From positions 1 to 36,293 of the forward strand of contig JANXNS010000224.1 in assembly GCA_025353965.1 (NCBI GenBank): DNA of 36,293 nt, given 5' to 3'. Numbering within the stretch: the first letter of the stretch is position 1; the number at the start of each line of letters is the position of its first letter. The DNA is from Aquihabitans sp. Lineage in GTDB: Bacteria; Actinomycetota; Acidimicrobiia; Acidimicrobiales; Iamiaceae. Below are positions 1 through 36,293 of this stretch, in pieces. The position numbers and the translations under genes are program-made. Under the pieces are notes generated by a model. That model was not told the origin of the DNA. It did no database searches and saw nothing but the letters and a program-made list of their open reading frames with translations.

Positions 1-1
1 G

Positions 2-487
2 ACCGAGCGCGAGCGCGAGGCCCTGTTCGACCGCATTGTGGGCTGGTGTTCGGCCTGGTCCGTGGGCCACGCATCGCATCAAGAGTGCGACGAGCTGGGC
101 ATGTCCGAGGCCCAGCGCTTGGCGGCCCGGCGAGCGATTGAGGGGCTCAGCGTTGTGCCCGACCGGGTGCTGGTCGATGGCAAGTGGGACTTCATTGGTG
201 GCGGGATCACCAAGATGATCGTGAAGGGCGATGCGACCTGCCTCTCGATTTCTGCGGCCAGCATTTTGGCCAAGGTCACCCGCGATCGGCTCATGCGGCT
301 CGAAGACGAACATTTTCCGGCCTATGACTTTGCGTGGAACAAGGGCTATCCGTGCCCTCGTCATACGCAGGCACTACGAGGTCTGGGACCGTCGGCAATA
401 CACCGTCGGAGCTGGTCGTTTATGGATGACATTCCGTGGACGGGCGCCCATCGGTACTTCCGGCCGGAGCAGGAATCACTGTTCTGA
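2..487 (+). CDS. rnhB: Ribonuclease HII, C-terminal part (5' end outside window)
   Basis: Cleaves the RNA strand of RNA/DNA hybrids and nicks at single ribonucleotides left in DNA; cytoplasmic, metal dependent. The open frame runs in from the window edge, so the start and the first catalytic Asp/Glu are not visible; 161 residues remain. The family signature is clear: a KGDAxxxSISAASILAKVTRD segment around residues 75-95, then the NKGYPCPRH motif and a conserved LGPSAIHRRSW segment near the C terminus. It ends in a hydrophilic tail (PEQESLF) at base 487. The next gene lies in the same direction after a roughly 180-base gap. The identity is secure; only the upstream truncation is a limit. Confidence 0.95.
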   Translation, partial: TEREREALFDRIVGWCSAWSVGHASHQECDELGMSEAQRLAARRAIEGLSVVPDRVLVDGKWDFIGGGITKMIVKGDATCLSISAASILAKVTRDRLMRLEDEHFPAYDFAWNKGYPCPRHTQALRGLGPSAIHRRSWSFMDDIPWTGAHRYFRPEQESLF

Positions 488-528
488 ACTCCACCCCGCC
501 CCCGCCCCCGCCTGAGCGAAGTTGTCGC

Positions 529-555
529 AGTTAGGCCGTCCATGTCGCCCTAACT
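529..555 (+). terminator. Weak inverted repeat after rnhB
   Basis: Arms AGTTAGG (529-535) and CCTAACT (549-555) pair perfectly around a 13-base loop, about 40 bases after the rnhB stop. There is no T-tract, so this is only a candidate terminator. The rest of the 488-666 gap holds a C-rich CCCGCC repeat (about 494-512) and nothing else I recognise. Confidence 0.3.
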
Positions 556-666
556 ACGACCACTTCGGCGGTGTGGGCTTCGGCGGTGGGACTTCGGGGT
601 GGGGCGTTGGCCGAGCCGCTCAGGCAGGTTCCCTCGTCCAGATCAGGGTTTGGTTCCGTAAATTCC

Positions 667-1413
667 ATGATGCAGACGATCGGTCATGTTCCCCCTACAC
701 GCCTGCTTGGCCGGTACTCCTATCCCACCAGCCATCGGGTCATTGAGTTTTCGGCGGTCATAGCGTTCATCGGCTTTGGCGGTGTTTTTGCCGTGGGCCT
801 CGCCAGTTCGTTCATTGGTTCGTTTGACGGGGCAACGGTGGCCGTGACCATGGTCGCCGTGTTGGTGGCGGCGTTGGCGGCGGATTTTGCTTCGGGCCTG
901 GTCCATGCGGTGTGCGACAACTTGGGTTCGGTCCACACACCGGTTGTGGGCCAGAAGTTCATCCGGTCGTTCCGCGAGCACCACAGCGATCCGCTGGACA
1001 TGACCCGTGGAGATTTCATTCGGGTCAATGCCGACAATTTCCTGATCTGCCTTCCCATCCTGATCCCGGTCACGCTTTGGCTCGACGTAGATGGGCATCC
1101 GTTTCTGGCGACGTTCCTGGTGGCGATGATGGGGTTTGTTGTGGTCACCAACCAGATCCACAAGTGGGCCCATACCGCTGAGGTCCCCGGTCCGGTTCGG
1201 TGGCTTCAGGCCCATCGTTTGGTGCTGTCGCCCGAACATCATCGGGTCCATCACACTCCGCCGTATGACTCGCATTACTGCATCACGTCAGGGCTGACGA
1301 ACCCGTTCCTGACGCGCATCGGCTTTTGGCCGGCTCTGATGCGGCTCTGTCACCGTGTCGGACGTATTGGTCATCACGAGGCGGCGGCGGCCGGAACGAG
1401 CTCCGGCCGGTAA
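667..1413 (+). CDS. CarF/PEDS1 (TMEM189)-type lipid desaturase, candidate plasmanylethanolamine desaturase
   Basis: Family members (Pfam lipid desaturase domain PF10520) introduce the vinyl-ether double bond that turns plasmanyl into plasmenyl phospholipids (plasmalogens), an O2-dependent di-iron reaction at the membrane. Visible hallmarks are the histidine clusters: LVHAVCDNLGSVHTPVVG, FREHHSDP followed by TRGDFIxxNADN, NQIHKWAH, and EHHRVHH followed by HYCITSG. This order and wording match the family closely. Hydrophobic segments flank the motifs (residues about 18-65 and 110-150). The frame stays open up to a GTG at 571, but the ATGs at 667/670 put the first membrane segment at a normal distance and follow a TAAATT box at 659-664, so I prefer them. 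No alkyl-ether lipid synthase lies nearby. The family is secure; the exact lipid substrate is inferred. Confidence 0.88.
   Translation: MMQTIGHVPPTRLLGRYSYPTSHRVIEFSAVIAFIGFGGVFAVGLASSFIGSFDGATVAVTMVAVLVAALAADFASGLVHAVCDNLGSVHTPVVGQKFIRSFREHHSDPLDMTRGDFIRVNADNFLICLPILIPVTLWLDVDGHPFLATFLVAMMGFVVVTNQIHKWAHTAEVPGPVRWLQAHRLVLSPEHHRVHHTPPYDSHYCITSGLTNPFLTRIGFWPALMRLCHRVGRIGHHEAAAAGTSSGR
1388..1409. terminator. Hairpin at the convergent desaturase/acyl-CoA dehydrogenase end
   Basis: Perfect 8-base arms CGGCCGGA (1388-1395) and TCCGGCCG (1402-1409) around a 6-base loop. The stem ends one base before the TAA of the left gene and 7 bases before the stop of the opposing gene at 1416, so it can serve both strands as a terminator or RNA 3'-end protector. 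There is no T-tract. Confidence 0.5.
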
Positions 1414-1415
1414 AT

Positions 1416-2669
1416 TCAGTTCTTGGCGAGATCCTTGAACGGGCTCTTGGAGTCGATCCCTGGCTCCTTGGGGAGGCCGAGTACCCGCTCGCTCACGATG
1501 TTGCGAAGGGTTTCATCGGAGCCACCGGCAATACGCATGCCGGGCGTCCCACAAATGAACATGGACCATGCCCACGTGCCCCACTCGCCGGTGTCGGCTT
1601 GTACACGCGGGCCCAGCACCTTGGCTACGAACTCAGCCGTGGCGGTGAGGTTGGCCGTGAGAGCGAGCTTGCCGATGGAGAGTTCCGGACCAGGTAGGCC
1701 GCCGGCCTTCATCTTGGCGGCGGCCCGCATGTTGGTGAATTTGGCCACTTGGTAGCCGGTATAAAGCCTGGCCAATTCGTCGCGAAGCACGGGATCTTCC
1801 GAGACGCCGAAATGCCGCATCATCTCGATGAGCCGAGTGGCACTGGCTAGGCCCAGGCCACCCCCACCGCCACCGCCACCGATGCTGGCTCGCTCGTTCA
1901 TGAGGGTGGTAAGGGCAACCGACCAGCCCATGTTCACATCTCCAAGGCGGTGATGGTCCGGTACGCGCACTTCGTTGAAGAACACCTCATTGAAAGCGGT
2001 GCCGCCGGTCATCTGCCGTAGCGGCCGCACCTCCACGCCGGGGGCGTGCATGTCCACCACAAAGCCGGTGAGCCCTTTGTGCTTGGGCATGTCTGGGTCG
2101 GTTCGACAGATGATCTCGCCGATGTCGGAGTAATGGGCGCCGGAGGTCCAGACCTTTTGTCCGGTGACGATCCATTCGTCGCCATCTCGCTCGGCCTTGG
2201 TCTGGAGACCAGCAAGGTCCGAACCGGCGCCGGGCTCGCTGAAGAGCTGGCAGCCCACCAATTCGCCGGAGAACATGCGGGACAAATAGGCGTGGGTTTC
2301 GGCGGTGCCGTGGGCCAAAATCGTGGGGGCAACCATGCCGAACCCGATGCCAAAGAAGCTCTGGTTGGCGACGTCGTAGCCACCTTCGAGCGACCGGTAG
2401 AGCTGCTCATGGGCCCGGCTCAGGCCGCGGCCACCGAGTTCGGTTGGCCCGGTAATCCAGTGCAGGTCAGCTTCGGCCCGCTGGCCCAGCCACCCTTTGG
2501 CGGCGGCCAACAGGCGGGCCTCTTCGGCCGGGGTGAACTCCTCGAAGAGGGCAACGTCGTCGTCACCCTGACCCCACGCGAACTCGGCGGCGGCCGGTTT
2601 TGGCGCCGCGTTGGCCTCCAAGAACGTGGTCGCTTCGATGCGAAATTCGTCGAGCGTTGTGTCGGTCAC
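1416..2669 (-). CDS. Acyl-CoA dehydrogenase (FadE-type)
   Basis: FAD-dependent alpha,beta-dehydrogenation of an acyl-CoA, the first step of a beta-oxidation-type pathway; cytoplasmic. The 417 residues have normal family length. Seen in order: an N-terminal helical domain, the FAD/substrate segment CQLFSEPGAGSDLAGLQTKA (about 140-160), the WTSGAHYSDIG flavin-contact segment, the LTGFVVDMHAPGVEVRPLRQMTGG beta-domain region given here only in part, and a C-terminal GMRIAGGSDETLRNIVSERV segment typical of actinobacterial FadE proteins. The start is GTG at 2669 with GAGGA upstream. An eight-glycine run (about residues 262-269) is unusual but in frame. A 22-base palindrome 27 bases upstream is a likely repressor site. 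The acyl substrate cannot be read from sequence. Confidence 0.93.
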   Translation of the reverse strand: MTDTTLDEFRIEATTFLEANAAPKPAAAEFAWGQGDDDVALFEEFTPAEEARLLAAAKGWLGQRAEADLHWITGPTELGGRGLSRAHEQLYRSLEGGYDVANQSFFGIGFGMVAPTILAHGTAETHAYLSRMFSGELVGCQLFSEPGAGSDLAGLQTKAERDGDEWIVTGQKVWTSGAHYSDIGEIICRTDPDMPKHKGLTGFVVDMHAPGVEVRPLRQMTGGTAFNEVFFNEVRVPDHHRLGDVNMGWSVALTTLMNERASIGGGGGGGGLGLASATRLIEMMRHFGVSEDPVLRDELARLYTGYQVAKFTNMRAAAKMKAGGLPGPELSIGKLALTANLTATAEFVAKVLGPRVQADTGEWGTWAWSMFICGTPGMRIAGGSDETLRNIVSERVLGLPKEPGIDSKSPFKDLAKN

Positions 2670-2695
2670 GGCGTCGGCATCCTCGGGGAAGGGAA

Positions 2696-2717
2696 AACTT
2701 GACTACTCGGTCAAGTT
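2696..2717. promoter_or_regulatory. Perfect palindrome, candidate operator (TetR type) for the acyl-CoA dehydrogenase
   Basis: AACTTGAC (2696-2703), a 6-base spacer, then GTCAAGTT (2710-2717): 8-base arms without mismatch. It lies in the intergenic stretch between the divergent acyl-CoA dehydrogenase (start 2669) and the membrane protein gene at 2821. Each arm contains a TTGAC, so it could also overlap a -35 element. Size and position fit a TetR-family fatty-acid regulator; the regulator itself is not in the window. Confidence 0.55.
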
Positions 2718-2807
2718 AGCGGTTGCGATCATTGCTCGCACGTCCGCGCCGGCTCAGTGGCAGCCCGGTTGCCGGGGCCGGACTGTGGCCCGCCATCCGG
2801 TCACCGA

Positions 2808-2813
2808 TACCGT
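2808..2813 (+). promoter_or_regulatory. -10 box, leaderless start of the 2821 gene
   Basis: TACCGT lies 7 bases before the ATG at 2821, the distance expected when transcription begins at or next to the start codon. No Shine-Dalgarno sequence is seen. The same hexamer precedes the gene starting at 5533. Confidence 0.45.
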
Positions 2814-2820
2814 CGATGCC

Positions 2821-3219
2821 ATGGAGCGCATGCGTCCGTACTCGGTGACCACCTTTTCTGTCATCACCCTTTTCATATGGGGTAACCGCATTTGGTTGGC
2901 ATGGACCAACGCGGAGGACAGCGTGGCCCGCAAAATCGTGTGGTCCACCCCGATCACCGCGTTTGTGATCGCTGCATTGATCTCGCTGGTGCTGTTGTTC
3001 CGTGGCGGCGATGCCACCCGCGGTCGATTCCGCCAACTCGTCCAGGTCTTTGCCGGCGGCACGGTGATCTACTGGGCTATCCGCGGCCCAATGATCTTGT
3101 TGGCCGATCACCCGGCTCCGTTCAAAGTGGTCCATGCAGTTTTGGCGATCGTGTCGGTCGTAGCCGCGGTAGGCGCTTGGCGCTCGCAGGACACGGTCAG
3201 GTCTGGCACGCTCGCCTGA
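2821..3219 (+). CDS. Small four-helix membrane protein, unknown function
   Basis: A 132-residue protein with four hydrophobic segments (about 8-25, 42-60, 72-93 and 103-121) and short polar links; no catalytic motif and no family I can name. The frame is open further upstream to 2611, inside the opposing acyl-CoA dehydrogenase, but the ATG at 2821 is preceded by a TACCGT -10 box 7 bases away, which favours this start. Its TGA overlaps the ATG of the next gene (TGATG at 3217-3221), so it is translationally coupled to the phospholipase-like lipoprotein and may act with it at the membrane. That link rests on gene order only. Confidence 0.7.
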   Translation: MERMRPYSVTTFSVITLFIWGNRIWLAWTNAEDSVARKIVWSTPITAFVIAALISLVLLFRGGDATRGRFRQLVQVFAGGTVIYWAIRGPMILLADHPAPFKVVHAVLAIVSVVAAVGAWRSQDTVRSGTLA

Positions 3220-4433
3220 TGCACAGGAGGCGCGGGGTCAAGGCTCGGTTTGCAGCGGTTGTGGTTCTGCTGGGCGGGATGGCCGCCCTGGGGGCAGCTG
3301 GTTGCAGCGGGAAGTCCGACAGTGCAAAGGCGCCGAGCACGGTAAAGACCACGACGGGGCCGTCCACCGCTAGCTCAGGTGACGCGCTTCGGCTCAACCA
3401 GATCCAGGTCATCGGTAGCCACAACAGTTTCCATGTTGCGGCGCCGGCGGCGGAACACGCGCTCTTGGTGGCGCTCAATCCTGAGCAGGCCAAGCAGCGG
3501 ACGTACAGCCACCCGTCGATCACTACCCAGTTCGCTGATCAGAAGGTCCGTCAGATCGAGCTCGACATTTTTGCTGACTCGAAGGGCGGCCTCTACGCCC
3601 GCCCGTCGCTACGGCGTCAGGCGGGGCTCGATCCGTTGGTCGACGAGGTGCCAGAGATGGCCAAGCCTGGAACCAAGGTGCTCCACGAGCAAGACGTCGA
3701 CTACCACTCGATCTGCCCGACCTTGGTGGCCTGCCTCACCGAACTCAAGGCCTGGTCCGACGCCAACCCCAGCCACGTGCCCGTAGCGGTCAACATACAA
3801 TTCAAGGACGGTCCGTTGATCTTCAACGTGCCCGATCAGACCAAGCCAGAGAAGTGGACGGCCGCGACCATGCAAGCCATGGACGGGGAAATCAGGTCGG
3901 TCTTTCCGGTAGACCAACTCATCACGCCCGATGACATCGCGGGGAGGGCTGCCACCCTGGAACAAGCGGTGCTGGCCAACGGCTGGCCCACCCTGGGCGA
4001 GAGCCGCGGCAAGGTGATGTTCCTCATGGTCAATGGCGAGCCCTACCGGTCGAGCTACCTCAAGGCTCATCCCGGCCTCAAAGGCGCGATCTTGTTCACC
4101 AATGCCGAGCCGGGCCAGCCCGATGCCTCATTCGTCGGCGTCGACGATCCGGTGACTGGCGCGTCACACATCAAGGAATTGGTCGCCCAGGGATACCTAG
4201 TGCGCACCCGGTCGGACGAGCCAGATGTGGAGGGGCGGACGGGAGACACCACACGCCGCAACGCGGCTCTGGCCAGCGGGGCCCAATGGATCAGTACCGA
4301 CTACCCCGGTCCTGACGGGGCCAAGCAGCAGTACGCAACGGCCTACGTGGTGAAACTGCCCGGGTTCCGGGCCGCCCGCTGCAACCCCGTCACCGCGCCG
4401 AAGGACTGTAACGATGCGAGCGTCGAACCCTAA
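3219..4433 (+). CDS. Lipoprotein of the Ca2+-dependent phosphoinositide-specific phospholipase C family
   Basis: Predicted to cleave the phosphodiester of phosphatidylinositol-type lipids outside the membrane (PI-PLC TIM barrel, PF16670-like). The 404 residues start with a basic stretch, a hydrophobic helix and the lipobox LGAAGC (Cys29), so it should be lipid anchored. A Thr/Ser-rich linker follows. The catalytic region shows IGSHNSFH (first histidine, about residue 69), a QIELDIFAD segment, VLHEQDVDYHS (second histidine) and a late WISTDYPGPD segment, all typical of the family. The start overlaps the stop of the upstream membrane protein. Its 3' end overlaps the opposing transporter gene by four bases (CTAA carries both stops). 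The family is convincing; the natural lipid substrate is not known. Confidence 0.85.
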   Translation: MHRRRGVKARFAAVVVLLGGMAALGAAGCSGKSDSAKAPSTVKTTTGPSTASSGDALRLNQIQVIGSHNSFHVAAPAAEHALLVALNPEQAKQRTYSHPSITTQFADQKVRQIELDIFADSKGGLYARPSLRRQAGLDPLVDEVPEMAKPGTKVLHEQDVDYHSICPTLVACLTELKAWSDANPSHVPVAVNIQFKDGPLIFNVPDQTKPEKWTAATMQAMDGEIRSVFPVDQLITPDDIAGRAATLEQAVLANGWPTLGESRGKVMFLMVNGEPYRSSYLKAHPGLKGAILFTNAEPGQPDASFVGVDDPVTGASHIKELVAQGYLVRTRSDEPDVEGRTGDTTRRNAALASGAQWISTDYPGPDGAKQQYATAYVVKLPGFRAARCNPVTAPKDCNDASVEP

Positions 4434-5533
4434 GCGGGAGCGTCAGACACCGGCGATCCGTCGCTGACCAACGCCCGTTCTACTGGCCCGGAAACCCCGT
4501 TCCAGAGGTCCTGGACCACGACTTGGATGACCCCAGCGGCCGGGATGGCCAACACCGCGCCGAGTAGGCCGAAGATCTCCACGCCCACCAAGACCGAGAC
4601 GAAAATCCCAAGGGCGTTCACGTTGACCGTTCTCGACATCACCGTCACTTGCAGCACGTTGTTTTCGAACTGCTGGTAGAGAACGAAGAAGATGATGGCG
4701 GCAACTCCCGCAGGGACGGAGTGAAGAAAGGCGAAGCCGATGGTGGGAACGGCCCCGAGCGTTGCCCCCACCAGGGGTATCAGGTCAGCGAACGCCACCC
4801 ACAGGGCCAGGACCTCGGGATAGGGGACCCCTGCGATTCGCAGGAACGTATAGGTGGACACGCCGGCGATGATGCTGATCACCACGTTGCCGAACATGTA
4901 CCCCGATACCGCCTTGGCTGAATGCGAGGCCACCCGCCTCACCCGCGCCCGGTGTCGCTCGGGGAGAAGTTTCACCGTGGTGCTGCTTAGGTCTGGACCG
5001 CTGAGGACCAACAAGATGGTCAGCACCAGCACGGTTACCCCGGCGATGATTCCCGAGAACACGGACTGAACCGCACCCAATCCTTTGTCTCCAGCGGCAC
5101 GGGCCTGCTTGTCGATGGTGGCGCGGTTCTTGTCGACCCAGTCCTGGAGTTCGTACTTTTTCACGAGGTGGCCGACAGTGCCTTTGCCCTTCTGGGCATC
5201 TTTCACCATGGTCGGAACGCTGTCGGAGAACTTGGTGCCCTGGTCCACCAGCGGTTTCACGAAGGCGTAGATCAGCCCGGACAGGGCGACGAGGCCGACC
5301 AAAAGCACGAGAAAGGTGGCCAGACCTCGGCGCATTTTCAGTCGGTACTGGAGGAAATCCACGGGGGGCGTGAGGACCACCGCAAAGAAGAGGGCGACCA
5401 TGAGGTAGGTCAACACCTTCCACAAGCGGCCCAGGGCGAGGACGCTGCCGACCGAAACCAAGGTGACCGCTACCACCACCAGGGTGGTGACGGCCACGTG
5501 GCGCACGTCGACGGTCCGTCGTTGCTGCTCCAT
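4430..5533 (-). CDS. AI-2E family (PerM/TqsA-type) transporter
   Basis: A polytopic inner-membrane protein of 367 residues. The family (PF01594) includes exporters of autoinducer-2 and Na+/H+ antiporter-like proteins; the substrate here is unknown. Two N-terminal membrane segments are followed by a soluble stretch (about 90-170), then the conserved second half with GYMFGNVVISIIAGV, AFADLIPLVGATLGAVP, an NNVLQ motif and a LLGAVLAIPAAG segment, in the order usual for the family. The frame extends to 5581, but the ATG at 5533 sits exactly 6 bases after a TACCGT -10 box, so I choose it as a leaderless start. It is divergent from the Nfu-like gene. Confidence 0.88.
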   Translation of the reverse strand: MEQQRRTVDVRHVAVTTLVVVAVTLVSVGSVLALGRLWKVLTYLMVALFFAVVLTPPVDFLQYRLKMRRGLATFLVLLVGLVALSGLIYAFVKPLVDQGTKFSDSVPTMVKDAQKGKGTVGHLVKKYELQDWVDKNRATIDKQARAAGDKGLGAVQSVFSGIIAGVTVLVLTILLVLSGPDLSSTTVKLLPERHRARVRRVASHSAKAVSGYMFGNVVISIIAGVSTYTFLRIAGVPYPEVLALWVAFADLIPLVGATLGAVPTIGFAFLHSVPAGVAAIIFFVLYQQFENNVLQVTVMSRTVNVNALGIFVSVLVGVEIFGLLGAVLAIPAAGVIQVVVQDLWNGVSGPVERALVSDGSPVSDAPA

Positions 5534-5539
5534 GGATCG

Positions 5540-5545
5540 ACGGTA
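5540..5545 (-). promoter_or_regulatory. -10 box TACCGT, leaderless start of the AI-2E family gene
   Basis: On the minus strand TACCGT is followed by six bases and then the ATG at 5533. This spacing predicts transcription starting at the A of ATG. No ribosome binding site is seen. Confidence 0.5.
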
Positions 5546-5597
5546 TCCAGAGCAGCCGGACCCCTGAGGGATGGGAGGCAATCTTGCTGCCGGTCGC

Positions 5598-5603
5598 TAC
5601 GAT
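5598..5603 (+). promoter_or_regulatory. -10 box TACGAT for the Nfu-domain gene
   Basis: TACGAT lies 9 bases before the ATG at 5613, predicting a 5' leader of about three bases. The same hexamer is used on the minus strand at 29920-29925. A -35 element is not obvious. Confidence 0.45.
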
Positions 5604-5612
5604 CGGGTCACC

Positions 5613-5945
5613 ATGGGCCAACCGATTGTCGTCAATGAGAAGCCGTCGTCGAACCCGGGGGTTGTCCGGTTCGAGACGAACCGTGCCATCACCGGCATGG
5701 GTCATGAGCGATACCCCGCCGGGACCGAGGTCTGGGGCGAACGACCGCCGGATGAGCTCGCTCGCCGGATCCTGGCCCGCGGCGGCGTAGCCAATGTGCA
5801 GATCAATGGCAATGTGGTCACGGTCAATCTCGAGAAGGGGTCCGATACCACCGGCCTCAAGTCGATTATCGAGAACCTGTACCGCTACTACCCGGACCAG
5901 CCAGGTACTGAATCGGCCGCTGTGGCGGCCCCCGAGCCTGCGTGA
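5613..5945 (+). CDS. Nfu/NifU N-terminal domain-like protein
   Basis: A 110-residue cytosolic protein resembling the Nfu N-terminal domain (PF08712): an NPGVVRFETNRAIT start, then LARRILARGGVANVQINGN and a VVTVNLEKG strand, the pattern in which this domain tracks small targets in Fe-S cluster delivery. It has no CxxC cluster-binding motif, so it is not a complete Nfu scaffold and must act as a stand-alone N-domain or adaptor. The start at 5613 is set by the TACGAT box 9 bases upstream. Its TGA overlaps the GTG of the next gene (GTGA at 5942-5945), coupling it to a cytochrome c lipoprotein. The family call is moderate. Confidence 0.7.
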   Translation: MGQPIVVNEKPSSNPGVVRFETNRAITGMGHERYPAGTEVWGERPPDELARRILARGGVANVQINGNVVTVNLEKGSDTTGLKSIIENLYRYYPDQPGTESAAVAAPEPA

Positions 5946-6367
5946 GGCCCCCGTCGGGACGGTCTCGGCTCCATGTCCTGCCTGCGGCATCACTCCTCAT
6001 GGTGGCCGCGGGGATGTTGGTCGTGGCCTGCGGCGGTGGCGGGGGTACTGCTGGTGCGCCCCAACCCACCTCGGCGGCGGGTAAGCGTGGCTTGGTACTG
6101 GCCGAACAATCTGGTTGCCAGGCCTGCCATACCGCGAATGGTAAGAACTCCACTGGCCCCACGTGGAAAGACCTCGCTGGCTCGAGGATCAAGTTGGACG
6201 GGGGCAAGACGGTCGTGGCCAACGACAGTTATCTGACGCGGTCCATCATCGCTCCCAAGAGCCAAGTGGTCTCTGGCTATGCCGGGATCATGCCTGGCAA
6301 CGACCTGAGCGAAGATCAGGTGGCAGACATCGTGGCCTATCTGAACGAGCTCTCGTCGCTGACCTGA
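5942..6367 (+). CDS. Monoheme c-type cytochrome lipoprotein
   Basis: A small electron carrier on the outer face of the membrane. The 141 residues begin with a basic region, a hydrophobic helix and a lipobox ending VVAC (Cys30), followed by a glycine run. The heme motif is CQACH (Cys59, Cys62, His63); the likely distal ligand is Met117 in GIMPGN, followed by LSEDQVADIVAYL, the C-terminal helix of class I cytochromes and of caa3-type oxidase heme domains. The start is GTG, overlapping the stop of the Nfu-like gene. It could pass electrons to a terminal oxidase or to the cytochrome-fused monooxygenase encoded 2.5 kb downstream; both partners are inferred. Confidence 0.9.
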   Translation: MRPPSGRSRLHVLPAASLLMVAAGMLVVACGGGGGTAGAPQPTSAAGKRGLVLAEQSGCQACHTANGKNSTGPTWKDLAGSRIKLDGGKTVVANDSYLTRSIIAPKSQVVSGYAGIMPGNDLSEDQVADIVAYLNELSSLT

Positions 6368-6395
6368 ACCGGTCGTAGGGCAACCAAAACATCGG

Positions 6396-6424
6396 TTGCA
6401 GAGATCGAACAAGTGTTCGATACT
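6396..6424 (+). promoter_or_regulatory. SOS-controlled promoter of imuA'-imuB
   Basis: TTGCAG (6396-6401), a 17-base spacer and GATACT (6419-6424) make a good sigma-70-type promoter. The first transcribed base is predicted near 6431, which is a GTG codon in frame with imuA', so the mRNA should be leaderless. The spacer contains the LexA box. Confidence 0.75.
6404..6421. promoter_or_regulatory. LexA-binding SOS box
   Basis: The 18-base site ATCGAAC-AAGT-GTTCGAT is a perfect inverted repeat and matches the actinobacterial LexA consensus TCGAAC-N4-GTTCGA. It sits between the -35 and -10 boxes, where bound LexA would block RNA polymerase. Confidence 0.9.
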
Positions 6425-6430
6425 GGCTCA

Positions 6431-7126
6431 GTGCCCGTCTCCGCTCCAGACCTTGCTGCCCTCCGCCTGTTGGGTGATCGGGTCCGTCCCCTGGCCGGGG
6501 CGGGCGAGCGCACGTTGCCCGTGCCGGAGGCCTTTGCCGGCCTCCTGCCCCAAGGCGGCCTCCAACGGGGGAGCACCGTGGCCACGGGGGGTACCGCGGC
6601 CACCAGCTTGGCGTTGGCTTTGGTTGGACCGACGACCGGTACCGGATCGTGGGTGGCGGTGGTGGGGTTACCGCGCCTTGGGCTTCTGGCGGCGGCCGAG
6701 CTGGGGGTGGATCTCGAACGGGTGTTGCTCGTGGCGGAGCCAGAAGCCCGGGCTTGGCCGGCCACGGTGGCTGCCTTATTAGACGCGGTGGAGGTGGTTT
6801 TGGTTCGTCCGCCGGGGCCGGTTGACGTGTCGGTGCAACGGCGGTTGCAAGCCCGAGCTCGGGATCGGGGTTCGGTACTTCTTCAGGTGGGCGGCGATCT
6901 GGGCATGTGGGCCCAGGGGCCAGATGTAGTGGTGTCGGCGGGGGCATCGTCGTGGGTAGGTCTCGGCCCCGGCCATGGCCGTCTACAGGCCCGGCGGGTG
7001 GAGGTTGCGGTCACTGGTCGGCGGGGTGCCGATCGTCCTCGTCAGGCTCAGCTCTGGTTGCCCGGGGCAGATGGCACCATCGCGGTAGCGGAACCCACCC
7101 GTGCCCCGCTTCGGGAGGTCGGATGA
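6431..7126 (+). CDS. imuA': ImuA'-type RecA-like mutasome accessory protein
   Basis: In actinobacteria ImuA' works with ImuB and the polymerase DnaE2 in SOS mutagenesis, as an accessory protein. The 231 residues look like a reduced RecA core: the P-loop position reads STVATGGTAATSLALAL (about 48-64) and lacks the Walker A lysine, followed by VAVVGLPRLGLLAAAELGVD and VLLVAEPEARAW strands. An alternative GTG at 6413 lies inside the LexA box; GTG at 6431 is favoured because it coincides with the predicted transcription start. The stop overlaps the imuB ATG (ATGA at 7123-7126). The identity rests on the imuB context, the SOS box and the RecA-like pattern. Confidence 0.85.
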   Translation: MPVSAPDLAALRLLGDRVRPLAGAGERTLPVPEAFAGLLPQGGLQRGSTVATGGTAATSLALALVGPTTGTGSWVAVVGLPRLGLLAAAELGVDLERVLLVAEPEARAWPATVAALLDAVEVVLVRPPGPVDVSVQRRLQARARDRGSVLLQVGGDLGMWAQGPDVVVSAGASSWVGLGPGHGRLQARRVEVAVTGRRGADRPRQAQLWLPGADGTIAVAEPTRAPLREVG

Positions 7127-8733
7127 CCAACGGCAGCGCTACCCGTGCCTTGGTCGTCCACTGCCCGGACTGGCCCGTTACCGCGGCAGGAGTCGGCCCG
7201 GATGAGGCCGCGATTGTGGTGCGGGCCAATCGAGTGTTGGCGGCATCGCCCGCGGCCCGCCAAGCCGGTATTTCTACCGGCTTGCGCCGCCGGGAGGCCC
7301 AAAAACGTTGCCCTCAGGTTGCTGTGATCGAGCACGACCCCAGCCGCGATGCCCGGGCCTTTGAGCCGGTTGCGGGGGCGCTGGATGGTGTGACGCCCCG
7401 GGTAGAGGTATCCCGGCCGGGCACGTTGGCCTTTGCCACTCGGGGTCCGGCGCGCTATTTCGGTGGCGACGAGGCTTTAGCGGAGCGGACTGGGTGGATT
7501 GCGGCTGAAGCCGTGGGCCGGGGTGTGGTGGCTCGGATCGGCGTGGCCGACGGCGCCTTCGCCGCTCTGCTGGCGGCTCAGCGGGCGCACCGGCAAGCGG
7601 TGTCTACCGGGAGGTCTGCGCCGATGATGATCCCGGTTGGGGCATCACCCGCGTTTTTGGCCGGCCACCCCGTAGAGGCCTTGGCCGAGGTGCTGGACCA
7701 GCCTGACCTGATCGACGTGTGGCGGCGTCTTGGGCTGCGCACCCTGGGCCTGGCGGCGGGTTTGCCGGTGGCTGATGTGTTGGCCCGTTTCGGTGGGGGA
7801 GGAGTTCTTGCTCACCGCCTGGCTTCGGGGCTGGACCCGCGCCCGCTAGACGCCCGCCGGCCGGCGCCAGATCTTGCCGTTTCTCGGGAGCTGGATCCCC
7901 CCGCGGACCGGGTCGACCGGGCTGCCTTCGTGGCCAAAGCCTTGGCCGATGAACTCCACGCCCGCTTGGCTGCAGATGGCCTGGCCTGCATACATGTGTT
8001 GGTGGAAGCGGAGACTGAACACGGTGAAACCTTGGCCCGCCACTGGCGCCACGAAGGAGCGTTAGCGGCGGGGGCGTTGGCCGACCGGGTCCGCTGGCAG
8101 CTAGATGGTTGGCTCACGGGTTCGGCCATCGCTCGGCCCACTGCCGGCATCAGTCGGCTCACCCTGATTCCGGTAGAGGTGGTAGCGGCCCGGGGGCGCC
8201 AACTCGGGTTTTGGGGTGGGGAAACGCTGATCGACGAACGGGTCCTCCGGGCCGTCGCTCGGGTGCAGGGCACCCTGGGAGCTCATGCCGTCACGGTGCC
8301 GGAAGCGCGGGGCGGCCGCAGCCCCATGGATCGAGTGATTCGGGTACCGGTTGCCGCGGTAGATCTCACCTCGCCCCGACCAGAGGCCCGCCCTGATGCT
8401 GTGACCGAACCCTGGCCGGGGCGGGTACCGGCCCCCGCCCCGGCCGAGGTGTGGTCAGACCCCGAACCAGTAGAGGTGATAGATGCGCAGGGCCGCCCAG
8501 TGGGCGTAACGGGCCGGGCTGAGGTAACGGCGGCCCCGGCATCTTTGGCTCGTTCGGGGCATCGGCCCACTCAGCTCACGGCGTGGGCAGGGCCGTGGCC
8601 GGTCGACGAACGGTGGTGGGATGCAACTCGTCACCGGCGGCGGGCGCGGTTTCAAGTAGTGGAGGCCAATGGCACGGCGCACCTGCTCGCGGTGGAGGCG
8701 GGGCGATGGTGGCTTGAGGCAACGTATGACTAA
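7123..8733 (+). CDS. imuB: ImuB, catalytically inactive Y-family polymerase adaptor
   Basis: The hub of the translesion mutasome: it binds the beta clamp and connects ImuA' with DnaE2. The 536 residues follow the Y-family layout, but the N terminus reads LVVHCPDWPV instead of the catalytic Asp motif, and the usual S-x-D-E loop is replaced by EVSRPGTLAF, so it should not polymerise DNA. A clamp-binding motif QLGFWG is at residues 360-365. The C terminus has the GPWPVDERWWD segment and ends GRWWLEATYD, diagnostic of actinobacterial ImuB. It starts by ATGA overlap with imuA'. dnaE2 is not in the window and must lie elsewhere. Confidence 0.94.
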   Translation: MTNGSATRALVVHCPDWPVTAAGVGPDEAAIVVRANRVLAASPAARQAGISTGLRRREAQKRCPQVAVIEHDPSRDARAFEPVAGALDGVTPRVEVSRPGTLAFATRGPARYFGGDEALAERTGWIAAEAVGRGVVARIGVADGAFAALLAAQRAHRQAVSTGRSAPMMIPVGASPAFLAGHPVEALAEVLDQPDLIDVWRRLGLRTLGLAAGLPVADVLARFGGGGVLAHRLASGLDPRPLDARRPAPDLAVSRELDPPADRVDRAAFVAKALADELHARLAADGLACIHVLVEAETEHGETLARHWRHEGALAAGALADRVRWQLDGWLTGSAIARPTAGISRLTLIPVEVVAARGRQLGFWGGETLIDERVLRAVARVQGTLGAHAVTVPEARGGRSPMDRVIRVPVAAVDLTSPRPEARPDAVTEPWPGRVPAPAPAEVWSDPEPVEVIDAQGRPVGVTGRAEVTAAPASLARSGHRPTQLTAWAGPWPVDERWWDATRHRRRARFQVVEANGTAHLLAVEAGRWWLEATYD

Positions 8734-8750
8734 AGAAAAGTATCCGCACC

Positions 8751-8756
8751 TATCAT
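8751..8756 (+). promoter_or_regulatory. Possible -10 box for the fusion oxidase gene
   Basis: TATCAT lies 72 bases before the ATG at 8829. A -35 element is not clear. Unlike most genes here, this one would have a leader of some 65 bases and uses a ribosome binding site (AAGGGG at about 8817-8822). Confidence 0.35.
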
Positions 8757-8828
8757 GCAAGAAGTTTTGCTACCCTTCCCTTGGGCCGTGCCTCGTTGCG
8801 GAGCGGCGGTGCTGAGAAGGGGAATTCG

Positions 8829-11039
8829 ATGGGTACGTCAGAGACCAACGCCAACGCGGGGGACACCGATCCAGAGTCTGTGGTGCCAGAAGCCTCCACA
8901 CCTCCGGCCACGCACCGGTTGCGTTGGCTCTCGCTCTCGGTAGTACTCCTTGGAGTTTCGGCCGCAGGGGTAGTGGGCTGGCAGCAGATCAAGCCGGTGG
9001 TAGATGCCCGCCGTTATGCATCGGTCACCAATGAGGTACCCAAGGCACCCAAGCTGGTAGCCGCCGACGGCGAGACCCTTTATCGCATCAACCCCGTGGC
9101 TTCTTCGCTCACCTATTCGATCAATGAATCGTTTGTGGGCAAAGGCACCACAACGGCAACCGGGACAACACACGGCATCGCTGGTGATCTCGCCATCAAT
9201 GATCAGGATCTGGCTAAGAGCCGGGTTGGCAAGATTGTGGTCAATGTCGAGCAGTTCCGCTCTGACAACAACCTGCGAGATGCTCGCATTCGCCAAGATT
9301 TTCTTCAGTCACACCAGTTCCCGTTGGCCACCTTCTCGATCAAGCAACTCGATGGTCTAGAAGGAAAGCTGGCTGAAGGTGAGACCAAGACCTTCACCAT
9401 GGCCGGCATGGTCACGCTGAAAGGCACCGGGGCGTCGGCCACGTGGAAGGTCACGGCCTCGGTGAAGGACGGCACCCTTACGGCCACGGCCACCACCACG
9501 GCCAAGCTCTCCCGCTTCGATGCGGGGCCCATCTCCATCAGCGGCCTCGTCAAGACATCGGACGAGGTCAAGCTCACGCTCACGCTCAGCGCGCTGGACC
9601 CCACAACTCACAGCATTCCCACCACGCTCCAGGGTACGAACCGGGCCGCGGCCACGTCCGCCAAGGCGGCCGGTCCGTCATTTTCCAACGTGGTGCAGCC
9701 CATCATCGAGGCCAACTGCGCTTCCTGCCACAACACCGGCCAAATGGGTGCCCGCCAGGTTCGGATGGATACTGCCGGTGACCTCCAAAAAGTCTCCGAT
9801 GGCATCAAGACCGTCACCCAAGCTGGCTACATGCCACCGTGGCCAGCATCCACCAAGGGGGTTGCGCTGTCGCACGTAGCCAAGCTGTCAGAGAAAGAAC
9901 TGGCCGCGCTGGCCGCATGGTCAGATGCCGGCGGCCCGCTCGATGTTGCTGCCTCCACCAAGGTCGCTATGACCAAGGCGGCGGCCACCTTGCTGCCCCG
10001 CAAAGACCAGACCCTCACGATTCCGTCGTATACTGGGTCACTCACAAACAACAACGATTACCGCTGCTTCGTGCTGGACCCCAAGATCACCAAGAAGACG
10101 TACCTCACGGGGTACACCTTCGAGGGCGATCAGATCGAGCAACTGCACCACGCTCAGGTCTTCCTGATCAGTGACGAGCAAATGGCCGCATCGAAAGCGA
10201 AAGACGGCAAGGACGGCCAACCAGGGTGGGGTTGCTATAGCGGCCCGGAGCTCCGGGGCCGCCGCCCCGATCGCGTTGCCGGTGCGCCGCGCCAGCGAGA
10301 TGCCGGGTTTACGGGCCAGGCCAACCTGGTTGCGGGCTGGGTACCCGGGCAATCTCCGGTCATCTTCCCGGAAAACTCGGGCATGCTCCTGCACCCCGGA
10401 GATGCCTTGGTGTTGCAATTGCACTACCACTACAGCGATGCGCCGGTCGCTGACCGGTCTGGGTTGTCACTGCAGCTGGATGCTGGAGACAGCAACACCC
10501 GGGAGCTTCGGGTCATCAATCCGTTGGGTCCGGTGGAGATCCCCTGCGCCCCGAAAGATGTCAACGAGCCGCTGTGCGATCGCGACGCGGCCATCGCCGA
10601 CAACGTCAAGCTGTATGGCCCCTCTGGTGCTGGCAACGAGTTTGGGTTGCTATCGCTCTGTGGCCACACGCCGGAGGAGCTGACCAAGGGATTCACTGGC
10701 ACGGTCGCCTCGTCGTCGTGCGTTGCCCGAGTTCCTCAAGACGGTGTCATTGTTGCGGCCATGGGCCACATGCACACGCTGGGCAAGAGCATCCGGCTCA
10801 CCTTGGCCCCAGATTCGGCCAAGGAGAAGATCCTGCTCGACATTCCAACATGGAGCTTCGACTGGCAGATGAACTACGCCTTCAAGAAGCCAGTTCGGGT
10901 TACTGCCGGCGAAGAACTGCGCATTGATTGTAGCTGGGATCGTTCGAGAGACCCGCTCCGGAAGCCCAAATATATCGTGTTCGCGGAGGGTACCGAGGAC
11001 GAAATGTGCTTCGGTACGTACTCCCTCATTCCGGACTAG
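8829..11039 (+). CDS. YceI - cytochrome c - PHM-like copper monooxygenase fusion, membrane anchored
   Basis: A three-module extracytoplasmic redox protein of 736 residues. A cytoplasmic tail precedes one membrane helix (about 32-50). Residues about 80-258 form a YceI lipocalin-like barrel, a domain that binds isoprenoid or amphiphilic ligands. Residues 285-372 are a c-type heme domain: CASCH (Cys297, Cys300, His301) and a likely distal Met335 in GYMPPW. Residues 395-736 resemble the two copper domains of peptidylglycine-type type II monooxygenases, with all copper ligands recognisable: His440-His441, His532 in LHYHY, His647 and His649 in GHMHTLG, Met726 in DEMCF. The start at 8829 follows AAGGGG. 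The predicted chemistry is copper hydroxylation with heme-delivered electrons, possibly on a YceI-bound lipid; the substrate is unknown. The domain calls are strong, the mechanism is inferred. Confidence 0.88.
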   Translation: MGTSETNANAGDTDPESVVPEASTPPATHRLRWLSLSVVLLGVSAAGVVGWQQIKPVVDARRYASVTNEVPKAPKLVAADGETLYRINPVASSLTYSINESFVGKGTTTATGTTHGIAGDLAINDQDLAKSRVGKIVVNVEQFRSDNNLRDARIRQDFLQSHQFPLATFSIKQLDGLEGKLAEGETKTFTMAGMVTLKGTGASATWKVTASVKDGTLTATATTTAKLSRFDAGPISISGLVKTSDEVKLTLTLSALDPTTHSIPTTLQGTNRAAATSAKAAGPSFSNVVQPIIEANCASCHNTGQMGARQVRMDTAGDLQKVSDGIKTVTQAGYMPPWPASTKGVALSHVAKLSEKELAALAAWSDAGGPLDVAASTKVAMTKAAATLLPRKDQTLTIPSYTGSLTNNNDYRCFVLDPKITKKTYLTGYTFEGDQIEQLHHAQVFLISDEQMAASKAKDGKDGQPGWGCYSGPELRGRRPDRVAGAPRQRDAGFTGQANLVAGWVPGQSPVIFPENSGMLLHPGDALVLQLHYHYSDAPVADRSGLSLQLDAGDSNTRELRVINPLGPVEIPCAPKDVNEPLCDRDAAIADNVKLYGPSGAGNEFGLLSLCGHTPEELTKGFTGTVASSSCVARVPQDGVIVAAMGHMHTLGKSIRLTLAPDSAKEKILLDIPTWSFDWQMNYAFKKPVRVTAGEELRIDCSWDRSRDPLRKPKYIVFAEGTEDEMCFGTYSLIPD

Positions 11040-11077
11040 CCGATGCCATGCAATGAGCTGGATGCATTGCCGGGGGT

Positions 11078-12613
<1,536 letters not shown>

Positions 12614-12635
12614 TGCTAGTTCACCTTTCTTGTGA

Positions 12636-12842
12636 TCAGACGGGGGTGACGACGACGGTTCGCGGGGGCAGGACCTCCACCACGAGCACGCGAGTGCCCG
12701 AGAGAATCTCCTGATCGTCGGCGCTGTAGGCGTGGTACGCCTCGGTGCCGCCACGAATGGGGACCATGACTTCGCCGATTCGTCCGGGACCAACGCGACC
12801 GGTAACCCGGCCCGTTTTCCCAATCAGATTCTGGTCAGCCAT
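12636..12842 (-). CDS. Short NfeD-type OB-fold protein
   Basis: A 68-residue soluble protein matching the C-terminal OB-fold of NfeD (PF01957-like): LIGKTGRVTGRVGPGRIGEV, then a Gly-rich turn and LSGTRVLVVEVLPPRTVVVTPV. NfeD proteins pair with flotillins and other SPFH proteins, and this gene directly precedes a flotillin gene on the same strand. It has no membrane helices or protease domain, so it is the minimal form. The start is ATG 12842; a GTG at 12881 would add 13 residues. The 127-base stretch up to 12970 holds no gene; a TATAAA motif on the minus strand near 12956-12962 could be part of a promoter, but nothing firmer. Confidence 0.8.
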   Translation of the reverse strand: MADQNLIGKTGRVTGRVGPGRIGEVMVPIRGGTEAYHAYSADDQEILSGTRVLVVEVLPPRTVVVTPV

Positions 12843-12969
12843 GGGCCCATCCGTCCTGTCGTTCCGCCGGATCAAGACCACTTGACCGATCCGGCTTTGG
12901 GATCATGGTGCCGGGGTCGGCGCGGAGCAACGTTGCCCGTGTGGTCTTACGACTTCTTTATACGGGCCG

Positions 12970-13893
12970 TTACGCAGAAGCGCCGATCAGTTCTGCTTCT
13001 GCGTTCTGGTCGCGCTTGGCGGAAAAGCGGCGACCGACCCGGGCAATGCGTTCCATTCGCTTGACCATTCTGGCCCGCGCCTGCTCGGCCTCGGGGCTGA
13101 GGCCCTCCAGGGCCTCAATGTTCCAGTGGCGAAGAATCACCGGGACGAGCACCGAATCGTGGTGGACGGTGAAGTCATAGATGCCCGCCTTGGCAATGGC
13201 CATGGCGTGCGACTCGAAGTCGACAATGCCGGTTCCGGGCATTTCAAAATCTCGGACCTGACGCTCCATGGCCAGAACCATGGCCGACGGATCTAGCTCC
13301 AGGGCGGCGGTGCCGAGGTCTCGATAGAAGAGGTGGTGCCGGTTCTCATCTGCCGCGACCCTTTTCATGACCTCGTACCCGGCCTTGTCCTCAAGCAACT
13401 TCCCGGTGTTGTGATGGGCGATCCGGGTGGCCAACTCCTGAAGCGTGACGTAGACGATGCCATCGGTCACCACGTCCACCACAGGGGTTTCGCCCTTCTC
13501 GACCTGCTTCATCCGTGCCCGTTCCAGCGCGACGGGATTGAGGGCGCGGGTGACGGTGAGGTAATCGCGCAGCACGATGGAGTGGCGTCCTTCTTCTGCG
13601 GTCCAACGCCGTGCCCAGGTACCCCAAGCTGTGTCTCGACCGAAAAGTGTCTCGATGGTGCGGAAGTAATAGGGGAGGTTGTCCTCGGTGAGCAGGTTCA
13701 CGAAAAGGCTGGACCGAACGGCCGGGGTCATGGCCACCTCGTTGGGATCCCACTCGGTGTCGGGCTCGAAATCTCGGCCTTGGCTCCACGGAACCAGCTC
13801 ATGCGGGAACCACTCCTTGGAGGTTGCGAGGTGCTTATCGAGCAATCGGGCCACCGTGGGCTCGAGTTCATTCAGCATCGCGTTCTGATCCAT
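12970..13893 (-). CDS. Acyl-ACP desaturase (soluble di-iron, stearoyl-ACP desaturase type)
   Basis: Inserts a double bond into acyl carrier protein-bound fatty acids, using O2 and reduced ferredoxin-type donors; cytoplasmic. The 307 residues match the actinobacterial DesA-like family (PF03405). The di-iron ligands are visible: Glu in LLTEDNLPYY, the AEEGRH motif (ExxH), a further Glu in LQELATRIAHHN, and ADENRHH. The ATG at 13893 is exactly 6 bases after a TAGGCT -10 box, so the mRNA should be leaderless, and a perfect palindrome lies between this box and the -35 region, predicting repression by a lipid-responsive regulator. Family-typical length; no oddities. Confidence 0.92.
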   Translation of the reverse strand: MDQNAMLNELEPTVARLLDKHLATSKEWFPHELVPWSQGRDFEPDTEWDPNEVAMTPAVRSSLFVNLLTEDNLPYYFRTIETLFGRDTAWGTWARRWTAEEGRHSIVLRDYLTVTRALNPVALERARMKQVEKGETPVVDVVTDGIVYVTLQELATRIAHHNTGKLLEDKAGYEVMKRVAADENRHHLFYRDLGTAALELDPSAMVLAMERQVRDFEMPGTGIVDFESHAMAIAKAGIYDFTVHHDSVLVPVILRHWNIEALEGLSPEAEQARARMVKRMERIARVGRRFSAKRDQNAEAELIGASA

Positions 13894-13899
13894 CGGTCC

Positions 13900-13905
13900 A
13901 GCCTA
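13900..13905 (-). promoter_or_regulatory. -10 box TAGGCT, leaderless start of the acyl-ACP desaturase
   Basis: On the minus strand TAGGCT, six bases, then ATG. The same hexamer precedes the Rmd-like gene at 16532-16537. The box overlaps the adjoining palindrome by four bases. Confidence 0.55.
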
Positions 13906-13921
13906 CCTACCAGTAGGTAGG
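13902..13921. promoter_or_regulatory. Palindromic operator in the desaturase promoter
   Basis: CCTACCTA (13902-13909), spacer CCAG, TAGGTAGG (13914-13921): perfect 8-base arms. It fills the space between -35 and -10 of the desaturase promoter, a typical position for a TetR-family repressor site. It is unlike the palindrome upstream of the acyl-CoA dehydrogenase, so a different regulator is likely. Confidence 0.65.
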
Positions 13922-13955
13922 GAGGAAAGGTCATCAGCTGTGACGCTTGTCGTGT

Positions 13956-13961
13956 CAGACT
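13956..13961 (+). promoter_or_regulatory. Possible -10 box CAGACT for the PhoD gene
   Basis: CAGACT, six bases, then ATG at 13968. The same hexamer and spacing occur before the thioredoxin-like gene (34864-34876). The -35 region is weak. Confidence 0.35.
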
Positions 13962-13967
13962 CAGTTC

Positions 13968-15596
13968 ATGAATCAGGGGGAACCAGCGGGTGAACGGCGG
14001 GTGCTATCGGGGATCGGCCGACGGCAATTTTTGACGGGGGCGGCGGCCTCGGCCGCCGCCATTGCCGTCGGTTGTTCGTCTTCGGGCAGCGCCAACCGGG
14101 CCGCCCCTGCGACCACGGGTACGGGCGCAACTACCACCACGGCGCCCGCCAAGCCCAAGAACGTGCCGGAGCTCAGCGGAAACCCGTTTTCCCTGGGCGT
14201 TGCATCGGGAGACCCAACCCCCGACGCCGTTATCTTGTGGACTCGGTTGGCCCCCGATGCCCTCGCCGCCGATGGCGCCGGTGGCATGCCGGAGGAAAAA
14301 GCCGACGTGGTTTGGGAGGTTGCTTCGGACGCGGCCTTTGTCTCCGTTGTCGGCACCGGGGTCTTCACCACCACACCCGCCCATGGGCATTCCGCTCACG
14401 TCGATGCCACCGGCCTCGAACCCGGAACCGCCTATCACTATCGGTTCCGCTACGCAGATTGGACCAGCCCGGTAGGGCGGACCCGCACCTTGCCCAGCGG
14501 GTCACCTGAGCGCTTCGGCGTCGCCGTTGTCAACTGTCAGATGTATGAATCCGGGCGCTTCGGGGCCTACCAGCACCTTGTCGACGAAGAGGTGGACGTG
14601 GTGCTGCACCTCGGTGACTACATATACGAATATGCGGCGGGAACCAGTTCTCGCTCACCGAAGCCAGACCGGCTGCTCGAAACCCTGGCGGACTACCGGC
14701 TTCGCTACGCGTCCTACAAGAGCGATCCCCAGCTCCAAGCGGCCCATGCCCGACACCCGTTCGTCCTCACCTGGGACGACCACGAGGTGGCCAACAACTA
14801 CATGGGCGACGTGCTGCCCGGCGTCGGTAGCCCGGCTCTAGGCCAGGCCCGAAAGACGGCGGCCTACCAGGGGTGGTGGGAAAATCTTCCGTCCCGGGTA
14901 GGTCCGCCGGAGAACGGTGCTTTGGCGGTGTACCAGGACTTCGCGGCGGGGGACCTGGTGCGGATCCATGTCCTTGACGAGCGCCAAGATGCCGCCGTCC
15001 CCCCGTGCCGTGACACGGCCCAGCCCGGTACCGATTTTGGGAATTGCGAGGCGAGGGAGGGCGAGGATCGCACCCGTCTAGGCGCTGATCAGGAGGCCTG
15101 GCTGGCCAAGTCCTTGGCGAAGGGCGGCGTCACCTGGAACCTGCTCGGCAACCCCGTTGTCCTGGCCGGTGTAGACGGTGGGACCAAGACCGCAGCCTAT
15201 TATTTGGACACATGGGACGGATTTCCTCAGGCCCGGACCCGCCTCATCGAGCAACTCGCGGCCACCGACAACCCGGTCGTCCTCACCGGTGATTATCACG
15301 CAGGCATGGTGCTCGACGTGAACGCCGTCCCGTTCGACACGACGAGCCAACTGGTCGCGCCGGAATTCATGTCGCCCCCCATTTCGTCACTGCTCTTCCC
15401 AGCCGATGTCTCCGCCCGGACCCCGCAGTTGCGTCAGCAACTCAACGACCATGGCTATATGACGGTCACTGTGACCCCGGAGAAGCTGACCGTCGTCTTC
15501 CGCTGCATAGAAGATGTTGGCGACCCAGACACCGCAATAGCCAGCAAGGCCACCTGGGTGGTCACCGCAGGAGATCCCGTGGCCCGCGAGGCCTGA
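13968..15596 (+). CDS. PhoD-like alkaline phosphatase/phosphodiesterase, Tat-exported lipoprotein
   Basis: Releases phosphate from phosphomonoesters or phosphodiesters outside the membrane using Fe/Ca ions. The 542 residues start with a twin-arginine signal GIGRRQFLTG and a lipobox ending AVGC, then a Ser/Thr/Ala linker. A fibronectin-like N-domain carries LGVASGDPTPDAVILWTRL (about 70-90). The metallophosphatase core has VNCQMYESG (Cys metal ligand of PhoD), LHLGDYIYEY, LTWDDHEVANN and VLTGDYHAG, all diagnostic. ATG 13968 is favoured by a CAGACT box 6 bases upstream; GTG at 13947 is possible. It shares its upstream region with the divergent desaturase. In a genome of this type it probably serves phosphate scavenging. 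Confidence 0.93.
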   Translation: MNQGEPAGERRVLSGIGRRQFLTGAAASAAAIAVGCSSSGSANRAAPATTGTGATTTTAPAKPKNVPELSGNPFSLGVASGDPTPDAVILWTRLAPDALAADGAGGMPEEKADVVWEVASDAAFVSVVGTGVFTTTPAHGHSAHVDATGLEPGTAYHYRFRYADWTSPVGRTRTLPSGSPERFGVAVVNCQMYESGRFGAYQHLVDEEVDVVLHLGDYIYEYAAGTSSRSPKPDRLLETLADYRLRYASYKSDPQLQAAHARHPFVLTWDDHEVANNYMGDVLPGVGSPALGQARKTAAYQGWWENLPSRVGPPENGALAVYQDFAAGDLVRIHVLDERQDAAVPPCRDTAQPGTDFGNCEAREGEDRTRLGADQEAWLAKSLAKGGVTWNLLGNPVVLAGVDGGTKTAAYYLDTWDGFPQARTRLIEQLAATDNPVVLTGDYHAGMVLDVNAVPFDTTSQLVAPEFMSPPISSLLFPADVSARTPQLRQQLNDHGYMTVTVTPEKLTVVFRCIEDVGDPDTAIASKATWVVTAGDPVAREA

Positions 15597-15620
15597 CCCT
15601 CACAAGCCCTCGTTGGCCAC
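15579..15620. terminator. Hairpin spanning both stop codons of the PhoD and Rmd-like genes
   Basis: GTGGCC (15579-15584) pairs with GGCCAC (15615-15620) and CGAGG (15587-15591) with CCTCG (15608-15612), separated by a 2x2 internal loop. The 16-base loop holds the stop codons of both convergent genes. There is no T-tract. Confidence 0.45.
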
Positions 15621-16523
15621 CCTTGTTCGCCAGTCCTCCAGGAGGTCGGTGAGCGTCTGCGCGATGGGGATTTCTGGTTCCCAGCCGGTCGCTTTGGTCA
15701 GTCGAGCGTGGCTTCCGCGTAGGACCGGGAGCTCCACCGGGCGCAGCAGCGCCGGGTCAACCTCGAACTGGAGGGGAACGGTGGCCTGGGCCAGGAGTTG
15801 GTCGGCCAGATCTTGAATGGCCAGATCGACGCCGGAGCACACGTTGTAGACCTCCCCGGGCTGGCCTCGTTCCATCAGGAGCCGGTAGGCGCGGACCACA
15901 TCGCGGACATCGGTGAAGTCTCGGCGAGAGGAAAGATCTCCCACGGTGAGGACTTGGCCGCCGTTGCGTTCGGCGCGAGCAATACGTGAGGCAAGCGCGG
16001 GGGCGACAAATTGATCGGTCTGGCCAGGACCCAAGTGATTGAAGGCTCGAACCCGCATGACGGGAAGCCCTCGCCCAAGCCAGGCCTGGAGGCCGAGATA
16101 GTCCGCCGCCACCTTGGACGCCGCGTACGGGCTGGCGGGCCGCAGCGGGGAATCCTCGGTGAGGGGGAGTTCCTCGGGCGTGACGATGCCGTAGACATCG
16201 GCGCTCGACACGGCCACCACCCGTTCGACGCCAGCCTCAGCGGCGGCGCTCAACACGTTGAGCGTTCCCTCTGCGTTGACGCGGAAGGCCGCAACCGGTG
16301 CCTTCCACGAGGCGCCGACATCGGCCCAGCCGGCCAGGTGGTAGATCACCTGCGGCGAGATCTCCGCAATGATTCGGGTGACCGCGTCGGCATCGGTAAT
16401 GTCGAGCCCGTCGGTAGCCCGGTCTATTCCGTTCACGTCGTCTCCCATGGCGGTGAGGTGCTCGACGAGATGGTGACCGACGAACCCGTGGGCACCGGTG
16501 ACGAGGGCCTTCATGGCTGACAT
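15600..16523 (-). CDS. GDP-6-deoxy-4-keto-D-mannose reductase-like SDR (Rmd type)
   Basis: An NAD(P)H-dependent extended SDR that likely reduces a 4-keto-6-deoxy nucleotide sugar, giving GDP-D-rhamnose in characterised Rmd enzymes. The 307 residues contain the Rossmann motif GAHGFVG (10-16), IYHLAGWADVGASW (60-73), the SSADVYG catalytic strand and YAASK (Tyr133, Lys137), plus RAFNHLGPGQ and SSRRDFTDVRDVVRAY, which are typical of Rmd and related reductases. ATG 16523 follows a TAGGCT box by 8 bases; a second ATG at 16514 is possible. The matching GDP-mannose 4,6-dehydratase is not in the window. Its position at the edge of the glycan locus supports a role in sugar-donor supply. Confidence 0.8.
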   Translation of the reverse strand: MSAMKALVTGAHGFVGHHLVEHLTAMGDDVNGIDRATDGLDITDADAVTRIIAEISPQVIYHLAGWADVGASWKAPVAAFRVNAEGTLNVLSAAAEAGVERVVAVSSADVYGIVTPEELPLTEDSPLRPASPYAASKVAADYLGLQAWLGRGLPVMRVRAFNHLGPGQTDQFVAPALASRIARAERNGGQVLTVGDLSSRRDFTDVRDVVRAYRLLMERGQPGEVYNVCSGVDLAIQDLADQLLAQATVPLQFEVDPALLRPVELPVLRGSHARLTKATGWEPEIPIAQTLTDLLEDWRTRVANEGL

Positions 16524-16531
16524 GGTGGGTG

Positions 16532-16537
16532 AGCCTA
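16532..16537 (-). promoter_or_regulatory. -10 box TAGGCT for the Rmd-like gene
   Basis: On the minus strand TAGGCT precedes the ATG at 16523 by 8 bases, predicting a leader of about two bases. It is the same hexamer as at the acyl-ACP desaturase. Confidence 0.45.
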
Positions 16538-16569
16538 GCTAGCGCCCCGGCACTGCCCCCGAGGCCCAC

Positions 16570-16575
16570 TATCGT
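16570..16575 (+). promoter_or_regulatory. -10 box TATCGT at the head of the GT operon
   Basis: TATCGT lies 7 bases before a GTG (16583) that opens a 10-codon ORF, and 36 bases before the GT start at 16612. It would drive the two following glycosyltransferases. Confidence 0.4.
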
Positions 16576-16582
16576 GGATGCG

Positions 16583-16615
16583 GTGCACGGACAGGGTTGG
16601 AGCTCAGGGACGTGA
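16583..16615 (+). CDS. Possible leaderless 10-residue leader peptide (MHGQGWSSGT)
   Basis: GTG at 16583, 7 bases after a TATCGT box, opens ten codons ending in TGA at 16613-16615. That stop overlaps the GTG of the glycosyltransferase (GTGA), the coupling style used throughout this window. Translation could therefore feed ribosomes into the GT gene. It may be chance: short ORFs are common, and no conservation can be checked here. Confidence 0.25.
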   Translation: MHGQGWSSGT

Positions 16616-17784
16616 AGCGGTCGCAGCGGAAAACCACGCGCCTGGTGATCGACGGCAAGGTTTTGGTAGAGGATCATTTCAGCGGAATTGGCCATTACGC
16701 CATGTCGCTCCTGCAGGCGCTGGACGCCGTGCTGGCTGATGAGCCAGACCTCGACGTGCGGCTAGCGGTTCCCTTCCGGCGCATTGGCCGATTGGCGCCG
16801 TTCGGTCTGCGCAGAATCCGACCGCTCCCGATCTACCTGCCCTGGGCTCAATTCCGCCGCTTGGTGGAGGAGCAGAAACTCCCTCCGATGGATCGGTTCC
16901 TCGGGCGTGGCGTGTATTTCTTCCCGAACTATGTGCGCTGGCCGCTGGCCTCGGCGAAGTCCATTACAGCGATCCACGATCTGTCCTTTGAAAAGGTTGC
17001 AGATTCGGTCGATGGCCCCAACGCCGTCTACCTCAGGCGGGAGGTTCGCAACAGCATCGATCGTTCAGACCTCATCACCGCCCTGACCGAGACCATGGCC
17101 GATGAAATCGCCGCGCACTACAAGGTGGACCGCGAGCGCATTCGCGTGATCGGCTGTGCCGCCGACACGCTTCGGTTTTACCAACGGTCCGAACGCGAGG
17201 TTCGTGAGGTAACCAAACGCCACGGCATCTTCGGCCCCTACCTGCTTTCGGTGGGCAACATCGAGCCCCGGAAAAATCAGATCCGCCTGATCGATGCATT
17301 TTGTGCGCTACCTCGCGATCTCGCGGACCGTCACACGCTGGTGTTGGTCGGTGCGGGCGCGTGGAAGGAATCCGAAATTCGTGACCGGGTTCAGGTCGCT
17401 CATGAGGCCGGGTTCAAGGTCAAGCTCCTCCTTGGAACGGTGTCTGATGTCGACCTCCCGGCCTTGTACTCAGGGGCAACCTGCTCCGTCTATGTGAGTG
17501 TGTACGAGGGGTTCGGGATGCCGCCGCTGGAATCGATGGCGTGCCAGACGCCGGTGATCACCAGCAACGTGTCGGTCATGCCGGAGGTGGCCGGGGGCGC
17601 TGCAGCCTTGGTGGACCCAACGCAGACCGGCGCCATCACCAGTGCCCTGGAACGAATGTTGACGCTGGAGGAGGCCGAACGGGCAGACCTTGTCGCGCTC
17701 GGCTTGGCCAATGTCGACCGCTACGACTGGGCCGATGCGGCCCGGGCGCTTCTGGCCGCTGCCCGTTCGTTGGCCGAGGCCTGA
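16612..17784 (+). CDS. GT4-family glycosyltransferase
   Basis: A GT-B retaining glycosyltransferase acting at the cytoplasmic side of the membrane on a growing glycan; donor and acceptor unknown. The 390 residues begin LVIDGKVLVEDHFSGIGHYA, the N-domain glycine loop, with ITAIHDLSFEK and LITALTETMADEI further on. The C-domain shows LLSVGNIEPRKNQIRLIDAF and the catalytic E-x7-E in YEGFGMPPLESMA, then a VMPEVAGGAAALVDP sugar-nucleotide segment. GTG 16612 has AGGGA 4-8 bases upstream and overlaps a mini-ORF stop; a TTG at 16597 is the alternative. The next GT starts one base after its stop, so they form one operon. Confidence 0.88.
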   Translation: MKRSQRKTTRLVIDGKVLVEDHFSGIGHYAMSLLQALDAVLADEPDLDVRLAVPFRRIGRLAPFGLRRIRPLPIYLPWAQFRRLVEEQKLPPMDRFLGRGVYFFPNYVRWPLASAKSITAIHDLSFEKVADSVDGPNAVYLRREVRNSIDRSDLITALTETMADEIAAHYKVDRERIRVIGCAADTLRFYQRSEREVREVTKRHGIFGPYLLSVGNIEPRKNQIRLIDAFCALPRDLADRHTLVLVGAGAWKESEIRDRVQVAHEAGFKVKLLLGTVSDVDLPALYSGATCSVYVSVYEGFGMPPLESMACQTPVITSNVSVMPEVAGGAAALVDPTQTGAITSALERMLTLEEAERADLVALGLANVDRYDWADAARALLAAARSLAEA

Positions 17785-17785
17785 T

Positions 17786-19042
17786 ATGCGCATCGGCATT
17801 GATTTTCGGGCCATGCAGATTGGCCATCAGTACCGTGGAATTGGAGAGGTGCTCCGCAACGCCTGCCGTGAGCTGGACCGCCGTGTCCCGGCCGCCGACG
17901 AATTCGTGATCTTCGTCGACCCATCGGGCTCCTCGGTTGCCCCGATCCTGGACGACGTCTTCGGCTCGGATCGGGCCGTCGTCACCGTTGCTCTTCCCCA
18001 TGCCCGGCGTCGGGCCACCTGGCGTCGCGTGCTGGACAGCCTGTCGCCCCGGCAGAGCGGGCTGATCTGCTCGTCCTGCGACGTGCTCCTCCAGTTCGAT
18101 TTCCAGCTCGGTGTGCCGGAGGGCTTGGCCAGCATCGTGGTGGTGCACGACCAAATACCGATCATCCTCGGTGACCGGTATCCCCATATCTACTGGCCGC
18201 ATTACCGGGTGGCCCGGCAGAGCGGCCAGTCGGTCCGGACTGCGGCGCTGCGGGCGAGTCGACGATGGCTCTACGAACAGAACCTTGCACGAGTCCTTGG
18301 TCGTGCAACGTGGGTTTTGGCGGACTCCCAGCACACCGCTCAGACCACCACAACCTTTGCTCGCTCCCACCGGGTGGGCGATCTGACCCAACGGCTCAGC
18401 GTTGCCCTGCTCGGCCATAGTGCGGTGAGCGGCCCAGCCGCGGCGCTCAATGTGATGGAACAGGCCCGGATCGCCGGCCTCGGTCTGGCCGAGGTTCCGT
18501 TCGTCTTTTTCCTCGGCGGTGCTGATGACCGACGGCGTATCGACCTCCTAGTGGCTGCCTTCAACCATCTGCGGGCCCGAGGTACGCACCTCAAGTTGGT
18601 CCTCGCTGGGGACACGTTCAGCTCCCTCGCTGCGGTTGGCAGCGAGGCGGGGCGGCGGGCGATTGCTGCGTCGTCCTACCGTCACGACATCCACTTGCTG
18701 GGGTTTGTCACGCCTGCGGAAAGGGCCTGGCTCTATCGCAGCGCGACCGCCTTTGCCTTCCCGAGCGAACTCGAGGGATTCGGTCTCCCGGTCCTGGAGT
18801 CGCTCGCACTTGGGTGCTCGGTCGTGGCCTTTGACAACTCCTCCCTACCCGAGGTGGCCGGGCCCAACGCGGAGCTGGTGGGCGAGAGTTGGCGGGAGTT
18901 GGCGGCCGGAATCGAACGCCTCATGGGGCGGGACCCAGAACAGAAGCAGGCCGACGCGTTGGCGGGCCAGGTGTGGGCGGCCGGCTTTACCTGGGAGGCG
19001 TTGGGTCTGGAGTTAGCCGATCGGCTCGATCGTTTGCGCTGA
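17786..19042 (+). CDS. GT4-family glycosyltransferase
   Basis: The second GT of the plus-strand pair, 418 residues, predicted to add another sugar to the same glycan. It opens MRIGIDFRAMQIGHQYRGIG, a typical GT4 N-terminal strand and loop; IVVVHDQIPIIL lies near the middle of the N-domain. The C-domain has FFLGGADDRRRIDLLVAAF and the catalytic E-x7-E in ELEGFGLPVLESLA, followed by SSLPEVAGPNAELV. ATG 17786 is one base after the stop of the preceding GT. The 3' end converges on the methyltransferase gene; both genes end in an Arg codon and TGA within a shared hairpin. Specificity cannot be deduced. Confidence 0.88.
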   Translation: MRIGIDFRAMQIGHQYRGIGEVLRNACRELDRRVPAADEFVIFVDPSGSSVAPILDDVFGSDRAVVTVALPHARRRATWRRVLDSLSPRQSGLICSSCDVLLQFDFQLGVPEGLASIVVVHDQIPIILGDRYPHIYWPHYRVARQSGQSVRTAALRASRRWLYEQNLARVLGRATWVLADSQHTAQTTTTFARSHRVGDLTQRLSVALLGHSAVSGPAAALNVMEQARIAGLGLAEVPFVFFLGGADDRRRIDLLVAAFNHLRARGTHLKLVLAGDTFSSLAAVGSEAGRRAIAASSYRHDIHLLGFVTPAERAWLYRSATAFAFPSELEGFGLPVLESLALGCSVVAFDNSSLPEVAGPNAELVGESWRELAAGIERLMGRDPEQKQADALAGQVWAAGFTWEALGLELADRLDRLR

Positions 19043-19071
19043 CGGCCCCAGGACGGGGGGTGGTGTCAGCG
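19037..19071. terminator. Shared palindromic hairpin covering both stop codons (GT4 / methyltransferase)
   Basis: CGCTGAC (19037-19043) pairs with GTCAGCG (19065-19071), and a nested CCCC/GGGG stem lies inside. The symmetry gives both convergent genes the same last codon and stop, CGC TGA. It is likely a bidirectional terminator, without a T-tract. Confidence 0.55.
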
Positions 19072-20169
19072 ATGGGCAATGAGGGCCAGATCGCCCTTGC
19101 CCAAGATGAGCGAGTTGAGATCCTCCACCAGCTCTGGGTTGGCGTCGCCACCGCGGAACGAAACCGGAAGCTGGTGGAGCGGCAGAAGTTCGATCTGGCT
19201 GAAGCCCGCCTCATCGGCGAGGAACTCCAGAAAGGCGGGATGGACGGGCCGCTCGTGGGTCGGATCGACCCAAAAATTGGTGGCGGCGGTGCTGATGCTC
19301 AAGGCGTTGGGGGTTTCCAGAATCAACGCCCCTCCCTCTGCGAGCACTCGACGGGCTTCGAAGATGAGGCGCACCTGGAGCGACAGTGGGAGGTGTTCGA
19401 CCACGTGCATCGAAACGATTGCCCGATGGGATGAATCCTCCTGCCCGTCGAGCCAATGAAACAGATCTGTTTCGACGAAGAGCCGGTCCTCGGCATCGGC
19501 AATCTGGCCATGGTTGGAGTCGATCCCGATGGCGACAATGCCGTCGGCATCGAGGAGGCGAACGAGCTCGCCGCGGCCGCACCCGAGGTCCGCCACGGGC
19601 AGGTGCTCGTTTGGCAGGCTCCGGAGAAGCTCGAGGTAATCGTCGCCCTGGCGTTGGGTGATCTGATCCGAATCGCCTCGGTGGCGGTCCTCGAACGCCC
19701 GGTAGAGGTGGTCGAACGTCGGCACTGGGTGGTGGAACGAGGCCTGCGGCGTTTGCTCGGCGGGTTCGGTGGGGGAGGCGAGTGATTCTCCCTGCGTGGT
19801 CGCCCTTCCCTTCTCCATAAGGGATTGGGTGCGCCGGGCACTACTGCGGAGGTCGCCGATCTGGCGGTCGATCCGCTGACGGTCTGCGATCCGGTCAGCT
19901 CCTAGGTCGGCGACCTGGGAACGGGTACGTTCTCCGTCAGCGATGACGGATCCGAAATCGGCGCGAAGTTCCTCGCGAAATCGATCGAAGTAGGCATCAA
20001 GTCGGATGGTGGCTGAGGAAACCTGCTCAAGGGAGGCTGATACTCGGGCCTGCTCGGCGCGGAGGATGCCCAATTGCTCGCGAACCTTGTCGATTCGCTT
20101 GGTAATAGGGTTCAGTGCTGCCCGTCCGGCTCGTTTGGCAACTTCCTGGGCTTGGCTTGATTCAGTCAT
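19066..20169 (-). CDS. Class I SAM-dependent methyltransferase with N-terminal coiled coil
   Basis: A 367-residue protein. Residues about 22-120 are charged, heptad-like and lack Gly/Pro, predicting a long coiled coil; a Pro/Thr/Gln linker (about 125-148) follows. The C-terminal half is a Methyltransf_23-type domain: motif I VADLGCGRGE (192-201), acidic strand VAIGIDSN, DLFHWLDG and MHVVEHLP post-motifs, and a LILETPNALS strand. It starts by ATGA overlap with the GT upstream, as the last gene of the minus-strand export operon. By analogy with WbdD, a methyl-capping enzyme with a coiled-coil ruler for ABC-exported O-antigens, it may cap the glycan that Wzt recognises; here the coil is N-terminal and no kinase domain is seen. 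The enzyme class is secure, the capping role is inferred. Confidence 0.85.
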   Translation of the reverse strand: MTESSQAQEVAKRAGRAALNPITKRIDKVREQLGILRAEQARVSASLEQVSSATIRLDAYFDRFREELRADFGSVIADGERTRSQVADLGADRIADRQRIDRQIGDLRSSARRTQSLMEKGRATTQGESLASPTEPAEQTPQASFHHPVPTFDHLYRAFEDRHRGDSDQITQRQGDDYLELLRSLPNEHLPVADLGCGRGELVRLLDADGIVAIGIDSNHGQIADAEDRLFVETDLFHWLDGQEDSSHRAIVSMHVVEHLPLSLQVRLIFEARRVLAEGGALILETPNALSISTAATNFWVDPTHERPVHPAFLEFLADEAGFSQIELLPLHQLPVSFRGGDANPELVEDLNSLILGKGDLALIAHR

Positions 20170-21404
20170 CGGGACATGCTCCTTCTGGATCCGAGGCGCC
20201 GGTGTCCGGCCTCGGCGGTGCTTGCTGCAGCTTCGAGGAATGTGTGGGATATGCGGTCCCAAGCGAAGTCCCGGAGGCAGTACTCCCGGCCGTTCGTGCC
20301 CAATGTTTTGGCCAAGCGCGGGTGGCTGCGGAGCGTGCTGAGGCCGGCCTCGAAGTCGAGGTAATTGGCATAGGTGATGCCGCCGCCGGAACGATTTGCA
20401 TGGCCGGCCAATACCCGGCTTCGACGTTGGACCAGGGCTGGCCGCTTGAGCAGCCACCCCTCCATGAGGGCTAGGGAGAAGCTCTCCATGTAGGACGGTT
20501 GGATCATGACCCCAGCACCCGCAAGGAGTGCGGTTTTTTTATCGTCGTCCACGAAGCCGGTGGATACCACGCCCTCGATTCTGGGCTGGTCCTCGCCGCC
20601 TGGGCCGACCACCACCAACTGGAACGTTGGGTCGATCGCTTGGCGATAGTGGACAGCGAATCGCACGGCGTCATCGCTTCCCTTGGCCGGGTCGACTCGG
20701 CCGACGACGATGGCGTAGCGGTCTTGGGTGAGATCGAGGGCCTGCAGCGTGGCCTGGATCATGGCGGGGTCGGGCGCGTTGATGTCCTCAACGGGGCACG
20801 GCACCACCGTCATTCGGTCTTCTCGACCATGGACCGCAGCAATGAGGTCGGCCTCCTCCGGCGCAAGGCAGATGATGTGGTCGGCGTGCTCGAACATTTG
20901 GCGGACCCGACCGACGTGGAACGCACCCTCGGGGTGGGCGGTAGGGATGACCATGGTTGGCCCGTAGGCGGCAGCAATCCGGGTGAGCCATAAGCTTTGG
21001 CTGTAGTGGTACCCAACCACAACGGTGACGTCGGATGCCGCGGCCATTGCCTCCAGAAGGGGTTCTACGCCCTCAAGATCGGGGCCCATGGTCTGTGCCC
21101 ATCGCTCTTGCGCCCAGGGCCATAGCGGTACCTCGAGCGCATCGACCGCCCGGAGGTGCAGGGGTATGAAGCGCTCGTTGTCCCGGGGGGCGCGAACGCC
21201 GATCCGGTGGACCGTGACTCCTTCGTCGACCACTACCCCCGGGGGGTACACGTCCGCCCAGTCGGCGTAGCTGGTGGCACGGCTGGTAATCACCGCGATG
21301 TCGTGGCCCATGGAGGCCAATCCGGTGGCCATGGATCGGACGTATTTTTCTGCGCCGCCAACGAACTCGGCACCGTAGCGCTGGACCACGAACGTTAACC
21401 TCAC
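20166..21404 (-). CDS. GT4-family glycosyltransferase
   Basis: 412 residues, GT-B fold. The N-terminal strand reads LTFVVQRYGAEFVGGAEKYV, with the GG loop typical of GT4, then MATGLASMGHDIAVITSRA. The C-domain has YAIVVGRVDPAKGSDDAVRF and an E-x7-E catalytic pattern in YMESFSLALMEGW, followed by KRPALVQ, slightly divergent from its neighbours. The open frame extends to 21968 inside the upstream gene, but GTG 21404 overlaps that gene's TGA (GTGA) and gives a complete N-domain, so it is chosen. Its own stop overlaps the start of the methyltransferase. It probably acts in the same glycan pathway. Confidence 0.87.
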   Translation of the reverse strand: MRLTFVVQRYGAEFVGGAEKYVRSMATGLASMGHDIAVITSRATSYADWADVYPPGVVVDEGVTVHRIGVRAPRDNERFIPLHLRAVDALEVPLWPWAQERWAQTMGPDLEGVEPLLEAMAAASDVTVVVGYHYSQSLWLTRIAAAYGPTMVIPTAHPEGAFHVGRVRQMFEHADHIICLAPEEADLIAAVHGREDRMTVVPCPVEDINAPDPAMIQATLQALDLTQDRYAIVVGRVDPAKGSDDAVRFAVHYRQAIDPTFQLVVVGPGGEDQPRIEGVVSTGFVDDDKKTALLAGAGVMIQPSYMESFSLALMEGWLLKRPALVQRRSRVLAGHANRSGGGITYANYLDFEAGLSTLRSHPRLAKTLGTNGREYCLRDFAWDRISHTFLEAAASTAEAGHRRLGSRRSMSR

Positions 21405-22483
21405 GACGCCGTCTCCAGGTACGGACCGGTGATGGCCCGCACGAGCTGCGGGAGGCTGACGGCGGCGGAGAGTTCCTTGGCCCGGCTGACGCCCCGTCCC
21501 ACGAGTTGGCGATGAAGGAGGGGGTCGGTGAGTACCTGGTTGAGGACTCCGGCCACCAAGGCCGGATCGTCGGGGTCGTCGATTAGGAGCCCCGCGTCGC
21601 CCACCGTCGATGGAATGGCGGCACGGCGCGACGCTACGACGGGTGTCCCGGTGGCCATGGCCTCCACGGCCGGGACACAGAACCCCTCGTGTTCGCTCAG
21701 GGTGAGAAACACCTGGGCCCGGAGATACAGGGCGCTGAGTTCGGCGTCCGAAATTCGGCCCTGAAGGTGAGGTTCCCGTAGGCCGACGGTGCGAGACAGT
21801 ACCCGTAGGGAACGGGAATATTTTTCGAATCGGTCGACCCCGACGAACGCCAGGCGGGCGTTGGGCAGGTGCTCTTGCTGGAGTGCGGCTACCGCGGCGA
21901 AGACCCGATCGATGCGCTTGTGGGGCAGCTGTTGCGCCACGCACAGCACCAACGGCCCTGGTCCCCATGAGGTGATCTCGGCCAGCTTGGCCGGGGCAGG
22001 GATTATACGGTTGAGGCGATCCACGTCGGGGGTGGGTGGCACAACCTCCACCTGACGGTAACCGAGGGCTCGTAGCTCCTGCGCGTTGTACTCGGAATCG
22101 GCGATGGCCCGTTCCACCCGGGGTGAGAGTTCGCCAAGTTCCCAGCGACCCCGAACGAGATCTCCGGCAACTTCCGGAGCAAATTCCACAAAATATTCTG
22201 GTGGAGAAAAGTTGTGGTAGATGAGGATGATTCTTGGTTCGTTGTCCCGGAGGGCGAGATAAACCGGCCAGGATCCCATGCTGGCGTGAAACACCAAGGG
22301 GCGGTCGTGGTTCACGCGCTCGGGTAGTTCGTGAAGCGGCCGCACGAGGTCATGCATGCCTGGCTCAATGTGCTGGGAGAAAATGTCTGCTTGGCCGAGT
22401 TCTGCCAGCTCCCCGCGAAGCATGAGGGCCGACCGGGTGATGGCGTCGCCTGGGGCCGCCCCCACCAACAGCTGGTCAAACAT
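21401..22483 (-). CDS. GT4-family glycosyltransferase
   Basis: 360 residues of GT-B type, starting MFDQLLVGAAPGDAITRSAL, with PRIILIYHNFSPPEYF and AIADSEYNAQELRALGY in the N-domain. The C-domain has LVLCVAQQLPHKRIDRVFAA, the E-x7-E motif in HEGFCVPAVEAMA and RAAIPSTVGDAGLLIDD. It follows the coiled-coil gene after three bases and overlaps the next GT by GTGA, so it is in the middle of the wzm-wzt operon. The substrate is not deducible. Confidence 0.88.
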   Translation of the reverse strand: MFDQLLVGAAPGDAITRSALMLRGELAELGQADIFSQHIEPGMHDLVRPLHELPERVNHDRPLVFHASMGSWPVYLALRDNEPRIILIYHNFSPPEYFVEFAPEVAGDLVRGRWELGELSPRVERAIADSEYNAQELRALGYRQVEVVPPTPDVDRLNRIIPAPAKLAEITSWGPGPLVLCVAQQLPHKRIDRVFAAVAALQQEHLPNARLAFVGVDRFEKYSRSLRVLSRTVGLREPHLQGRISDAELSALYLRAQVFLTLSEHEGFCVPAVEAMATGTPVVASRRAAIPSTVGDAGLLIDDPDDPALVAGVLNQVLTDPLLHRQLVGRGVSRAKELSAAVSLPQLVRAITGPYLETAS

Positions 22484-22486
22484 GGC

Positions 22487-22984
22487 TTACTTGTTCTCGT
22501 TGGCCTGGAGCGCTTCGATGCGGCGCTCCAGCTCGGCGACCCGATATTCCAGGCCTCGGATCCGGTCGAGATGGGCTCGAGTCAGGAACTGGGCGACCCG
22601 GTTCTGGCGGTGGGCTAACTGCTCGATGAGGTCAGCGGTGCGGCGGGCGAACGCTTCCGACTGGCGCCGGACGATGGCGCCAACGGCACGCGAGAAGAGA
22701 TTGATAAACGGGGCCGTGAGCCTGCCCTTGACGCCAACCCGTCCTGGTCGCCAGGTCTCCAGCGCGGCGAGGCTGCGCAAGCCAGCGGGGTCCAGCAGAG
22801 GCTCCTCCACCAGTCCGGCGTCTACCGCCTCGACCACTGCACTGAATTGCCGATCCAGTTCGCCCTCGGGCAAATGGGGAATGGAGCCGTTGGCCCGTTT
22901 GGCCGCCAGGTCCTGACGGACCTGTTCGACCACGGCGGTGACTGAGTCCCCGCTGGTGGTTTCGTTGGGGTCGATCGGGGTCAT
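22487..22984 (-). CDS. Coiled-coil protein of unknown function in the glycan export operon
   Basis: 165 residues with no enzyme motif. The N-terminal half is acidic to neutral and helical; the middle has AAKRANGSIPHLPEGELDRQ; the C-terminal 60 residues (RVAQFLTRAHLDRIRGLEYRVAELERRIEALQ region) show heptads and end in a probable coiled coil. It starts by ATGA overlap with wzt and is followed after three bases by a GT, so it is made with the exporter. A similar charged N-terminal region (FxxAVEAVDAG-like, EEPLLDPAGLRSL) may pack on a partner. It could link Wzt, the coiled-coil methyltransferase and the GTs; this is inference from position. Confidence 0.75.
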   Translation of the reverse strand: MTPIDPNETTSGDSVTAVVEQVRQDLAAKRANGSIPHLPEGELDRQFSAVVEAVDAGLVEEPLLDPAGLRSLAALETWRPGRVGVKGRLTAPFINLFSRAVGAIVRRQSEAFARRTADLIEQLAHRQNRVAQFLTRAHLDRIRGLEYRVAELERRIEALQANENK

Positions 22985-24261
22985 GGCTTCCTCGCTGCAT
23001 TGATGGGTTGGTCTGGTCCAATAGACCAATGGCCACGGAGGTCGACGAGGCCTTCTGGCGCAAGCCGTGGGCCGCTCCGAACGGCCAGGTGGAATGCACG
23101 TTCGCGCCGGTCAAAGTTGTGCTGCACATATTCGTCCGAGATGGCGACAGTGAGTTCGTAGTCGCCGGGAGTGAGGGGCAATGAGTCGATGGCAAAGTCC
23201 ACATGGCCCCGACCACTGATGGTGCCCAGGTCTGCCCCGTCGATCTTGGTATTGGTGCCAGTGACGTGGACGTGGGCCGAAGAAAAAAGCGCGATGCCGA
23301 ACACCGGCGATGGGACCGGCCGGATGGCATCGTAGTGGACTCGGACGGTGAGCGGCTCCTGGTGGACGCCGAACTCCGACGCCTCGCCGGTGGCATCGAC
23401 AAACTCAACTCGGTCTATTCGGACGTCCTCGATTTGGGCCGACCCGCCGGGGCCGGCGGCACTCACGGGGAGACCAGCCGCACGGGCGGCCTCTACTTCG
23501 GCTTCCTCACGCTGCATCCGTTCTTGGGCATTGACCCGGTCCATGTAGGCCGTGGCAATCTCGGGGCCGGTCCCCGTCATCTGGAGGACACCGTGATCGA
23601 GCCACGCAGCACCGTCGCACATGGTCTCCACCGTGCCGATGCCATGGGTGACCAACACGATGGTGACGCCCTTCTTACGAAGGGCGTAGAGGTGATCGAA
23701 ACACTTGCGTTGGAACTCAGCGTCGCCCACGGCGATCACCTCGTCGATGATCAAAATTTCCGGGTCGACGTGGACCGCAACGGAGAACCCGAGGCGGACA
23801 AACATGCCGCTGGAGTAGATCTTGACCGGGGAGTCGATGAACTCCTCCACGCCGGCAAAGGCCACTATCTCGTCATACACCCGGTCGATCTGCTTCTTGC
23901 CCATCCCGAGGATGGTTGCGTTCATGTAGATGTTTTCTCGACCGGTGAGGTCAGGGTGGAAGCCGGCACCGAGTTCCAACAAGGTGGATATTCGGCCGTC
24001 GACGCTGACCGAGCCGCTGCTGGGCTGATAGATGCTGGCGATGCAGCGAAGCAGGGTGGATTTTCCTGAGCCGTTGTGGCCCACCAGGGCATACATCGAA
24101 CCGGAAGGAATTTCGAGCGAGACGTCGGTGAGGGCCTGGAATCGGTCCGCACCCGAATTGCGATCCCGGCGCGTGACCAGTTCCTTGAGGGAGTGGGCGC
24201 GGTCCTTGTGGAGGCGGAATTCCTTGGAGACGTGCTCGACCACGATGGCGTTGTCAGTCAT
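22981..24261 (-). CDS. wzt: ABC transporter ATPase of a polysaccharide exporter with C-terminal glycan-binding-type domain
   Basis: Powers export of a finished glycan across the membrane with the Wzm permease. The 426 residues have Walker A GHNGSGKST (61-69), the polysaccharide-exporter signature YSSGMFVRLGFSVAV (149-163), Walker B LIIDE (170-174) and the H-loop His206. A charged helical linker (about 238-265) leads to a C-terminal beta-rich domain (about 275-405) of Wzt_C type, which in the E. coli O9a and related systems binds the modified non-reducing end of the glycan. ATG 24261 overlaps the wzm stop (TAATG), so longer frames to 24726 are rejected. The extended form implies that a terminal cap on the glycan is recognised. 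Confidence 0.93.
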   Translation of the reverse strand: MTDNAIVVEHVSKEFRLHKDRAHSLKELVTRRDRNSGADRFQALTDVSLEIPSGSMYALVGHNGSGKSTLLRCIASIYQPSSGSVSVDGRISTLLELGAGFHPDLTGRENIYMNATILGMGKKQIDRVYDEIVAFAGVEEFIDSPVKIYSSGMFVRLGFSVAVHVDPEILIIDEVIAVGDAEFQRKCFDHLYALRKKGVTIVLVTHGIGTVETMCDGAAWLDHGVLQMTGTGPEIATAYMDRVNAQERMQREEAEVEAARAAGLPVSAAGPGGSAQIEDVRIDRVEFVDATGEASEFGVHQEPLTVRVHYDAIRPVPSPVFGIALFSSAHVHVTGTNTKIDGADLGTISGRGHVDFAIDSLPLTPGDYELTVAISDEYVQHNFDRRERAFHLAVRSGPRLAPEGLVDLRGHWSIGPDQPINAARKP

Positions 24262-25061
24262 TAGAGCTCCTCGATCACGCGGGGTGCGAGGCGGCCGAAG
24301 ATGATCCATCCACCGACCAAGCTGACCGCGGCAGAGGTGAACATGACCGCCCAATTGGTGAGGGTTGGGGTATCGAGCGAATAAGCGACCTGACGCATTG
24401 CGTAAACGAAGGCCGTCATCGGGTTGGCCTCGATCACCCGCCGAGCCGGGCCTTGAATAGGGTCCAGGGCGTAGACGATGGGCGTCGCATAGAACCAGAC
24501 CTGCAGCAGAATTCCCATGAGATAGGCAACATCGCGGTAGCGGATATTCAGCACGGCCAGGACCAATCCAAGGCCAAAGGCGAAGCAGGCCAGCAGCGCT
24601 AAAATTGGGATGATCAAGATGGCCGTCCAGGCCACGTTGGTGACCATGATCATGAAGAACATCAAGATGCCCGCCTCGATGAGGGCCTGGAGAACCACGT
24701 TGGCCAACCCAGCCACCATCGGGCATTCCGGCGGGAAATACGTACGAGTAAGTAATTGGCCGGCGCTCTGGAACGACGAGATCGAGATGTTGATCGTGCC
24801 CGAGAAGAGGTTCCAGACCACCAGGCCACAGAACAAATAGAGGGCGAAGATGCCCTCAGGGTGCTGGCCATCGCCCATGCCCGGTGCACTGCCCTTGAGA
24901 AATACCCCGAAGACCAGGGTGTAGATCCCTAGGTTCGCTGCCGGGTTCAGCAGGGACCACAGCCAACCGAGAAGGCTTCGCTTGTACCTTGCCTTGAGAT
25001 CGCGCTGGGCGAGGTTCGCGATCAGATTTCGGTAGGACCAGACCTGGGCTGGGGTGGACAA
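24261..25061 (-). CDS. wzm: ABC-2 type permease of a polysaccharide exporter
   Basis: The membrane channel half of the Wzm/Wzt exporter. 266 residues with six hydrophobic segments; the cytoplasmic N terminus has LAQRDLKARYKRSLLGWLWS and LLNPAANLGIYT, the classic start of Wzm/TagG permeases, and the last third has VLNIRYRDVAYLMGILLQVWFYATPIVY, also typical (given here in separate pieces: NIRYRDV and FYATPIVY are the key motifs). The only fitting start is TTG at 25061, with AGAAAG upstream; there is no ATG or GTG in frame before a stop. A -10 box TACTCT at 25124-25129 would give a leader of about 56 bases. It is the first gene of a six-gene minus-strand operon. Confidence 0.92.
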   Translation of the reverse strand: MSTPAQVWSYRNLIANLAQRDLKARYKRSLLGWLWSLLNPAANLGIYTLVFGVFLKGSAPGMGDGQHPEGIFALYLFCGLVVWNLFSGTINISISSFQSAGQLLTRTYFPPECPMVAGLANVVLQALIEAGILMFFMIMVTNVAWTAILIIPILALLACFAFGLGLVLAVLNIRYRDVAYLMGILLQVWFYATPIVYALDPIQGPARRVIEANPMTAFVYAMRQVAYSLDTPTLTNWAVMFTSAAVSLVGGWIIFGRLAPRVIEEL

Positions 25062-25123
25062 GTGGAGACTTTCTGGGTCGACGAGGCCAGCCGGCGACGC
25101 TAGCAGTCACCCTTCATGACCCC

Positions 25124-25129
25124 AGAGTA
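25124..25129 (-). promoter_or_regulatory. -10 box TACTCT for the wzm-wzt operon
   Basis: On the minus strand TACTCT is followed by six bases and an ATG (25117) that opens only five codons (MKGDC, stop at 25100-25102). This has the leaderless spacing seen elsewhere, but wzm itself begins 56 bases further on. Confidence 0.4.
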
Positions 25130-25140
25130 GGGGCGGACGC

Positions 25141-27276
25141 TCAGGGCTGGCTGGCATCGAGCACATGGAGGACAAACGGGCTCGCCACCGGAAGCACCAC
25201 GCCTGGCTCCTCGTACCGATTTGGGTAGCTCTCCAGGGTGGGGCGAACGTTGTAGCGGGCGACTGCGCCGGACGTTGACGTTGAGCGGGGACCACCCAGG
25301 CTCTCGTAGGGCCGAAGCTCATTGGTGTCGGTGCTGACCAAAAAGAACTGATAGCCCCGGTCCCTTAGCTGCCTGGCGATTTGGCTGCGGGTCTCGGGCG
25401 TGAGCGCCGAGCCGGCACTGGCTACGGGAACACCGCACCAGCTCCGCAGTGTCTGCGGAAGCGTGATCGACGCGAAGTTCCCCACGACCACGATGGCTCC
25501 GTCCGCCGGGATCGTGTCGCAGACGTCGAGGATGGGCCGGAGGAACCCCGCTTGCGCGCGTTGTTCGCGAAGCGCCTCAGTGCCTACCGCGGGTTGGATG
25601 AGCAGGAGGCCGGCCGCCGCAACGAGCACGCCATGGCGAACCCGGATCGAAATGCGCTCGACCCGAGGTATGGCCGCCAGAGCCACCGTGGCGGCGACGG
25701 CCAAGGCGGGGAGGATCGCCGGGATATAGCGACGGGAGGCCCAGAGTTGGTCGGGGGTAATGCTTGGATCCCACCAATACAGCCCGCCAGCACCAAGGCC
25801 CACCACCAACACGGTGACGAGAGCGGCGTTGCCCTTTCCCCGGATGGTGGTCCAGGCGGCGATGGCGTAACCGCCGATGGCCATGATCAACGCAGGGGTT
25901 CCGATGTACCAGGCCATCCAGCGCAAAGTGTCCTCGGCGTACGTGCGACCAGGGATCAGCGGGAGACCGTCAGCGTTTTGGATGAGGGCCACGGGGGATA
26001 GTGGGGTGTTCGTGAGCGCGGTCTGCACGCGAGGCCGCAGCAACCAAGCAACCAGGAGGCCGACGGTGATGCCGATGGCCGCCAGGGCCGCAACTGGGCG
26101 CTTGATCCGCTCGGCCAGGGTGCGGAGCTGGGGAATCAGCAACCAGATGATCAGCGCCAGCACGCTGATCACTACCGATGCGGCTACGCCCTTGCGCAAC
26201 AGGATGAGGTCCTGGCCCAGGTCCCGGGCGTAGTTGCCCGTTCGGGCCACGAGATCCACGATTCCGATGGCCCCGACTGCGAGTGCCGCGGCAACAGTTG
26301 TCCCCCAGGAGCGCAGTCGGGCCAGACGGATCTTGGTCGTATCGGCAAAGCCTATGGAGGCAGTGGCCAGCGGGAACATGAGCGCTACGTAGACCAGGGC
26401 GTCGACCCGGGCGCACACCAGGGCGCCCAGCATGACACCGCCGACGGCCCCCGACGATGCCCGGCCACGGTCATGAGCATCGAGGAGAACCAGGATGGCG
26501 CCCCAGAGAAGCAAGAGGGCGAACGGCTCGGAGTACGTGTTACGCGCCACGTTGAGCAGAGGAAGCCCGGCGGTCAACAGCAGCGGGGCAAAGAGGGCCA
26601 GGAATGGGCGCCGGATCACCCGCACGGTCACCGCGTAGAGGGCAAGGAGGCCGACGCCGACGGCAACGGCGGGGAGGCGGAACAAGAGACCTTGCCCGCC
26701 CAGGTCGTAGGCCGTCGCTAGGAGAACTTGGGAGAGATGGTTGAACTGAAACTCCACCTGGCCCGAGTCATCGATCGTTCCGGGGATGTGGTCTTCAATC
26801 GGCCCATCGTCATAGACGGCCGCGGCCGAGAACTGCAGTCCCGGGATTCCTTCGAACGCCTTGCCGCGGGCGTCGACCTCCAGTGAGCCGTCTCGAGCAA
26901 GCCACCGGGCGGTGTTCTGATAGGACCCGGGATCTCGGGTGACCACAACGTTCTGCGACGGGCTTACGCCAGCCACGATTATGTAGCCCAGGGCCAAAAC
27001 AAGGGCTGCGCCGGCGCCGATGTGAGCGGCACGGCTGGTAACCCCCGTCGGCATCTTTCGCCTGGCAGCAACGACCATTGCCCCAGCCACGGGGACGCCG
27101 AGGGCCAAGACCAGCCACGTGTCGTACCACCCTTTAATGGCGAAGAGCAGGCCAATGGCACCAACGGCGGCGACCACGGAAACGCAGGCGATGACCAACC
27201 CGTCGAACCACGCCGGGGCGCCGGTGACGCAATCCTGAGCGCCGGCCTGAGGGGCGGTTAGGTCGTCAGCGGCCAC
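25141..27276 (-). CDS. Polytopic membrane protein, GT-C glycosyltransferase-like
   Basis: 711 residues with about 12-13 hydrophobic segments and a soluble C-terminal domain (about 560-711). An early extracytoplasmic loop holds VVVTRDPGSYQNTARWLARD, whose Arg-Asp pair is in the place where GT-C (PMT/ArnT-like) enzymes keep the catalytic acid. A long loop with GLQFSAAAVYDD follows. I cannot name the donor; a polyprenyl-phosphate sugar is usual. The start is GTG 27276, exactly 6 bases after a TAGAGT box, so leaderless. It is on the same strand as wzm, 80 bases upstream of it, and may modify the glycan or a lipid carrier on the outer face. The class call is moderate. Confidence 0.75.
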   Translation of the reverse strand: MAADDLTAPQAGAQDCVTGAPAWFDGLVIACVSVVAAVGAIGLLFAIKGWYDTWLVLALGVPVAGAMVVAARRKMPTGVTSRAAHIGAGAALVLALGYIIVAGVSPSQNVVVTRDPGSYQNTARWLARDGSLEVDARGKAFEGIPGLQFSAAAVYDDGPIEDHIPGTIDDSGQVEFQFNHLSQVLLATAYDLGGQGLLFRLPAVAVGVGLLALYAVTVRVIRRPFLALFAPLLLTAGLPLLNVARNTYSEPFALLLLWGAILVLLDAHDRGRASSGAVGGVMLGALVCARVDALVYVALMFPLATASIGFADTTKIRLARLRSWGTTVAAALAVGAIGIVDLVARTGNYARDLGQDLILLRKGVAASVVISVLALIIWLLIPQLRTLAERIKRPVAALAAIGITVGLLVAWLLRPRVQTALTNTPLSPVALIQNADGLPLIPGRTYAEDTLRWMAWYIGTPALIMAIGGYAIAAWTTIRGKGNAALVTVLVVGLGAGGLYWWDPSITPDQLWASRRYIPAILPALAVAATVALAAIPRVERISIRVRHGVLVAAAGLLLIQPAVGTEALREQRAQAGFLRPILDVCDTIPADGAIVVVGNFASITLPQTLRSWCGVPVASAGSALTPETRSQIARQLRDRGYQFFLVSTDTNELRPYESLGGPRSTSTSGAVARYNVRPTLESYPNRYEEPGVVLPVASPFVLHVLDASQP

Positions 27277-27282
27277 CGGGCG

Positions 27283-27288
27283 ACTCTA
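27283..27288 (-). promoter_or_regulatory. -10 box TAGAGT, leaderless start of the GT-C-like gene
   Basis: TAGAGT, six bases, then GTG (27276) on the minus strand. This fixes the start codon. Confidence 0.5.
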
Positions 27289-27348
27289 GGACACCACCCT
27301 CGACCAGCCCGGCTACCGGAGGCGGAACAATGGGAAGCCCGACGGAGA

Positions 27349-28140
27349 ATGATCCGCGAGACTCGACTCATGATGCTGCCGGTCTTGGCCCTCGCCGCTA
27401 CCCCTCGAACCGCTCGTCGTGCCGTCGCCTTTCTCAGTGTTCTCGGCCTCGGGTCAGAGGTGGTGTCGTGGCATCGTTGCGACGGCGGGGTCACTCCCCA
27501 AGCGCTTCTCGCGACCACAACAGCGGTCCTCGATGGACTGCCAGCGGTACCCACCGCAGTGTGGGCGGATGATCATGAATCTTTCCGTTCAGCGGTGAGT
27601 CAAGACCTCGAGGTCGTGCTTTCGTCACATCAGTGGTTGGTGGACCACGGTGCGGTGCATGTTCCGCGGGCTGGAATCGACGTGACCCGCTGGCCGGTCT
27701 GTGCCCCGCCGGAACGCGTCGCAGAACGAGATCGGCTGGGGTTGCCAGACCATCTCGTGGTCGCCGTTGACCATACGCACGCCACCGACGATATCGCCAC
27801 CATTTTGGCGGTTACTGCCGCCGCGGTGGTCACCGGACCCCTCGTCCCGTTGGCCCTGGCGTTAGGAACCCCCGTGGTCACCAGCCCCGAGACAGCCAGG
27901 CGCTTGGGTCTTCACCCCGGGATCGAGGTTGAGGTAGTGGCTGGCCGCCAAGCTGCCGATCAGGCGGCTCGTGAACTCGCGGGGGACTTGGAGCGGGCAT
28001 CGGTGTTGTCGCAACGCGGCCGGCGATTCGCGGAGAACCACCTCGATTTGTCTCGGCCCGCTGCTGCGGTGGCCTGTCGGCTTGGCTTAGATGTTGGCCA
28101 AGCAATGCTCTCCCCTCGCACACGGAAAGCCCAGTTATGA
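27349..28140 (+). CDS. Degenerate GT-B-like protein, function unknown
   Basis: 263 residues that read like a shrunken GT-B glycosyltransferase: an N-terminal part with TAVWADDHESFRSAVS and VVLSSHQWLVDHGAV, a RAGIDVTRWPV junction, and a C-terminal part with LALALGTPVVTSPETARRLG where active GT4 enzymes have their E-x7-E and donor loop. The catalytic glutamates are missing, so it may be a pseudoenzyme or scaffold. ATG 27349 is used; a second ATG at 27370 is 6 bases after GAGACT and could be the true leaderless start. It overlaps the next gene by ATGA and heads a three-gene operon ending in an intact GT4. Confidence 0.7.
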   Translation: MIRETRLMMLPVLALAATPRTARRAVAFLSVLGLGSEVVSWHRCDGGVTPQALLATTTAVLDGLPAVPTAVWADDHESFRSAVSQDLEVVLSSHQWLVDHGAVHVPRAGIDVTRWPVCAPPERVAERDRLGLPDHLVVAVDHTHATDDIATILAVTAAAVVTGPLVPLALALGTPVVTSPETARRLGLHPGIEVEVVAGRQAADQAARELAGDLERASVLSQRGRRFAENHLDLSRPAAAVACRLGLDVGQAMLSPRTRKAQL

Positions 28141-28463
28141 AACTGACCCATCCGGCGATCGACCTGAACGCCCTCGGAAGACTGCGCCAGCATCTTGGGC
28201 TCAGCGAACCCGTAGACACCGTCGAGGCATCCAGCCCCGTTGCTCAGGGGGCGGCCACCGCTGCTGGCCGTGCCCGTGCGCTGGCCCGCAGGTTGGCGGC
28301 GCCGATGGTGGAACGGGCTCGAGCTGAGCTCGCCCTTGGGGCAGCAGGGCAGCAGGCGGTTCTGCAGGCGGAGGTCGATGAGTTGCGTCGGGAGCTTGTG
28401 CGGACCCGGACCGCTCACGCCGCCGAACTGGCGGTGCTTCACGAGGAGTTGCGAAGCCGCTGA
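28137..28463 (+). CDS. Small coiled-coil protein, unknown function
   Basis: 108 residues, rich in Ala, Arg and Glu. The first 30 residues (starting MKLTHPAIDLNALGRLRQHL) could form a short amphipathic helix; residues about 55-105 have heptads ending in AELAVLHEELRSR, predicting a coiled coil. No enzyme motif and no membrane segment. ATGA overlap with the degenerate GT before it and TGATG overlap with the GT after it show co-translation with glycan enzymes. It may hold the two GT proteins together. Confidence 0.75.
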   Translation: MKLTHPAIDLNALGRLRQHLGLSEPVDTVEASSPVAQGAATAAGRARALARRLAAPMVERARAELALGAAGQQAVLQAEVDELRRELVRTRTAHAAELAVLHEELRSR

Positions 28464-29599
28464 TGGGTTCCCCCCAGACGTTATCCGTAGCGTTCGACGC
28501 GACAGCCCTCCTCGATCGTCCAACCGGCATCGGCGTCTTTGCGGGTGAATTGCTCAGCGGTCTGGCGTCTCGCCCAGACATCGACGTACGTGCTTTCGCG
28601 GTGTCCTTTCGCGGTCGGGGTGGGCTCGCTCAGCGGGTGCCCGCTGGGGTCGACGTGAGGGCGCGACCCGTTCCCGCCCGGTTGGCTCGCATGGCGTGGC
28701 AGCGGACCGATCACCCAACCTCGAGATGGCTCGCCGGGCCGACCGACGTGGTACACGGACCTAACTATGTTGTGCCCCCCGGTGGGGGAGCGGCCGAAGT
28801 GGTCACCGTCAGCGACCTCAGTGCGATCCGATTTCCCGAGATGTGCAGCGCAGACGTATTGCAGTGGCCTCATCTGCTCACCCGAGCCCTGGCCCGTGGG
28901 GCCTGGGTTCACACCATCAGCGAGTTCGTTGCCGACGAGGTCCGGGCGTTGTACCCCTCTGCGGCCGAGCGCGTCGCGGCGGTGCCACTGGCGGTTCGGA
29001 GGCCCCTCCCACCGTCGGTCGACACCAACGCGGCTCGTGGGCGCCACCTGGCGGGTGGCGAGCGGTATGTATTGGCCCTTGGCACAGTGGAGCCCCGGAA
29101 GGATCTGCCGTCACTTGTTGTGGCGTTCGATGCGTTGGCCGCAGATGATCCTGACCTGCGGCTTGTTCTGGCTGGGCCCGATGGTCTCGGAGTGGAGGCG
29201 CTCTCGGCGGCGCGCGACGCAGCTCGTCACCGAACCCGGATCGTGCGCCTTGGGTGGGTGGATGATGCACAACGGTTGGCGTTGCTTCGGGGGGCCTCGG
29301 TGGTGGCGTACCCCAGTCGGTACGAGGGTTTCGGTCTCGTCCCGCTGGAAGCGTTAGCGGTCGGCACCCCCGTGGTGGCCACCGCAGTCGGTGCGCTCCC
29401 CGAGGTCGTGGGCGACGGCGCTCTGCTGGTACCCCCGGGCGATCCCGATGCGCTGGCCGGGGCGCTCGGTCTGCTCTTGACGAACGAAGGGGTCTGCCGT
29501 GATGTGCTGGTTCGGGGTGCCGCTCGGGTGGACGCCTATAGCTGGGAAGCAACGGTGGCAGGGATCGCAGAGCTCTACCGTTGTGCTGCCACTGGTTAG
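28463..29599 (+). CDS. GT4-family glycosyltransferase
   Basis: 378 residues of GT-B type. The N-domain begins LSVAFDATALLDRPTGIGVF, contains VVHGPNYVVPPGG, VVTVSDLSAIRFPE and VHTISEFVADEVRALYP. The C-domain has YVLALGTVEPRKDLPSLVVA, VRLGWVDDAQRLALLRGA and the E-x7-E catalytic motif in YEGFGLVPLEALA, then GALPEVVGDGALLVPPGD. It resembles mannosyltransferases of the WbaZ/MtfB kind in these motifs, without proof of specificity. It starts by TGATG overlap with the coiled-coil gene and converges on the small gene at 29596 with a four-base overlap of stops (TTAG). Confidence 0.9.
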   Translation: MGSPQTLSVAFDATALLDRPTGIGVFAGELLSGLASRPDIDVRAFAVSFRGRGGLAQRVPAGVDVRARPVPARLARMAWQRTDHPTSRWLAGPTDVVHGPNYVVPPGGGAAEVVTVSDLSAIRFPEMCSADVLQWPHLLTRALARGAWVHTISEFVADEVRALYPSAAERVAAVPLAVRRPLPPSVDTNAARGRHLAGGERYVLALGTVEPRKDLPSLVVAFDALAADDPDLRLVLAGPDGLGVEALSAARDAARHRTRIVRLGWVDDAQRLALLRGASVVAYPSRYEGFGLVPLEALAVGTPVVATAVGALPEVVGDGALLVPPGDPDALAGALGLLLTNEGVCRDVLVRGAARVDAYSWEATVAGIAELYRCAATG

Positions 29600-29606
29600 G
29601 CGGCGC
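29583..29606. terminator. Imperfect hairpin across the stops of the GT4 and 29596 genes
   Basis: GTGCTGCC (29583-29590) can pair with GGCGGCGC (29599-29606) with two G-T pairs. The 8-base loop includes the overlapping stop codons. It is the weakest of the convergent-end hairpins. Confidence 0.3.
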
Positions 29607-29862
29607 GAGCGACGAGGTCGCGAGCCTGCTTGACCAGTTCTCGGGCCTGACCGGGAAGCTTGTCCTCGATCTGAGCCAGGACGGTTTCGAGGCGAGCTTC
29701 GAGGGCGGTGCCTTGGGCATCATCGAGCTGGGACTTGATGGTTTTCGTCAGTCCGACGCGCTGAACCTGCAGTTTCTGAAAGGCGAGAACGGCGGCACCG
29801 ATGCTTACGTAGAACGCATCGCGAGCGGCTTCGGTGACGGTATCGATGGTCGAATCGGCCAT
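29596..29862 (-). CDS. Small helical protein, unknown function
   Basis: 88 residues, starting MADSTIDTVTEAARDAFYVS, with a mildly hydrophobic stretch (IGAAVLAFQKLQ) and a charged, heptad-like C-terminal half ending LVKQARDLVARAA. The pattern recalls phasin-like or other amphipathic-helix proteins, but I cannot assign a family. The start at 29862 has an AGGAG site 8 bases upstream, and a good promoter lies 58-86 bases upstream, so this is a real, independently expressed gene. Confidence 0.75.
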   Translation of the reverse strand: MADSTIDTVTEAARDAFYVSIGAAVLAFQKLQVQRVGLTKTIKSQLDDAQGTALEARLETVLAQIEDKLPGQARELVKQARDLVARAA

Positions 29863-29892
29863 GGTGGGCTCCTGAGGGGGGATCTTGGGCGA

Positions 29893-29910
29893 GCCAGCAG
29901 TTCCGCTGGC
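29893..29910 (-). promoter_or_regulatory. 5' leader hairpin of the 29596-29862 gene
   Basis: GCCAGC (29893-29898) and GCTGGC (29905-29910) form a perfect 6-base stem with a 6-base loop right at the predicted 5' end of the transcript. It may stabilise the mRNA. Confidence 0.4.
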
Positions 29911-29919
29911 GTGCGAGCC

Positions 29920-29948
29920 ATCGTACGCCTTTTGGATAACAGTTGCAA
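29920..29948 (-). promoter_or_regulatory. Promoter TTGCAA-17-TACGAT for the small helical protein
   Basis: On the minus strand TTGCAA (29943-29948) and TACGAT (29920-29925) are 17 bases apart, the best -35/-10 pair in the window. Transcription should start near 29913, giving a leader of about 50 bases. Confidence 0.7.
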
Positions 29949-30028
29949 GCACTTCGCCCGCAACGTGACCAACGTCTTGCGCCGTGCGTGGTGAGCGTGG
30001 GTGCCCCAATCGACCCGGGAGGGTCCGG

Positions 30029-30034
30029 TACCCT
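30029..30034 (+). promoter_or_regulatory. -10 box TACCCT for the GT2 fusion gene
   Basis: TACCCT lies 9 bases before GTG 30044, predicting a leader of about three bases. This is the same spacing as at the Nfu-domain gene. No -35 is obvious. Confidence 0.4.
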
Positions 30035-30043
30035 CGAAGCATC

Positions 30044-33000
30044 GTGGAACCTCAACCCCTTGAAGTCGGCGTCCCTTCAGAGGACCCTGACGAGGTCCTG
30101 GCGGAAGAAACGCCCAGCGTCCCTGCTCTGGTGCCGGCAGTCGTTGCCGTCATGGTGACTCACGATCCTGGCGCATGGTTCGAGGAGTCCCTGCACTCCT
30201 TGGCGCAGACCACGTACCCGGATTTCTCGCTGCTCGTGGTCGACACCGCGAGCGAAACGGACCCAACTGAGCGGGTTCACGCCGTCATTGCTTCGGCCCA
30301 CGTCCACTGCCTCGACCACAACCCGGGGTACGGCGCTGCTGCCAACCACGCGAGGGAGTTGGTTGACGGGGCGGCTTTCTACGTTTTTTGCCACGACGAC
30401 ATTGCGGTTGAGCCAGACACGATCCGGTCGCTGGTAGAGGAGGCCTTTCGTTCCAATGCCGGGATCATCGGGCCCAAGCTCGTGGACTGGAACGATCCTC
30501 GACGCCTGCTCCAAGTGGGCATGGGGATCGACAAGACCGGCGTCCTCTCCCCTGTTACGGAGCGCCTCGAACTGGATCAAGAGCAGCACGATGCCGTGCG
30601 TGACGTCTTTATGGTTCCGGGGGCCTGCACGCTGGTGAGGGCTGATCTCTTTGATGAACTTGGTGGGTTCGACGAAGGAATCGATTACCTCGGCGAAGAC
30701 CTCGATCTGTGCTGGCGCGCCCACGCCGTTGGCGCACGTGTCCTCATCGGTCCTGCGGCTCGTGTCCGACACCTCGAGGCCCTCGGTGATCGTCGCAAGG
30801 TCGACGATCGTCGTCGACAGTTTGCCCGGCACCGCCTGCGGACCATGCTTGTGGCCTATGGCCCGGGGCATCGCCTACGGGTGCTGCCGCAGGCGGCGCT
30901 CTTTGCCCTCGTTGAAGCGATTTACGTCGTGGTCTCGGGTCACCCCGAGCATGCTCGCGACATTCTTGGGGCCTGGCCGTGGAACCTTCGTCGAATCGGG
31001 TCAATCAGGCGCCAGCGCCGCGCCCTCAACGCGGTACGACGGGTCAGCGATAGCGAGGTCCGAGACCTCCAAGTTCGTGGTAGCGCTCGGCTGAGCTCGT
31101 TCGTTCGGGGCCAATTCGAGCATCGAGAGGATCGGGTCACGTCGTTCGCCCGCTCGTCGCGAGATGTGGCCGGCGCCATCCGGGATGGTTCGCGGCAGCT
31201 CACCGGAACCTTCGCCCTGATCCTGGGTCTCCTGTTGGTCATCAGTTCGCGGGGCCTCCTCCTGGGCGGCATTCCTGCCATTGGGGAGCTAGCCCGGTTC
31301 CCGGCGAGTCCCGCCACGTTGGGCCAGGCATGGTGGAGTGGCTGGCAGCGCGGTGGCCTTGGGGGAGCCGGAGCCCAACCAACGGGCTATGCCATCGTGT
31401 CGGTTGCTGGGTACCTGTTCCTCGGCGCAATGAATGTGTTGCGAGTGGTACTCATCGTTGGAACTATCCCGGTTGGCGCTTTTGGGGCGTGGCGTCTGGC
31501 CCGGCCCATTGGCTCGGCCCGGGCCAGCGTTGCTTCCTTTGCCGTCTATTTAGCGCTCCCGGTTCCCTATAACTCCTTGGCCCGCGGATCATGGAGCGGG
31601 TTGTTGTTGTACGCCGTTTCGCCCTGGGTGCTCCTAGCCCTCGGGCGGGCCAGCGGTAGTGCACCGTTCGGGCCGGGCGGGTCTGACGATGGCGGCCAGA
31701 CCAGCGTGGCGCCCAAGCGCCGACCCGTCTCCCTGATTCTTGGTTTGGGCTTACTGCTTGGTTTGGTCTCGGCGTTCGTCCCCAGCGTGATCGTGATAAC
31801 TGCCGGTGTCGCGGTGGCCTTCGCTCTCGGCTCCATTCTGTGCTTCCGTGTGGCTGGCGTCGCTCGGATGCTGGCGATCGCCGTCGGCTCGTGCCTCGTA
31901 GCCATCGCCCTCCACGTGCCGTGGAGCCTTGGTCTGGTTTCGTCTGGCTCGGTATGGGAGAACATCGTTGGGGTGAGTTCCACCGCTGGCGGGCCACTCT
32001 CGCTTGGTCGCATTCTTCGGTTCGAGAGCGGGCCATGGGGCGCACCGCCGCTCGGGTGGGCCTTTCTCCTTGCCGGAGCCTTGCCGGTGATCATTGGTCG
32101 GTCGTGGCGGCTGGAATGGGCGGTTCGGGCCTGGTTCGTTGTGCTCGCGGGGTGGGCATTGTTGTGGGCCAGTCAGGAAGGTCACCTTCCCTTTGGCCTT
32201 CCGGCCGCAGAGGTGGTGCTCGCTCCGGTTGCGGCCGCCCTTGCGCTGGCGGCCGCTCTAGGCCTGGCCGCATTCGAGATTGACCTTCGGGCTTATCGAT
32301 TTGGGTGGCGCCAGGCCTTGTCGGTGATGGCCGCTCTAGGGGTCATCCTGGGTGCGCTTCCCTTGGGCAGTGGTCTCCTGGACGGTCGTTGGCGAATGCC
32401 TTCGGCCGATTACGCCGGGTCGCTTGATGGGCTCACCAGCACCAGCGGCCGGTCCGCGTTCCGGGTGTTGTGGATAGGCGCACCGGACCTACTGCCTGCA
32501 GCCAGCTGGCGTTACCGCGATGACGTGGCCTACGCCACCACGGACCGCGGTTCACCTACGGTCCTTGACCGCTTCAACGGCCCAGCGCCCGGGAAGACCG
32601 CGTTACTGGCCGATGCCCTCCATCTGGCGGAGGACCGCCGCACCAACCGGCTTGGGCACCTGCTCGGCCCGATGGGCGTCCGCTATCTGGTGTTGCCGGC
32701 GCAACTTTCGCCGAGTTCGGGTGCCGATACGGCGGTAGAGCCACTCCCCGAGTCTGTCACCGACACCCTTGCCCAGCAGCTGGACCTCCAAGAGATTCCG
32801 GTCCGGGAGGGTCTGATCGTGTACGAGAACACGGCTTGGGTGTCGAGTCGGGCGGTCCTGCCTAACCGGGAGGGCGATCGCACGGACTTCACCGACGCGG
32901 TGGGCGACGACCTTCGCCGTTCTCGCCCAGCGCTGACCCAAGATGAGGGTGCGGTCGGTGCAGTGGGGGAGGTGCCGGTCAAGGGAGATTTGCTGGTGGC

Positions 33001-33259
33001 CAGCACGAACGATGCTCGATGGAAACTGCGGATCGATGGGATTCCCATGGCCCACTCCGAGACCTATGGCTGGGCCAACCAGTTTGCCGTCACTCGAACA
33101 GGTGGAGCCGAGTTGGTGTACGTCACACCCTTGTCGCGGCACTTGGCGGCCGCCGGACAAGCGGCGCTTTGGGTCCTGGTGATCGTGGTCCGCCGCCGGG
33201 TTCGCAAAGCCGAGCGCCGCCCAACCCCCGTTGGGGCCGAGCCAGGAGAGGTCACCTGA
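30044..33259 (+). CDS. GT2 glycosyltransferase fused to a large membrane domain
   Basis: 1071 residues. Residues about 30-270 are a GT-A family 2 domain: VVAVMVTHDPGAWFEESLHS, LDHNPGYGAAANHA, the metal-binding CHDDIAVEP in place of the DxD, a FMVPGACTLVRADLFDELGG acceptor region and the catalytic LGEDLDLCWRA. From about residue 385 there are 12 or more hydrophobic segments, then a C-terminal soluble part (about 820-1040) and a final helix with a basic tail. Such GT2-membrane fusions are found in actinobacteria next to DUF5719 genes, as here (TGATG overlap at 33257-33261). It is probably an envelope glycan enzyme that couples transfer to membrane passage. GTG 30044 is chosen from the TACCCT box and the loss of homology upstream. 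Confidence 0.85.
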   Translation: MEPQPLEVGVPSEDPDEVLAEETPSVPALVPAVVAVMVTHDPGAWFEESLHSLAQTTYPDFSLLVVDTASETDPTERVHAVIASAHVHCLDHNPGYGAAANHARELVDGAAFYVFCHDDIAVEPDTIRSLVEEAFRSNAGIIGPKLVDWNDPRRLLQVGMGIDKTGVLSPVTERLELDQEQHDAVRDVFMVPGACTLVRADLFDELGGFDEGIDYLGEDLDLCWRAHAVGARVLIGPAARVRHLEALGDRRKVDDRRRQFARHRLRTMLVAYGPGHRLRVLPQAALFALVEAIYVVVSGHPEHARDILGAWPWNLRRIGSIRRQRRALNAVRRVSDSEVRDLQVRGSARLSSFVRGQFEHREDRVTSFARSSRDVAGAIRDGSRQLTGTFALILGLLLVISSRGLLLGGIPAIGELARFPASPATLGQAWWSGWQRGGLGGAGAQPTGYAIVSVAGYLFLGAMNVLRVVLIVGTIPVGAFGAWRLARPIGSARASVASFAVYLALPVPYNSLARGSWSGLLLYAVSPWVLLALGRASGSAPFGPGGSDDGGQTSVAPKRRPVSLILGLGLLLGLVSAFVPSVIVITAGVAVAFALGSILCFRVAGVARMLAIAVGSCLVAIALHVPWSLGLVSSGSVWENIVGVSSTAGGPLSLGRILRFESGPWGAPPLGWAFLLAGALPVIIGRSWRLEWAVRAWFVVLAGWALLWASQEGHLPFGLPAAEVVLAPVAAALALAAALGLAAFEIDLRAYRFGWRQALSVMAALGVILGALPLGSGLLDGRWRMPSADYAGSLDGLTSTSGRSAFRVLWIGAPDLLPAASWRYRDDVAYATTDRGSPTVLDRFNGPAPGKTALLADALHLAEDRRTNRLGHLLGPMGVRYLVLPAQLSPSSGADTAVEPLPESVTDTLAQQLDLQEIPVREGLIVYENTAWVSSRAVLPNREGDRTDFTDAVGDDLRRSRPALTQDEGAVGAVGEVPVKGDLLVASTNDARWKLRIDGIPMAHSETYGWANQFAVTRTGGAELVYVTPLSRHLAAAGQAALWVLVIVVRRRVRKAERRPTPVGAEPGEVT

Positions 33260-34827
33260 TGGCCCGCCACAGTGGGCGCCATAGTCGCCGGATCAAACGC
33301 TTTACCCCCCGGCGTTGGCTGCCCTTTGTTGTGCTCGTCTCCGTGGTAGCTGGCGGGGTCTTCGTCCAGCAACAACGTGACGACCCCAGTCCCGCGTCCC
33401 CGATCGTTTCCTCCGCCGCGGCCCGCCTGCCGGTTGCGGCAGAGTCGGGCGCACTCTCCACCGCTTGGTATTGCGCCGGGGGTACCTCCCGCGGGGACGG
33501 CGCCGCGGAACTTACGGTGGTGATTGCCAATGCCAGCGATCTGGGCACAACTGCCGAGGTCACCGCCGTGTCCGACGACGGGCGCCGTCGACGGTCCGCC
33601 CTCGCCGTGCCGGCTAATGGTCGGACTCGCGTGGTGGCTCATGACTTGATCGATGCCAGCTGGGTCGGGCTCACCATCGAGGTTCTTGGTGGACGGGCCA
33701 CCGTCGAACGAGAAGTGAGTGGGCCCTCCGGGATAGACGCCAGCCCTTGCTCAACCAATGCTGCTACCAGCTGGTTCGTTCCTTCAGGATCCACCGTACG
33801 GGAGGCCAAGTACTACCTCACCTTGTTCAACCCCTTTCCGGATCCAACGAGCGTCGACGTTACGTTCGCCACCGATGACGGAGCCAAGAACCCCCGTTCG
33901 CTGCGCGGCCTAGCCATTCCCGCCCGGTCACTGCGGGTGGTTGCGGTCGGCGACAGTCTCCCGGCCCGCAAGGAAATAGCGGCGAAGGTCATCGCCCGAA
34001 CAGGCCGCATCGTGGTCGACCGACTTCAGATCTACACCGGCAAGGGAGATGCCGTGCCGGCCGGAAGCGACGGTGTGGCCAGCCCCGCCCCGCAGGGCCT
34101 GGCATCTACCGCCGCCATTCCAGCGACGTCGGACCGTTGGGAATTTCCCGACGCCCAAAAGAACCCCGGGACCCGAAGCCAGCTCGCTGTCTTTAATCCC
34201 AGTCGACGTCTCGCTCGGGTCGACGTCTCGATTGTGTACGAGAACCCAAAACAACGCACTGAGGTGGAACCCATCCAGCTCGACGTCAGGGCAGGCGAGG
34301 AGAATGTCCTCGACCTAACCAACGTTGCCGCCATTGCCGACGGCGCCCCCTTCTCGATCGTCGTTCGCTCGATCGAGAAGGTGCCCGTGACCGCGGAGCA
34401 ACTCGTCTTCGGCGCCGTCCTAGCTGCCGCCGTCGCGGCTGAGGGGCCCCCAGTGGTTGCTGGCTTCACGGTTGTTCCGGGCAGCCCGGTTGCCGCGTCC
34501 TCCTGGTTTCTCGCCAGTCGAGGCCAGAGCAAGCTCCGCGATGCATCCGTTGTCGTGCTGAACCCAGGTCCAACTGCCGTCACGGTCAGGGTCGAATCGA
34601 TCGTGACGGGCCGCCGCTCAAAGGTGGCGGAGGCGACCGTGAGAATCCCGGCGGGGGACCGCCGGGTTCTTGATCTCTCAGGCGCACCGCTCAATCCAGC
34701 CCTCTTGATCTCGGCCAGTGGGCCCGTCGTGGTCGGGCACGCCATCGCGGTCACGAACGGGGACGGGATGAGCCAGTCTTTGGCTACCCCGTTACCGGAG
34801 ACGATCGTTGAACTTCCCAGAACCTGA
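33259..34827 (+). CDS. DUF5719-type exported protein
   Basis: 522 residues with a basic N terminus, one membrane/signal segment (RRWLPFVVLVSVVAGGVFV, about 19-37) and a long beta-rich extracytoplasmic region. The repeating pattern of short strands (LTVVIANASD, LTLFNPFPDPTSVDVTF, LAVFNPSRRLARVDVSI, VVVLNPGPTAVTVRVE) indicates about four tandem beta-sandwich repeats, as in DUF5719 proteins. Two Cys (in WYCAGG and SPCSTN) may form a disulfide. It starts by TGATG overlap with the GT2 fusion gene, whose function it likely serves on the outer face; the biochemical role is unknown. Confidence 0.82.
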   Translation: MARHSGRHSRRIKRFTPRRWLPFVVLVSVVAGGVFVQQQRDDPSPASPIVSSAAARLPVAAESGALSTAWYCAGGTSRGDGAAELTVVIANASDLGTTAEVTAVSDDGRRRRSALAVPANGRTRVVAHDLIDASWVGLTIEVLGGRATVEREVSGPSGIDASPCSTNAATSWFVPSGSTVREAKYYLTLFNPFPDPTSVDVTFATDDGAKNPRSLRGLAIPARSLRVVAVGDSLPARKEIAAKVIARTGRIVVDRLQIYTGKGDAVPAGSDGVASPAPQGLASTAAIPATSDRWEFPDAQKNPGTRSQLAVFNPSRRLARVDVSIVYENPKQRTEVEPIQLDVRAGEENVLDLTNVAAIADGAPFSIVVRSIEKVPVTAEQLVFGAVLAAAVAAEGPPVVAGFTVVPGSPVAASSWFLASRGQSKLRDASVVVLNPGPTAVTVRVESIVTGRRSKVAEATVRIPAGDRRVLDLSGAPLNPALLISASGPVVVGHAIAVTNGDGMSQSLATPLPETIVELPRT

Positions 34828-34838
34828 CAAAACCCGCC

Positions 34839-34869
34839 TTGAGGGAGTGGTGCCTCGCTGCGCCAGACT
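34839..34869 (+). promoter_or_regulatory. Promoter of the thioredoxin-like gene
   Basis: TTGAGG (34839-34844), 19 bases, CAGACT (34864-34869), then six bases to GTG 34876: a leaderless arrangement, with -35 spacing slightly long. Confidence 0.45.
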
Positions 34870-34875
34870 GTCGGG

Positions 34876-35322
34876 GTGGTCCAGGTCCTGATCGTGCTCG
34901 TACTCGGGGGTGCTGCCGCAGCTATTGCTGCGGTGCTGCGGCGGCGTGGTTCTGATGCACCTGAGCAAGGGGCCTCATGGGCGGTGCCCACCCAGCTGGA
35001 CCGGCAGGATTTTCACCGGCCCGACGCTCCTTGGCTGGTGACGGTGTTCTCGTCGGCTACCTGTCTGGCGTGCCAAGGCACTTGGGCCAAGGCTCAGCTC
35101 CTTGATTCCGAGGCGGTCGCTGTCCAAGAGGTGGACGCCATCGACGGCAAAGCTCTCCACGACCGTTATGGCGTGGAGGCCGTGCCCATGCTTCTGGTGG
35201 CCGACGCCGACGGGGTGGTCGTGCGCTCGTTCGTGGGCCAGCCCACGGCTACCGACCTCTGGGCCGCATTGGCCGAGCTTCGGGAGCCGGGGACGGTGCC
35301 GCCTTCCTGCACCGGAGACTGA
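34876..35322 (+). CDS. Membrane-anchored thioredoxin-like protein
   Basis: 148 residues: an N-terminal membrane helix (2-20), a linker, then a thioredoxin fold. The redox motif is CLAC (Cys63, Cys66) in TVFSSATCLACQGTW, and the cis-Pro loop reads YGVEAVPMLLV. The C-terminal helix follows VVRSFVGQPTATDLW. It probably exchanges disulfides near the outer or inner membrane face; orientation is uncertain as the helix is followed by RRR, which suggests an N-out start with the domain inside. The GTG start fits a CAGACT box 6 bases upstream. It ends ...SCTGD, three residues dictated by the palindrome shared with ftsH. Confidence 0.85.
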   Translation: MVQVLIVLVLGGAAAAIAAVLRRRGSDAPEQGASWAVPTQLDRQDFHRPDAPWLVTVFSSATCLACQGTWAKAQLLDSEAVAVQEVDAIDGKALHDRYGVEAVPMLLVADADGVVVRSFVGQPTATDLWAALAELREPGTVPPSCTGD

Positions 35323-35337
35323 GCTCAGTCTCCGGTG
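35310..35337. terminator. 28-base perfect palindrome joining the ends of the thioredoxin-like gene and ftsH
   Basis: The half site CACCGGAGACTGAG (35310-35323) is followed directly by its complement, with no spacer. Both stop codons (35320-35322 plus, 35325-35327 minus) lie in it, and both proteins end Thr-Gly-Asp. In RNA it folds to a strong stem on either strand; there is no T-tract. Confidence 0.7.
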
Positions 35338-36293
35338 GTTGCGGGAGCCTCGTGGTGCACCGTGGGTGCAGGGGCCCCAACGGCGAGATCTACCAAACGC
35401 CGGACCTCAGCACCGTCTAGCGTTTCGTGTTCGAGCAGGCCACGGGCTACCAGATCGAGCCCGTTTCGGTGCTCGATGAGGAGTTCCTCACACTGCTTCT
35501 CGCATGCCCTCAGGATTTTCTCGACCTCTTCGTCGATGACCCGAGCCGTTTCGTCTGAGTAGTCCCGGGCATTGCCCATGAGGTCTTCGCCGAGGAAGAC
35601 CTGGCCTTGCGAACCCCATGCCATGGGGCCGATGCGCTCGCTCATGCCCCATTCACGGACCATCTTGCGGGCCCGCTCCGTGGACACGACGAGGTCGTTG
35701 TTGGCACCGGTGGAGACCACGCCAAAGATGAGCTTCTCGGCGATTCGCCCACCCATGGCCACCACGATGGACGCATCGAGGTAGTCGCGGTTGTACGAGT
35801 GCTTGTCTTCTTGGGGAAGCTGCTGGGTGACGCCCAAGGCCATGCCCATGGGCAGGATCGTGACCTTATGGACGGGGTCTGCTTCGACTAGGACCGTTGC
35901 GCACACGGCATGGCCGGCCTCGTGGTAGGCGGTGAGCTCTTTTTCTTTTTCCGAGAGCGCCATGGATTCCCGGCGCTGGCCCATCAGCACACGGTCACGG
36001 GCGTACTCAAAGTCGTCACGGGTGATCATCTCGCCCCCGCGTCGGACGGCGTGGAGCGCTGCTTCGTTGACCAGGTTGGCCAATTCTGCACCGCTCATCC
36101 CGGGCGTACCTTGGGCTACGACACCCAGATCTACGTCGGGGCTGATGCGCTTGCTCTTGGCGTGAACCCGCAGGATGGCGAGCCGTTCCTCACGCTCGGG
36201 GAGCGGAACGACAACCTGGCGATCGAAGCGGCCCGGGCGAAGGAGAGCCGGATCGAGCACATCGGGTCGGTTGGTGGCGGCAATCATGACGAT
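35325..36293 (-). CDS. ftsH: ATP-dependent zinc metalloprotease FtsH, C-terminal part (5' end outside window)
   Basis: A membrane-bound AAA+ protease that degrades misfolded and regulatory membrane or cytosolic proteins. Visible from the AAA second region of homology: AATNRPDVLDPALLRPGRFDR, then the lid domain with GTPGMSGAELANLVNEAAL. The peptidase domain has the zinc motif HEAGH, the segment VTILPMGMALGVTQQLP and the third ligand Asp in TGANNDLVVSTERAR. The short C-terminal tail (about 20 residues, Ala/Pro/Thr-rich) ends TTGD. The Walker motifs and membrane part lie beyond the right window edge. It converges on the thioredoxin-like gene with two bases between stops. Confidence 0.97.
   Translation of the reverse strand: MVMIAATNRPDVLDPALLRPGRFDRQVVVPLPEREERLAILRVHAKSKRISPDVDLGVVAQGTPGMSGAELANLVNEAALHAVRRGGEMITRDDFEYARDRVLMGQRRESMALSEKEKELTAYHEAGHAVCATVLVEADPVHKVTILPMGMALGVTQQLPQEDKHSYNRDYLDASIVVAMGGRIAEKLIFGVVSTGANNDLVVSTERARKMVREWGMSERIGPMAWGSQGQVFLGEDLMGNARDYSDETARVIDEEVEKILRACEKQCEELLIEHRNGLDLVARGLLEHETLDGAEVRRLVDLAVGAPAPTVHHEAPATTGD

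Follow-up and report, generated by a model that had tools for sequence, protein, structure and literature searches.

The copper monooxygenases PHM and DBH make animal hormones and neurotransmitters, human DBH being the source of noradrenaline, and how electrons bridge the distance from one of their copper sites to the other remains a matter of debate. They have been described as a eukaryotic class in which one copper (CuM) binds O2 and substrate, the other (CuH) transfers electrons and ascorbate gives two electrons (PMC4846438). A gene of the actinobacterium Aquihabitans sp. raises the question of where a copper core of this type could obtain its electrons in a bacterium. The gene lies in a window of 36,293 nucleotides (the whole stretch of DNA analysed), and a sequence-only reading had proposed that its product joins a YceI barrel, a c-type heme and a PHM-like copper monooxygenase, the heme being placed to act instead of ascorbate and the barrel perhaps holding an isoprenoid-like substrate. 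The features relevant to this question, in window coordinates, are as follows.

8829..11039, + strand: whole gene, predicted YceI-heme c-copper monooxygenase of 736 aa (ORF, Pfam, homologues, conserved sites, start region)
8913..9014, + strand: N-terminal transmembrane anchor helix, residues 29-62 (predicted helix; hydrophobic segment in many relatives)
9081..9590, + strand: YceI lipocalin-like barrel, residues 85-254 (Pfam PF04264, fold match)
9666..9962, + strand: monoheme cytochrome c domain, residues 280-378 (Pfam Cytochrome_CBB3, CcoP profile match, PccH fold match)
9717..9731, + strand: CASCH heme attachment motif, residues 297-301 (Cys, Cys and His in 49/49)
9831..9833, + strand: Met335 in an MPPW motif, likely distal heme ligand (49/49)
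10026..10484, + strand: CuH domain, about residues 400-552 (profile and fold match to PHM/DBH)
10146..10151, + strand: His440-His441, CuH ligands (aligned with HH of DBH and PHM; 49/49)
10422..10424, + strand: His532, third CuH ligand (aligned with VHY/QVHY of DBH/PHM; 49/49)
10710..11036, + strand: CuM domain, residues 628-736 (Pfam PF03712, E 5.5e-9)
10767..10775, + strand: His647-x-His649, CuM ligands (aligned with HTH of DBH; 49/49)
11004..11006, + strand: Met726 in an EMC motif, third CuM ligand (aligned with DEMC of PHM; 49/49)

The open reading frame starts at an ATG (8829) with an AAGGGG ribosome-binding sequence just upstream and ends at the stop codon 11037-11039. Full-length relatives of 74% identity, such as the one carried by Aquihabitans sp. 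G128, which matches across nearly the entire length, rule out a chance reading frame or a frame error together with the invariant sites described below. From the N-terminus onwards, the protein consists of a membrane helix, a YceI barrel, a monoheme cytochrome c domain and a two-domain copper core, and its full-length AlphaFold2 model, based on a 49-sequence alignment, has a pLDDT of 85 and a pTM of 0.72. Pfam, family profile and fold matches make it virtually certain that YceI, heme c and a PHM/DBH-type copper core are joined in one chain, as had been proposed; in the Pfam search YceI and Cu2_monoox_C scored above their cut-offs, and the cytochrome and the N-terminal copper half below. The membrane anchor (helix 29-62) and Met335 are additions to the features listed by the sequence-only reading. 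Scans for promoters and terminators yielded nothing useful.

The gene is flanked by ImuA/ImuB-like genes upstream and by a flotillin-like gene, a desaturase and PhoD downstream. An operon with these neighbours was considered and rejected: the flanking genes are kept only within the genus, and therefore no functional link is claimed. The ImuA-like and ImuB-like (IMS family) genes occupy window positions 6413-8733, immediately upstream, and are unlinked to the enzyme. Elsewhere in the window, positions 2892-4433 encode a protein whose predicted family is Ca-dependent phosphoinositide phospholipase C (PF16670, E 8.5e-121), here in a bacterial host.

The YceI module is the most readily recognized. 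PF04264 matches residues 85-254 (E 1.3e-19; 71.5 bits against a cut-off of 23.7), and residues 83-258 of the predicted structure match BcnA (Z 18.9, the best match) and E. coli YceI (Z 18.3), so that profile and fold both place the barrel in the YceI family, within the limits first suggested (about 80-258).

Assignment of the copper core required more than Pfam. Its C-terminal half is matched by Cu2_monoox_C (PF03712) at residues 628-728 (E 5.5e-9), above the curated cut-off. The N-terminal half scores weakly (E 0.042; 14.5 bits, below the cut-off of 30), a gap that is closed by a family profile built from 26 members, which matches DBH (3.7e-6) and PHM (1.5e-4) among PDB sequences and lines up the HH, HxH and EMC motifs with theirs. 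Residues 391-736 of the predicted structure match PHM (VIA-align Z 23.6, rmsd 2.4 over 256 residues) and DBH (Z 23.0), with a Foldseek E of 2.5e-15 for the PHM/DBH fold; the model thus agrees with the PHM-like two-domain fold expected earlier. The core displays the features of PHM/DBH type II enzymes, namely two beta domains, a CuH site of His-His plus His and a CuM site of His-x-His plus Met. All six copper ligands named by the sequence-only reading (H440, H441, H532, H647, H649 and M726) are present and aligned with those of DBH and PHM, and neither they nor Q530 ever vary among 49 homologues reaching down to 33% identity. Eight more cysteines (413, 469, 573, 583, 611, 631, 701 and 727) are also invariant. 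Two of these, 413 and 469, align with DBH cysteines 232-283, a disulfide pair (PMC4846438).

By analogy with the family, from which the hydroxylation chemistry is taken, the copper core most likely acts as a monooxygenase. PHM-style peptide amidation, as judged from aligned residues, is an unlikely function. Arg240 and Tyr318 of PHM, which we take to be the anchors of the substrate carboxylate, presumably correspond to positions 645 and 730 here. Position 645 (two before H647) is Leu, Met or Phe and position 730 (four after M726) is mostly Thr or Ser in the 49 sequences, none of which (0/49) has the PHM-type Arg or Tyr. Since these anchor positions are not conserved, the core is unlikely to belong to a peptide amidation enzyme despite being of PHM/DBH type.

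Identification of the heme domain depends chiefly on its invariant residues. Cytochrome_CBB3 matches residues 292-341 with E 5e-5, slightly below the curated cut-off, and the heme-domain profile matches CcoP at E 2.5e-4 and cytochromes overall at E 2e-4 to 1e-3. Modelled alone, the domain has a pLDDT of 88.9 and finds the monoheme cytochrome PccH as its top VIA match, with a Z of only 6.2; Foldseek with the isolated domain gave no significant cytochrome match. C297, C300, H301 and M335 are invariant in 49/49 aligned homologues, and their spacing is constant in 48/49. The CASCH motif and monoheme domain had been recognized beforehand; with Met335 likely to be the sixth ligand of the heme, the arrangement is CxxCH with a distal Met, as in class I-like c-type cytochromes. 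Every YceI-bearing sequence aligned also has the heme.

Gene position adds to this picture. Genes ccmE, ccmF and ccmH are present in the host genome, which hence has machinery for heme c attachment. At 19 of the 80 loci with a homologue, ccmF is encoded on the same strand about 2.2-2.6 kb upstream of it. At one such locus (L077) the order is ccmC-E-F-G-H-I-gene, with 22 bp between the last ccm gene and the gene start; Pfam identifies ccmC, ccmE, ccmF and ccmH, a ccmG of thioredoxin type and a ccmI-like TPR protein, and the homologue is followed by a histidine phosphatase gene. The host's own system I locus, ccmA to ccmI (L157 = G000:C214, 2563-9966; ccmA and ccmB identified by reading only), also adjoins a histidine phosphatase gene and is without the YceI-heme-copper gene. 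In one sub-clade, then, gene position links the protein with cytochrome c maturation, and its place directly after a system I ccm operon supports real heme attachment. This linkage, the invariant heme site and the occurrence of heme in every YceI-bearing form lend indirect support to the earlier suggestion that heme stands in ascorbate's place. Heme c is probably the electron donor, although the transfer from heme to copper is a step that we infer.

The architecture is no oddity of a single genome. Full-length homologues occur across the genus, family and order among 61 near genomes, and a survey of the order Acidimicrobiales found the full YceI-heme-copper form to be widespread, in at least 52 of 397 genomes (56 matches). 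Heme-copper proteins without YceI gave at least about 48 matches and copper-only proteins at least about 17, all these order-wide counts being lower bounds with up to two candidates scored per genome. In a phylum sample of 396 genomes the copper core was present in 15 of about 30 members of this order versus 1 of about 366 outside it. When 84,980 species genomes were scanned with patterns from this enzyme family, which would miss distant relatives in other phyla, nearly all of the 80 best loci obtained belonged to records labelled Acidimicrobiia or uncultured actinobacteria. Three records named Bifidobacterium breve or Acidobacteria (L043, L047 and L069) carry homologues that fall inside the Acidimicrobiales family, by tree for L043 and L069 and by similarity for L047, and their names look wrong. 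At L089, L096 and L104 both flanks of the homologue hold lipoprotein-like genes of HTCALRxDGxVxCWG repeats (RCC1-like). A plasmid origin was rejected, a plasmid collection having given one copper-only Nonomuraea relative, one weak YceI match and no DNA match.

A tree built from 90 copper cores divides into a copper-only group (100/100) and a group of all the heme-carrying proteins, and the YceI label requires three changes on it. When YceI barrels from 47 fusions are compared with seven stand-alone barrels from Acidimicrobiales, those of the fusions fall into a single clade (100/100), which indicates that the fusion probably arose once; the barrel was probably lost later in some lineages. The simplest history has one gain of heme by the copper core, one gain of YceI and repeated loss of YceI. 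Several YceI-less forms have a lipobox-like signal where others have the membrane helix, and YceI-bearing and YceI-less forms coexist in genomes G352, G383, G529 and G581. The full architecture is old and conserved within Acidimicrobiales. Tandem pairs of heme-copper and copper-only proteins at L141 (G627:C14) and L155 (G487:C69) point to repeated duplication of copper cores.

Taken as a whole, we are somewhat inclined to regard the protein as a hydroxylase that is anchored in the membrane and extracytoplasmic, with heme c in the role of ascorbate and quinol supplying electrons via YceI. This reading builds on the domains, the conserved ligands, the fold, the probable single origin of the fusion and the link to heme-attachment genes. 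The anchored protein would face away from the cytoplasm and use O2 to hydroxylate a small molecule or lipid, CuM taking O2 and substrate and CuH relaying electrons. The covalent heme c, which adjoins the core in sequence, would stand in for ascorbate. The anchor would hold the barrel at the membrane, where it most likely binds quinol, presumably menaquinol, and feeds the heme; electrons would then run from quinol through heme c and CuH to CuM.

Ligands recorded for the YceI fold include, among others, polyprenyl lipids and antibiotics. Ubiquinone-8 is a ligand of YceI proteins, and in Cellvibrio Cbp2D a YceI domain is fused with domains of cytochrome c type, among them one that acts as a reductant of copper LPMOs (PMC8981238). 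YceI-cytochrome b561 fusions also exist, and reduction of bound quinone has been proposed for them (PMC9113575). The host genome has menA, which makes menaquinol the likely pool. Together with the paralogues described next, these observations favour a quinol route through YceI, a step that we infer and consider nearly as likely to be right as wrong, with the balance slightly against it. YceI is absent from several lineages that retain heme and copper, and is thus not essential to every member.

Genome G486 contains, on a 1.7 Mb contig, two tandem YceI-heme-copper genes (L143 / L178, C1:1518900-1525000). They share an exact 1034-bp DNA block from the membrane helix through the end of the heme domain; their copper cores have diverged to about 70% DNA identity on average, and the border of identity is the border between the heme and copper domains. 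The block fits a shared donor cassette serving different catalytic heads. It could also stem from gene conversion of no functional consequence, or from faulty assembly, and G486 is the single case: within-genome pairs of G027, G041, G609 and G553 had no such sharp module boundary. We put forward only tentatively, and with less conviction than the quinol route itself, a self-contained quinol-driven monooxygenase in which electrons would pass from menaquinol in YceI to heme c and on to both coppers, with helix, YceI and heme as a swappable power cassette.

The main rival to the quinol route takes up the suggestion of the sequence-only reading that the barrel is a substrate holder: YceI would present an isoprenoid or other lipid for hydroxylation by the copper core, and another cytochrome of the respiratory chain would reduce heme c. 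Polyisoprenoids are known ligands of YceI barrels (PMC9113575), the anchor keeps the protein membrane-bound, and the lack of conservation at the PHM carboxylate positions indicates that the substrate is no PHM-type peptide. Against this, the catalytic residues are kept in heme-copper forms without YceI, and the identical YceI-heme block of G486 with two diverged copper cores would be odd if YceI set the substrate. Substrate holding is possible for the barrel, yet the donor role fits better with ubiquinone-8 binding, cytochrome fusions elsewhere and one identical block serving two cores, and we rate this rival as rather unlikely. Less probable still is a mainly protective function, in which YceI and heme would quench lipid peroxyl radicals or peroxides of the membrane and the copper core would be an oxidase or radical sink instead of a specific hydroxylase. 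BcnA, the best YceI fold match, does act with a cytochrome b561 to guard Burkholderia membranes against lipid peroxidation (PMC9113575), but a mere scavenger does not need the full two-site PHM/DBH ligand set, CuM methionine included. That the core is without catalytic activity, or functions in storing or sensing copper, would agree with literature searches that found no paper on the activity of a bacterial member, but is made very improbable by the complete ligands, the conserved cysteines and Q530 near H532 across about 33-75% identity.

A quinol-driven monooxygenase of this kind would be, to our knowledge, the first PHM/DBH-type enzyme to run on the respiratory chain instead of ascorbate, and we know of no activity for any bacterial member of this copper-core group. 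Literature searches of open papers found no prior description of a bacterial YceI-heme-copper enzyme; the enzyme family is real and conserved, and apparently uncharacterised. With a built-in heme, the electron path could be followed by heme colour in single turnovers, free of ascorbate. Such an enzyme would show a meeting point of respiration and PHM/DBH oxygen chemistry, and would point to an oxidised product throughout an order of bacteria that are common and little studied.

Compared with known systems, the protein shares with PHM the two-domain core, all six copper ligands and a close fold; unlike PHM it is bacterial, fused to heme c and YceI, and devoid of the carboxylate-anchor residues. 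DBH has the same core, and its N-terminal DOMON has the fold of heme-binding cytochrome domains (PMC4846438), but DOMON is no c-type cytochrome, the donor is ascorbate and YceI is lacking. Cbp2D of Cellvibrio japonicus likewise combines YceI (X158) and c-type cytochromes in one chain, one of them reducing copper monooxygenases (PMC8981238), whereas in that system the copper enzyme is an LPMO, a protein of its own with a different fold, and Cbp2D also has a carbohydrate-binding module. In LcoA-BcnA (cytochrome b561 and YceI lipocalin) a YceI barrel is also joined to a membrane heme protein (PMC9113575), but its heme b sits in a membrane bundle and there is no copper core. The YceI-less heme-copper lipoprotein-like proteins of Acidimicrobiales have the same heme domain and copper core and differ in the missing YceI and, in several, a lipobox-like signal and no membrane helix.
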